Source of the DNA: Chitinophagaceae bacterium
Lineage (GTDB): Bacteria; Bacteroidota; Bacteroidia; Chitinophagales; Chitinophagaceae
Direction of reading: 5' to 3'
NCBI GenBank assembly: GCA_004299085.1
Contig: SCQV01000247.1
Span: 1 to 39,890, forward strand
Length of the DNA stretch: 39,890 bases
The position numbers were made by a program, and so were the translations under genes. Below are positions 1 to 39,890 of the stretch, one piece after another. The notes below the pieces were generated by a model. It was not told where the DNA came from and ran no database searches. It saw only the letters and a list, made by a program, of their open reading frames with translations. The stretch's first letter is position 1. The number at the start of each line of letters is the position of its first letter.

Positions 1-1575
1 GACCTCATGTTATTGAATGCTTCTCATGATTATGAAAAAGCAGAGATTGATTATGCGGTGCAAATGAATTTGAATGCTATTCGCATGGAAGGGTTTTGGG
101 GAGAAGACCCATATATTTATAATTTATGCGATGAGAAAGGGATTCTTATTCAAGTAGGCTACAGCGCTCAATGGGAACATGCCAATACATTCGGAGCACC
201 GGTAGATGAGTATGGCGGTATGAGGACATTGAAACAGATGGATATGGCTGTAAAATCTTTTCGTAATCAAATTACCTGGCTGAGAAATCATCCCAGTATT
301 TTCGTGTGGATGTATGGTAGTGACAAATGGCCACGCCCATCACTTGAAAAGAGGTATTTATCAGTTCTAAAACAATATGATCCAACCCGTCCTGCGCTTT
401 CATCGGCAGGAGAAGATACAAGTATTATAACCGGTTATTCAGCCATAAAAATGCGTGGCCCTTATGATTATGTACCGCCTGATTATTGGTATATAGATAC
501 ATTTTACGGTGGCGCATTCGGATATAATACCGAAACAAGCCCCGGCCCCGAAGTGCCGGTAGCAGAAAGTATGAAGAAGTTTATTCCGGCTGATTCCCTC
601 TGGCCCATCAGCAGCTCCTGGATATATCATACGGCAGGAGATGATTATGGCGGATTTCATAACCTGACACGTTATAATCATGCGATGGATGAACGGCTGG
701 GTGAACCACTTAATTTTGATGATTATGAGAGAAAAGCACAATATCTGAATTATGAAGGCATGCGTGCGATGTATGAAGCCTTTGAGGCCAATCGTTTCAA
801 ATCAACGGGTATTATCCAATGGATGTATAATTCGGCCTGGCCTAAGTTGTGGTGGCAGCTTTTTGATTATTACCTGATGCCGACCGGTGCGTTTTATGGG
901 GTACGTAAAGCCAATGAGCCGTTGCACATTTCCTATAATTATGGAAAAGATGCGGTGGACGTCATGAATAATACTTTAAAAAATGAAAAAGGGCTTTTAG
1001 CGCAGATCAGCATTTATGATTTTAATTTAAAGCAACTACTATATAAAAATATTCCCGTCAGTATTTTGCCTGGACAAAAAACAGAACAGATATTCTTATT
1101 ACCGGAAAACCCGTCTCTAAGCATCACATGGTTTCTTGATTTAAAATTATACGACTCGCGACATCAATTGATCAGCAGTAATTTTTATGCTTTATCTAAA
1201 GTGAAAGATAAGTTGGAGGAAACTAAATCCACCTGGTTTGTAACGCCAGAGTCACAATTCGCAGACTTAAAGATGCTTCAGCAACTGCCGGATGTAAGAT
1301 TAGATATTCAGAAGAGTTTTAAGAAAAAAGAAGATACTACTTTTACTAGTGTTAAAATAAAAAATCCAACAGATCATTTGGCATTTATGATTCATCTGGA
1401 TTTAAGGAAAAAAGAGAATGGCCAATCCGTATTACCAGTCTTTTGGGATGAAAATTATATTACACTCTTACCGGGAGAAGAACGGATTGTAAGGGGATAT
1501 TGTCATACACAGGATTTAGACGGTCAACAACCGGAAGTTACCATTGATGGATGGAATATTCTATCAAGCCATTAA
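1..1575 (+). CDS. GH2 exo-beta-D-glucosaminidase-like hydrolase, 5' partial
   Basis: The reading frame is open from the first base, so this is the C-terminal part of a larger protein; the first in-frame ATG (7) is internal. It covers the glycoside hydrolase family 2 TIM barrel and C-terminal beta domains. The segment NLNAIRMEGFWGED is a barrel strand. HPSIFVWMYGSDKW carries GSD where most GH2 enzymes have an Asn-Glu pair, as in the exo-beta-D-glucosaminidase CsxA subgroup, whose acid/base is Asp. GYNTETSPGPE supplies the nucleophile Glu. Known family role: removal of non-reducing-end glucosamine or related sugars from oligosaccharides. The N-terminal sugar-binding domain and any signal peptide lie upstream of the window. 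It heads a same-strand cluster with sialidase, aldolase, acetyltransferase and symporter genes. The exact substrate is not provable from sequence; beta-mannosidase is the main alternative. Confidence 0.85.
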   Translation, partial: DLMLLNASHDYEKAEIDYAVQMNLNAIRMEGFWGEDPYIYNLCDEKGILIQVGYSAQWEHANTFGAPVDEYGGMRTLKQMDMAVKSFRNQITWLRNHPSIFVWMYGSDKWPRPSLEKRYLSVLKQYDPTRPALSSAGEDTSIITGYSAIKMRGPYDYVPPDYWYIDTFYGGAFGYNTETSPGPEVPVAESMKKFIPADSLWPISSSWIYHTAGDDYGGFHNLTRYNHAMDERLGEPLNFDDYERKAQYLNYEGMRAMYEAFEANRFKSTGIIQWMYNSAWPKLWWQLFDYYLMPTGAFYGVRKANEPLHISYNYGKDAVDVMNNTLKNEKGLLAQISIYDFNLKQLLYKNIPVSILPGQKTEQIFLLPENPSLSITWFLDLKLYDSRHQLISSNFYALSKVKDKLEETKSTWFVTPESQFADLKMLQQLPDVRLDIQKSFKKKEDTTFTSVKIKNPTDHLAFMIHLDLRKKENGQSVLPVFWDENYITLLPGEERIVRGYCHTQDLDGQQPEVTIDGWNILSSH

Positions 1576-1844
1576 ACTATGTTTATAATATAAAAAATTC
1601 TTATAAAAAAATCTTGTCTTGCCTGTTTGTCTTTTTCGACAATTCTTTTTACCCTCTGATGTAAAAATAAAAGTAACCCCTATTACAAATTTATGGCAGT
1701 GAGCATACACTATTTCTTCCTAAAAAGGTGATTAATTTATCAATAAAGTGGAATGGGATGAACTTAACTATATTTAATTTTATGTGGAGTTTCAGATATG
1801 GTAGAATGATAATCACTGATTAATAATTTTTAATATCCAGGTAA
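1576..1844. other. AT-rich intergenic gap, no gene seen
   Basis: About 270 bases between the GH2 gene and the sialidase lipoprotein. I see no open frame of useful length, no hairpin followed by T and no TAnnTTTG promoter core. Given the common orientation of the flanking genes it could still hold a promoter for the downstream cluster. Confidence 0.5.
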
Positions 1845-2960
1845 ATGTTTTTTATTTTCAACAAAGATAAGATGAGTGTTTTACTATCATTAATGATTAT
1901 TCAGTCATGCATCATCTCATGTAGCAATAATCATTCAAAAAACAACCACAAAATGAGTGCTATAGATTCCCTTCCAGAAAAAGTTTTCTTGTTTGGAAAT
2001 GACCCGGGTTTTGCACAATGCCATGCTTCTACAATTATTCATTTGAAAGGTGGCTGTTTTATAGCAGCCTGGTTTGGAGGAACTAAAGAAGGTGCTGATG
2101 ATGTGGGAATATGGATGACTAAAGGACGCCCGGGCGATTGGGAAAAACCTTTTGAAGTAGCAAAGATCAGCAACGAGCCTCATTGGAATCCGGTATTATT
2201 TCAATCCTCTTCCGGGGAAATATTTTTATTCTTTAAGGTAGGGAAAAATACCGCTATGTGGGAAACATGGGTAAAAACTTCGGAGGATAATGGGAAAACC
2301 TGGTCGAAAGCTTATGAACTCGTTCCCGGGGACCGTGGCGGACGCGGGCCGGTCAGAAACAAACCCATTATTTTATCTAACGGGACCTGGATCGCTGGCG
2401 CTTCCAATGAAAATGGTCCATGGAATGCTTTTTTCGATGTAAGTCATGATGATGGGAAAACATGGAAAGCAACACCTTATTTAACGATAGATAGAAAATC
2501 GTTTATAGGCAAAGGAATCATTCAGCCTACTTTATGGGAATATCCTGATGGGCAGGTGCATGCTTTACTCAGAAGTTCAGAAGGTTCTGTTTACAGGACG
2601 GACTCTAAAAATGACGGAAAGACCTGGTCGCCGGTCTATAAAACCTCTTTACCCAATCCAAACAGTGCCATTGATATTATACAATCGTCCGGCGATACAC
2701 TGGCGTTGGCTTGCAATACAGATGCTAAGAATTGGGGATCACGAGGGGCTTTAATTTTGGCTATTTCCTTTAACAACGGAAAAACATGGCCCAAAAAAAT
2801 AGTTATTGAATCCGGTAAGGAAGAGGATGAATTTTCTTATCCGGCGGTAATTGGATTCGGCGATACGATAGCAGTCACCTATACCTGGCAAAGAAGAAAA
2901 ATTGCTTTCTGGATAAGTACAAAAGAATGGATTCTGAAAAATGCGGAGGACTTTCAATAA
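1845..2960 (+). CDS. Sialidase (BNR-repeat) lipoprotein
   Basis: A 371-residue exo-alpha-sialidase-family six-bladed propeller. Four Asp-box motifs of the S-x-D-x-G-x-T-W type are visible: SEDNGKTWS, SHDDGKTWK, SKNDGKTWS and SFNNGKTWP. The N-terminus is a lipoprotein signal (hydrophobic LLSLMIIQSCIISC, Cys about residue 26), placing the enzyme on the membrane, probably surface-exposed. An alternative start at 1872 (MSVLLSL) leaves a shorter, more typical signal. Family role: hydrolysis of terminal sialic acid, although BNR_2-type members also act on other sugars, so the substrate is inferred. The next gene is an N-acetylneuraminate-lyase-family protein, which fits a sialic acid route. Confidence 0.85.
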   Translation: MFFIFNKDKMSVLLSLMIIQSCIISCSNNHSKNNHKMSAIDSLPEKVFLFGNDPGFAQCHASTIIHLKGGCFIAAWFGGTKEGADDVGIWMTKGRPGDWEKPFEVAKISNEPHWNPVLFQSSSGEIFLFFKVGKNTAMWETWVKTSEDNGKTWSKAYELVPGDRGGRGPVRNKPIILSNGTWIAGASNENGPWNAFFDVSHDDGKTWKATPYLTIDRKSFIGKGIIQPTLWEYPDGQVHALLRSSEGSVYRTDSKNDGKTWSPVYKTSLPNPNSAIDIIQSSGDTLALACNTDAKNWGSRGALILAISFNNGKTWPKKIVIESGKEEDEFSYPAVIGFGDTIAVTYTWQRRKIAFWISTKEWILKNAEDFQ

Positions 2961-2978
2961 ATAGTCGGACAACATTCT

Positions 2979-2995
2979 CCGAAGGAATCCTTTGG
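2979..2995. repeat. Short hairpin after sialidase gene
   Basis: CCGAAGG-AAT-CCTTTGG forms a seven-pair stem (one G-T wobble) 19 nt downstream of the sialidase stop codon. There is no T-run on either side, so it is not a classical intrinsic terminator. It could stabilise the 3' end of the sialidase transcript or be a REP-like palindrome. Confidence 0.4.
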
Positions 2996-3000
2996 GCAAC

Positions 3001-3072
3001 GTTCAATAAATCAATGTTCAATATTCAACTTTCAATATTCAATATTCAACGATAAACGATAAATGATAAATA
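3001..3072. repeat. Intergenic micro-repeats (TTCAATATTCAA and GATAAAY)
   Basis: Two low-complexity blocks fill the space before the DapA-family gene. The first repeats TTCAATATTCAA-type units (near-palindromic). The second repeats GATAAAC/GATAAAT three times and runs into the start codon region at 3063. They look like replication-slippage products. No gene is present. Confidence 0.6.
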
Positions 3073-4025
3073 ATAGCTCCAAAATGAGACTTCAAAATCT
3101 GAAAAAGTTACCTGGTGGATTATGGCCTGTTATGCTGACACCCTTTCAGGAGAATAATGAAATAGATATAACCTCCTTACAAGAACTGGTTGAATTTTAT
3201 ATACAGTCTGGTTCGCATGGATTATTTGCGAATTGTCTTTCCAGTGAAATGTTTCAGCTTACAGACGAAGAACGTTTATTGGTCGTACGGACGGTGGTGA
3301 AAGTGGCAGACGGTAAAGTGCCGGTAGTCGCCAGTGGAACATTCAGCCATGACATTCCGACTTGCGCTGATTTCATTAAGAAGATATATGATGAAGGATC
3401 GGTTGCCGTTATTGTCATCACAAATCAGATGGCAACCCTGGATGAAGACGACACTGTTTTTAAAAAAAGGACGGAACAGCTATTAAATTTAACCGGAAAT
3501 ATTCCGTTGGGGATGTATGAATGTCCGGCGCCGTACAAACGATTATTATCTCCAGAAATGATGCATTGGCTTGCAGGAACCAATCGCTTCTTTTATCATA
3601 AAGATACCAGTTGTGATCCGGATGCCATCCAAAAAAAAGTAAAATCTGTTAAAGGGTCTTCTTATGCATTCTTTAATGCCAACACGACTACCGCTTTATA
3701 TTCTCTTAAAGAGGGAGGGGATGGTATTTCTCCTATCGGCGCTAATTTTTATCCGGAATTGTATGCATACTTGTATAATGAATACAGCACAAAAGGAGAT
3801 AGCGTGGAACTGGTAAAATTAAATGCACAATTAGATCTGATGGATGCCATTGCTGATCAGAGTTATCCTTTATCAGCCAAATATTTCCTCAGGGAAAGAG
3901 GCTTATCCCTTAACGCTATATGCCGGATTCCATATAAGGCAATGAATATGGAAGGGAAAATGAAATTAAAAGCATTAATGAAAATGTTTGAACAACTAAA
4001 AGAAGTTTATACTTTTAAGGCTTAA
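3063..4025 (+). CDS. DapA/N-acetylneuraminate lyase-family aldolase
   Basis: A 320-residue class I aldolase of the dihydrodipicolinate synthase/N-acetylneuraminate lyase superfamily. GGLWPVMLTPF begins the barrel, GMYECP supplies the conserved Tyr, and RFFYHKDTS supplies the Schiff-base Lys. The substrate-carboxylate loop, usually G-[ST]-T-G-E, reads C-L-S-S-E here (about residues 57-61), so the loop is atypical while its Glu remains. Known role of the superfamily: reversible aldol cleavage or condensation using pyruvate. Next to a sialidase and a sodium symporter, cleavage of sialic acid or a related 2-keto sugar acid is the likely job; lysine biosynthesis is unlikely in this context. No signal peptide, so cytoplasmic. 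The next gene follows after 11 nt, consistent with one transcript. Confidence 0.82.
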   Translation: MINNSSKMRLQNLKKLPGGLWPVMLTPFQENNEIDITSLQELVEFYIQSGSHGLFANCLSSEMFQLTDEERLLVVRTVVKVADGKVPVVASGTFSHDIPTCADFIKKIYDEGSVAVIVITNQMATLDEDDTVFKKRTEQLLNLTGNIPLGMYECPAPYKRLLSPEMMHWLAGTNRFFYHKDTSCDPDAIQKKVKSVKGSSYAFFNANTTTALYSLKEGGDGISPIGANFYPELYAYLYNEYSTKGDSVELVKLNAQLDLMDAIADQSYPLSAKYFLRERGLSLNAICRIPYKAMNMEGKMKLKALMKMFEQLKEVYTFKA

Positions 4026-4036
4026 ATTTTATTTTC

Positions 4037-5200
4037 ATGGCACCTTTAGAAAATAGATTACAACAAAAACAAATCTCTCCCGACATCTCCCAAAATTCAG
4101 ATTTTATGTCGAAACGGCTTTATTCTTTAGATGCGCTCAGAGGATTTGATATGTTATGGATCATTGGCGCTGATGAATTATTTCATGAGCTGGCACATGC
4201 ATCAGGCTCACCCTTTTGGAATACCGTGGCGGAGCAATTCACCCATCCTTCCTGGAATGGCTTCCATTTTTATGACCTGATTTTCCCGCTGTTTCTTTTT
4301 ATTGCAGGGGTAGCTACTCCTTTTTCTATTGCAAGCCGTTTGAAAAAAGGAAAAACGAAAGGACAAGTGTTGGGACACATAGTCAGAAGAGGATTACTGT
4401 TGGTATTGCTCGGTATTATTTACAATAACGGGCTGCAGATAGAACCTATTGCCCGAATGCGTTTTGCCAGCGTATTAGGGAGGATTGGACTGGCATACAT
4501 GTTTGCTAACATCATTTTCTTATTTGCACGGCGGCGCTGGCAAATCATTTGGTTCTTTACATTATTGATAGGTTATTGGTTGTTATTGAAATTTACTTCA
4601 GCGCCGGGTTTTCCAAGGGGAGATTTGACCATGCAGGGAAACTTCGCTTCTTATGTAGATCGTCTTTTCCTGCCGGGAAGGCTGTATGAAAAAATACATG
4701 ACCCCGAAGGAATACTTTCTACAATACCTGCCATTTGTACGGGATTACTCGGGATTTTTGCAGGGTTTTGGCTTAAAGAAGGAAAGGCAACACCACAAAG
4801 AAAAACATGGGGACTTGCCGTTGCAGGCGTCATTGCATTAGTCATTGCACAAATATGGAACTTAGATTTCCCCATCAATAAAAATTTATGGACAAGCTCA
4901 TTCGTATTGCGGACAGGCGGTATCAGCCTGTTGTTGCTTGCATTATTTTATTATATTATTGATGTGAAAGGCTTTAAGAAATGGGCTTTCTTTTTCAAAG
5001 TGATTGGCATGAACTCAATCCTTATTTATATTTCTGGTGTTTTTATTGACTGGCGATATGCTGCTAAAGGTTTTTTTCAATGGCTGGGACAACTTACTAC
5101 CAGTCCCTATGATTTAGTCGTAATGGTCGCCTGTCTTATAATGGTAAAATGGGTTTTCCTGTATTTTCTTTACCGGAAAAAGGTATTTTTAAAAGTCTGA
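4037..5200 (+). CDS. HGSNAT/DUF5009-like transmembrane acetyltransferase
   Basis: A 387-residue multi-span membrane protein with about ten hydrophobic segments. The motif LYSLDALRGFDM opens the family domain. FTHPSWNGFHFYDLIFP matches the region of human heparan-alpha-glucosaminide N-acetyltransferase that holds the active-site His (there H-A-P-W-N-G). The family moves acetyl groups from cytoplasmic acetyl-CoA across the membrane onto terminal glucosamine. The first 24 residues are polar and poorly conserved, so ATG 4109 (MSKRLYS) is a credible alternative start. It sits 11 nt after the aldolase gene. Together with an upstream exo-glucosaminidase-like enzyme it suggests handling of non-acetylated amino sugars outside the cytoplasm. 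That role is inferred. Confidence 0.82.
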   Translation: MAPLENRLQQKQISPDISQNSDFMSKRLYSLDALRGFDMLWIIGADELFHELAHASGSPFWNTVAEQFTHPSWNGFHFYDLIFPLFLFIAGVATPFSIASRLKKGKTKGQVLGHIVRRGLLLVLLGIIYNNGLQIEPIARMRFASVLGRIGLAYMFANIIFLFARRRWQIIWFFTLLIGYWLLLKFTSAPGFPRGDLTMQGNFASYVDRLFLPGRLYEKIHDPEGILSTIPAICTGLLGIFAGFWLKEGKATPQRKTWGLAVAGVIALVIAQIWNLDFPINKNLWTSSFVLRTGGISLLLLALFYYIIDVKGFKKWAFFFKVIGMNSILIYISGVFIDWRYAAKGFFQWLGQLTTSPYDLVVMVACLIMVKWVFLYFLYRKKVFLKV

Positions 5201-5209
5201 ATCGGAAAG

Positions 5210-5584
5210 TCATGCATGTTCAAGTAAAAAATCCGCATCAATATACAATGTTTTTTTAGCCTCTTTGAGAAACTCAATATCAGGTTTTCGTTTTCCGGTT
5301 AATATCTGAGATAACTTATCGGGGGAAATTTTTAGCTTTTCCGATAATTGTTTTTGATTGGGGATCTTTAGCTCAAACATCTTTAACTCAATCATTTCAG
5401 GAATAGTAGCCGGCATACGCAACGGATAATGCTTTTTTTCATAGGATTGTATGGCTATGGCTATCTCAAGGAATTCTTCCTTCTTAGTCTCGCTGTTTTC
5501 AAATCCTTCTGCAATAAGAGGATCTATTCTTTTTAAAGCTTCATTGTATGCAGGTAAGGACTTTATTTTGAAACTATTTTTCAT
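5210..5584 (-). CDS. HigA-like XRE antitoxin, apparently orphan
   Basis: A 124-residue protein starting at MKNSFKIKS. The frame stays open upstream to 5704, but that extension is AT-rich and unlike the family. The C-terminal half is a helix-turn-helix (NQKQLSEKLKISPDKLSQIL, then TGKRKP) preceded by PATIPEMIELKMFE, the layout of HigA-type antitoxins that bind their operator and a HigB RNase. No HigB-sized gene lies directly on either side, so the toxin is missing or unlinked. It runs against the direction of the cluster, between the acetyltransferase (9 nt from its stop) and the symporter. Function as an antitoxin is inferred from the family. Confidence 0.7.
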   Translation of the reverse strand: MKNSFKIKSLPAYNEALKRIDPLIAEGFENSETKKEEFLEIAIAIQSYEKKHYPLRMPATIPEMIELKMFELKIPNQKQLSEKLKISPDKLSQILTGKRKPDIEFLKEAKKTLYIDADFLLEHA

Positions 5585-5737
5585 ATTTTTAAACTTTAGA
5601 AACATCCATATTCGTAAAGTGTCTTTCTTTTCATGATGACCATTATAAATTGCCATAATTTTCAAATTTAAAATAATATTTAAGATTATAAAATAATATC
5701 TCATTTCGAATGAATCTAACCTGATACTTTTTATATT

Positions 5738-7222
5738 ATGCGCACCATTGATCTGATCGTTTTTTTCATCTATCTGATTGGAATCACTTTATTTGGCGGT
5801 TCTTTTTTTAAGAAGAACCGTTCATCTTCTTCTTTCACTTTAGGAGATAGAAATATTCCTTCCTGGGTCATTGCCATGTCCATCTTTGCTACTTTTGTCA
5901 GCAGCATCAGCTTTCTGGCACTTCCGGGGAATGCCTATCTGACCAACTGGAATGCCTTCGTGTTCAGCCTTTCCATACCATTCGCTTTATGGATAGCCGT
6001 AAAATATTTTGTACCTCTTTACAGGAAAATAAATAGTCCTTCTGCTTACACTTTTCTGGAAAACCGGTTCGGCCCCTGGGCGCGCATTTATGTTTCTATT
6101 TGTTATCTGCTTACGCAGATCATGAGGGTTGGAACCATATTATATCTGTTGGCACTTGCATTTCATGCTGTCATTGGTTGGAATATCGCTGCTATTATTA
6201 TCATTACAGGGATAGTAGTTGCATTATATTCCTTATTGGGTGGATTTCAGGCGGTGGTATGGACGGATGCCATCCAGGGCATCATCCTTATATCCGGTGC
6301 GTTGGTGAGTGCCATTTATATTTTGTTTAAAATGCCCGAAGGTGTCAGCCAACTCTTTTCTATTGCTGCCGAACACCATAAATTTAGCTTAGGGAACTTC
6401 AGCAGTAATCTTTCCGAACCCACTTTCTGGGTAGTATTGGTGTACGGCATTTTTATCAATCTGCAGAATTATGGAATTGATCAGAATTATGTACAACGTT
6501 ACATGGCTTCTAAAACTGAAAAAGAGGCCAAGCGATCTGCCTTTTGGGGTGGAATGATTTATGTGCCTGTATCGGCCGTATTCATTTTTATAGGAACTGC
6601 GCTCTTTTCATTCTATCATTCAGGAGCGGCTACCTTGCCGGCCTTTTTGCAACAGGCAGACAGCAGTGACCGGATATTCCCCTATTTTATGGTTCATCAA
6701 TTGCCGGTTGGCGTTACAGGACTACTCATTGCTTCAGTCTTTGCAGCAGGTATGAGTAGCGTGTCATCCAGCTTTAATAGCTCGGCAACCGTCTTCTTAA
6801 CTGATTATTACAGGCGATACAGCAAGGAGCCTGTTTCAGATAAAAAAGCAGTGAAAGTATTGTATATCTCTTCTCTCATCATCAGCCTGTTGGGAATCCT
6901 GGTAGCTATCGCCATGATCAATGTGAAAAGTGCCCTGGATACATGGTGGAAATTGGCATCTATCTTCAGTGGAGGTATGTTGGGCTTATTTTTGCTGGGA
7001 GCTTTTTCGCGAATTACAAAATCTACCGGAGCTTTGATAGGCGTAATAGCGGGTATCATCGTCATCCTATGGCTGAGCTTGACTCCATTAATATGGGGGC
7101 CACAAGCGCTTGCATCGCATATCCATAGCTTTCTAAGCATTGTTTTTTCCACTATTGCCATCGTCTTTGTTGGATTTTTAGCTTCCTGGATGATAAACAA
7201 AGCAAGAAAAAGCACTATCTGA
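5738..7222 (+). CDS. Sodium:solute symporter (SSS family)
   Basis: A 494-residue integral membrane protein with roughly 13 hydrophobic helices, the usual length for the SSS family (NanT/SiaT, PutP and SGLT relatives). The segments LIVFFIYLIGITLFGG, FATFVSSISFLALPG and AAGMSSVSSSFNSSAT are typical of helices TM1, TM2 and TM8, the last two contributing Na+-site Ser/Thr residues. It would import a sugar or sugar acid driven by the sodium gradient. Its place after the sialidase, lyase-like and acetyltransferase genes makes sialic acid or an amino sugar the likely cargo. A TACTTTTT element at 5725 resembles a -7 box. Substrate not determinable from sequence. Confidence 0.88.
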   Translation: MRTIDLIVFFIYLIGITLFGGSFFKKNRSSSSFTLGDRNIPSWVIAMSIFATFVSSISFLALPGNAYLTNWNAFVFSLSIPFALWIAVKYFVPLYRKINSPSAYTFLENRFGPWARIYVSICYLLTQIMRVGTILYLLALAFHAVIGWNIAAIIIITGIVVALYSLLGGFQAVVWTDAIQGIILISGALVSAIYILFKMPEGVSQLFSIAAEHHKFSLGNFSSNLSEPTFWVVLVYGIFINLQNYGIDQNYVQRYMASKTEKEAKRSAFWGGMIYVPVSAVFIFIGTALFSFYHSGAATLPAFLQQADSSDRIFPYFMVHQLPVGVTGLLIASVFAAGMSSVSSSFNSSATVFLTDYYRRYSKEPVSDKKAVKVLYISSLIISLLGILVAIAMINVKSALDTWWKLASIFSGGMLGLFLLGAFSRITKSTGALIGVIAGIIVILWLSLTPLIWGPQALASHIHSFLSIVFSTIAIVFVGFLASWMINKARKSTI

Positions 7223-7280
7223 AAAATTTTTTTTCACTTCATGCAGCGTTTGGGGATTTTTAATTGTCTTACCTGAAAAA

Positions 7281-7285
7281 GGAGG
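7281..7285 (+). promoter_or_regulatory. Strong Shine-Dalgarno GGAGG
   Basis: GGAGG preceded by an A-run lies five nt before ATG 7291. It decides the start of the LVIVD lipoprotein over the in-frame TTG at 7264. Full Shine-Dalgarno sites are uncommon in Bacteroidota, where most genes lack one. Confidence 0.7.
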
Positions 7286-7290
7286 CCATT

Positions 7291-8589
7291 ATGAAATCTC
7301 TTTTATCCCCTTTGAGCGCTTTATTTCTATTAGGAGGAGTGCTTTTGTCGCCAGGGTGCCTGAAAGATCATTGTACACATTCTTCGCAGTATAAAGTATA
7401 TTCCCCTGTTTACCGCTCCCTCAGCGATGTCCGGAGTGCAGTTAAGTCCGAAGAGCCGCGTGATATTCGCCAAACGGGGAAAATTTATTATTACAACGGC
7501 TATCTCTTTATTAATGAGCCCAATCAGGGGATTCACGTGATTGATGATCAGAATCCTTCCTCCCCGAAAAATATTTCTTTTATTGACATTCCCGGAAATA
7601 TTGACCTGGCCGCTGCCGGAAATATCCTTTATGCAGACAGCTATACCGATATGGTAGCAATAGATATCAGCAACCCGATAAATGTGAAAGTGACCCAACG
7701 GGTGGAAAATGTTTTTCCTCTCCGTAACTATAATTATGGTTTTTCCGATCAGCCTGGAGGACGAGGTATAATCACCGGTTTCACTTCCAAAGATACTGTA
7801 GTGAAAAGTGATTGCGATATAAACATGGTTGTAAACCAGGCCGGCTGGTATTATGATGCAGCGACCGATATGTCGTTTGCGCTGCAATCTTCTGCAGTTC
7901 CCCCTCCTTCAGTATCGCCTGCTCCGGCAAGCGTTGGAGGTTCTATGGCGCGGTTTGCCTTGTTGCATCAATATTTATACACAGTAAATCAGGGAACCAT
8001 GAATTTGTATAATGTAAGTCAACCTGCCTCACCCGTTTCGGAAGGTAGTGTGAATCTGGGAAGATTTGTTGAAACTATTTTTCCTTATAAAAACAATTTA
8101 TTTATAGGTTCAAATACGGGTATGCTGATTTATGATGCGGCTAATCCTGCCCAACCGGTATTTAAGGGTAATTTTTCCCATTTTTATTCCTGTGACCCTG
8201 TAGTGGCGCAAAATGGATATGCTTACGTGACGCTTCGTAATGGAACCTCCTGCCGCCAAAATAATATCAATGAAATGGATGTGGTCAATATCAGCGATGT
8301 GAGTAATCCTTACATGGAAGGCTCACTGCCGTTGACCAATCCAAAAGGACTGGCCATAGATGGAACTAATCTTTTCGTATGTGACGGCCCTTCGGGTGTT
8401 CGCCTTATAGATGTATCCAACGTACAGAGCCCGAAAATTGTAACCACCGTTGGCAATATAGATGCTTATGACGCCATAGCGTTGAATGGAATATTGGTTG
8501 TTGTGGCCAAAGACGGACTTTATCAATATGATTATCATAATTTCTCGAATCCAAAGCTGCTGAGTAAAATCAGTATTGCTTCAAAATAA
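7291..8589 (+). CDS. LVIVD-repeat lipoprotein
   Basis: A 432-residue protein with a lipoprotein signal (MKSLLSPLSALFLLGGVLLSPGC, Cys about residue 23). The body repeats units of the form x-LFVxD-x-x-G-x-x-x-IDVSNPxxP (for example GIHVIDDQNPSSPK, MVAIDISNPINVK, VRLIDVSNVQSPK), the LVIVD repeat, which builds a beta-propeller. Function is unknown for the family; a surface or extracytoplasmic binding role is likely. A gap of 13 nt separates it from a barrel-like secreted protein, and a small (broken) lipoprotein follows, so the three probably formed one cell-envelope operon. Confidence 0.85.
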   Translation: MKSLLSPLSALFLLGGVLLSPGCLKDHCTHSSQYKVYSPVYRSLSDVRSAVKSEEPRDIRQTGKIYYYNGYLFINEPNQGIHVIDDQNPSSPKNISFIDIPGNIDLAAAGNILYADSYTDMVAIDISNPINVKVTQRVENVFPLRNYNYGFSDQPGGRGIITGFTSKDTVVKSDCDINMVVNQAGWYYDAATDMSFALQSSAVPPPSVSPAPASVGGSMARFALLHQYLYTVNQGTMNLYNVSQPASPVSEGSVNLGRFVETIFPYKNNLFIGSNTGMLIYDAANPAQPVFKGNFSHFYSCDPVVAQNGYAYVTLRNGTSCRQNNINEMDVVNISDVSNPYMEGSLPLTNPKGLAIDGTNLFVCDGPSGVRLIDVSNVQSPKIVTTVGNIDAYDAIALNGILVVVAKDGLYQYDYHNFSNPKLLSKISIASK

Positions 8590-8602
8590 GAATACAAGCC
8601 CT

Positions 8603-9397
8603 ATGTATCCTGAAACTGCATACTTCCGCAAATGTCGCAACAAAGTGATCGCAATGATCCTTCTGTTGTTGCCAATGTGTGCCCTTGCACAAAAGAAAGG
8701 GACGGAAGATGTGGTACACCTGAAAAGCCATTTCGGTCTGACCGAAGTACATGGTACATTGATCCCGGAGAAAGACAGCAATGAAATTGCTATCCGTTCA
8801 TGGGATAAAAATGTGTGGGTTTTTTCCCGGTCTGATATTGACAGTATCAGCCGGGAAAAGCTCATTTTTCTTTCTGAACCCAACGGCTGGTATAATACTA
8901 CTTCAGCAGCCCTGTATTTTGGAGAAGATAAGGGATATCAAATTCAATCTGTGGTTGGTTATCGTTTTCATTATCGCTATTATGCAGGATTAGGAGCAGC
9001 CATTGATAACTATACTATCCGGACACTGCCTGTTTTTGCCGATTTCAGAACGGATTTTTCATTGCATAAAAATACGCCTTTCGCCTATGTAGATATCGGA
9101 CTTGCCAATCCCTGGCCTAAGAAAGATCAATATGCGGGTTATTATTATTTGGGTAAATCACCGGATAAGAAAGTGCCGGGGTGTTATCTGAATATCGGAA
9201 TCGGTCAGCGGCTCAGAAGCAGGCAAAGCCATCACAGTTGGGAATTCAGCGTAGGCTATTCTCTGGAAACGCTGAAGCTGGTTTATTTCCAAAAATCAGT
9301 AAGCCCTGATCCGGGTGCGGAAAATATTCCTACACAAACAGATACTTATCAATATACTTTTAACAGGTTGGTATTGAGAGTGGGGGTTACGTTGTGA
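8603..9397 (+). CDS. Secreted protein with barrel-like C-terminus, unrecognised
   Basis: A 264-residue protein with a signal peptide (about residues 10-30, ending MCALAQ). After a short N-terminal domain (residues 32-90) it continues with alternating aromatic/polar strands such as SVVGYRFHYRYYAGLGAAID, TPFAYVDIGLANPW and GCYLNIGIGQRLR, ending in a strand FNRLVLRVGVTL. This resembles a small outer-membrane beta-barrel. ATG 8603 is preferred to TTG 8576, which would overlap the upstream gene. I cannot name a family. It follows the LVIVD lipoprotein closely and is probably co-transcribed. Confidence 0.75.
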   Translation: MYPETAYFRKCRNKVIAMILLLLPMCALAQKKGTEDVVHLKSHFGLTEVHGTLIPEKDSNEIAIRSWDKNVWVFSRSDIDSISREKLIFLSEPNGWYNTTSAALYFGEDKGYQIQSVVGYRFHYRYYAGLGAAIDNYTIRTLPVFADFRTDFSLHKNTPFAYVDIGLANPWPKKDQYAGYYYLGKSPDKKVPGCYLNIGIGQRLRSRQSHHSWEFSVGYSLETLKLVYFQKSVSPDPGAENIPTQTDTYQYTFNRLVLRVGVTL

Positions 9398-9464
9398 CGA
9401 AGATAAATGGATTATATCTATCAGAACAATCAATCGTTGGCAACCATAAACGCCATTTATAGTC

Positions 9465-9911
9465 ATGAAAAAGATACTATTTTATGTGTTAGGGTTTGTA
9501 GTAATTGGGCTTAACTCATGTAGGAAAGATTCTCTTAATTCCCCTGTATTTCTAAGTACTGTGATTGACTTTGACCAATGTCATGTGAGTCCGGCTGATA
9601 GTTCATCAAATGGATATATAATCATAATTTAGGCGGTAAAGGGTAAAGACACCACTGTGATTGATACAGCATTGACTTATAATCTCCCCAATATCTTTGT
9701 TTTCCATCCACAGGTTTTTATGGGTCTTCAAAGCACTCATTTATTTCCATTTGAATACCGGAATAAGTATCATTTCAGATTCTCTTATATTGGCGTACCG
9801 GAGAAAGAGGCTGTCTATCCGTCTTGCGCAATGACTACCTATTATGCATGGAATTTTTACAATGTTCATCACCAAATAATCATTACGAAATTCTATGGTA
9901 CTGCAGCTTAA
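9465..9911 (+). pseudogene. Small lipoprotein interrupted by in-frame TAG
   Basis: The frame from ATG 9465 encodes a lipoprotein signal (MKKILFYVLGFVVIGLNSC, lipobox Cys at residue 19) and continues to a TAG at 9630-9632 after 55 codons. The same frame then runs on without interruption to TAA 9909-9911, giving about 148 residues in all. Codon usage and protein-like composition continue across the stop (IIII then AVKGKDTTVIDTALTY). A single C-to-T change from CAG (Gln) would create the TAG. It is most simply a recently broken lipoprotein, following the LVIVD and barrel genes. Two shorter genes or read-through are less likely alternatives. Confidence 0.7.
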
Positions 9912-9942
9912 ATAATATTGATCCTCACAAAAAAGAAGCAGA

Positions 9943-10149
9943 ATAAACGACATACAATTACATACTAAAATTTCCTCTCTACCTTCTGATTTGAAAAAAG
10001 AGGTATGAGGCTTTATCCAATTTTTGAAGTTCAAAAGGGAGGAACCTTCAAAAAGGATCATAGAGAAAAAGGTTGGATACGATAAGGATTTCTTTACAAT
10101 AAAGTCTGATTCGGTCGATTCAATAGGAGATTTCAAAGATTATCAATAA
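9943..10149 (+). pseudogene. Degenerate DUF2281-type antitoxin
   Basis: In one frame the DNA reads NDIQLHTKISSLPSDLKKEV, a TGA at 10006-10008, then GFIQFLKFKREEPSKRI and DKDFFTIKSDSVDSIGDFKD before TAA 10147. This pattern (short helix with L-P-x-x-L-K-K-E-V, F-I-x-F-L, a basic linker, and a closing D-F-K-D-Y) is that of DUF2281 VapB-like antitoxins, about 65-70 residues. The expected start codon position (9943) reads ATA, not ATG, and the internal TGA breaks the frame. No PIN-domain toxin follows; the next gene is convergent and ends at 10191. The remnant is therefore inactive unless sequencing errors explain both defects. Confidence 0.65.
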
Positions 10150-10190
10150 TAGAACTATACTACAAATATCATCTGGAATAAATAATTCCC

Positions 10191-12422
10191 CTACAACCCC
10201 TCCAACACCTCCATAAAATCTTTGCTCCATCTCTCCACATCATAATGACTAATGATTTCGTACAGCCGTTTCATCCTTAAGGTACAGTCGTTTTTATCCA
10301 TTATTAATGCCTGTAATAAGCTTTCTTTTAATCCTTTCGCATCATACGGATTCGTAAGGATAGCATAAGGCAACTCCACAGATACGCCGGCAAATTCTGA
10401 AATGATAAGTGCGCCATCAGGGGTTTCTTTTTGTCCCTGAACAGCTATATATTCTTTGGCGACCAGGTTCAATCCATCCCGCAATGGTGTTATCCAGCAT
10501 ACATCCGCCAAGGCATAATAGACAATCACTTCTTCAAATGGAATGGAACGCATAAAGAAACGAATGGGCCTCCAGTTCATGTTGGAATATTTGCCATTAA
10601 TTTTTCCCACCTCCTGCTCCAGCTCAGTCTGTATTCTTTCATAGATTTTCATTCCCTGCGCGGGTGGAGTACAAATATTAATCAGTTCCACCTTTCCATG
10701 AAATTCCGGATAATCGTGCAGGAACTGGCTGAATGCACGTAATTTCTCTAACGGTCCCTTGACATAATCCAGACGTTCCACAGAAAGGATTATCTTTTTA
10801 CCTTTTGTTTGGAACGCCATTTCTTTAATAGCCTCCTGGGTTTTTTGCCGCTTGTATATTTCTTTTATATACGAGATATTAATACCGACAGGATTAGCGC
10901 CTAATTTTACTTTGCCGGAGGCAGTTTCAATTTCAGTGCTCATCAGGTCAACGCCCAATGCGCAGCTATAAGTCAGGTAACGCCCTGCACAATTCTCCTG
11001 GGATAGAATTTTTACGGGCGTATGGCTTCGTACTACATCTACAAAATTCTCAACATAACGTGGAATATGAAAACCGATATAATTGCATTGCAGCAGGCTT
11101 CCCATGATCTCGCGCCGCCACGGTATGATATTAAAAATATCTGCGGGTGGAAAAGAAGTATGATGGAAAAAACCGATCTTAACATCCGGCCTCAACTGGC
11201 GCAGATAGGCGGGAACCATCCACAAGTTATATTCATGAATCCACACGATAGCATTCACATCGGCTTCAGCAGCGGCTTTTTCTGCAAAGAGCTTGTTGAT
11301 TTTGCAATAATGTTCCCAATGAGAGTAGTTAAACCTGGCTTTGTCAATAAAAGAAAACAAGATGGGCCAGAAAGCTTCTTTTGAAAAACTTTTATAAAAA
11401 ACATCCACATCCTTTTTAGTTAGCGAAATCCGGGAGGCAATCAGATTTGGATACTTCTCTTCATCAATATAAATATCTTTCAGAACCGGATTCTTTTTGC
11501 CCTGCGTTTCTTCCCATGCAATCCAGGCACCGGTTCGGCCGGTGTTGAAAAAGCCCAATAAGGTTGGAATAATACCATTGGGGCTTCGAGGCGGAACATG
11601 TTGCATTCTTCCGTTTATTTCAATAGTCTCATAAGGAAGACGATGATAGAGCATGACCATTTGTGTGGCACCCGAGTGAGGATATAATTCCATTTTCTCC
11701 TGTTGCGTGTACCATTTTTCAAATTCAGGAAAATGATGCAGAGATTCCAGAATACCGCCTGCACCCGGTAATCCCGCATGAAAAACCTGTGTAATATTTT
11801 TCGTCGCCTCGGTAAGAGAATCCTCCGCACCTCCTACTACCACACCCTTATAGCCCGTTTTATACATCGCCAGATCGTTGAGCGTATCTCCGGCAACCAA
11901 AATTTGATCTTCGTCCGGGCTGATCATTTTAACTAATTGCTTAAGTGTAGATCCTTTATTGACGCCACCCGGCAGAATATCCAGATAATGATTGGCTGAT
12001 TGTAAAACATCACAGTCAAATTCGGAAACGAGGTCTTTGATTTGTCCAATGTCCGTATTCTCATCAAAATAAAAGGAGCAGCGTCTTTGTTGCGGTACTT
12101 TTTGAAATTCAATCCCATTTATTTTTCTCAATTTTTTTCTGATAACTAAAGTCCCTGGCCACTTTTTCTCAATCTGGGATTGAATGGGCTGAATAGCCTC
12201 TAACGTTCTTCCATTGAGGATTGTAGCGCCTACATCACATATTATGAAATCAGGATTAGGAATAATGGAGTCGTCCAAAAGCGGTAAAACGGATTCCATC
12301 CCTCTGCCCGTCACAAATACCAGGAGAATACCCTTTTCTTCTCTGATGAGCCGGTATAATCTGAATTTATCTGCCGTTTTTCCACCCAGGAATGTGCCAT
12401 CAAGATCAGTAGCTAATAACAT
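10191..12422 (-). CDS. ggpPS: HAD phosphatase-GT20 fusion, GgpPS-type glucosylglycerol-phosphate synthase
   Basis: A 743-residue two-domain protein. Residues 1-230 are a HAD-IIB phosphatase: DLDGT (6-10) with nucleophile Asp6 and Asp8, VTGRG (38-42), and GDTLND (178-183). Residues about 255-740 are a GT20 glycosyltransferase: HRLPYE, SPNGIIPTL, WIHEYNLWMVP, FFHHTSFPP, SVERLDYVKG and WITPLRDGLNLVAKEY. Trehalose OtsA-OtsB fusions usually place GT20 first; a phosphatase-first order with WITPLRDGLNLV is typical of GgpPS, which makes glucosylglycerol from ADP-glucose and glycerol-3-phosphate. The adjacent glycerol-3-phosphate dehydrogenase-like gene overlaps its start by 17 nt, supporting translational coupling and this assignment. 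Trehalose-phosphate synthase remains the main alternative. Cytoplasmic, compatible-solute role inferred. Confidence 0.75.
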   Translation of the reverse strand: MLLATDLDGTFLGGKTADKFRLYRLIREEKGILLVFVTGRGMESVLPLLDDSIIPNPDFIICDVGATILNGRTLEAIQPIQSQIEKKWPGTLVIRKKLRKINGIEFQKVPQQRRCSFYFDENTDIGQIKDLVSEFDCDVLQSANHYLDILPGGVNKGSTLKQLVKMISPDEDQILVAGDTLNDLAMYKTGYKGVVVGGAEDSLTEATKNITQVFHAGLPGAGGILESLHHFPEFEKWYTQQEKMELYPHSGATQMVMLYHRLPYETIEINGRMQHVPPRSPNGIIPTLLGFFNTGRTGAWIAWEETQGKKNPVLKDIYIDEEKYPNLIASRISLTKKDVDVFYKSFSKEAFWPILFSFIDKARFNYSHWEHYCKINKLFAEKAAAEADVNAIVWIHEYNLWMVPAYLRQLRPDVKIGFFHHTSFPPADIFNIIPWRREIMGSLLQCNYIGFHIPRYVENFVDVVRSHTPVKILSQENCAGRYLTYSCALGVDLMSTEIETASGKVKLGANPVGINISYIKEIYKRQKTQEAIKEMAFQTKGKKIILSVERLDYVKGPLEKLRAFSQFLHDYPEFHGKVELINICTPPAQGMKIYERIQTELEQEVGKINGKYSNMNWRPIRFFMRSIPFEEVIVYYALADVCWITPLRDGLNLVAKEYIAVQGQKETPDGALIISEFAGVSVELPYAILTNPYDAKGLKESLLQALIMDKNDCTLRMKRLYEIISHYDVERWSKDFMEVLEGL

Positions 12423-13152
12423 AAGATTTTTTTTGAAAAAGCTGAGGTTCCAGTAATTTTAATTCTATATAGGGCAACATCTTATTGTATAAAATACGAT
12501 ATACCGCGGAGATAATCAGCATTTCAAAAACAATGCTTTTATCCTGATTCGTTTTCAACTTTTGCATCATCTTATGGATGCCTGCAACCGCATAATTCAA
12601 TCTGTTTGCTATGCTGCAGGCCATTCCAATGATATTCTTCAGAACGGCTGAAATTTCCACGCCTAACGGATTGTTGTTAATGATTGTTTTTATAAATCCT
12701 GAATGAAGGCCGCCAGAAGCAGTTTTTGCCAATTCAGTATTTTCGGATGCAATCTTGAGATATGTTTTACACCTCGGCGCTACCTGATTTCCGGGTGATA
12801 TATCAAGTCTTTTTCCTAAAAAAGCGGAAGAGATTGAACTATCCTCCCTAACTATTCCTTTCATAGAAACCAGCGGGTTCTTATTTCCCAGGAAGGCAGA
12901 TGGAACAGCGAATAAGACGTACTCTGCAGGCTGAATAGCTTCCTGAATGTCAGAAACAGGCGAGATATATTCTTTACTCAATTGGAGAAAACTCAGATAA
13001 TTCGGATTCCTGCCGTACCGCTGAATATGCTTTGCTGCATCGGATGAACGTAAATACCATTTTACCTGTATTTCGCTTGCGGAAAATATTCTAACTAATG
13101 CTGTTGCCCAACTGCCCCCACCGATAATAGTGAGATCGTTGAGTTTTTTCAA
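12406..13152 (-). CDS. gpsA: Shortened NAD-dependent glycerol-3-phosphate dehydrogenase-like protein
   Basis: A 248-residue relative of GpsA (usual length about 330). Kept: nucleotide-binding GGGSWATALV (11-20), AEYVLFAVPSAFL (76-88), VEISAVLKNIIGMA containing the conserved Lys172, and the closing AVYRILYNKMLPYIELKLL. Missing or eroded: the G-P-S/C-x-A-E-E-V motif after about residue 118, and some 80-90 residues of the C-terminal helical domain between LNYA (about 188) and AVYRIL (216). The frame is intact. The start is TTG 13152; no in-frame ATG lies between the upstream stop and the Rossmann motif. Expected reaction: reduction of dihydroxyacetone phosphate to glycerol-3-phosphate, the acceptor for the next gene's product. 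Activity is doubtful given the losses. Confidence 0.7.
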   Translation of the reverse strand: MKKLNDLTIIGGGSWATALVRIFSASEIQVKWYLRSSDAAKHIQRYGRNPNYLSFLQLSKEYISPVSDIQEAIQPAEYVLFAVPSAFLGNKNPLVSMKGIVREDSSISSAFLGKRLDISPGNQVAPRCKTYLKIASENTELAKTASGGLHSGFIKTIINNNPLGVEISAVLKNIIGMACSIANRLNYAVAGIHKMMQKLKTNQDKSIVFEMLIISAVYRILYNKMLPYIELKLLEPQLFQKKSYVISY

Positions 13153-13181
13153 AATATGCTTTAATAAAAGTCAAAAATTAC

Positions 13182-13199
13182 AATGAGCAAATGCTCATT
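13182..13199. promoter_or_regulatory. Perfect palindromic operator AATGAGCAAATGCTCATT
   Basis: Eight-base arms AATGAGCA and TGCTCATT around a central AA, lying just downstream of the -7 box of the gpsA-ggpPS promoter, where it would cover the transcription start. The length and symmetry are typical of TetR-family operators. No regulator gene of that family is in the window. Confidence 0.65.
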
Positions 13200-13203
13200 T
13201 ATG

Positions 13204-13234
13204 CAAATGTACTAAAAAAGAGGCAGTTCCCGAA
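13204..13234 (-). promoter_or_regulatory. Promoter of the gpsA-ggpPS operon
   Basis: On the minus strand, -7 element TACATTTG (13211 to 13204) fits TAnnTTTG exactly, with TTCG (13234 to 13231) as an imperfect -33 element at 19-nt spacing. It lies about 50 nt before the TTG start codon and directly abuts the palindrome. Confidence 0.6.
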
Positions 13235-13306
13235 ACAGATACAACGAAACAAACATAACTATTAAATCAGTTTATTAAAATCGGGTGAAGAAAAATGCAG
13301 GATTAA

Positions 13307-13708
13307 TCAATTATCTTCTAAAGTGCTGGTAAAATGGATCGGGCGGATTAATGCCTGATGCGTAGGACATTTATCGGCTATCAACATCAGCCGTTGTTTT
13401 TGTTCTTGTGTGAGATTCCCATTTAGAATTATATTCTTAGTTATATAAGTTTCCGACCGGTCACTTTTTTGCTCCAATGACAAATTAATTGTAACGGATT
13501 CCAATGGCCACAATTTTCGGTCGGCATACATTCGTAAAGTGATAGCCGTGCAGGAGCCCACTGAAGCTAATAGTAATTCAAAAGGTTCCATTCCCTCATC
13601 GCCGCCTCCCAGAGTTTCAGGCTCATCAGCAATAATAACGTGGTTTCCTGCAGAGACACGTGTATGATAATGTGCCCTGTCAATCATTACGGATACAGTC
13701 AACATCAT
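13307..13708 (-). CDS. OsmC family peroxide-stress protein
   Basis: A 133-residue OsmC/Ohr-superfamily protein. The two redox Cys are present: Cys53 in ASVGSCTAI and Cys114 in DKCPTHQAL, with Glu37-Gly-Met-Glu-Pro before the first, as in YhfA/OsmC-like members. The family reduces organic hydroperoxides via the Cys pair in the cytoplasm. Start: two adjacent ATG codons at 13708 and 13705. It lies 7 nt after a coiled-coil protein gene and is probably co-transcribed with it. Confidence 0.88.
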   Translation of the reverse strand: MMLTVSVMIDRAHYHTRVSAGNHVIIADEPETLGGGDEGMEPFELLLASVGSCTAITLRMYADRKLWPLESVTINLSLEQKSDRSETYITKNIILNGNLTQEQKQRLMLIADKCPTHQALIRPIHFTSTLEDN

Positions 13709-13715
13709 AAATGCT

Positions 13716-14099
13716 TTACGAAGATTTTTCTATAAACCGGTTGAAATCGGACTTCAATGCCATAAACAGCCTTTTAAAGGTGTGCATTCTGTCCGTCAGA
13801 TACTGCATGGTGCTTCCGCCATCCTTATTGTTTAGGGTATTGTCTCCGTCGTTGTCTTTTGCCAGCCGTTTAGAAGCCTGCTTTAAGTCGTGAAAAAGTT
13901 CGTCAGCTACTTCTTTGTGGCGGATAAACTGGTTTTGAAAATGTTCAACATGTGCCAACATCTCATGCTTTGTATTGCTTCCAATAGTCTTTTCAAGATG
14001 GTCCTTCAAGCTGGTCAAATCCTGACGAACAGAATTGACTTCATCTTTCCATCCGGCTATGGTCCGGTGGAATTCCGGAAGTGTGACTTCTTGCTCCAT
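13716..14099 (-). CDS. Hypothetical helical protein
   Basis: A 127-residue soluble protein, not assigned to a family. It is strongly alpha-helical and charged (for example RQDLTSLKDHLEKTIG and HKEVADELFHDLKQASKRLA), with His residues spaced through the helices (HRT, HEML, HVEHF, HKEV, HDL, HTF). A four-helix-bundle or coiled-coil fold is plausible; metal binding is speculative. It overlaps nothing and precedes the OsmC gene by 7 nt, which suggests a stress-related role. Confidence 0.65.
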   Translation of the reverse strand: MEQEVTLPEFHRTIAGWKDEVNSVRQDLTSLKDHLEKTIGSNTKHEMLAHVEHFQNQFIRHKEVADELFHDLKQASKRLAKDNDGDNTLNNKDGGSTMQYLTDRMHTFKRLFMALKSDFNRFIEKSS

Positions 14100-14196
14100 G
14101 GGCGAAAAAATTGAAGATTGGTTAAATGATAATTTTGACCCCTTAAATTAGAGAATATTTCTGAAATAGCCAAACATTTTAAAGTGAGTACAGATA

Positions 14197-14985
14197 TCAG
14201 GCTTCAGCGGGAGTCTTTTCCTCGGGATTTATCACGTCTGGCTCGGTGTATTCGATAATAAAGTTATTTCTGCCCTCTCCCACCATTATTTTGAGAAAGT
14301 GCTGTTGGATAAGCTCCAGGATGGCCAGAAATAAAAAAATAGCATGAATCCGGTCGTTACAATGATCAAAAATACTTTCGAAAGATAAAGTGCGCTCCTG
14401 CATGCTCAGGCCCAGCACATATTCACGGGAACCTTCTGTGGTGTAATTATATCGAAATACTACATGCTGCGGCTTGTTTTGCCGCTCTTTCATTCGCTGC
14501 AATACCTTTTCGAAGGAAGTCATCAGCTTGTATAAAGTCAGCGTTTGCACTTCTGTTCCCTCGCTAATTACTTCGCCGATTGCAGACAATTCTTCACGAA
14601 TATTTCCTCTTTTCACCAGTAACAGTCTTTCTGCCTCTTTTTCCGCCAGTTCCATGGCAGCCTGCTTGTATTTTTTATACTCAAGCAGCTTGTCCACTAA
14701 TTCCTGGCGGGGATCTATTTCATTTCCTTGCTCATCTACCTCTTTGCGCGGAAGCAGCATCTTTGCTTTAATTCGCATCAGGATGGATACGAACAGGATA
14801 AATTCACTGGCAAGCTCAATATTGAGTGATTCCATATTGTGAATATAAGCGGTGAAATCCCGTATCAGCTTGGTGATAGGAATATCATATATGTCCAATT
14901 CATCTCTTTCAATAAAAAAAAGCAACAAATCGAAAGGCCCTTCGAATTGCGGCAGCGAGATTTTATAAGTGGCAGACTCGTTCAA
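14197..14985 (-). CDS. scpA: Segregation and condensation protein A
   Basis: A 262-residue ScpA, the kleisin subunit that bridges SMC heads in chromosome condensation. The N-terminal domain has the signature LPQFEGPFDLLLFFIERDEL and MRIKAKMLLPR; the C-terminal winged helix ends FLAILELIQQHFLKI. The only usable start is TTG 14985: a stop lies three codons upstream and the first internal ATG falls after the conserved N-terminal domain. A TACATTTG box (minus strand, 15021 to 15014) is a likely -7 element. The partner scpB is not in the window. Confidence 0.92.
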   Translation of the reverse strand: MNESATYKISLPQFEGPFDLLLFFIERDELDIYDIPITKLIRDFTAYIHNMESLNIELASEFILFVSILMRIKAKMLLPRKEVDEQGNEIDPRQELVDKLLEYKKYKQAAMELAEKEAERLLLVKRGNIREELSAIGEVISEGTEVQTLTLYKLMTSFEKVLQRMKERQNKPQHVVFRYNYTTEGSREYVLGLSMQERTLSFESIFDHCNDRIHAIFLFLAILELIQQHFLKIMVGEGRNNFIIEYTEPDVINPEEKTPAEA

Positions 14986-15032
14986 TCGGATTTATTTTAA
15001 ATATTGCAAAAGACAAATGTAGGCTAAATCTA

Positions 15033-16187
15033 TCAAAACTGCCAGGCTACTCCGATTCCGATGAGTTCTTTAAACTGAAGCCTAGGCCCTCTTTTTAAAA
15101 TCATCTGTTCTCCGGTATCCGGGTCAGTTTTTATAGAGCCATCTGAATTTTTTGCATAAGTAATAAACTTCACATCGTCATCGTAAATTAGCTCAGTATC
15201 CAGTGAGGCAGTCATGAATTTATTCACCCTAAAAGTCACAAGTGAAGACCAGTAAATATCTATATTCTGGGGATTATGCAAATAATTAGAATACAAATCT
15301 AAACGAGAAGTCCAGTTTACATTTTGCAATATGTCCTTATTGAACTGAAATGAAACAAAAGGCCCCAGCTCGTAACGCATTTTTCTACCATGGCTGATTA
15401 AGGTACGTGTGCTGTCATGATAAAAATATCTGGCGCTGTCCACTCCAAAGGAGCCTAAATCCGCTAATCCCTGACTATTAACAATCACAAAACGAGAAGT
15501 AAGGGGCGACATAAATACGGAAAAATAGTCCGCCGGTTTATAATTAAAACCTAAGGAGGCCAAAACATAAGCAGGCGCTAAAAAATGGGAAACGATAGCG
15601 CTGTCATCAGGATAATTATACCCATTGGCAAACTGGCTCCGGAAACTGATCATAGCGCTGTAGAACCAACGTTTTGAAAAGCGATAGCCGTATTTTGAAT
15701 AAATATTGATCCGGTCATCGCTTTTCTGTGTGCCTAAGCCGGAAGTATTCAGGTAACCGAATGCTATGTCAATATTGTTATCCCAATTATTTCGTTTATC
15801 CGCATAGTTTGCAAACAGATTGCCTCTTGTGTCTAATGTAAGAGAAGAACGATCGCCGCCTGCAGCCCAATTCTGCCGGCTTCCCTGGCTGATAGCGGCG
15901 CTGAAAATGCCACCTGTTTTCCAGTGTAGGCTATCTTTCTCAATATCAACAGGATGGCCGAACTTGCCTTTTTTTAATTCTTTCACTATATCCGCTGCAT
16001 TGTAATCATTGATTTTTTTAATCTCTGTCATAGTACCAAAACCGGTTGGCTCAGTGTGAGGAGGAGAAACAGGCCTGATGGTATCTGCAACCTGGTTTGA
16101 ACGGGATATACTCGTATCTGACATCTGTGCGGTAACCGCATGAAAAGCAAAAGTGAATAAAAATACAATGGCTGTCAATTTATACAT
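15033..16187 (-). CDS. DUF3078 outer-membrane protein, paralogue 2
   Basis: A 384-residue exported protein starting at MYKLTAIVFLFTF (ATG 16187); the frame is open up to 16313 but that extension lies upstream of the signal peptide and promoter. Signal peptide ends about HAVTAQ. The DUF3078 core shows WKTGGIFSAAISQGSRQNWA, WDNNIDIAFGYLNTSG and alternating strands, ending in Phe (GVAWQF), the barrel C-terminal signature. Residues about 30-70 form a polar Pro/Thr-rich linker. Function is unknown for the family; an outer-membrane beta-barrel is inferred. It is a tandem paralogue of the next gene upstream but has its own promoter. Confidence 0.83.
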   Translation of the reverse strand: MYKLTAIVFLFTFAFHAVTAQMSDTSISRSNQVADTIRPVSPPHTEPTGFGTMTEIKKINDYNAADIVKELKKGKFGHPVDIEKDSLHWKTGGIFSAAISQGSRQNWAAGGDRSSLTLDTRGNLFANYADKRNNWDNNIDIAFGYLNTSGLGTQKSDDRINIYSKYGYRFSKRWFYSAMISFRSQFANGYNYPDDSAIVSHFLAPAYVLASLGFNYKPADYFSVFMSPLTSRFVIVNSQGLADLGSFGVDSARYFYHDSTRTLISHGRKMRYELGPFVSFQFNKDILQNVNWTSRLDLYSNYLHNPQNIDIYWSSLVTFRVNKFMTASLDTELIYDDDVKFITYAKNSDGSIKTDPDTGEQMILKRGPRLQFKELIGIGVAWQF

Positions 16188-16249
16188 ATCCTTGTCTCCA
16201 AATAAATTTAATAAAGGAAAATGGATCGTAATCATCCTTTTTGAGGACG

Positions 16250-16280
16250 CAAAGATAAGAAATAAAAAAAGCCATGCTAA
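16250..16280 (-). promoter_or_regulatory. Promoter of DUF3078 paralogue 2
   Basis: Minus-strand -7 element TATCTTTG (16257 to 16250) and -33 element TTAG (16280 to 16277) at exactly 19-nt spacing. It lies within the end of the gap between the two paralogues and supports the start at 16187 with a leader of about 60 nt. Confidence 0.6.
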
Positions 16281-16314
16281 AGTAAAAGCGAGCAAAGCTA
16301 TGCGGAATGGCAAA

Positions 16315-17259
16315 TCAGAACTTATATGAAAATCCTACGCCGAGGAGCTCCTGTAGTTGTAAATGAGCCACCTGAATCCCATTAGCTGACGGAAATTTTA
16401 CATTATCATCATAAATCATATTCAGCGCAATAGTAGTAGCTAAGTATTTACTGATCTTCATGCTTAACAAATTTGTCCAATATACATCAATATTCTGCGG
16501 ATTGTGCTTATAATTGGAAAATAGCTGCAGTTGGCTTGTATAATGAATGGTTTTGGTCAGATCTTTATTAAAATTGACATTTAAAAAGGCGCCTATTTGG
16601 TTATATACATGATTGGTAGTAGGAGCGTAAATCTGTTTAACAGCCAATGAATCATCATTTACGATGGTCCACCTTTCAGTTATAGGGGAAATAAAAACAT
16701 CAAAATAGCTGACGGGCTTATAATCCATACCAAGTGATAATAAAACATACGCCGGCGAAAATAGGGCGGAATGAAACGTGGATGTTCCGTCAGAATTGTA
16801 TAAGTAACCATTTGTAAACTGTGTTTTAAAATCAAATAAAGCGGAATAATACCATTTTTTATTTTCTGTAGCCTGTCTTCCATACTGTGAAGTAAAATAA
16901 AAATGATCATCACTTTTCCTCATTCCGGTGCTGGTAGTTTTCGTATAGCCATAGCCCATATCCAACAGATTATCCCAACTATTTTTTCCTTTATTATAAG
17001 AAGCATAGCCGTTAAATAATCCGGTCAGTGCAAAGGAAGAGTTGTCTCCGCCTGCCGCCCAGTGCGACTGTGCACCCTGGCTGATATTCAGGCTAAACAA
17101 ACCGCCGGTACGCCAGACTTTGTGTGAGGTATCCTTAATAGTAATCTTCTGTTGTTCAGCTTCTTTCTGTAAGCTCTGAACCGTGTTATCTTGTGCAAAA
17201 ACGGTGGATGTCCCCCATATCAATAATGAGCAAGCAAGAATGGTTGATTTAATATTCAT
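16315..17259 (-). CDS. DUF3078 outer-membrane protein, paralogue 1
   Basis: A 314-residue exported protein: signal peptide MNIKSTILACSLLIWGTSTVFAQ, then the DUF3078 core with WRTGGLFSLNISQGAQSHWA, WDNLLDMGYGYTKT, FSPAYVLLSLGMDYKPVSYF and a C-terminal GVGFSYKF. The order of motifs matches paralogue 2 almost segment for segment, so the pair arose by tandem duplication. The terminal Phe and amphipathic strands indicate an outer-membrane barrel. Function unknown. It lies downstream of a strong terminator that separates it from mscL. Confidence 0.83.
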   Translation of the reverse strand: MNIKSTILACSLLIWGTSTVFAQDNTVQSLQKEAEQQKITIKDTSHKVWRTGGLFSLNISQGAQSHWAAGGDNSSFALTGLFNGYASYNKGKNSWDNLLDMGYGYTKTTSTGMRKSDDHFYFTSQYGRQATENKKWYYSALFDFKTQFTNGYLYNSDGTSTFHSALFSPAYVLLSLGMDYKPVSYFDVFISPITERWTIVNDDSLAVKQIYAPTTNHVYNQIGAFLNVNFNKDLTKTIHYTSQLQLFSNYKHNPQNIDVYWTNLLSMKISKYLATTIALNMIYDDNVKFPSANGIQVAHLQLQELLGVGFSYKF

Positions 17260-17284
17260 AAAAAAGCTGTTGTCCTGCGGGGCG

Positions 17285-17318
17285 CAAAAATCATGCCCTT
17301 CCCGCAGAAGGGCATGAT
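17285..17318 (-). terminator. Intrinsic terminator of mscL
   Basis: Perfect 11-bp stem ATCATGCCCTT / AAGGGCATGAT with a 7-nt loop (17290-17318), followed on the minus strand by a run of five T. It lies about 30 nt after the mscL stop. The T-run also continues into TTTTTG, which resembles part of a -7 box for the downstream DUF3078 gene. Confidence 0.85.
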
Positions 17319-17346
17319 GAATAGTACCAAATTGTTAATAGAATGA

Positions 17347-17781
17347 TTAGTTACGATTCTTCAGCAAGTCCCTTATTTCTGTAAGCAGTTGTTGATCCGG
17401 AGTAGGAGCAGGGGCAGGCACCGGCGCTTCTTCTTTTGCTTTTTGAAATTTCTTTTGCATGGTCACGAAGGATCGCATTACAATAAAAATTGAAAATGCA
17501 ATGATGAGGAACATAATAATTGCATTGATAAAATTTCCATAAGTAAGCGCATTTTCAGGCTTAATAACTTTCCCTGTTGCATCGAGGACGGCGGGGTGAA
17601 GGATGACCATTTTCTTACTGAAATCAATACCTCCTGTAAAAGTACCGATAATAGGCATGATGATATCATTGACCAAGGAAGTGACTACCTTCCCAAAAGC
17701 AGCGCCAATAACTACGGCAATGGCCAGATCAATGACATTGCCCTTAAGAGCGAACTCTTTGAAATCTTTCATTAATGACAT
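17347..17781 (-). CDS. mscL: Large-conductance mechanosensitive channel
   Basis: A 144-residue MscL. The N-terminal amphipathic helix (MSLMKDFKEFALKG) and first membrane helix GNVIDLAIAVVIGAAFGKVV are diagnostic; the second helix is NAIIMFLIIAFSIFIVM, followed by a charged tail ending LLTEIRDLLKNRN. A homopentamer in the inner membrane opens under tension to release solutes on osmotic downshock. In this window it may complement the glucosylglycerol operon physiologically, although the two are not linked. Confidence 0.95.
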   Translation of the reverse strand: MSLMKDFKEFALKGNVIDLAIAVVIGAAFGKVVTSLVNDIIMPIIGTFTGGIDFSKKMVILHPAVLDATGKVIKPENALTYGNFINAIIMFLIIAFSIFIVMRSFVTMQKKFQKAKEEAPVPAPAPTPDQQLLTEIRDLLKNRN

Positions 17782-17876
17782 AAGTGCAGGTTTTAAAGGT
17801 TAGGAAATGTAATACCTCATAAAGTTAAGAAAAGATGTATGACATAAACAAAAAAACTTTTATAGAAAGGACAGGG

Positions 17877-18512
17877 TTATATTTCTCTTCTTTTTATAAA
17901 CAACGGTTTGGGGTGTACTATGTAGCAATCAATGATACATTTCACTCTGGCAAGACATTCCCGCAAAAACATCTTGTAAGCTATTTTCCCCTTTACAGCT
18001 TTTGCGCAAAAGCCTGTGATATGCATACCTTGGCTTCTCCCTATAAAAATAGCCCTTTCTATATGAAAACGTTGCGAAATAACGGTTACCTGATTACAAT
18101 GAAAGGTATGCAGGCAACGCCAAAGAGAATCCCACGTACGGTATCCTGCTTCATCAACTATGATAATTTCTTCCGGCAGTCCGCGCATTGCCAGGCTCAT
18201 TTTCATGTCTTCTGCTTCGCTCGTTGATACATGACGCTTTCCTGCTCCGCTGACAATAAAATGAGAGGCCTTATTTTTTTCGAATATCAATTGGGCCGCA
18301 TCCATACGGTATTTGAAAAAATGATTAATGCCGCCTTTTTGCGTGAATTTGGCGGTGCCCAGTATAAGCGCCGTTTCTCCGAAGGGAAGCTTGTCAATAT
18401 CGTTATATAAGCAGGAACCGGCGGTCCATTTAATCATACAATAACATACCGCTATTCCCGACAGAGCGAGGATTATGATACAGATGATAATTAAAAGCCA
18501 AAGGTCTGACAT
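17877..18512 (-). CDS. SanA/YdcF-like DUF218 membrane protein
   Basis: A protein of about 211 residues, starting at ATG 18512 (MSDLWLL) in preference to TTG 18518. One N-terminal membrane helix (LWLLIIICIIILALSGIAVC), then the DUF218 domain: LILGTAKF, FKYRMDAAQLIFE, FIVSGAGKR, EAEDMKMSLAMRGLP, EAGYRTWDSLWR and VISQRFHIERAIFIG. This layout matches SanA (vancomycin high-temperature exclusion protein), implicated in envelope barrier function. The biochemical activity is unknown. Confidence 0.85.
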   Translation of the reverse strand: MSDLWLLIIICIIILALSGIAVCYCMIKWTAGSCLYNDIDKLPFGETALILGTAKFTQKGGINHFFKYRMDAAQLIFEKNKASHFIVSGAGKRHVSTSEAEDMKMSLAMRGLPEEIIIVDEAGYRTWDSLWRCLHTFHCNQVTVISQRFHIERAIFIGRSQGMHITGFCAKAVKGKIAYKMFLRECLARVKCIIDCYIVHPKPLFIKRREI

Positions 18513-18726
18513 GAACAATTATTATCTTTATGCCTTTCTGTTTATGAATTCGTAAACGTTGTGGATTTCGTTAAATATCAAAATAAGCATCGGATAAATT
18601 ATAAAATATTTAAAATACCTTTAATATAAAACAGAAAAGACTATATCTTGTTTTAGCCTGTTTGATACTTCCATTATAAATTTCAAAAATGCAAACCAGG
18701 CTATATTTTATTAGCCATTGAACAGA

Positions 18727-19215
18727 TTATTGGATTATAAAGTGCAAAGGAGAAGAAAGATGATAAGTACCGTTTTTATCTTCTACAATAATATGGTCAA
18801 AATATAATTGATCACCGGGCTTCAGTTCATTGCCGATCCTTGTCCTCCACAAAGAATCCAGGCGGTTGCTGCTAAAAGGGAACGAAATATAAGCGGAAGA
18901 TTTCTCCGGCATGCCAGTGGTGTCATTGTCATAATTCGCGTAAGTCTGATAACCGAAAGAAAATGAAACAACAGGGAAAGCCTGGCGATCCTGGTCGTGC
19001 ACAATCAATGGCTTATCCAGTAAGCTTTTTACAAACGAAGCCGGTAAAGACTGGCCTCCGGGGACATTACCAAGGGTCGTAGTGAAAACGGTATCCGTTT
19101 TTTTTACCTTCCCGGTTTCATGAATGGTAATCTTTTTTCTGTGTTGGGCATATACGGGGGTAAGGCCGAATACCAATAAGATTATCCACAGGATATTTTG
19201 CATTATTTTTTGCAT
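18727..19215 (-). CDS. Small secreted protein with GldM-C-like domain
   Basis: A 162-residue protein with a signal peptide (IMQNILWIILLVFGLTPVYAQ). The C-terminal part NELKPGDQLYFDHIIVEDKNG then FII resembles the last domain of the gliding/type IX secretion protein GldM, where L-T-P-G-x-x-V-Y-F-D-x-I is typical. The likeness is by eye only. It is transcribed divergently from tamB. A second ATG at 19203 is possible. A role in the periplasm is inferred from the signal peptide. Confidence 0.65.
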   Translation of the reverse strand: MQKIMQNILWIILLVFGLTPVYAQHRKKITIHETGKVKKTDTVFTTTLGNVPGGQSLPASFVKSLLDKPLIVHDQDRQAFPVVSFSFGYQTYANYDNDTTGMPEKSSAYISFPFSSNRLDSLWRTRIGNELKPGDQLYFDHIIVEDKNGTYHLSSPLHFIIQ

Positions 19216-19259
19216 GCGGCAAATATCGTGAAAACGTTCATAACTATATCATTCCCCTC

Positions 19260-19289
19260 TTGCCGGAACAAGCCGAATAAGTACCTTTG
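19260..19289 (+). promoter_or_regulatory. Promoter of tamB
   Basis: TTG (19260-19262), 19 nt, then TACCTTTG (19282-19289), an exact match to the Bacteroidota -33/-7 layout. Transcription would begin around 19296, almost on the candidate ATG at 19296. Confidence 0.7.
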
Positions 19290-19327
19290 TCCAAAATGGC
19301 AAAAGACTGAAAAAGCTTGTTAAAATA

Positions 19328-22300
19328 TTGTTGGTCATCGTTTTATCGGGGATTGGATTATTAGCCCTCATTTCTGTGCTTATTAACGTAACGGCAGTTC
19401 AGAATTTTGTAGTCAGGAGAATCACCAATACCCTGTCAGAACGTTTGCACACAGAAGTTTCTATCCAGCATGTGGATTTTACATTATTCAATAAATTCAC
19501 TTTGGATGGCACCTATATTGCCGATCAGCATAAGGATACGTTACTTTATGCCGGCAAGTTAACTTTGAACGTGACGAATTTCTTTTTCCTAAAAAAGAAA
19601 ACATGGTATCATTATGTTTTACAAACAAAAACATGGCTTCATTATATAGGACTGCAAAATGCCACACTTAACCTGCGCAGGTTACCCGGTGATTCAGTCT
19701 GGAATTACCAGTTTATTCTGGACGCGCTCAGTTCGCCTTCATCTTCCGGAGGCGGACAAATGCCCAGTATAGATATTAAGAAAGTCAATATCACCCATAT
19801 CAGGGTGAATAAAACAGACGCATGGACAGGCCAGGATATGCTGATCAGCGCAGATCATATCCTGATCAACGCCCGCAATATTGATTTGCGTAAGCGCCGG
19901 ATCATCATCAGTAATGTCAGCCTGGCACACCCACTTTTTGTTTTAGAAAATTACACGCCTTCAAAGCCCGCAGGCGACACCACAAATTCATCTGCTCCGC
20001 CTTTGCAAAATGGAGGAAACAAAAACGACAGCCTTCAATGGAATACAGATCACTGGATATTGCATGTAGCGCATGTTTCTCTTCAGAATGGAGGGTTCGC
20101 ACTCATTGATAAAAATGAAGCCAGAGTAGAACCTTATTTTGATCCGACGCATATGGCGTTTTATGATATCAATGCCAGCCTGAATAACATAAATCTTGTC
20201 AAAGATTCCATTATTACCCAAATCAAACTTTCTGCCAAAGAACGCTGCGGACTGAATGTAAAAAACCTGGCTTGCCGTTTTAAGATCTCTCCGGTAGAGA
20301 TGGAATTTTCCCATCTGGATTTAACCACCAATCACAGCCATCTGACAGATTATTTCAGCATGAGCTACCCTGGCTTCAGTGACTTGAACAATTTTATTCA
20401 TGACGTTTATTTGCGCGGCAATTTCAAAAATTCCGAAGTATCTTCTGATGATATTGCTTATTTTGCCCCCCCCCTTAAAACCTGGAATACGGATATAAAC
20501 GTTTCGGGAAATGCTTATGGAACCATCGCCAACCTGACTGCAGATAATATGCATATCCGCGCGGGCAAAGCGACTGAGCTGATCGGTAAAATCAGGATGC
20601 GTGGACTGCCGGATATTGAAAACACTTTTATTGATTTTCAGGCGCAAAAGCTTTCTTCCACAGGAAATGATCTGATACAGTTTTTCCCTGATCTGAAAAA
20701 ACAATCCGTCATTGATATGAATAACCTGACGGCTGTCAGCTTTGCAGGAAATTATACGGGATTCATTGAAGACTTTGTGGCTTACGGCGATTTTAAAACA
20801 AACCTTGGGAATGTACATACCGATTTAAACATGAAATTCGGCAAACAATATAAAGCGCCACAATATTCCGGAAAGCTTTCATCCCAAAATTTTAATTTAG
20901 GCAAGCTCCTGAATAATAGTTTATTAGGACCCGTTTCCCTCTCTGCAAAAATTGACGGATCAGGATTTAACCTGAAAGATATCAATGCCAAAGTAGATGG
21001 TAAAATTGACAGCATATATTTGAATGGTTATACTTATCACTACATCAAAACGGAAGGCACACTCAACAAAAAATTATTTAACGGCTCCGTGGAAGTGGCC
21101 GATTCCAATCTGAATCTCAACTTTGCAGGTGCTATTGATTTCAATAATAAGCTCCCGGTATTTCACTTTAAATCGGATATCACTAAAAGTGATCTGCTTG
21201 CGTTAAATCTCACTAAAGATTCCATTACTTTCAGCGGAAAATTAGACCTCGACCTGACAGGGAACAGCATTGATAATTTTCTGGGAGATGCGCGGTTATA
21301 TGATATCAATCTTTTCAAAAATAAAATACGGATAGCCTTTGACACCTTGGTCGTTCATTCCCGCATGGATAGCTCAGGAGGCAAAATGCTGACGCTCCAG
21401 GGAAATGAAATAAAAGGCTTCATGAGAGGCAATTATGATCTGGACGGTTTGAAGGATGCTTCACAATCATTTCTCAACCGGTATTTTCCAAACAAGTTCC
21501 CCCCCCCCTCTAATAAGAAATTCTATGAAAACTTTACGTTCGGCTTTCAGCTAGGAGATGCAGATAAAATTATCAGTGCATTTATCCCCCAATTTACGGG
21601 ATTGGACAATTCAGCCATTTCCGGCGGTATGAACACTTATCAGGATACTTTGATGCTAAAAATAGCAATACCCGCTATCGGGTATAGCCGTTATCGTTTT
21701 AATAATGTTCGCATCAATGTTTCAGGGAAATTTACCGGACTGGGTATGCAAACGGATATAGGAGAAATTTTTGTACAGGACAGTCTGCTGATACCAGGTG
21801 CGGAAATAAGCGCTACGGCATTCAACGATACTTCTTTTATAAGATTAAAAACCTTCGCTGCCAGCCAAGCGTTGAACAATGCGGATTTATATGCGCGCGT
21901 CACAACCTTAACAAACGGATATAATATCCGTATTCTTAACTCAGAGCTTATGGTAAATGATAAGACCTGGAATATTACACCTGATAACGAGATTACCCTG
22001 GAAAAAAACAAAGTTATTGTTAACAACTTTAATATTTCTCATAATGAACAAAGAATTACGCTCACTTCTAATAATGCCTCGTTGGATTCGGCCTCCTTTT
22101 TGATAAAGCTGCAAGGACTTTATATTGGTGATTTCTCGCAATTTTTTACGACCAATCCCCAATTGGAGGGGATAGCGAACGGGACCATTCAGATAGATGA
22201 TCCATTAGGAAATATGATTGCTACAGCAAAGATAGATGCATCCAGGTTTCGAATTAACAATGACTCGATGGGTGTGGTGCACGTCGGTGTTTCTTATCAA

Positions 22301-24220
22301 AAAGAAAATCAGCTCTTGCATTGGAATGTCTTTAAAAATGATAATCCTGTTCAGAATTTTGCGTTATCTGGAATGGCGGGCCTTGGTAAAAAGGACCAGG
22401 TGTTGCATGGCGATTTCAAACTGAACCATACTGATATCAGCGTGCTGAATAATTTTATCGGGAATTATGTAACTAATTTTAAAGGATTTGCTACCGGCGC
22501 CTTAACGCTTAGCGGAACAACTTCCATGCCTGAAGTAACCGGAGCGGTCAGGCTGGACAGCGTGGGATTAAGAGTAAATTACCTTGGCACATATTACACA
22601 CTCAATAACGAAACAATTAATTTTACCCCCACCTCCATTAACTTAGGCACCATTACACTACATGATGTTGACGGTCATAATGCCGCTCTGCAGGGGACTA
22701 TCACTCATAAAAGCTTCAGTGATCTTCATTTTAATCTGAACCTGAATACGCAGAATTTCAAATTATTGCACACCACTGCGCTGGATAACCCGCTTTATTA
22801 TGGCGAAGCTTATGCTTCAGGCAGAGTGAACCTGACAGGCCCGTTGAGCGATATGAAAATGACGCTGAACATCTCTCCACAAAAAGGCACCCATATTTTT
22901 CTCCCGTTGTCTGATTCTAAAGATATCGGCAAACATGACTTTGTTATCTTTAAGCAATATGGGACAGAGCAAAGGGCGGTAAGGCCTGCAATCAATAAAG
23001 TGAACTTAAATGTGAAGCTGTATGCAAACATGAACCCAAATGCGAAAATAGATGTTATCGTAGATGCAGCTTCAGGAGACAGAATCAGCGCTACCGGTAC
23101 AGGATCTCTGCAGATGAATATAGATCTGAACGGAAACTTCCGGATGTATGGTAATTATACCATCGAAAACGGTGATTATATTTTTTCATTTAAAGGGCTT
23201 TTATCCAGAACATTTATTATCAACCAGGGAAGCACCATTGCATGGAATGGAGACCCGTCTAACGCCAACGTAAGTATAGCAGCCATATACAATGTACCCG
23301 GAGGCGCCAGTTTGTATGATCTGGTGGCAGGCCAGAATGAAACATCGGGAGCATTGACCACACAGGATGCAAAACTCTTGAGACAACGGGAGAAAACAGA
23401 TGTATATTTATTTCTAAAAGGTTCGTTGATGCATCCAGATATTTCTTACGATATCCGTTTACCGGATGTAGGTATCAGCACCGGAAGCATTGCTATGACT
23501 CAATTACAGCAGATCAGGCAAAACCCCAATGATCTGATCAATCAGGTGGCTGCCCTGCTGGCATTCGGACAATTCATTCCGCCGACTTCGGGCAGTAATA
23601 ACGCCTTCCTTTCAGGCGGATTAAGCAGCGCAGGGCAATGGGTATCTTCCCAGCTTTCCGGAGTTTTAAATAATTTATTAGGTAATACTTTTAAGAAATT
23701 AGGCGTTAATTTCAATATGAATTACAGCTCATATTCGGCGAATGGAGGAAGTAACGGCGTTTTACAGCGTAATGATGTGCAGTTTAATTTAAGTAAGAAT
23801 ATTTTCAATAACAGGGTACATATAGAAGCAGGGCCTTCTCTTGACTGGGGCCGTGGAAATACACCGCAAGCCACCAGTAACAGCTATTTCGCCGGAGATT
23901 TCAGGTTTGAATATCTGATCACTCCAGACGGAAGATTTCGTTTTGTGGCTTTCAGCCAGAGCAATTATGACGTATTATTAAATCAGAACCTGACAAGAGG
24001 GGGAATAGGACTTTCCTACAGCAGGGAGTTTAACAGATTGCATGATTTATTCCTTACCAAGGAAGAAAAGCAGAGGCGAGATTCGCTGAGGAGATCATTT
24101 ATAAACCGCTATATAAAGGAAAATACAAATGACAGCTTACCGCCTTCCGATACGACTAAAGTAATCCCTCCCATATTAAAAGATTCTTCCGAAAGCGACC
24201 AGGTAGAAGAGCAGAAGTAA
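19328..24220 (+). CDS. tamB: TamB/DUF490 translocation and assembly protein
   Basis: A 1630-residue AsmA/TamB-superfamily protein: N-terminal membrane anchor (LVIVLSGIGLLALISVLINV), long repetitive beta-helical body with D-x-x-x-x-G-x-A/F-L-S-G repeats, and a C-terminal TamB domain (about 1150-1560) with LNGNFRMYGNYTIENGDYIF and FNLSKNIFNNRVHIEAGPSL. Such proteins bridge inner and outer membranes and carry lipids or assist outer-membrane protein assembly. The start is uncertain: the continuous frame begins at TTG 19328, but ATG 19296 would join it if the A-run at 19301-19304 had one more A. Two poly-C tracts (C9 at 20466, C10 at 21499) encode Pro runs. No TamA/BamA-like partner is adjacent. 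Charged C-terminal tail. Confidence 0.88.
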   Translation: MLVIVLSGIGLLALISVLINVTAVQNFVVRRITNTLSERLHTEVSIQHVDFTLFNKFTLDGTYIADQHKDTLLYAGKLTLNVTNFFFLKKKTWYHYVLQTKTWLHYIGLQNATLNLRRLPGDSVWNYQFILDALSSPSSSGGGQMPSIDIKKVNITHIRVNKTDAWTGQDMLISADHILINARNIDLRKRRIIISNVSLAHPLFVLENYTPSKPAGDTTNSSAPPLQNGGNKNDSLQWNTDHWILHVAHVSLQNGGFALIDKNEARVEPYFDPTHMAFYDINASLNNINLVKDSIITQIKLSAKERCGLNVKNLACRFKISPVEMEFSHLDLTTNHSHLTDYFSMSYPGFSDLNNFIHDVYLRGNFKNSEVSSDDIAYFAPPLKTWNTDINVSGNAYGTIANLTADNMHIRAGKATELIGKIRMRGLPDIENTFIDFQAQKLSSTGNDLIQFFPDLKKQSVIDMNNLTAVSFAGNYTGFIEDFVAYGDFKTNLGNVHTDLNMKFGKQYKAPQYSGKLSSQNFNLGKLLNNSLLGPVSLSAKIDGSGFNLKDINAKVDGKIDSIYLNGYTYHYIKTEGTLNKKLFNGSVEVADSNLNLNFAGAIDFNNKLPVFHFKSDITKSDLLALNLTKDSITFSGKLDLDLTGNSIDNFLGDARLYDINLFKNKIRIAFDTLVVHSRMDSSGGKMLTLQGNEIKGFMRGNYDLDGLKDASQSFLNRYFPNKFPPPSNKKFYENFTFGFQLGDADKIISAFIPQFTGLDNSAISGGMNTYQDTLMLKIAIPAIGYSRYRFNNVRINVSGKFTGLGMQTDIGEIFVQDSLLIPGAEISATAFNDTSFIRLKTFAASQALNNADLYARVTTLTNGYNIRILNSELMVNDKTWNITPDNEITLEKNKVIVNNFNISHNEQRITLTSNNASLDSASFLIKLQGLYIGDFSQFFTTNPQLEGIANGTIQIDDPLGNMIATAKIDASRFRINNDSMGVVHVGVSYQKENQLLHWNVFKNDNPVQNFALSGMAGLGKKDQVLHGDFKLNHTDISVLNNFIGNYVTNFKGFATGALTLSGTTSMPEVTGAVRLDSVGLRVNYLGTYYTLNNETINFTPTSINLGTITLHDVDGHNAALQGTITHKSFSDLHFNLNLNTQNFKLLHTTALDNPLYYGEAYASGRVNLTGPLSDMKMTLNISPQKGTHIFLPLSDSKDIGKHDFVIFKQYGTEQRAVRPAINKVNLNVKLYANMNPNAKIDVIVDAASGDRISATGTGSLQMNIDLNGNFRMYGNYTIENGDYIFSFKGLLSRTFIINQGSTIAWNGDPSNANVSIAAIYNVPGGASLYDLVAGQNETSGALTTQDAKLLRQREKTDVYLFLKGSLMHPDISYDIRLPDVGISTGSIAMTQLQQIRQNPNDLINQVAALLAFGQFIPPTSGSNNAFLSGGLSSAGQWVSSQLSGVLNNLLGNTFKKLGVNFNMNYSSYSANGGSNGVLQRNDVQFNLSKNIFNNRVHIEAGPSLDWGRGNTPQATSNSYFAGDFRFEYLITPDGRFRFVAFSQSNYDVLLNQNLTRGGIGLSYSREFNRLHDLFLTKEEKQRRDSLRRSFINRYIKENTNDSLPPSDTTKVIPPILKDSSESDQVEEQK

Positions 24221-24299
24221 CTGACGACAGGCAAGTGCTAAAAGGCCAATAACAAAATACAAATAAGCGCCATTTTCTGAATTATAATTGGTCTTTGGT

Positions 24300-24791
24300 C
24301 TATCCTTCCAACTCAATTACCTCCAGATTCCTGATCTTTCCATCATTTATTTCAAAACGAACTAGTGTTTTCACCCTATGCCATCCTTGTCTTCCACAAG
24401 CGCCCGGATTGATATGCAATAAATGCAATTTATTATCCGGAACTATTTTTAAAATATGAGAATGTCCGCAAATAAACAATTGAGGAGGATTTTGAAGAAT
24501 TAAAGGCTTCACCCGTGGATTATAATGACCCGGATATCCGCCGATATGCGTCATCCATATATCCATGCCTTCACAATGAAACCGCAAATCTTCAGGATAG
24601 GAAGTACGTAGGTCTTTCCCATCCACATTTCCATATACGGCACGGAAAGGCTTGCAGGAAGCCAATTCATCGGCGAGCTCCATAGTGCCGATATCCCCGG
24701 CATGCCAGATTTCATCCACAGCAGAAAAATGCATCAGAACCTGAGGATGAAGATAGCCATGCGTATCCGACATTAACCCAATACGGATCAT
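24300..24791 (-). CDS. YfcE/MJ0936-type metallophosphoesterase
   Basis: A 163-residue calcineurin-like phosphoesterase with all metal motifs: SDTHG (8-12), HAGDIG, YGNVDG, MTHIGGYPG and CGHSH. Such small enzymes hydrolyse phosphodiesters with two metal ions in the cytoplasm; the physiological substrate is unknown. The ATG at 24791 lies one nt after the stop of the SET-domain gene, so the two are translationally coupled. It converges with tamB. Confidence 0.88.
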   Translation of the reverse strand: MIRIGLMSDTHGYLHPQVLMHFSAVDEIWHAGDIGTMELADELASCKPFRAVYGNVDGKDLRTSYPEDLRFHCEGMDIWMTHIGGYPGHYNPRVKPLILQNPPQLFICGHSHILKIVPDNKLHLLHINPGACGRQGWHRVKTLVRFEINDGKIRNLEVIELEG

Positions 24792-24792
24792 C

Positions 24793-25179
24793 TTATTTTA
24801 CTTTAAACCAAAGTGGAGAATCATCTTTTAGTTCTCCATTGTAGTTAATCAAAAGCTCCTCTCCTTTTTTGATGTCCCGGAGTGTTCTGATAATCATACT
24901 ATGTTTTTCAAAGTCCACTTCATGATCGCAGTTTGGCTTATAAGAATGATTATACACAGAACAATAACCCAGCGCCACACAGGTTTTTACCTGTCTCTCG
25001 CCCCACACGAACAGATAATTATGCAGTTCGGTGTTATCGGTTTTATCCGTATCTTTCTTAGATAAAACTACTACCGGAGATTCTTCTATTTTTGTTCCTT
25101 TGGGAATAGGTTCGCTGGTAAACACTCCGCGTCCTTTTCCTTTTACATCTTTTACGTAAAGGGATGGCTTGATCTTCAT
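24793..25179 (-). CDS. SET domain-containing protein
   Basis: A 128-residue protein that is almost entirely a SET domain. GKGRGVFTSEPIPKG is the N-terminal strand pair, NHSYKPNC (77-84) is the pseudoknot motif that binds S-adenosylmethionine, and KKGEELLINYNGE (105-117) holds the catalytic Tyr. SET proteins methylate lysines; bacterial members are sporadic and their targets mostly unknown. A TACTTTTG box on the minus strand (25218 to 25211) may be its -7 element. It is coupled to the phosphoesterase gene and divergent from mutL. Confidence 0.87.
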   Translation of the reverse strand: MKIKPSLYVKDVKGKGRGVFTSEPIPKGTKIEESPVVVLSKKDTDKTDNTELHNYLFVWGERQVKTCVALGYCSVYNHSYKPNCDHEVDFEKHSMIIRTLRDIKKGEELLINYNGELKDDSPLWFKVK

Positions 25180-25306
25180 TATATTGTTAGCTTATGGTTT
25201 TTATAAAGGACAAAAGTAATAAACTGTATCACTATTGTGCGACAAAAATATAAAAAGGAAGGCTAAAAGATTCAGAGTTTTGCCATATTCGTATTACTTT
25301 TACTCC

Positions 25307-27142
25307 ATGCCAGATATTATCCAGCTTTTACCCGATCATATTGCCAACCAGATTGCCGCAGGAGAAGTTATTCAACGACCGGCCTCTGCGGTGAAAGAGT
25401 TAATGGAAAATGCCGTGGACTCGGGTGCTACTGAAATTCAACTTATCATCAAAGATGCTGGGAAGGAATTGGTACAAGTAATTGACAACGGTTGCGGCAT
25501 GAGTGAAACAGATGCAAGAATGTGTTTTGAAAGGCATGCCACTTCAAAGATTAACAAGATTGAAGATCTTTTTCATATCCGGACGATGGGGTTCCGGGGC
25601 GAAGCGCTGGCTTCCATTGCAGCAGTGGCACAGGTAGTGCTGAAATCCAGAAAACATGACAATGATTTAGGTACCTTATTAGAAATAGAAAACAGCGAAG
25701 TAAAAAAGCAAGAACCCTGTTCCTGCCCTCCTGGGACCAACATTTCGATGAAAAACCTTTTTTTCAGTGTCCCTGCAAGACGGCATTTTTTAAAGAGCAA
25801 CGCCGCAGAAATGCGCCATATCGTGGAGGAATTTACGCATGTTGCTTTGGCATACCCGGCCATTACTTTTTCATTAAATACCAACGGGCAAGACCTTTTT
25901 CATCTACGATCGGGAACTGTGAAACAACGGATTCTGCAACTTCTCGGTAATAACTATCAGGATCGCCTCGTCACGGTAAATGAGAGCACTGAATATCTGA
26001 ATGTATCTGGTTTTGTGGGAAAACCTGAAACGGCTAAAAAAACGCGTGGCGATCAATATTTCTTTGTCAACAATCGCTTTATTAAAAGCGGTTATCTGCA
26101 TCACGCGTTGATGGGAGCTTTTGCAGATCTAATCCCCTCTGACAGCCATCCGATGTATGTGTTATATATTGAATTAGATCCTGCCCGTGTGGATATCAAT
26201 GTTCATCCCACTAAACAGGAAATTAAATTTGAAGATGAAAAGTTGATATATGCTTTCATACAATCATCGGTGAAGCATGCGTTGGCAAGATTCAGCATTG
26301 CCCCCAGCCTGGATTTTGATTTAGACCCGAAGATTGAACAATTGCCTGCTATTACACAACCTTTTACTGAAGAACAAAAAAGGCAAACTGCCGCCACAGA
26401 TATTTTTAAAGCATTCACCCAGAAATATCAGGCACATGCCATCGGCAATACCTATAAATATGGTTCTCCTGAAACTCAGGACATTCCCCAGTCGGGCAAT
26501 CTTCCCGCCATGCCGGATCCGGATCAGAGAGCGGCACAACAGGAATCGGATGCTATCTGGCGCAATGAAAATACCTGGGAAAGACCATTGCAACAAATCC
26601 ATGGAAAATATATTTTGCAGCAAATCAAATCCGGCTTCATTCTGATTGATCAGCAGTCGGCGCATGAAAGAATATTGTATGAAGAATATACAAAATCATC
26701 ACAACAGCATCCTTTACCTACCCAACAATCTCTTTTTCCTGAAAAATTAACCTTATCCCCCGCTGATACAGTTTTATTACATGAAATGCTGCCTGACCTA
26801 AGAACATTGGGTTATGACATTCAGTCTGCCGGAGATCATACTTTTATCATTCATGGCATTCCGGGAGATATGGCTACAGGTAATGAAAAGGAAAGCATTG
26901 AACAATTATTGGAGCAATTCAAACATTTCAGCACAGAACTGAAAATGGATAAGCGTGAAATGATGATCAGGTCGCTGGCCGCACAACATGCTATCAAATC
27001 CGGACAAAATTTATCGGTTCCCGAAATGCAAAACCTCATTGACCGTTTATTTGCCTGTGAACAGCCTCAGGTTACGGCGGGTGGAAGAAATACTTTTCTT
27101 ACTTTCAGGCTGGAGGAATTAGATAAATTATTTGGCAGATAG
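25307..27142 (+). CDS. mutL: DNA mismatch repair protein MutL
   Basis: A 611-residue MutL starting at MPDIIQLLPDHIA; the GTG at 25235 is rejected as a start. The GHKL ATPase is complete: IAAGEVIQRPASAVKELMEN, DNGCGM, RHATSKI and GFRGEALASIA. The C-terminal dimerisation domain has LIDQQSAHERILYEE where endonuclease-active MutL proteins have D-Q-H-A-x-x-E-x-x-x-x-E, so His and Ala are replaced by Gln and Ser while the acidic residues remain. The final segment lacks a classical C-P-H-G-R-P. Function: couples mismatch recognition by MutS to strand incision or excision. Confidence 0.94.
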   Translation: MPDIIQLLPDHIANQIAAGEVIQRPASAVKELMENAVDSGATEIQLIIKDAGKELVQVIDNGCGMSETDARMCFERHATSKINKIEDLFHIRTMGFRGEALASIAAVAQVVLKSRKHDNDLGTLLEIENSEVKKQEPCSCPPGTNISMKNLFFSVPARRHFLKSNAAEMRHIVEEFTHVALAYPAITFSLNTNGQDLFHLRSGTVKQRILQLLGNNYQDRLVTVNESTEYLNVSGFVGKPETAKKTRGDQYFFVNNRFIKSGYLHHALMGAFADLIPSDSHPMYVLYIELDPARVDINVHPTKQEIKFEDEKLIYAFIQSSVKHALARFSIAPSLDFDLDPKIEQLPAITQPFTEEQKRQTAATDIFKAFTQKYQAHAIGNTYKYGSPETQDIPQSGNLPAMPDPDQRAAQQESDAIWRNENTWERPLQQIHGKYILQQIKSGFILIDQQSAHERILYEEYTKSSQQHPLPTQQSLFPEKLTLSPADTVLLHEMLPDLRTLGYDIQSAGDHTFIIHGIPGDMATGNEKESIEQLLEQFKHFSTELKMDKREMMIRSLAAQHAIKSGQNLSVPEMQNLIDRLFACEQPQVTAGGRNTFLTFRLEELDKLFGR

Positions 27143-27206
27143 AAAGCAACTGTTGCATTTCGAATCTATTGATAGCTATTGAAATTCCTGACATCCCAAT
27201 TCTGCT

Positions 27207-27214
27207 TACCTTTG
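27207..27214 (+). promoter_or_regulatory. -7 element of bshA promoter
   Basis: TACCTTTG, exact TAnnTTTG, 44 nt before the bshA start codon. The -33 position (ATTC at 27184-27187) is a poor match. Confidence 0.5.
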
Positions 27215-27258
27215 CAAACAGTATGTTGATTTTTTTGTTTCTAAGATAAATTATATTT

Positions 27259-28407
27259 ATGCGTATCGGTATTGTATGTTATCCCACTTATGGTGGCAGT
27301 GGCGTGGTAGCGACTGAATTAGGGAAAGCGCTGGCTGATGAAGGACATCAGGTGCATTTTATCACCTATCAGCAGCCTGTCAGGTTGAATGGATTTAATC
27401 CCAATATTTTCTATCATGAAGTGCAGGTGCCTTCTTATCCGCTGTTTGATTATCCACCTTATGAAACGGCCTTATCAAGCACCTTGGTGGACGTAATCAT
27501 GAATCATCATTTGGATTTGTTACATGTTCATTATGCCATTCCGCATGCTTCCACAGCGTATATGGCAAAGCAAATCTTAAAAAAGCAAGGGATACATATA
27601 CCAGTCGTCACCACACTGCACGGCACGGACATCACCTTAGTGGGAAAAGATAAAACGTATGCGCCTGTAGTTACTTTTTCTATTAATGAATCTGATATAA
27701 TTACGGCTGTTTCTCAAAATTTACGGGAAGAAACCTATAAGTATTTTAATATTGAAAAAGATATCCGGGTTATATACAATTTTGTGGATGCCAACCGGTT
27801 TCGTCGCCATAACCGGTCAGGATGCGGATGTGGCAAGGCTATTGCCCCTAAAGGAGAAAAGATTTTAATACACGTTTCCAATTTCCGTCCTGTAAAAAGA
27901 GTGAAGGATGTGGTCATGATATTTAAAAAAGTTCATGAAAAAATATCCTCAAAATTATTATTGATCGGAGATGGACCGGACAGACCTGTTATTGAATCTT
28001 TATGCAGAAGCCTGGGCATTTGTAATGATATTCGTTTTATTGGAAAACAAGATCAGTTAGAAGATATACTCGGTTGTTCTGATTTATTCTTGTTGCCTTC
28101 TGAATATGAGAGTTTCGGATTAGCAGCTTTGGAAGCGATGGCCAGCGAAGTACCGGTCATATCCTCCAATGCAGGCGGATTACCGGAGATAAATATTCAG
28201 GGAAAAACCGGATTTTTGAGCCCCGTTGGAGATATAGATGCTATGGCAGATAATGCCATCATGCTTTTAGAAGATGAGAATACGCTGGAACAATTTCGGA
28301 AACAAGCTTATCTGCAAGCTCAAAAATTTGAACTTCCGAAAATCGTTCCACAATATGAAGCTTTATACCGCGAATTAATCCCAAAGAAAAAAGTAGCTAA
28401 TCTGTAA
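27259..28407 (+). CDS. bshA: N-acetyl-alpha-D-glucosaminyl L-malate synthase
   Basis: A 382-residue GT4 glycosyltransferase, first step of bacillithiol synthesis (UDP-GlcNAc plus L-malate). BshA signatures: MRIGIVCYPTYGGSGVVATE, HVHYAIPHA, TTLHGTDITLVG, HVSNFRPVKRV and the E-x7-E motif ESFGLAALEAM. Length is normal. Between FVDANRFRR and APKGEKILIHV a Cys/Gly-rich stretch (SGCGCGKA) replaces the usual basic linker. bshB and bshC are not nearby. It converges with the GH47 gene. Confidence 0.92.
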   Translation: MRIGIVCYPTYGGSGVVATELGKALADEGHQVHFITYQQPVRLNGFNPNIFYHEVQVPSYPLFDYPPYETALSSTLVDVIMNHHLDLLHVHYAIPHASTAYMAKQILKKQGIHIPVVTTLHGTDITLVGKDKTYAPVVTFSINESDIITAVSQNLREETYKYFNIEKDIRVIYNFVDANRFRRHNRSGCGCGKAIAPKGEKILIHVSNFRPVKRVKDVVMIFKKVHEKISSKLLLIGDGPDRPVIESLCRSLGICNDIRFIGKQDQLEDILGCSDLFLLPSEYESFGLAALEAMASEVPVISSNAGGLPEINIQGKTGFLSPVGDIDAMADNAIMLLEDENTLEQFRKQAYLQAQKFELPKIVPQYEALYRELIPKKKVANL

Positions 28408-28430
28408 AAAAAAGAAGAAAGCGCAAAACC

Positions 28431-28466
28431 CAAATCAGAGATCAAAAAATCAGAGATCAGAGATTT
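28431..28466. repeat. AATCAGAGATC repeat, two units, 15-nt period
   Basis: Core AATCAGAGATC at 28433-28443 and 28448-28458, followed by AGAGAT. Related cores occur at 31631-31641 (inverted) and 31677-31702. The second unit supplies the stop codon and last residues of the GH47 gene on the minus strand. Confidence 0.75.
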
Positions 28467-29841
28467 TAAAGGGGTGTGCTTCGGTGTTAAAAATCACTTT
28501 ATTGAAATCAAGTGTCTTTGCCGGTGCAAAAATCAGATAAGCATATTTTAAAGTTTCTGCCAGAAAATAGCTTTCCATCATATCATCCGGTGTCATATTT
28601 CTAACATCTTTAATAGCTGCATATCCACCGCCAGTACGGCAATAACGGACGATGCTCTGAAACATAGTTCTTGCCATATATAAATATTCGGGATTATGAG
28701 TATAATGATAACAATAATAACAAGACTCCAAATTTTCCGGCCTTAAAGCATAATAACCATTGACTATTTGCATCGTGCGATAGTTAAGAACTTCAGGCTC
28801 AAGTCCTGCTAATTCCCACATTTTAAAATTAGATTCTTGTAACGATTTCGCACGAGTTGTATCTCCGCCTAAAGCAAGAGCTCCACCAAAAAAAGCATCT
28901 AAAGCTCCATAGTAAGGCAGGTTTATTATCCCGGTATCCATATTGGCATGGCCATACCATAATGTTCCACCAGAAGTATCTGCAAGATGAGTGTTGATAG
29001 CAATGACAGTGCTATCCCACATACGCTTACAATCCTGATCGCCGAATAATTTCCATGCTTTTAACAGGTATTCATAATAAGAATCCGTACCGCCGCTGAT
29101 GCTGCTTTCTTTTCCCACCCATTTGCCGGTATTGACGTCAATAGCATCTCCTACAAGGCCTGTCTTTTTATTCCGAAGATTAAATAGAGTAACGACCGCT
29201 TTTTTGGCTGTTTTATAATAAATAGAATCACCCGTAAGCTTAGTTAACGTGCCGTATTCCAACAAAGAAGTTCCTATTTCTGCAGGGTTGCTCGTATCTC
29301 CAGTGGTTTTTCCCGTTTTTAAATTTACAAAACGATAAGGCATTCCGGTTGGTGAATGATAAGCTTTAATGAGCCTGTTAGCCAGGTCAGTAGCTAAGGT
29401 GAGAAATTTTTTATCGCCGTCTAATTCATAAGCCGAGAGCAAGCCGCCCAGCATACGAATGGTAATTTCAAAGTTAGAAACACTCATATCGTAATTAAAT
29501 CGAAGGCTGTCCAAAATGAGCCTTTTAGCAGAATCCGCCTTGCTGGTCAGTCCCATCAGCACCATCGTATCATATCCATCCAAAGGGGTCATTACCAATG
29601 AATGGGGATACCAGTCAAAATAAGAATGGCTTAAAGGTTTTAATCCGTCATGTCCCCAGGCATATTTTACATAACTATCCCAGGCATAACTAAATTCCTG
29701 TTTAACGGAATCTGCCAGACGCTGACGCAACGCTGTAATAGAATCTGCTGAGGAAGTTGCATTTTTATTTCCGGAAGAATGGCATCCCACACCTGCAAAT
29801 ATTAAAAAGGATGCGGATAGGACAAGAAAAAACTTGTTCAT
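28450..29841 (-). CDS. GH47 class I alpha-mannosidase lipoprotein
   Basis: A 463-residue protein with a lipoprotein signal (FLVLSASFLIFAGVGC). The (alpha/alpha)7 barrel of glycoside hydrolase family 47 is recognisable throughout: YVKYAWGHDGLKPLS, LDGYDTMVLMGL, NFEITIRMLGGLLSAYEL, GGTDSYYEYLLKAW, ALRPENLESCYY, DMMESYFLAETLKYAYLIF and the Ca2+-binding FNTEAHPF near the end. Known activity: inverting alpha-1,2-mannosidase, mainly known from eukaryotic N-glycan trimming; bacterial members are few. Probably acts at the cell surface on mannose-rich glycans. The last four residues (ISDL) come from an intergenic repeat. No other mannan genes are adjacent. Confidence 0.9.
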   Translation of the reverse strand: MNKFFLVLSASFLIFAGVGCHSSGNKNATSSADSITALRQRLADSVKQEFSYAWDSYVKYAWGHDGLKPLSHSYFDWYPHSLVMTPLDGYDTMVLMGLTSKADSAKRLILDSLRFNYDMSVSNFEITIRMLGGLLSAYELDGDKKFLTLATDLANRLIKAYHSPTGMPYRFVNLKTGKTTGDTSNPAEIGTSLLEYGTLTKLTGDSIYYKTAKKAVVTLFNLRNKKTGLVGDAIDVNTGKWVGKESSISGGTDSYYEYLLKAWKLFGDQDCKRMWDSTVIAINTHLADTSGGTLWYGHANMDTGIINLPYYGALDAFFGGALALGGDTTRAKSLQESNFKMWELAGLEPEVLNYRTMQIVNGYYALRPENLESCYYCYHYTHNPEYLYMARTMFQSIVRYCRTGGGYAAIKDVRNMTPDDMMESYFLAETLKYAYLIFAPAKTLDFNKVIFNTEAHPFKISDL

Positions 29842-29914
29842 ACGTTATGAGTTGTTAAGAAAAGGATAAAAATGTCAATGTGCATTAAATGTGCTTTCAA
29901 AACGGATGGTAAAA

Positions 29915-29945
29915 TTAGTTTATTTCATTGGATTTTTTACTTTTG
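29915..29945 (+). promoter_or_regulatory. Promoter of exbB-exbD
   Basis: TTAG (29915-29918), 19 nt, TACTTTTG (29938-29945). It lies upstream of ATG 30009 and inside the open frame beginning at TTG 29928, which argues that the longer start is wrong. Confidence 0.6.
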
Positions 29946-30008
29946 AGCCTTCTAATTAATCCCTTTTACCGGTTACTGAAAATATTCCTTAAAACTGAAG
30001 AAATTAAT

Positions 30009-30725
30009 ATGGTTAATTTATTGTTGCAGGTACAGGATTCAGCTCTGAAAATGGCAGATAGCCTAGGACATGCAGTTGGTGCAACTAGCGGAGCTGCAGC
30101 ACAAAAGATGAGCTTGTGGGGTTTATTGGTGAAAGGCGGTGTGCTGATGGTACCATTGGCTGTCCTCTTGCTGATTGCTATTTATGTTTTCTTTGAAAGG
30201 TATTTTGCCATCAAAAAGGCAAACCATATTGAAGATAACTTTATGAATATGATCCGCGATCATATTACTACCGGTAATGTACAGGCCGCCCGTTCACTGG
30301 CAAAAAACACGAATAATCCGGCTGCGCGGATGATAGAAAAAGGAATTCAGCGTATCGGGAAACCGATAGAGTATATTGAAAGAGCTATGGAAAACACCGG
30401 TAAGCTGCAAATCTATCACGTGGAGAAGAACCTGATAATCTTGTCTATGGTCGCCGCCATTGCGCCCATGTTTGGATTCTTAGGTACTATAGCGGGTATG
30501 ATCATATTATTCTTCGATATTTCGGTTACTTCGGATATTACTTTAGGAGTTATTGCAGGCGGTATTTATATAAAGATGGTTACCTCAGCTACTGGCCTGG
30601 TTATTGGTATTCTTGCCTACGTTGGGCATAATTATTTGGTAGCTCAGGTGGATAAATTAGTCAATAAAATGGAAGTCGCTTCCTCTGAATTTGTTGATAT
30701 ATTACAAGAACCCACAACCGTTTGA
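30009..30725 (+). CDS. exbB: MotA/TolQ/ExbB proton channel protein
   Basis: A 238-residue ExbB/TolQ-family protein starting at MVNLLLQVQDSAL. Three membrane helices: LLVKGGVLMVPLAVLLLIAI, LSMVAAIAPMFGFLGTIAGM and GGIYIKMVTSATGLVIGILA. PMFGFLGTIAGMI is the diagnostic motif. With ExbD it forms a proton-driven stator energising TonB-dependent outer-membrane transport. The upstream frame to 29928 is rejected because the promoter lies within it. exbD follows after 21 nt; no tonB is present. Confidence 0.92.
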   Translation: MVNLLLQVQDSALKMADSLGHAVGATSGAAAQKMSLWGLLVKGGVLMVPLAVLLLIAIYVFFERYFAIKKANHIEDNFMNMIRDHITTGNVQAARSLAKNTNNPAARMIEKGIQRIGKPIEYIERAMENTGKLQIYHVEKNLIILSMVAAIAPMFGFLGTIAGMIILFFDISVTSDITLGVIAGGIYIKMVTSATGLVIGILAYVGHNYLVAQVDKLVNKMEVASSEFVDILQEPTTV

Positions 30726-30746
30726 TCTATATCATTCATTTAAACT

Positions 30747-31160
30747 ATGAATCTTAGAAGCAGTTTACGTTCGGAAGCCCATGTGGAAAGCGGTCCATTG
30801 AATGATATCTTGTTCATATTGGTCATGTTTTTTCTCATCGTAGCCACCCTGGCCAATCCGAACGTAATTAAAGTGATGCTGCCTAAGGCACAAAGCAATA
30901 CCAAAGCCAAACAAACAGTTGTAGTTTCCATCACTAAAGAAAATCAGTTTTATGTGGGGACTACCTTGGTTTCTCTGGATCAACTAAAAACAGCTTTAAC
31001 CCCTAAAATTGCAGAAAACCCGGAAGGGGCAACAATTGTGGTGAATGCAGATAAAAGCGTGGCAATAGAATATTTAGTGGATGTAATGCAAGTTGCACAT
31101 GAATTAGGCGCTAAAGTGGTATTGGCAACTTCTCATCCTCAGGGGGCCGGTGGGGAATAG
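30747..31160 (+). CDS. exbD: Biopolymer transport protein ExbD/TolR
   Basis: A 137-residue ExbD. One membrane helix with the essential Asp: PLNDILFILVMFFLIVATL (Asp20). The periplasmic domain carries VVVSITKENQFYVG and VVNADKSVAIEYLVDVMQVA, typical of the family. It forms the proton path with ExbB. Many Bacteroidota encode two ExbD proteins with ExbB and TonB; here only one is present. Confidence 0.92.
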   Translation: MNLRSSLRSEAHVESGPLNDILFILVMFFLIVATLANPNVIKVMLPKAQSNTKAKQTVVVSITKENQFYVGTTLVSLDQLKTALTPKIAENPEGATIVVNADKSVAIEYLVDVMQVAHELGAKVVLATSHPQGAGGE

Positions 31161-31218
31161 TGGATCCCCTATTTTTTCAGCATCGCTCATCCTCATTCGG
31201 ACTTTTATCATGGCTTCA

Positions 31219-31599
31219 TCATAAGTCTTCTTCTCTTTCCAACATCAAAATAGCGCTTTGAGGAAGGATGAAATATTTTTCTTTATTGTATATCACTTCG
31301 GTAGCGGCTCCCATTAAAAATATGGCCAGGTCACCTTCTTTAGCCTGCAAGGGTATATATCTCACCTGCTCATCATCGCTTTTCCATGATTCATCGCTGT
31401 CAGCAGGTATCGGAATAACATACCCCGGTCCTGTTTTTATCACATACCCTTGCTGCACTTTCTCCTTCTCCTGAACACCAGGAGGCAAAAACAATCCTCC
31501 ACTACTTCTTTCATCAGGTTTGGAAGGCTTTATCAAAATCCTATCGCCTATGACAATTAATTTTTTCAATTTGTTATCCTGTGTGATTTGAATAGACAT
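31219..31599 (-). CDS. Non-canonical GroES-like co-chaperone
   Basis: A 126-residue Cpn10-fold protein, about 30 longer than GroES. VIGDRILIKPSKPDE is the first strand, RSSGGLFLPPG the mobile loop, KVQQGYVIKTGPG the roof-loop region, and EVIYNKEKYFILPQSAILMLE the closing strands. The extra length is an acidic insertion (PADSDESWKSDDEQ) after the GPG turn. No groEL is adjacent, so it is separate from a standard groESL operon. It may cap GroEL or act as a specialised co-chaperone; this is inference. Confidence 0.83.
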   Translation of the reverse strand: MSIQITQDNKLKKLIVIGDRILIKPSKPDERSSGGLFLPPGVQEKEKVQQGYVIKTGPGYVIPIPADSDESWKSDDEQVRYIPLQAKEGDLAIFLMGAATEVIYNKEKYFILPQSAILMLEREEDL

Positions 31600-31624
31600 A
31601 GTTCGTTTATTTTATCATTTCCGA

Positions 31625-31710
31625 TTTTTGGATCTCTGATTTTTTGGAAGGATTCGATTTAAAGTGGAATCACCCAAATCAGACATCAGGAAATCAGACA
31701 TCAAAAAATC
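31625..31710. repeat. AATCAGAnATC repeats, inverted copy plus tandem pair
   Basis: GATCTCTGATT at 31631-31641 is the reverse complement of the 28433 core. AATCAGACATC occurs at 31677-31687 and 31692-31702, again with a 15-nt period. They fill the gap between the GroES-like and MBL genes. A long imperfect hairpin between the two orientations is possible. Confidence 0.7.
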
Positions 31711-31714
31711 CTTA

Positions 31715-32554
31715 TTATAATTCCCTTAATGGAAAAGTTTTATCCACTCTTATTCCTCTTTCAGTTTGTTTTAATGTGCAACATTCTACCTTGGGATCGT
31801 GCTCGAAATAAAGCACATAATTATTTTCGAGCGCTTCCTTCAGAGAAGATTCTTTTTCCTGCAAGGTGGTTAAAGGAAACATATCATAAGCCATTACCCA
31901 AGGCAACGGAATATGAAAATGCCCCGGAAAAAGATCTGCCACATACATAATAGTTTTATCTTTATATTTTATTTGTGGCAGCATCATAGCCTTAGTATGT
32001 CCGTTTACAAAACGGATAGAAATATTTTCATTAAACCCTACACCTTCTTTTACTTCTATGAATTTCAACCGGCCGCTTTCCTGAATGGGTACAATATTCT
32101 CTTTCAGAAAAGAGGCTTTTTCCCGTACATTAGGCTCGGTGGCCCATTTCCAATGTTCCGCATTTGACCAGAAGGTGGCATTGGAAAACGCAGGAATTAG
32201 TTTATTACCCTCTCTTATAATTGCGCCACCGCAATGATCAAAGTGCAGATGGGTTAAAATCACATCCGTAATATCATCCCGGTGAAATCCTTTTTTAGCC
32301 AGTGATTTATCCAGTGTGTTTTCATCATTCAGATAATAATAGCTGAAAAATTTTGCATCCTGCTTATTACCGATTCCGGTGTCAACCAAAATCAACCTGT
32401 TCCCATCTTCAATTAATAAAAGACGCATTGCCCAGGTGCACATATTATTCTCATCAGCGGGGTTTACCTTGTTCCACATAGATTTAGGAACTACGCCAAA
32501 CATAGCTCCTCCATCCAACTTAAAAAGTTCGGTATCTATTGTATATAACTGCAT
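31715..32554 (-). CDS. MBL-fold metallo-hydrolase
   Basis: A 279-residue metallo-beta-lactamase-fold enzyme. Motifs: LVDTGIG (57-63), HLHFDHCGG (102-110), a later His (VNGHTKAM), Asp in VADLFPGH, and FEHDPK. The N-terminus and spacing are like AHL-lactonase/PhnP-type hydrolases. Two metals, cytoplasmic (no signal peptide). The substrate cannot be told from sequence. It precedes the GroES-like gene with repeats between. Confidence 0.88.
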   Translation of the reverse strand: MQLYTIDTELFKLDGGAMFGVVPKSMWNKVNPADENNMCTWAMRLLLIEDGNRLILVDTGIGNKQDAKFFSYYYLNDENTLDKSLAKKGFHRDDITDVILTHLHFDHCGGAIIREGNKLIPAFSNATFWSNAEHWKWATEPNVREKASFLKENIVPIQESGRLKFIEVKEGVGFNENISIRFVNGHTKAMMLPQIKYKDKTIMYVADLFPGHFHIPLPWVMAYDMFPLTTLQEKESSLKEALENNYVLYFEHDPKVECCTLKQTERGIRVDKTFPLREL

Positions 32555-32578
32555 AAAGCAAAGATAATGGAAATGTGG

Positions 32579-33241
32579 CTATTCAAGCGCTGTTGAAAGG
32601 AAATCAATGAACGGCTTCATCACAGTAAAAGTATGAATGATTTTTTTTAATAATTCTTTTGAAGTTAATTCTTCATCTGTGAAAGATACACCTGTAATAA
32701 AACTGCGCATTTTCAGATATTTGATAGCCGGATTATCTTCTTCATATCCCTGTGGTGCACGAACCAAGGTATCGGCATCATCCAAATCACCCAACAATCG
32801 AAGGAATCTTTTATCTTTTATAATGGATTTAAAATCTTCTAGGTTGTAATCAATTTCCTGTCGGATTTTTTTAAGCTCGGCAGCATCAGGCCGCCAGATA
32901 CCCCCACCACAATACGTATAACCGCCCGGCTCAGCGTGGAAATAATAACCGGGGAAATGCACCTTTTTACCTCCTTTATTTATTCCCGCGGCAAAATGGG
33001 TTTTGTAGGGCGTTTTATCTTTGCTGAAACGAACATCTTTATAAATACGAAACACGCAATCTTTCACCTGCAATGCGGCTATATCAGGGTCTATCTTACC
33101 ATACTCAACAATTATTTGCTGAACTAAATTTTCGAAATCAGCTTTAGCATCCAAATATTTTTCTTTGTTGATATCAAACCATGCTTTCTGATTATGCCGT
33201 TTTAGCTGGCGAAGAAAAGTGATTGTGGAAGGTTGTAGCAT
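32579..33241 (-). CDS. DUF2461 family protein
   Basis: A 220-residue DUF2461/TIGR02453 protein. Signatures: FLRQLKRHNQKAWFDINKEK, FRIYKDVRFSKDKTPYKTHF and GYYFHAEPGGYTYCGGGIW. The family is widespread but uncharacterised. Soluble, no signal peptide. It is divergent from queE and ends 24 nt before the MBL hydrolase start, so those two may be co-transcribed. Confidence 0.88.
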   Translation of the reverse strand: MLQPSTITFLRQLKRHNQKAWFDINKEKYLDAKADFENLVQQIIVEYGKIDPDIAALQVKDCVFRIYKDVRFSKDKTPYKTHFAAGINKGGKKVHFPGYYFHAEPGGYTYCGGGIWRPDAAELKKIRQEIDYNLEDFKSIIKDKRFLRLLGDLDDADTLVRAPQGYEEDNPAIKYLKMRSFITGVSFTDEELTSKELLKKIIHTFTVMKPFIDFLSTALE

Positions 33242-33353
33242 ATCTCAATTTTTTGATCCCCAAAATTTATCCAAAGTAAAGGCAAAAATACTATTTGGCG
33301 TTAAATGGACATAATTTTCCATCGTTAAAAAACACAGAACAATCAGAATCCCG

Positions 33354-33361
33354 TAATTTTG
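33354..33361 (+). promoter_or_regulatory. -7 element of queE promoter
   Basis: TAATTTTG, exact TAnnTTTG, seven nt before ATG 33369. No clear -33 element. The transcript would be nearly leaderless. Confidence 0.45.
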
Positions 33362-33368
33362 CAACTTT

Positions 33369-34022
33369 ATGGGTATTTCAACAGATAAAGTCTTGAGCGG
33401 GGAAATTACATCTGTAGGTGAGGGTATTATGTTGCCGTTGATGGAATCATTTTACACCATTCAGGGCGAAGGATTTCATCAGGGTAAGGCAGCCTATTTT
33501 ATTCGTCTGGCAGGCTGCGATGTAGGCTGCGTATGGTGCGATGTAAAGGAAAGTTGGGATGCCTCACAATACAAATCTTACAACATTCATGCGCTTGCAG
33601 AAAAAGCCGCAAAATTTCCCGGTAAGACAGTTGTAATTACGGGTGGTGAGCCTTTAATGCATCCATTGGATCCATTGTGCAACGCTTTACACGAAAAAGG
33701 TTTACATACTCACATCGAAACATCCGGATCGCATCCCCTCAGTGGGCACTGGGATTGGATTTGTCTTTCTCCCAAAAAATTTAAGCCTCCAATTCCTGAA
33801 ATATGTAAAATAGCTAATGAGTTAAAGATTATCATCTATAATAAAAGTGATTTTGCATGGGCGGAAAAGTATGCTGCTACTGTTTCTTCAGATTGTAAAT
33901 TATTTCTCCAGCCTGAATGGGGTAAGGCAGCCTCGATGGTTCCAATGATTGTAGCGTATATTAAGGCCCATCCCGAGTGGAAAATTTCATTGCAGATACA
34001 TAAATACCTGGGAGTCCCTTAA
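33369..34022 (+). CDS. queE: 7-carboxy-7-deazaguanine synthase
   Basis: A 217-residue radical SAM enzyme. The cluster motif is Cys50-x3-Cys54-x2-Cys57 in AGCDVGCVWCD; SFYTIQGEG, VVITGGEPLMHP and HIETSGS are conserved QueE segments. It converts 6-carboxytetrahydropterin to 7-carboxy-7-deazaguanine for queuosine in tRNA. Other que genes are not in the window. The first 20 residues are less conserved and ATG 33429 (MLPLMESF) is a possible alternative start. Confidence 0.92.
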   Translation: MGISTDKVLSGEITSVGEGIMLPLMESFYTIQGEGFHQGKAAYFIRLAGCDVGCVWCDVKESWDASQYKSYNIHALAEKAAKFPGKTVVITGGEPLMHPLDPLCNALHEKGLHTHIETSGSHPLSGHWDWICLSPKKFKPPIPEICKIANELKIIIYNKSDFAWAEKYAATVSSDCKLFLQPEWGKAASMVPMIVAYIKAHPEWKISLQIHKYLGVP

Positions 34023-34050
34023 TTTATTTTCCCGAATAAAAAAAAGTTTA

Positions 34051-34058
34051 TACCTTTG
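34051..34058 (+). promoter_or_regulatory. -7 element of rpsT promoter
   Basis: TACCTTTG, exact match, 26 nt before the rpsT ATG. A T-rich stretch (34027-34030) sits at the -33 position. Confidence 0.6.
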
Positions 34059-34084
34059 CACACTTCAAAATAGACAAAAGGATT

Positions 34085-34348
34085 ATGGCAAATCATAAAG
34101 CAACACAAAAAGATACCCGCCAGGCAAGAGGTCGAAACGAACGTAACGCCTATTATGGTAAGACCACACGCAATGCCATCCGGGATTTAAGAAAAGTGAC
34201 GGACCACAAAGAAGCCTCAGAAAAGCTCACACTTACTGTTTCTCTGGTAGATAAATTGGCAAAACGCGGCATCATTCATAAAAATAAAGCCGCCAACCTG
34301 AAAAGTAAACTTACAAAACAAGTTAATCAATTAGCAGCAGCTAAATAA
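34085..34348 (+). CDS. rpsT: 30S ribosomal protein S20
   Basis: An 87-residue, strongly basic S20. MANHKATQKDTRQARGRNER, TTRNAIRDLRK and GIIHKNKAANLKSKLTKQVN are the expected helices. It binds 16S rRNA early in small-subunit assembly. It has its own promoter and is followed by a terminator, so it is monocistronic. Confidence 0.95.
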   Translation: MANHKATQKDTRQARGRNERNAYYGKTTRNAIRDLRKVTDHKEASEKLTLTVSLVDKLAKRGIIHKNKAANLKSKLTKQVNQLAAAK

Positions 34349-34372
34349 TATATTAAGAACCAAGGTATTAGA

Positions 34373-34402
34373 AGTCCTTCCCCAAAGGGAGGGCTTTTTT
34401 TT
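34373..34402 (+). terminator. Intrinsic terminator of rpsT
   Basis: AGTCCTTCC and GGGAGGGCT form a nine-pair stem with two G-T wobbles around a CCAAA loop, followed by eight or more T. It lies 24 nt after the rpsT stop. Confidence 0.8.
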
Positions 34403-34417
34403 AAAAAAATTTTTTTA

Positions 34418-34454
34418 TCAGACAAAATGATGTAAATTTGTGACAAATGTCTGA
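34418..34454 (+). promoter_or_regulatory. Promoter and inverted-repeat operator of the xre-res pair
   Basis: TCAGACA (34418-34424) and TGTCTGA (34448-34454) are perfect inverted arms flanking a -7 element TAAATTTG (34433-34440). GACAAA also occurs as a direct repeat at 34421 and 34442. The arms surround the promoter core, as expected for autoregulation by the downstream HTH antitoxin. Confidence 0.6.
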
Positions 34455-34457
34455 ATA

Positions 34458-34913
34458 ATGGAAAAAGAAAAGAGGCATACACATTACTCAAATGACGAAG
34501 AATTGACTTCTTTTGTTAAAGAACCAGGAGGAAGCTACTCTCTGCAGCCTTATGATTTAATTGGTATTTCCAGGTTTGGGATTCTTAAAAAGACGCTTTC
34601 TCTACTTGCTAAAAGATTATCTTTTACCACGAACGAAATTTCGAAAATATTACACATATCTGAGAGAACCCTTCAGCGTTATCATGCTGAAGACAGGCTG
34701 TCACCCGACATTTCTGAAAGGACCTTGATGCTTGCAAAACTTTATGAGAGAGGCATTGAAATCTTTCATGATGCTGCCAATTTTACCGACTGGTTGCGTA
34801 CCCCGCTTCCGGCTTTTAATTACCAGCCGCCTATTCAATTATTAGATACTTCATTTGGCTTTCAACTCATAGAAGATGAGTTAGGTCGCATAGAATACGG
34901 CGTATTCGCTTAA
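34458..34913 (+). CDS. Xre/MbcA/ParS-type antitoxin (DUF2384)
   Basis: A 151-residue antitoxin. Residues about 48-85 hold an Xre-like helix-turn-helix (LSFTTNEISKILHISERTLQ, then RYH). The C-terminal domain (about 97-151) is the toxin-binding part, with FTDWLRTPLPAF, LLDTSFGFQLIEDELGRIEY and GVFA, the Xre/MbcA/ParS consensus. It neutralises the RES toxin encoded 14 nt downstream and probably represses its own promoter through the inverted repeat at 34418-34454. Confidence 0.9.
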   Translation: MEKEKRHTHYSNDEELTSFVKEPGGSYSLQPYDLIGISRFGILKKTLSLLAKRLSFTTNEISKILHISERTLQRYHAEDRLSPDISERTLMLAKLYERGIEIFHDAANFTDWLRTPLPAFNYQPPIQLLDTSFGFQLIEDELGRIEYGVFA

Positions 34914-34927
34914 ATACCGACCCTTTC

Positions 34928-35389
34928 ATGGAAGTATTCAGAATTGCGAAAAACAAATACATACATGATCTTGCCGGCACAGGGTCCAGATTAAATGGCG
35001 GGAGATGGAACAGTAAGGGCGAGTCAGTAGTATATATGAGCAGCTATCGCTCGCTGGCAGTGTTGGAAATGATAGTTCACGTCCCTCAGAAGAACCTGAC
35101 AAACGATTATCAAATAGCCACTATTCATATTCCGGAGAAAATAAAAGTAAAGACTCTTTCTATTGAAATGTTACCTGAACATTGGCGAACCGTTACAATA
35201 AGTCCACGTTTGCAGGCCATTGGCGATCAATGGTTAAAAGAGAGTAAGTATTGCGTATTTCAGGTTCCTTCGGTTGTCATTCCGCAGGAATGGAATTATA
35301 TTATTAATCCAGCGCATCCTGAAGCGAAGGATATTATGATTATAAAAACCGAAAATCTTGTATTAGATGAGCGGTTTATTGAATCCTGA
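34928..35389 (+). CDS. RES-domain NAD-degrading toxin
   Basis: A 153-residue RES-domain protein. The family motif is intact: FRIAK with Arg5, SRLNGGRWNSKG (GGRWN at 24-28), VVYMSSYRSLAVLE with Tyr36 and Glu47, and a closing DERF. RES toxins hydrolyse NAD+ when free of antitoxin and arrest growth. All the motif residues appear present, so the toxin is probably active. It forms a two-gene operon with the Xre antitoxin. Confidence 0.92.
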   Translation: MEVFRIAKNKYIHDLAGTGSRLNGGRWNSKGESVVYMSSYRSLAVLEMIVHVPQKNLTNDYQIATIHIPEKIKVKTLSIEMLPEHWRTVTISPRLQAIGDQWLKESKYCVFQVPSVVIPQEWNYIINPAHPEAKDIMIIKTENLVLDERFIES

Positions 35390-35648
35390 AATATAAAAAA
35401 GCATTTAGCTTAAGAAGCCAAAGGATGATGATTGAAATAAGGAGAAACCCATACACTTATTACCAGCCTTGTGAAAGCTATCGCCTTGAAAGTACGGCCC
35501 GGCCACTTTCTACCAGACCATGCACTATAAGCCAAGGCCCTTCAACCTAATAAATCTGAATCCCCCAATAAAACGCCTCCCTGTTTCAAATGATAGTCAG
35601 ACTTACGTCTTAAAATCGGAATAACCAAGTTGGATTAAGAAGAAAATA
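35390..35648. other. Intergenic stretch, no gene supported
   Basis: Together with the promoter that follows, this makes a gap of about 308 bases between the RES toxin and the next gene. There is one open segment of about 45 codons with no start codon (around 35498-35633), not recognised and too short to call. I see no terminator with a T-run. Confidence 0.5.
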
Positions 35649-35697
35649 TTTGGTGGATCAATATCTTTTATTAACTTTGTATTACAAAGTACTTTTT
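35649..35697 (+). promoter_or_regulatory. Consensus promoter with overlapping palindromic operator
   Basis: TTTG (35649-35652), 19 nt, TAACTTTG (35672-35679): a full Bacteroidota promoter. The palindrome ACTTTGTATTACAAAGT (35674-35690) overlaps the -7 box, and AAAGTACTTT adds a second overlapping palindrome. The ATG follows at 35698. A closely similar sequence precedes creD. Confidence 0.75.
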
Positions 35698-36303
35698 ATG
35701 AAAAAAGAACCTGAACAAACTTTATCTGATATTCGTCAGCTTATGGAACGATCCACCCGTTTCCGTTCCATTAATGGATTCAGTTTTGTTGCGGCAGGGA
35801 TTTGTGGTTTATTGGGGATGGCATGGATCCATATCCTGATCATGCAAACGAAGACAATGAGGCCTTATCCGCAACTGAATAGTCAAAACCTGGTCAATCA
35901 TATAGTGATTGCATCCGTTTGTACCCTTCTTGCTGCCATAATATGCGGATTTTTCTTTACCTGGTTCAAAATGCGAAAAAGAAATCTTTCTCTATGGGAG
36001 GCAGTAGTGCGCAAAGTGACGATCAATTTTATCATCCCATTGATTACAGGGGGAATTTTAATCATTGGGATGATATTTTATTACGAATACCAATTCATCT
36101 CGACAAGCTGCCTTCTTTTTTATGGACTTTCTTTGGTGAATGCAAGTCATTACACATTAAAAGAAATCCGCTACCTGGGGATTTGTGAAATTCTTATTGG
36201 CATTATTTGCTTATTAACCGGATATGATCTTTTTTCATTAATAATAGGATTTGGTGTGTTGAATATTCTATCCGGATTAACTATTTGGTATAAATACCGC
36301 TGA
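35698..36303 (+). CDS. Membrane protein of the creD cluster, unnamed
   Basis: A 201-residue protein starting at MKKEPEQTLSDIRQLMERST, directly after the operator. About five or six membrane helices follow (FSFVAAGICGLLGMAWIHIL, IVIASVCTLLAAIICGFFFT, FIIPLITGGILIIGMIFYY, LGICEILIGIICLLTGYDLF, LIIGFGVLNILSGLTIW). The polar N-terminal helix may lie in the cytoplasm. I do not know a named function. It shares an operator with creD and lies 12 nt upstream of the winged-helix regulator, so the three genes form one regulatory unit. Confidence 0.78.
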   Translation: MKKEPEQTLSDIRQLMERSTRFRSINGFSFVAAGICGLLGMAWIHILIMQTKTMRPYPQLNSQNLVNHIVIASVCTLLAAIICGFFFTWFKMRKRNLSLWEAVVRKVTINFIIPLITGGILIIGMIFYYEYQFISTSCLLFYGLSLVNASHYTLKEIRYLGICEILIGIICLLTGYDLFSLIIGFGVLNILSGLTIWYKYR

Positions 36304-36315
36304 GAACATTGTAAA

Positions 36316-36621
36316 ATGATTATGAAGAATCCGATAGAAAATTTAAATAAAGTATTTGAAAGTCGCATCCGGCTGGGTGTGATGAGTGCTCTGATGGTGA
36401 ATGAAGAAATGAATTTCAATGACTTAAAACAACTACTTGAAGTTACTGATGGCAACCTTGCTACCCATCTCAACATGCTTGAAGAAAACAGTTATATCAA
36501 AGTGCATAAAGGATTTATCGGGAAAAAGACCAATACCACTTATTCTGTTACTAAAGCAGGAGAAAAATCTTTTAAAAATCATTTGAATGCTTTGGAAAAA
36601 ATGATACATAATATTGAGTAA
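36316..36621 (+). CDS. Winged-helix transcriptional regulator
   Basis: A 101-residue single-domain regulator of the HTH_34 (ArsR/MarR-like) type. RIRLGVMSALMVNEEMNFND, LLEVTDGNLATHLNMLEENS (recognition helix) and GKKTNTTYSVTKAGEKSF (wing) are clear. An alternative start is ATG 36322. It probably binds as a dimer to the ACTTTG-type palindromes upstream of the first gene of this operon and upstream of creD. That target is inferred from position. Confidence 0.85.
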   Translation: MIMKNPIENLNKVFESRIRLGVMSALMVNEEMNFNDLKQLLEVTDGNLATHLNMLEENSYIKVHKGFIGKKTNTTYSVTKAGEKSFKNHLNALEKMIHNIE

Positions 36622-36636
36622 ATTTTTTTATTATCT

Positions 36637-36660
36637 ACTTTGTTATAAAAAGTACTTTTT
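36637..36660 (+). promoter_or_regulatory. Second operator, upstream of creD
   Basis: ACTTTGTTATAAAAAGT (36637-36653) followed by ACTTTTT directly up to the creD ATG. It matches the 35674 operator in layout and in its last 12 bases (AGTACTTTTTAT plus G of ATG), with one mismatch in the palindrome arm. A weak -7 (CTACTTTG) overlaps it. Confidence 0.65.
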
Positions 36661-37989
36661 ATGGAAAAAAAATTAAATAGTTTTTGGCAGCAGAACCGTT
36701 TAGTCATTAAGGGAGCATTCATTGGCATTTTAACTCTTTTGTTATTGATACCAATGGCTTTTATTTCTTTTCTTGTGAACGACCGAGAGCAACGACACAA
36801 CGCGGCATACAAGGAAGTCAGCAGTAAATGGGCTGCACCCCAAACACTTACAGGACCTGTTTTGGTAATCCCTTACCAGGTTTCATCTAAAGATGAGAAA
36901 GGCAACCTGCAAACTGAAATAAAACAAGCTTATTTTCTGCCCGATTCCCTGCAGATAAATGGAGCTATCCAGCCTGAAAAAAGATACCGGGGAATCTATG
37001 AGGTCATTTTATACCGTTCCAGTCTGACTATGCAGGGAAAGTTCAATGAGCTTAATTCAGGCGATTTAAAAATTGCTCATAATGACTGGCTGCCAGGACA
37101 AGCATATCTTCTTCTCGGGCTTGATGACATGCGTGGCATTGAGAATCAGGTTGCATTGAAATGGAATGATTCATTAAAATACTTCAACCCGGGAATTCCC
37201 GAAAATCAAGTAATGAAGGTAGGCCTATACGTGCCTTTGCCACTTGACATTTCTACCTTTGATAAAGGATCCTTTGGTTTCAATATCCATCTTAAGTTGA
37301 AAGGATCGGGAGAATTAAATATAGTTCCTGCCGGAAAAATTACACTGGTATCTATCCATTCTCCATGGAACACTCCCAGTTTCATCGGAAGCTTTCTCCC
37401 AGATGAACATACTGTCAATAGTAAAGGGTTTAATGCACATTGGACCATTTTCAATTTGAACAGGAACTTTCCTCAACATTGGTCGGAAGGCAATTACGAC
37501 CTGGATCAATCCAAATTTGGTGTCAGTCTCATGTTGCCGGTGGATATGTATCAAAAGACTATGCGATGCATCAAATATGCGATCCTCATTATTGCGCTCA
37601 CTTTTACGGTATTTTTTCTAATAGAAACTTCACAAAAAAATGCTGTTCATCCATTTCAGTATATTCTTATCGGATTGGCGCTTTGTATTTTTTACACCCT
37701 GCTACTTTCTCTTTCGGAATACCTGAATTTTACATCGGCTTATGCCATATCGGCCATAGCAACTATCGGACTGATCAGCGTTTATGCTTCATGGGTTTTC
37801 AAGGGCAAAAAAATACCCATTCTGGTTTGTGTCACCATGCTTATGCTGTACAGTTTTATTTTTGTGCTTGCCCAACTACAAGATCTGTCCCTGATGATCG
37901 GAAGCATAGGATTATTTATGGTATTAGCGTTGCTGATGTATTTTTCACGAAAGATGAATAGAGAAAATTATTTAGCCACAAAGCCGTAA
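36661..37989 (+). CDS. creD: Inner membrane protein CreD
   Basis: A 442-residue CreD-family protein. One N-terminal helix (GAFIGILTLLLLIPMAFISF), a periplasmic domain with SSKWAAPQTLTGPVLVIPYQ and QAYFLPDSLQINGAIQPEKR, then five or more C-terminal helices from about residue 305. In E. coli CreD belongs to the CreBC regulon and affects colicin tolerance and envelope integrity; in other bacteria it is linked to beta-lactam response. Here it is controlled, by inference, by the winged-helix regulator just upstream instead of a two-component system. Confidence 0.92.
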   Translation: MEKKLNSFWQQNRLVIKGAFIGILTLLLLIPMAFISFLVNDREQRHNAAYKEVSSKWAAPQTLTGPVLVIPYQVSSKDEKGNLQTEIKQAYFLPDSLQINGAIQPEKRYRGIYEVILYRSSLTMQGKFNELNSGDLKIAHNDWLPGQAYLLLGLDDMRGIENQVALKWNDSLKYFNPGIPENQVMKVGLYVPLPLDISTFDKGSFGFNIHLKLKGSGELNIVPAGKITLVSIHSPWNTPSFIGSFLPDEHTVNSKGFNAHWTIFNLNRNFPQHWSEGNYDLDQSKFGVSLMLPVDMYQKTMRCIKYAILIIALTFTVFFLIETSQKNAVHPFQYILIGLALCIFYTLLLSLSEYLNFTSAYAISAIATIGLISVYASWVFKGKKIPILVCVTMLMLYSFIFVLAQLQDLSLMIGSIGLFMVLALLMYFSRKMNRENYLATKP

Positions 37990-38221
37990 TTAATTCCAAA
38001 TCAATAATAGTATTGGAAAGCAGAATTATATCTTTGTAAAGGGAAATAGATTTCCAGGAGGAAGTGTGCCGTTTTAAATCTGATGTTGTTTCTGGGAAAA
38101 TTTAATTGGACTGAATAGTCGGTTCTATACATCTGCCTTTTAAAGGATTATTCGGAAGACCATCATTGAATTAATTCTTTTGATATCTGCCTTGATTTGG
38201 TGACTTCGCTAAATGTAATAA
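37990..38221. other. Intergenic gap between convergent creD and namZ
   Basis: About 230 bases with no supported gene. It has a TATCTTTG box (38029-38036) without a proper -33 element, and a palindrome CCTTTTAAAGG (38140-38150). No clear terminator for either convergent gene. Confidence 0.4.
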
Positions 38222-39394
38222 TCAATAAATTAAGTAAGGTAAGATTTTCATTTCCCATAGTGAATTATCCAATTTAGTTTCAGGTATCTCGCCTTTCTTT
38301 AATTTTCTCAAAGACTCCCTGACACCAAGTAGGTTATCAAGATGTTTTTCCCCGCTTGGGTTAACAGTTGTTTTGTATAGACGTTCAGTACACTCTTGAG
38401 GGTATATAGATAAAAGAAGGTGAATCAGTTGCAATCCGGCACTTACCGGCCGGAATATAAATGTATCTGTGATTGATAATTTTAGCCCATGACATATTTC
38501 GTTTGCATATAACCCTGATGTGGGCACATACCAGACAGGTTTACTTTTTAAACCTGCCACCGATAACGAAAAGAATTTGTTTTGTAACTCTGTCGCATTA
38601 ATCCATGGTGCACCAAAAATTTTAAATGGAGTTGAAGTCCCTCTTCCTTCATTTACATTAATCCCCTCTAATAATCCCATGCCGGGATAAAGTAATGCCG
38701 TTTCCATATCCGTAATGGCAGGTGATGGCGAAACAAATGGCCATACACCAGTTTGCTTTCTTTCCCAGTTTTGCAACCTGATAACTTCGAGATCAATATT
38801 TTTTATTCTTGTAGCTGAAAAAAAACTTGCAAGTTCACCCAATGTGCAGCTATGTCGAATAGGGATATTCCATCGCCCAATAAAAGAGGTCATTCCTCTT
38901 TCATCTATCATTGGGCCTTCTGATAAATGAATGTCTCCGCTGACAGGATTGGGGCGGTCAAGAAGAATGAATTTTTTGTGATGTGCGCTACAGGACTCCA
39001 TTACATAAGTCATTGTCCATAAATAAGTATAGAAACGGCAACCAATATCGGGGATGTCAAATAACATGATATCTATATCAGTAAGATCATTTTTATGAGG
39101 CATTATTTTTTCTGAATACAAACTGACTACAGGGAGCTTTGTAATTGGATCTATGACATTCTTCTGGTAAGCTCCATCTATCCCCCTTGCCGTTAATCCA
39201 TGTTCCGGAGAAAATAACTTTATGATTTTGAATCCTGCACTGAGCAATGCCATGCGGCTTAATTCTCCGTCAGTAGTCGTTGCTGCATTGTTTGTGACTA
39301 ACCCGAAGCGTGTATTTTGAAATTTTGTTTTATATTGAAGAAAAAGATCAATCCCAAAGCGTATTTCTTTGCTTTCATTGAATCGTTCCGGCAT
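38222..39394 (-). CDS. namZ: DUF1343/GH171 exo-beta-N-acetylmuramidase NamZ-like
   Basis: A protein of about 390 residues covering the whole NamZ fold: GIDLFLQYKTKFQNTRFGLV, NNAATT, LFSPEHGLTARGIDGAYQKN, LFDIPDIGCRFYTYLWTM, LLDRPNPVSGD, EGINVNEGRGTSTPF and FGAPWI. NamZ removes N-acetylmuramic acid from the non-reducing end of peptidoglycan fragments. ATG 39394 is taken as start, 4 nt after the murQ stop; GTG 39406 would overlap murQ. Neither start gives a signal peptide, which is unusual for an enzyme normally exported. It is coupled to murQ in a recycling operon. Confidence 0.87.
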   Translation of the reverse strand: MPERFNESKEIRFGIDLFLQYKTKFQNTRFGLVTNNAATTTDGELSRMALLSAGFKIIKLFSPEHGLTARGIDGAYQKNVIDPITKLPVVSLYSEKIMPHKNDLTDIDIMLFDIPDIGCRFYTYLWTMTYVMESCSAHHKKFILLDRPNPVSGDIHLSEGPMIDERGMTSFIGRWNIPIRHSCTLGELASFFSATRIKNIDLEVIRLQNWERKQTGVWPFVSPSPAITDMETALLYPGMGLLEGINVNEGRGTSTPFKIFGAPWINATELQNKFFSLSVAGLKSKPVWYVPTSGLYANEICHGLKLSITDTFIFRPVSAGLQLIHLLLSIYPQECTERLYKTTVNPSGEKHLDNLLGVRESLRKLKKGEIPETKLDNSLWEMKILPYLIY

Positions 39395-39398
39395 GAAC

Positions 39399-39890
39399 TT
39401 ATCCACTTTTTTTATTGGTCTTAATTAAATTTATCACTTTCTTTACACTTCCTAATTCAAGTAACAAGGATTTTATATAATTATAATCTGTAACCCTCGT
39501 TTCTTCTATGATCATTCTTATTCCCCGATCTATTAGTTTCTCATTACTTAATCGCATATTCACCATTTTATTATCCTCAACACGTCCCAACTTTATCATA
39601 ATCGTAGTAGAGATCATGTTGAGTACTAATTTTTGTGCGGTACCGCTCTTCATACGAGTACTGCCCGTTAAAAATTCCGGCCCTACCGTGATAACCACCG
39701 GGAAATCTGAATGAAATGTTATTGGCGATTCAGGATTGCAGGTAATACAACCAGTAAGAATCTCTTTCTCCCTGCATGACTTTAGTGCGCCTATTACATA
39801 CGGGGTGGTTCCACTTGCCGCTATACCAATTACAGAATCTTTTGCATTAATATTATATTTTCGTAAGTCCTGCCATCCCTGCGTTGTATC
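39399..39890 (-). CDS. murQ: N-acetylmuramic acid 6-phosphate etherase, 5' partial
   Basis: The frame is open from the window edge (39890), so the N-terminal part lies beyond it; the GTG at 39698 is internal. The visible 163 residues include the SIS-domain segment DSVIGIAASGTTPYVIGALK and the MurQ signature VGPEFLTGSTRMKSGTAQK, LNMISTTIMIKLG and NEKLIDRGIRMI. MurQ cleaves the lactyl ether of MurNAc-6-phosphate to give GlcNAc-6-phosphate. It precedes namZ, so MurNAc released by NamZ can be channelled to MurQ after phosphorylation. Confidence 0.93.
   Translation of the reverse strand, partial: DTTQGWQDLRKYNINAKDSVIGIAASGTTPYVIGALKSCREKEILTGCITCNPESPITFHSDFPVVITVGPEFLTGSTRMKSGTAQKLVLNMISTTIMIKLGRVEDNKMVNMRLSNEKLIDRGIRMIIEETRVTDYNYIKSLLLELGSVKKVINLIKTNKKSG

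Follow-up and report, generated by a model that had tools for sequence, protein, structure and literature searches.

The control of creD in Bacteroidota, and with it the means by which these bacteria detect damage to their envelope, is the question raised by a three-gene cluster in a Chitinophagaceae genome. To our knowledge, how Bacteroidota sense inner-membrane damage is poorly known, and the papers that we found describe creD regulation outside Bacteroidota only. The cluster lies in a stretch of 39,890 nucleotides (here called the window; contig SCQV01000247.1 of assembly GCA_004299085.1, which comprises 4.98 Mb in 625 contigs and is 95% complete). A reading made from the sequence alone had described it as a self-contained creD regulon with two matching operators, in which a one-component envelope-stress switch was suggested to replace CreBC, with the adjacent membrane protein as possible sensor. 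Upon rereading of the sequence, its coordinates, its palindromes, and the AGTACTTTTT-ATG ends shared by the two sites were all found to be correct. The cluster contains the following features.

35649 to 35652, plus strand: -33 element TTTG of promoter 1, read from the sequence
35672 to 35679, plus strand: -7 box TAACTTTG of promoter 1, its own TTTG lying within the left half-site of operator 1
35674 to 35695, plus strand: operator 1, ACTTTG-N5-CAAAG-TA-CTTT, an exact match; 77 of 80 named relatives carry it upstream of the membrane gene
35698 to 36303, plus strand: membrane protein of 201 amino acids, with a predicted N-terminal helix and six transmembrane helices
36316 to 36621, plus strand: HTH_34 winged-helix regulator of ~100 amino acids (PF13601, 97.9 bits)
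36622 to 36636, plus strand: T-rich tract, with seven T at 36623 to 36629, between the regulator stop codon and operator 2
36637 to 36658, plus strand: operator 2, ACTTTG-N5-AAAAG-TA-CTTT, with one half-site mismatch
36661 to 37989, plus strand: creD, inner membrane protein (PF06123, 502.6 bits; NF008712 equivalog, 482 bits)

The last gene encodes a full-length CreD, scoring above the cut-offs of both PF06123 (23) and NCBIfam NF008712 (275). The regulator is a member of the HTH_34 family, as it matched PF13601 (cut-off, 27) over profile positions 1 to 80 of 80; most aligned orthologues start at the position of the ATG at 36322 (MKNPI...). For the membrane protein, no Pfam or NCBIfam family scored over its cut-off. 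Downstream of creD, on the opposite strand, lie a NamZ-type exo-beta-N-acetylmuramidase gene (38222 to 39406) and, further on, a partial N-acetylmuramic acid 6-phosphate etherase gene, neither of which was counted as part of the circuit. The six genes scanned from 34458 to 39406 included neither creB nor creC. The CreB tag is TTCACN6TTCAC; the window contained two one-mismatch matches to it, neither near creD, versus 2.5 expected.

Within the window, the palindrome of operator 1 (ACTTTGTATTACAAAGT, 35674 to 35690) has no mismatches and that of operator 2 (ACTTTGTTATAAAAAGT, 36637 to 36653) has one, and both operators lead into AGTACTTTTT-ATG. Promoter 1 reads TTTG-N19-TAACTTTG, with 19 nt separating TTTG from the -7 box, and fits the Bacteroidota primary-sigma consensus, which has been described for Bacteroidetes as TAnnTTTG at -7 and TTTG near -33 (PMC7366714). 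Promoter 2, before creD, is not a full match to this consensus. The sequence thus bears out the earlier claim that operator 1 overlaps the -7 box of a consensus promoter and that a near copy precedes creD. A scan for sigma-70-type promoters gave 8 sites against 11.1 expected, and no terminator was found between 35300 and 38300.

Since the 17-mer with up to three mismatches was not enriched in the window (15 found versus 26.7 expected from shuffles), loose matches were uninformative, and that scan was dropped as evidence; the informative matches are those that are exact, positioned, and conserved. For the extended motif, CTTTGN5CAAAGYRCTTT, ∼0.016 exact matches per 5 Mb are expected from composition at 40% GC. 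The source genome contained one exact and one 1-mismatch match, corresponding to the two window sites; 24 further matches carry two mismatches each, and a reversed control pattern gave 18 matches. The two window sites are the only good operators in this genome.

The full extent of the operator was defined from relatives of the regulator in named genomes (best 80 of 512; titles naming Chitinophagaceae genera or Bacteroidota/Sphingobacteriales bins). With at most one mismatch, it precedes the membrane gene in 77 of these 80 loci, one further site of the raw count of 78 having been discounted (locus L185, at -1217, without the CTTT arm). The three loci without an upstream site comprise one in which the contig end is too near (L194), one with a two-mismatch site (L162), and L185, for which none was accepted. 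A second site lies 15 to 21 bp 3' of the regulator stop codon in 70 of the 80 loci and is missing or carries two mismatches in 10; in the 70 relatives, T occurs at 97 to 100% in positions -15 to -9 before it. Stacking of 77 upstream, 70 second, and 44 dispersed sites yielded the motif [AG]CTTTG-N5-CAAAG-YR-CTTT, usually followed by T, which is longer than the palindrome first reported. Upstream and second sites had been chosen without using the CTTT arm or the YR step; each base of this arm is nevertheless found in 76 or more of the 77 upstream sites and in 69 or more of the 70 second sites, and the preceding dinucleotide reads TG, TA, CA, or CG in 77/77 and 69/70, respectively. The dispersed set had been preselected for the CTTT arm and for a dinucleotide beginning with T; this dinucleotide is TG or TA in 43 of these 44 sites. 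Read from these alignments, the operator is composed of three arms that form two inverted pairs, the first with its halves 5 bp apart and the second, CAAAG/CTTT, separated by the YR step. One reading of this arrangement is that it may represent two overlapping dimer sites. On the strength of its conservation in relatives, which settles the question, the operator motif is not a product of chance.

The position of the operator points to its function. Of the 77 upstream sites, 66 have a TTG that begins at -25, -24, or -23 relative to the operator start, and one is found at -25 to -22 in 26 of the 44 dispersed sites. The 70 second sites mostly lack a -33 TTG, and promoter 2 is less certain for this reason. 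All 77 upstream sites have their first ATG 22 to 28 nt from the start of the operator, and if the G of TTTG is taken as -7, transcription would start inside the CAAAG arm. With this TTG spacing and ATG distance, the operator thus covers both the -7 box and the predicted start, the classic position of a repressor.

To relate the motif to the regulator, we scanned 147 same-family genomes with the 22-mer ACTTTGN5CAAAGTNCTTT, which gave at least 150 sites (150 listed), and a phylum draw of 395 genomes with the 21-mer CTTTGN5CAAAGYRCTTT. The motif occurred in 93 of the 147 and in 98 of the 395 genomes, with 1 and 4 matches, respectively, of the reversed controls among those listed. In the family, 105 of the 150 listed sites have a listed regulator gene within 3 kb; every one of the 105 shares its strand, with 69 sites upstream and 36 downstream of the gene, at positions -625 to -1126 or +303 to +399 with one exception at +2180. 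From the phylum draw, 128 of the 150 listed sites were taken (22 entries from nine same-family genomes were left out, and the same-family genome G541 was kept); 94 of these lie within 3.5 kb of a regulator gene, again all on its strand, and 34 lie away from one. Presence of the two was also linked among genomes: regulator and motif co-occurred in 90 of the 147 same-family genomes, with 8 having the regulator only, 3 the motif only, and 46 neither (P = 4.5e-26, regulator matches at E 1e-30 or better), and in the 395 phylum genomes the corresponding numbers were 93, 36, 5, and 261 (P = 2e-53, matches to about E 6e-25), both P values treating related genomes as independent. Among genomes with a strong regulator match, no exact motif was found in 8 of the 98 from the family and 36 of the 129 from the phylum draw; five of those 36 (G222, G337, G412, G418, and G449) have a one-mismatch site, and no exact operator was seen in G460, which has a strong regulator match. 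Position and co-occurrence, together with the comparison with a paralogous subfamily given next, point to the HTH_34 protein as the probable binder of the operator.

The association was not seen in a paralogous HTH_34 subfamily. The source genome encodes a paralogue (L013) next to a 193-amino-acid membrane protein, with the palindrome GTTTGTATTACAAAC upstream. The present membrane family was found directly upstream of L013-type HTH_34 genes in 0 of 31 loci (30 distinct genes; one locus with only ∼250 bp upstream), and the present operator was not found in 30 loci of the L013-type subfamily. That such palindromes might accompany HTH_34 modules in general was rejected, as the L013-type one occurred, among 30 loci, only in the source genome and a sister genome. 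Other palindromes of the source genome, ACTTTGTGGCACAAAGT (L002 and L004, with a near copy in L007), sit in a repeated intergenic element.

Which genes the operator would control was assessed from the named loci, covering up to 5 kb downstream, some shortened by contig ends. The genes following the regulator included CreD in 59, DgkA in 53, and DUF1361 in 43 of the 80 loci, all encoded on the same strand as the regulator. A codirectional next gene no more than 250 bp away was found in 69 of the 70 loci with operator 2, compared to 6 of the 10 without it. A further 45 of the 150 listed family sites (L100 to L144) are dispersed, that is, away from a listed regulator gene, and 42 of them have an open reading frame of at least 50 amino acids just downstream. 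For two of the 45 (L125, and L129 as judged by eye), the contig is broken and the gene that follows is probably the first one of the module itself. Clusters of three or more members account for at least 27 of the 42 first genes: a membrane protein of ∼170 amino acids with YGYDWLAFAH (6), a 250-amino-acid protein with SLQAWQLGETSDG (4; no family match, although our impression is of a ferritin-like protein), an XrtN-VIT protein (4; TIGR04477, 217 bits on a 300-residue piece, below the cut-off of 250), DUF2809 (4), and a protein of ∼100 amino acids with MQFTxEVxW (4), besides DgkA (2), DUF1361 (1), a radical SAM protein (1), and a further cluster (1). Seven of nine such clusters also have members after the regulator in named loci; clusters lying inside the module in one genome and dispersed under the operator in another are what a single regulon would give. 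By a simple hydropathy scan, 32 of the 42 dispersed first genes encode at least two hydrophobic, predicted transmembrane segments, compared to 16 of 190 upstream-flank genes of the named loci and 6 of 37 window genes. In other families, 20 of the 34 dispersed phylum-draw sites were fetched and 17 had an open reading frame; 14 of these 17 first genes, including those for one CreD, one DUF4153, and seven MQFTxEVxW proteins, matched the earlier target set. The predicted outputs are mostly integral membrane proteins; judged by the sites, creD would be the only output in the source genome, and relatives would add DgkA, DUF1361, DUF2809, DUF4153, XrtN-VIT, and others.

These data qualify the idea of a self-contained creD regulon. 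It stood for the source genome, which has no good sites other than the two in the window and whose single dgkA match has no operator on its strand in the 3.3 kb examined (best, four mismatches), and it did not extend to relatives, in which operators lead many other genes. Among 36 same-family genomes covered by both the CreD and the regulator search, 18 of the 19 with a CreD over the cut-off have it within ∼2.5 kb downstream of the regulator, and 10 of the 28 with a strong regulator match have no CreD match. Around creD genes in other families of the order (L015, L017, L018, and L036; 1.5-kb flanks), neither operator nor regulator was found. By these counts, creD is a frequent, not a universal, candidate target.

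The membrane protein proved to be the constant partner of the regulator: a homologue is encoded directly upstream in 79 of the 80 named loci, and the sole miss is at a contig end. Outside the family, the same arrangement was seen in 17 of the 21 best loci and, in a set of neighborhoods from other families, in 18 of 20 (the two sets have nine genomes in common). For the misses among the 21, the homologue lies slightly further up in L300, L301, and L303, and none was present in the upstream stretch examined of L302; in L303, the intervening open reading frame resembles a Peptidase_C92 protein whose gene follows a dispersed operator elsewhere, in a different genome (L329). Among the 20 neighborhoods, no homologue was found upstream in L353, nor in the only about 0.6 kb of upstream sequence of L345. 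A fused membrane-regulator protein in G019, suspected from a long frame, turned out to be two genes in different frames. AlphaFold2, run on 60 aligned sequences, predicted a helix at residues 5 to 21 and six longer helices, with a mean pLDDT of 87.9 and values of 62 to 65 for the first 20 residues. Conservation, expressed as the mean share of the commonest residue, was 0.75 for the N-terminal helix and 0.95 for the linker, and predicted periplasmic loops 1 (0.22) and 3 (0.26) were variable. If the N terminus is cytosolic, the N-terminal helix and linker are predicted to face the cytosol. A fold search of the PDB gave no match at E 0.001 or below, and a sequence search of solved structures gave one match at E 0.071 and none that was convincing. 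VIA-align ranked TMEM45A best (Z, 9.8; root mean square deviation, 4.4; 167 aligned residues), a helical bundle that may share the arrangement only.

The best explanation, which we consider fairly probable from these sequence comparisons, is a one-component autorepressor module with a membrane partner and SdpI/SdpR-like logic. The HTH_34 protein would bind [AG]CTTTG-N5-CAAAG-YR-CTTT over the -7 box and the predicted start, and would thereby shut off its own operon, including the membrane protein gene, as well as the downstream output operon, here creD. The membrane protein would be the sensor: upon membrane perturbation, its N-terminal helix and linker, which are conserved and predicted to be cytosolic, would capture or release the repressor, and taking the repressor off the DNA would switch the regulon on, as SdpI does with SdpR. 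The layout strongly supports repression, and we hold autorepression by the HTH_34 protein to be very likely. We infer the membrane step, and release of the repressor via the partner is a plausible but tentative proposal, with the balance falling slightly against it.

It is conceivable, if rather unlikely, that the HTH_34 repressor itself senses the signal, be it a lipid, a small molecule, or an ion, and that the membrane protein is merely one of its targets. As membrane proteins make up 32 of the 42 dispersed targets, the partner may simply be one more of them. The structure model of the regulator (pLDDT, 90.6) has 1ub9 as its closest solved structure, and its structural neighbors include MarR, PadR, and ArsR proteins. 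Many members of these families bind ligands directly. The regulator of ∼100 amino acids, however, has no cysteine and no added sensor domain, and because it is too small for a separate one, a signal borne by the partner is attractive. Moreover, the membrane gene is constant (79/80, and present further up in L300, L301, and L303), whereas other outputs come and go. Activation or dual regulation of the operator promoters by the HTH_34 protein appears improbable: winged-helix proteins can activate, and the second sites, mostly without a -33 TTG, might mark promoters in need of help, but the operator lies over the -7 box and predicted start, a position that would block polymerase, and promoter 1 is already near consensus at -33 and -7. 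That the motif is the site of a different, global regulator, and its proximity to HTH_34 genes a matter of shared ancestry only, is very improbable, since despite the 45 of 150 listed family sites more than 3 kb from any listed regulator gene and the 5 of 98 motif-bearing phylum-draw genomes without a strong regulator match, motif and regulator presence are tightly linked, and the three motif-only family genomes (G066, G082, and G135) are drafts (83, 91, and 69% complete), with one G082 site (L125), close to where its contig ends, leading the membrane gene of the module itself.

A one-component autorepressor with a membrane partner, as favored here, is an already known kind of system. In Bacillus subtilis, SdpI responds to SdpC by sequestering SdpR at the membrane (PMC1626106), and the present module resembles this pair in that a small autorepressor is encoded together with a polytopic membrane protein. 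It differs in several respects: the regulator reached 13 bits on the SdpR model NF033789 (cut-off, 100) and is thus not classed as an SdpR; the membrane protein had no SdpI-family match in Pfam or NCBIfam up to E 1, a test of sequence only; the membrane gene precedes the regulator gene; we noticed no adjacent toxin gene; and the regulon in relatives is wider. With the gammaproteobacterial CreBC-CreD system, the module has the output gene, CreD, in common, but the linked regulator is a one-component winged helix and not a histidine kinase with a response regulator, and its operator is unlike the CreB tag. PH1061 (1ub9) and, more distantly, MarR, PadR, and ArsR proteins have sequence family and fold in common with the regulator, but the PDB entry of 1ub9 names a regulator homologue only, and we found no operator, partner, or regulon described for it. 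Paralogue L013 shows the same two-gene layout with an upstream palindrome (GTTTGTATTACAAAC), but its partner is not of the same membrane family. A search of open-licence papers found no description of the module, motif, or regulator. What appears distinctive here is the unnamed partner family, the three-arm operator on the -7 box, and the broad membrane-protein regulon in relatives.

As to the signal, CreD of Stenotrophomonas maintains envelope integrity, and the abstract of that study states that the creD promoter is unaffected by beta-lactams, one of its section titles saying "minimally" (PMC4689548). By analogy, and because of this result, our guess is that membrane or lipid stress may be a better first candidate than beta-lactams. 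A regulator, an operator defined at the level of bases, a partner family, and a target list make the question of inner-membrane sensing testable in any ordinary strain of Chitinophaga, and the common operator ties DUF1361, DUF2809, DUF4153, and the XrtN-VIT protein to one response, which provides a functional lead for each. It is possible, although on balance doubtful, that the module represents an ancient Bacteroidota membrane-stress regulon, with a new sensor family, a minimal winged-helix repressor, a three-arm operator on the -7 box, and CreD, diacylglycerol kinase, and unnamed membrane proteins as effectors. If so, this regulon would serve Bacteroidota as Psp, Cpx, or sigma-E serve elsewhere.

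The regulator stop codon is directly followed by at least seven consecutive T residues, which occupy positions -15 to -9 relative to the second operator, and this run was kept in 70 of the regulator loci from 80 named relatives (best 80 of 512). A terminator scan of the window gave no site at the T-run between the regulator stop codon and the second operator. At the downstream ends of the relatives' loci, a large gene (cluster with 48 members; on the opposite strand among those listed) looks, by eye, TolB-like plus outer-membrane-type.

Outside the module, the window contained the following features:

24898-24914: ACTATGTTTTTCAAAGT, an operator match with one mismatch
34458-35389: toxin-antitoxin pair of the RES/Xre type, whose matches to NF049845 and NF049844 both exceed the respective cut-offs
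38222-39890, minus strand: NamZ-type exo-beta-N-acetylmuramidase and adjoining MurNAc-6-phosphate etherase, the latter truncated by the window end

The operator-like match falls within a 128-aa ORF of the opposite strand, which looks SET-domain-like by eye. Elsewhere in the same genome, ACTTTGTGGCACAAAGT or a near copy was found within a repeated intergenic element on contigs C10, C138 and C180 (loci L002, L004 and L007), apparently unrelated to the operator. A second HTH_34 gene (L013, contig C426) is flanked on both sides by other membrane-protein genes, as judged by eye, and is preceded by the palindrome GTTTGTATTACAAAC, common to this genome and its sister genome.

The toxin-antitoxin pair immediately precedes the module, and creD is adjoined by the muropeptide-recycling pair.
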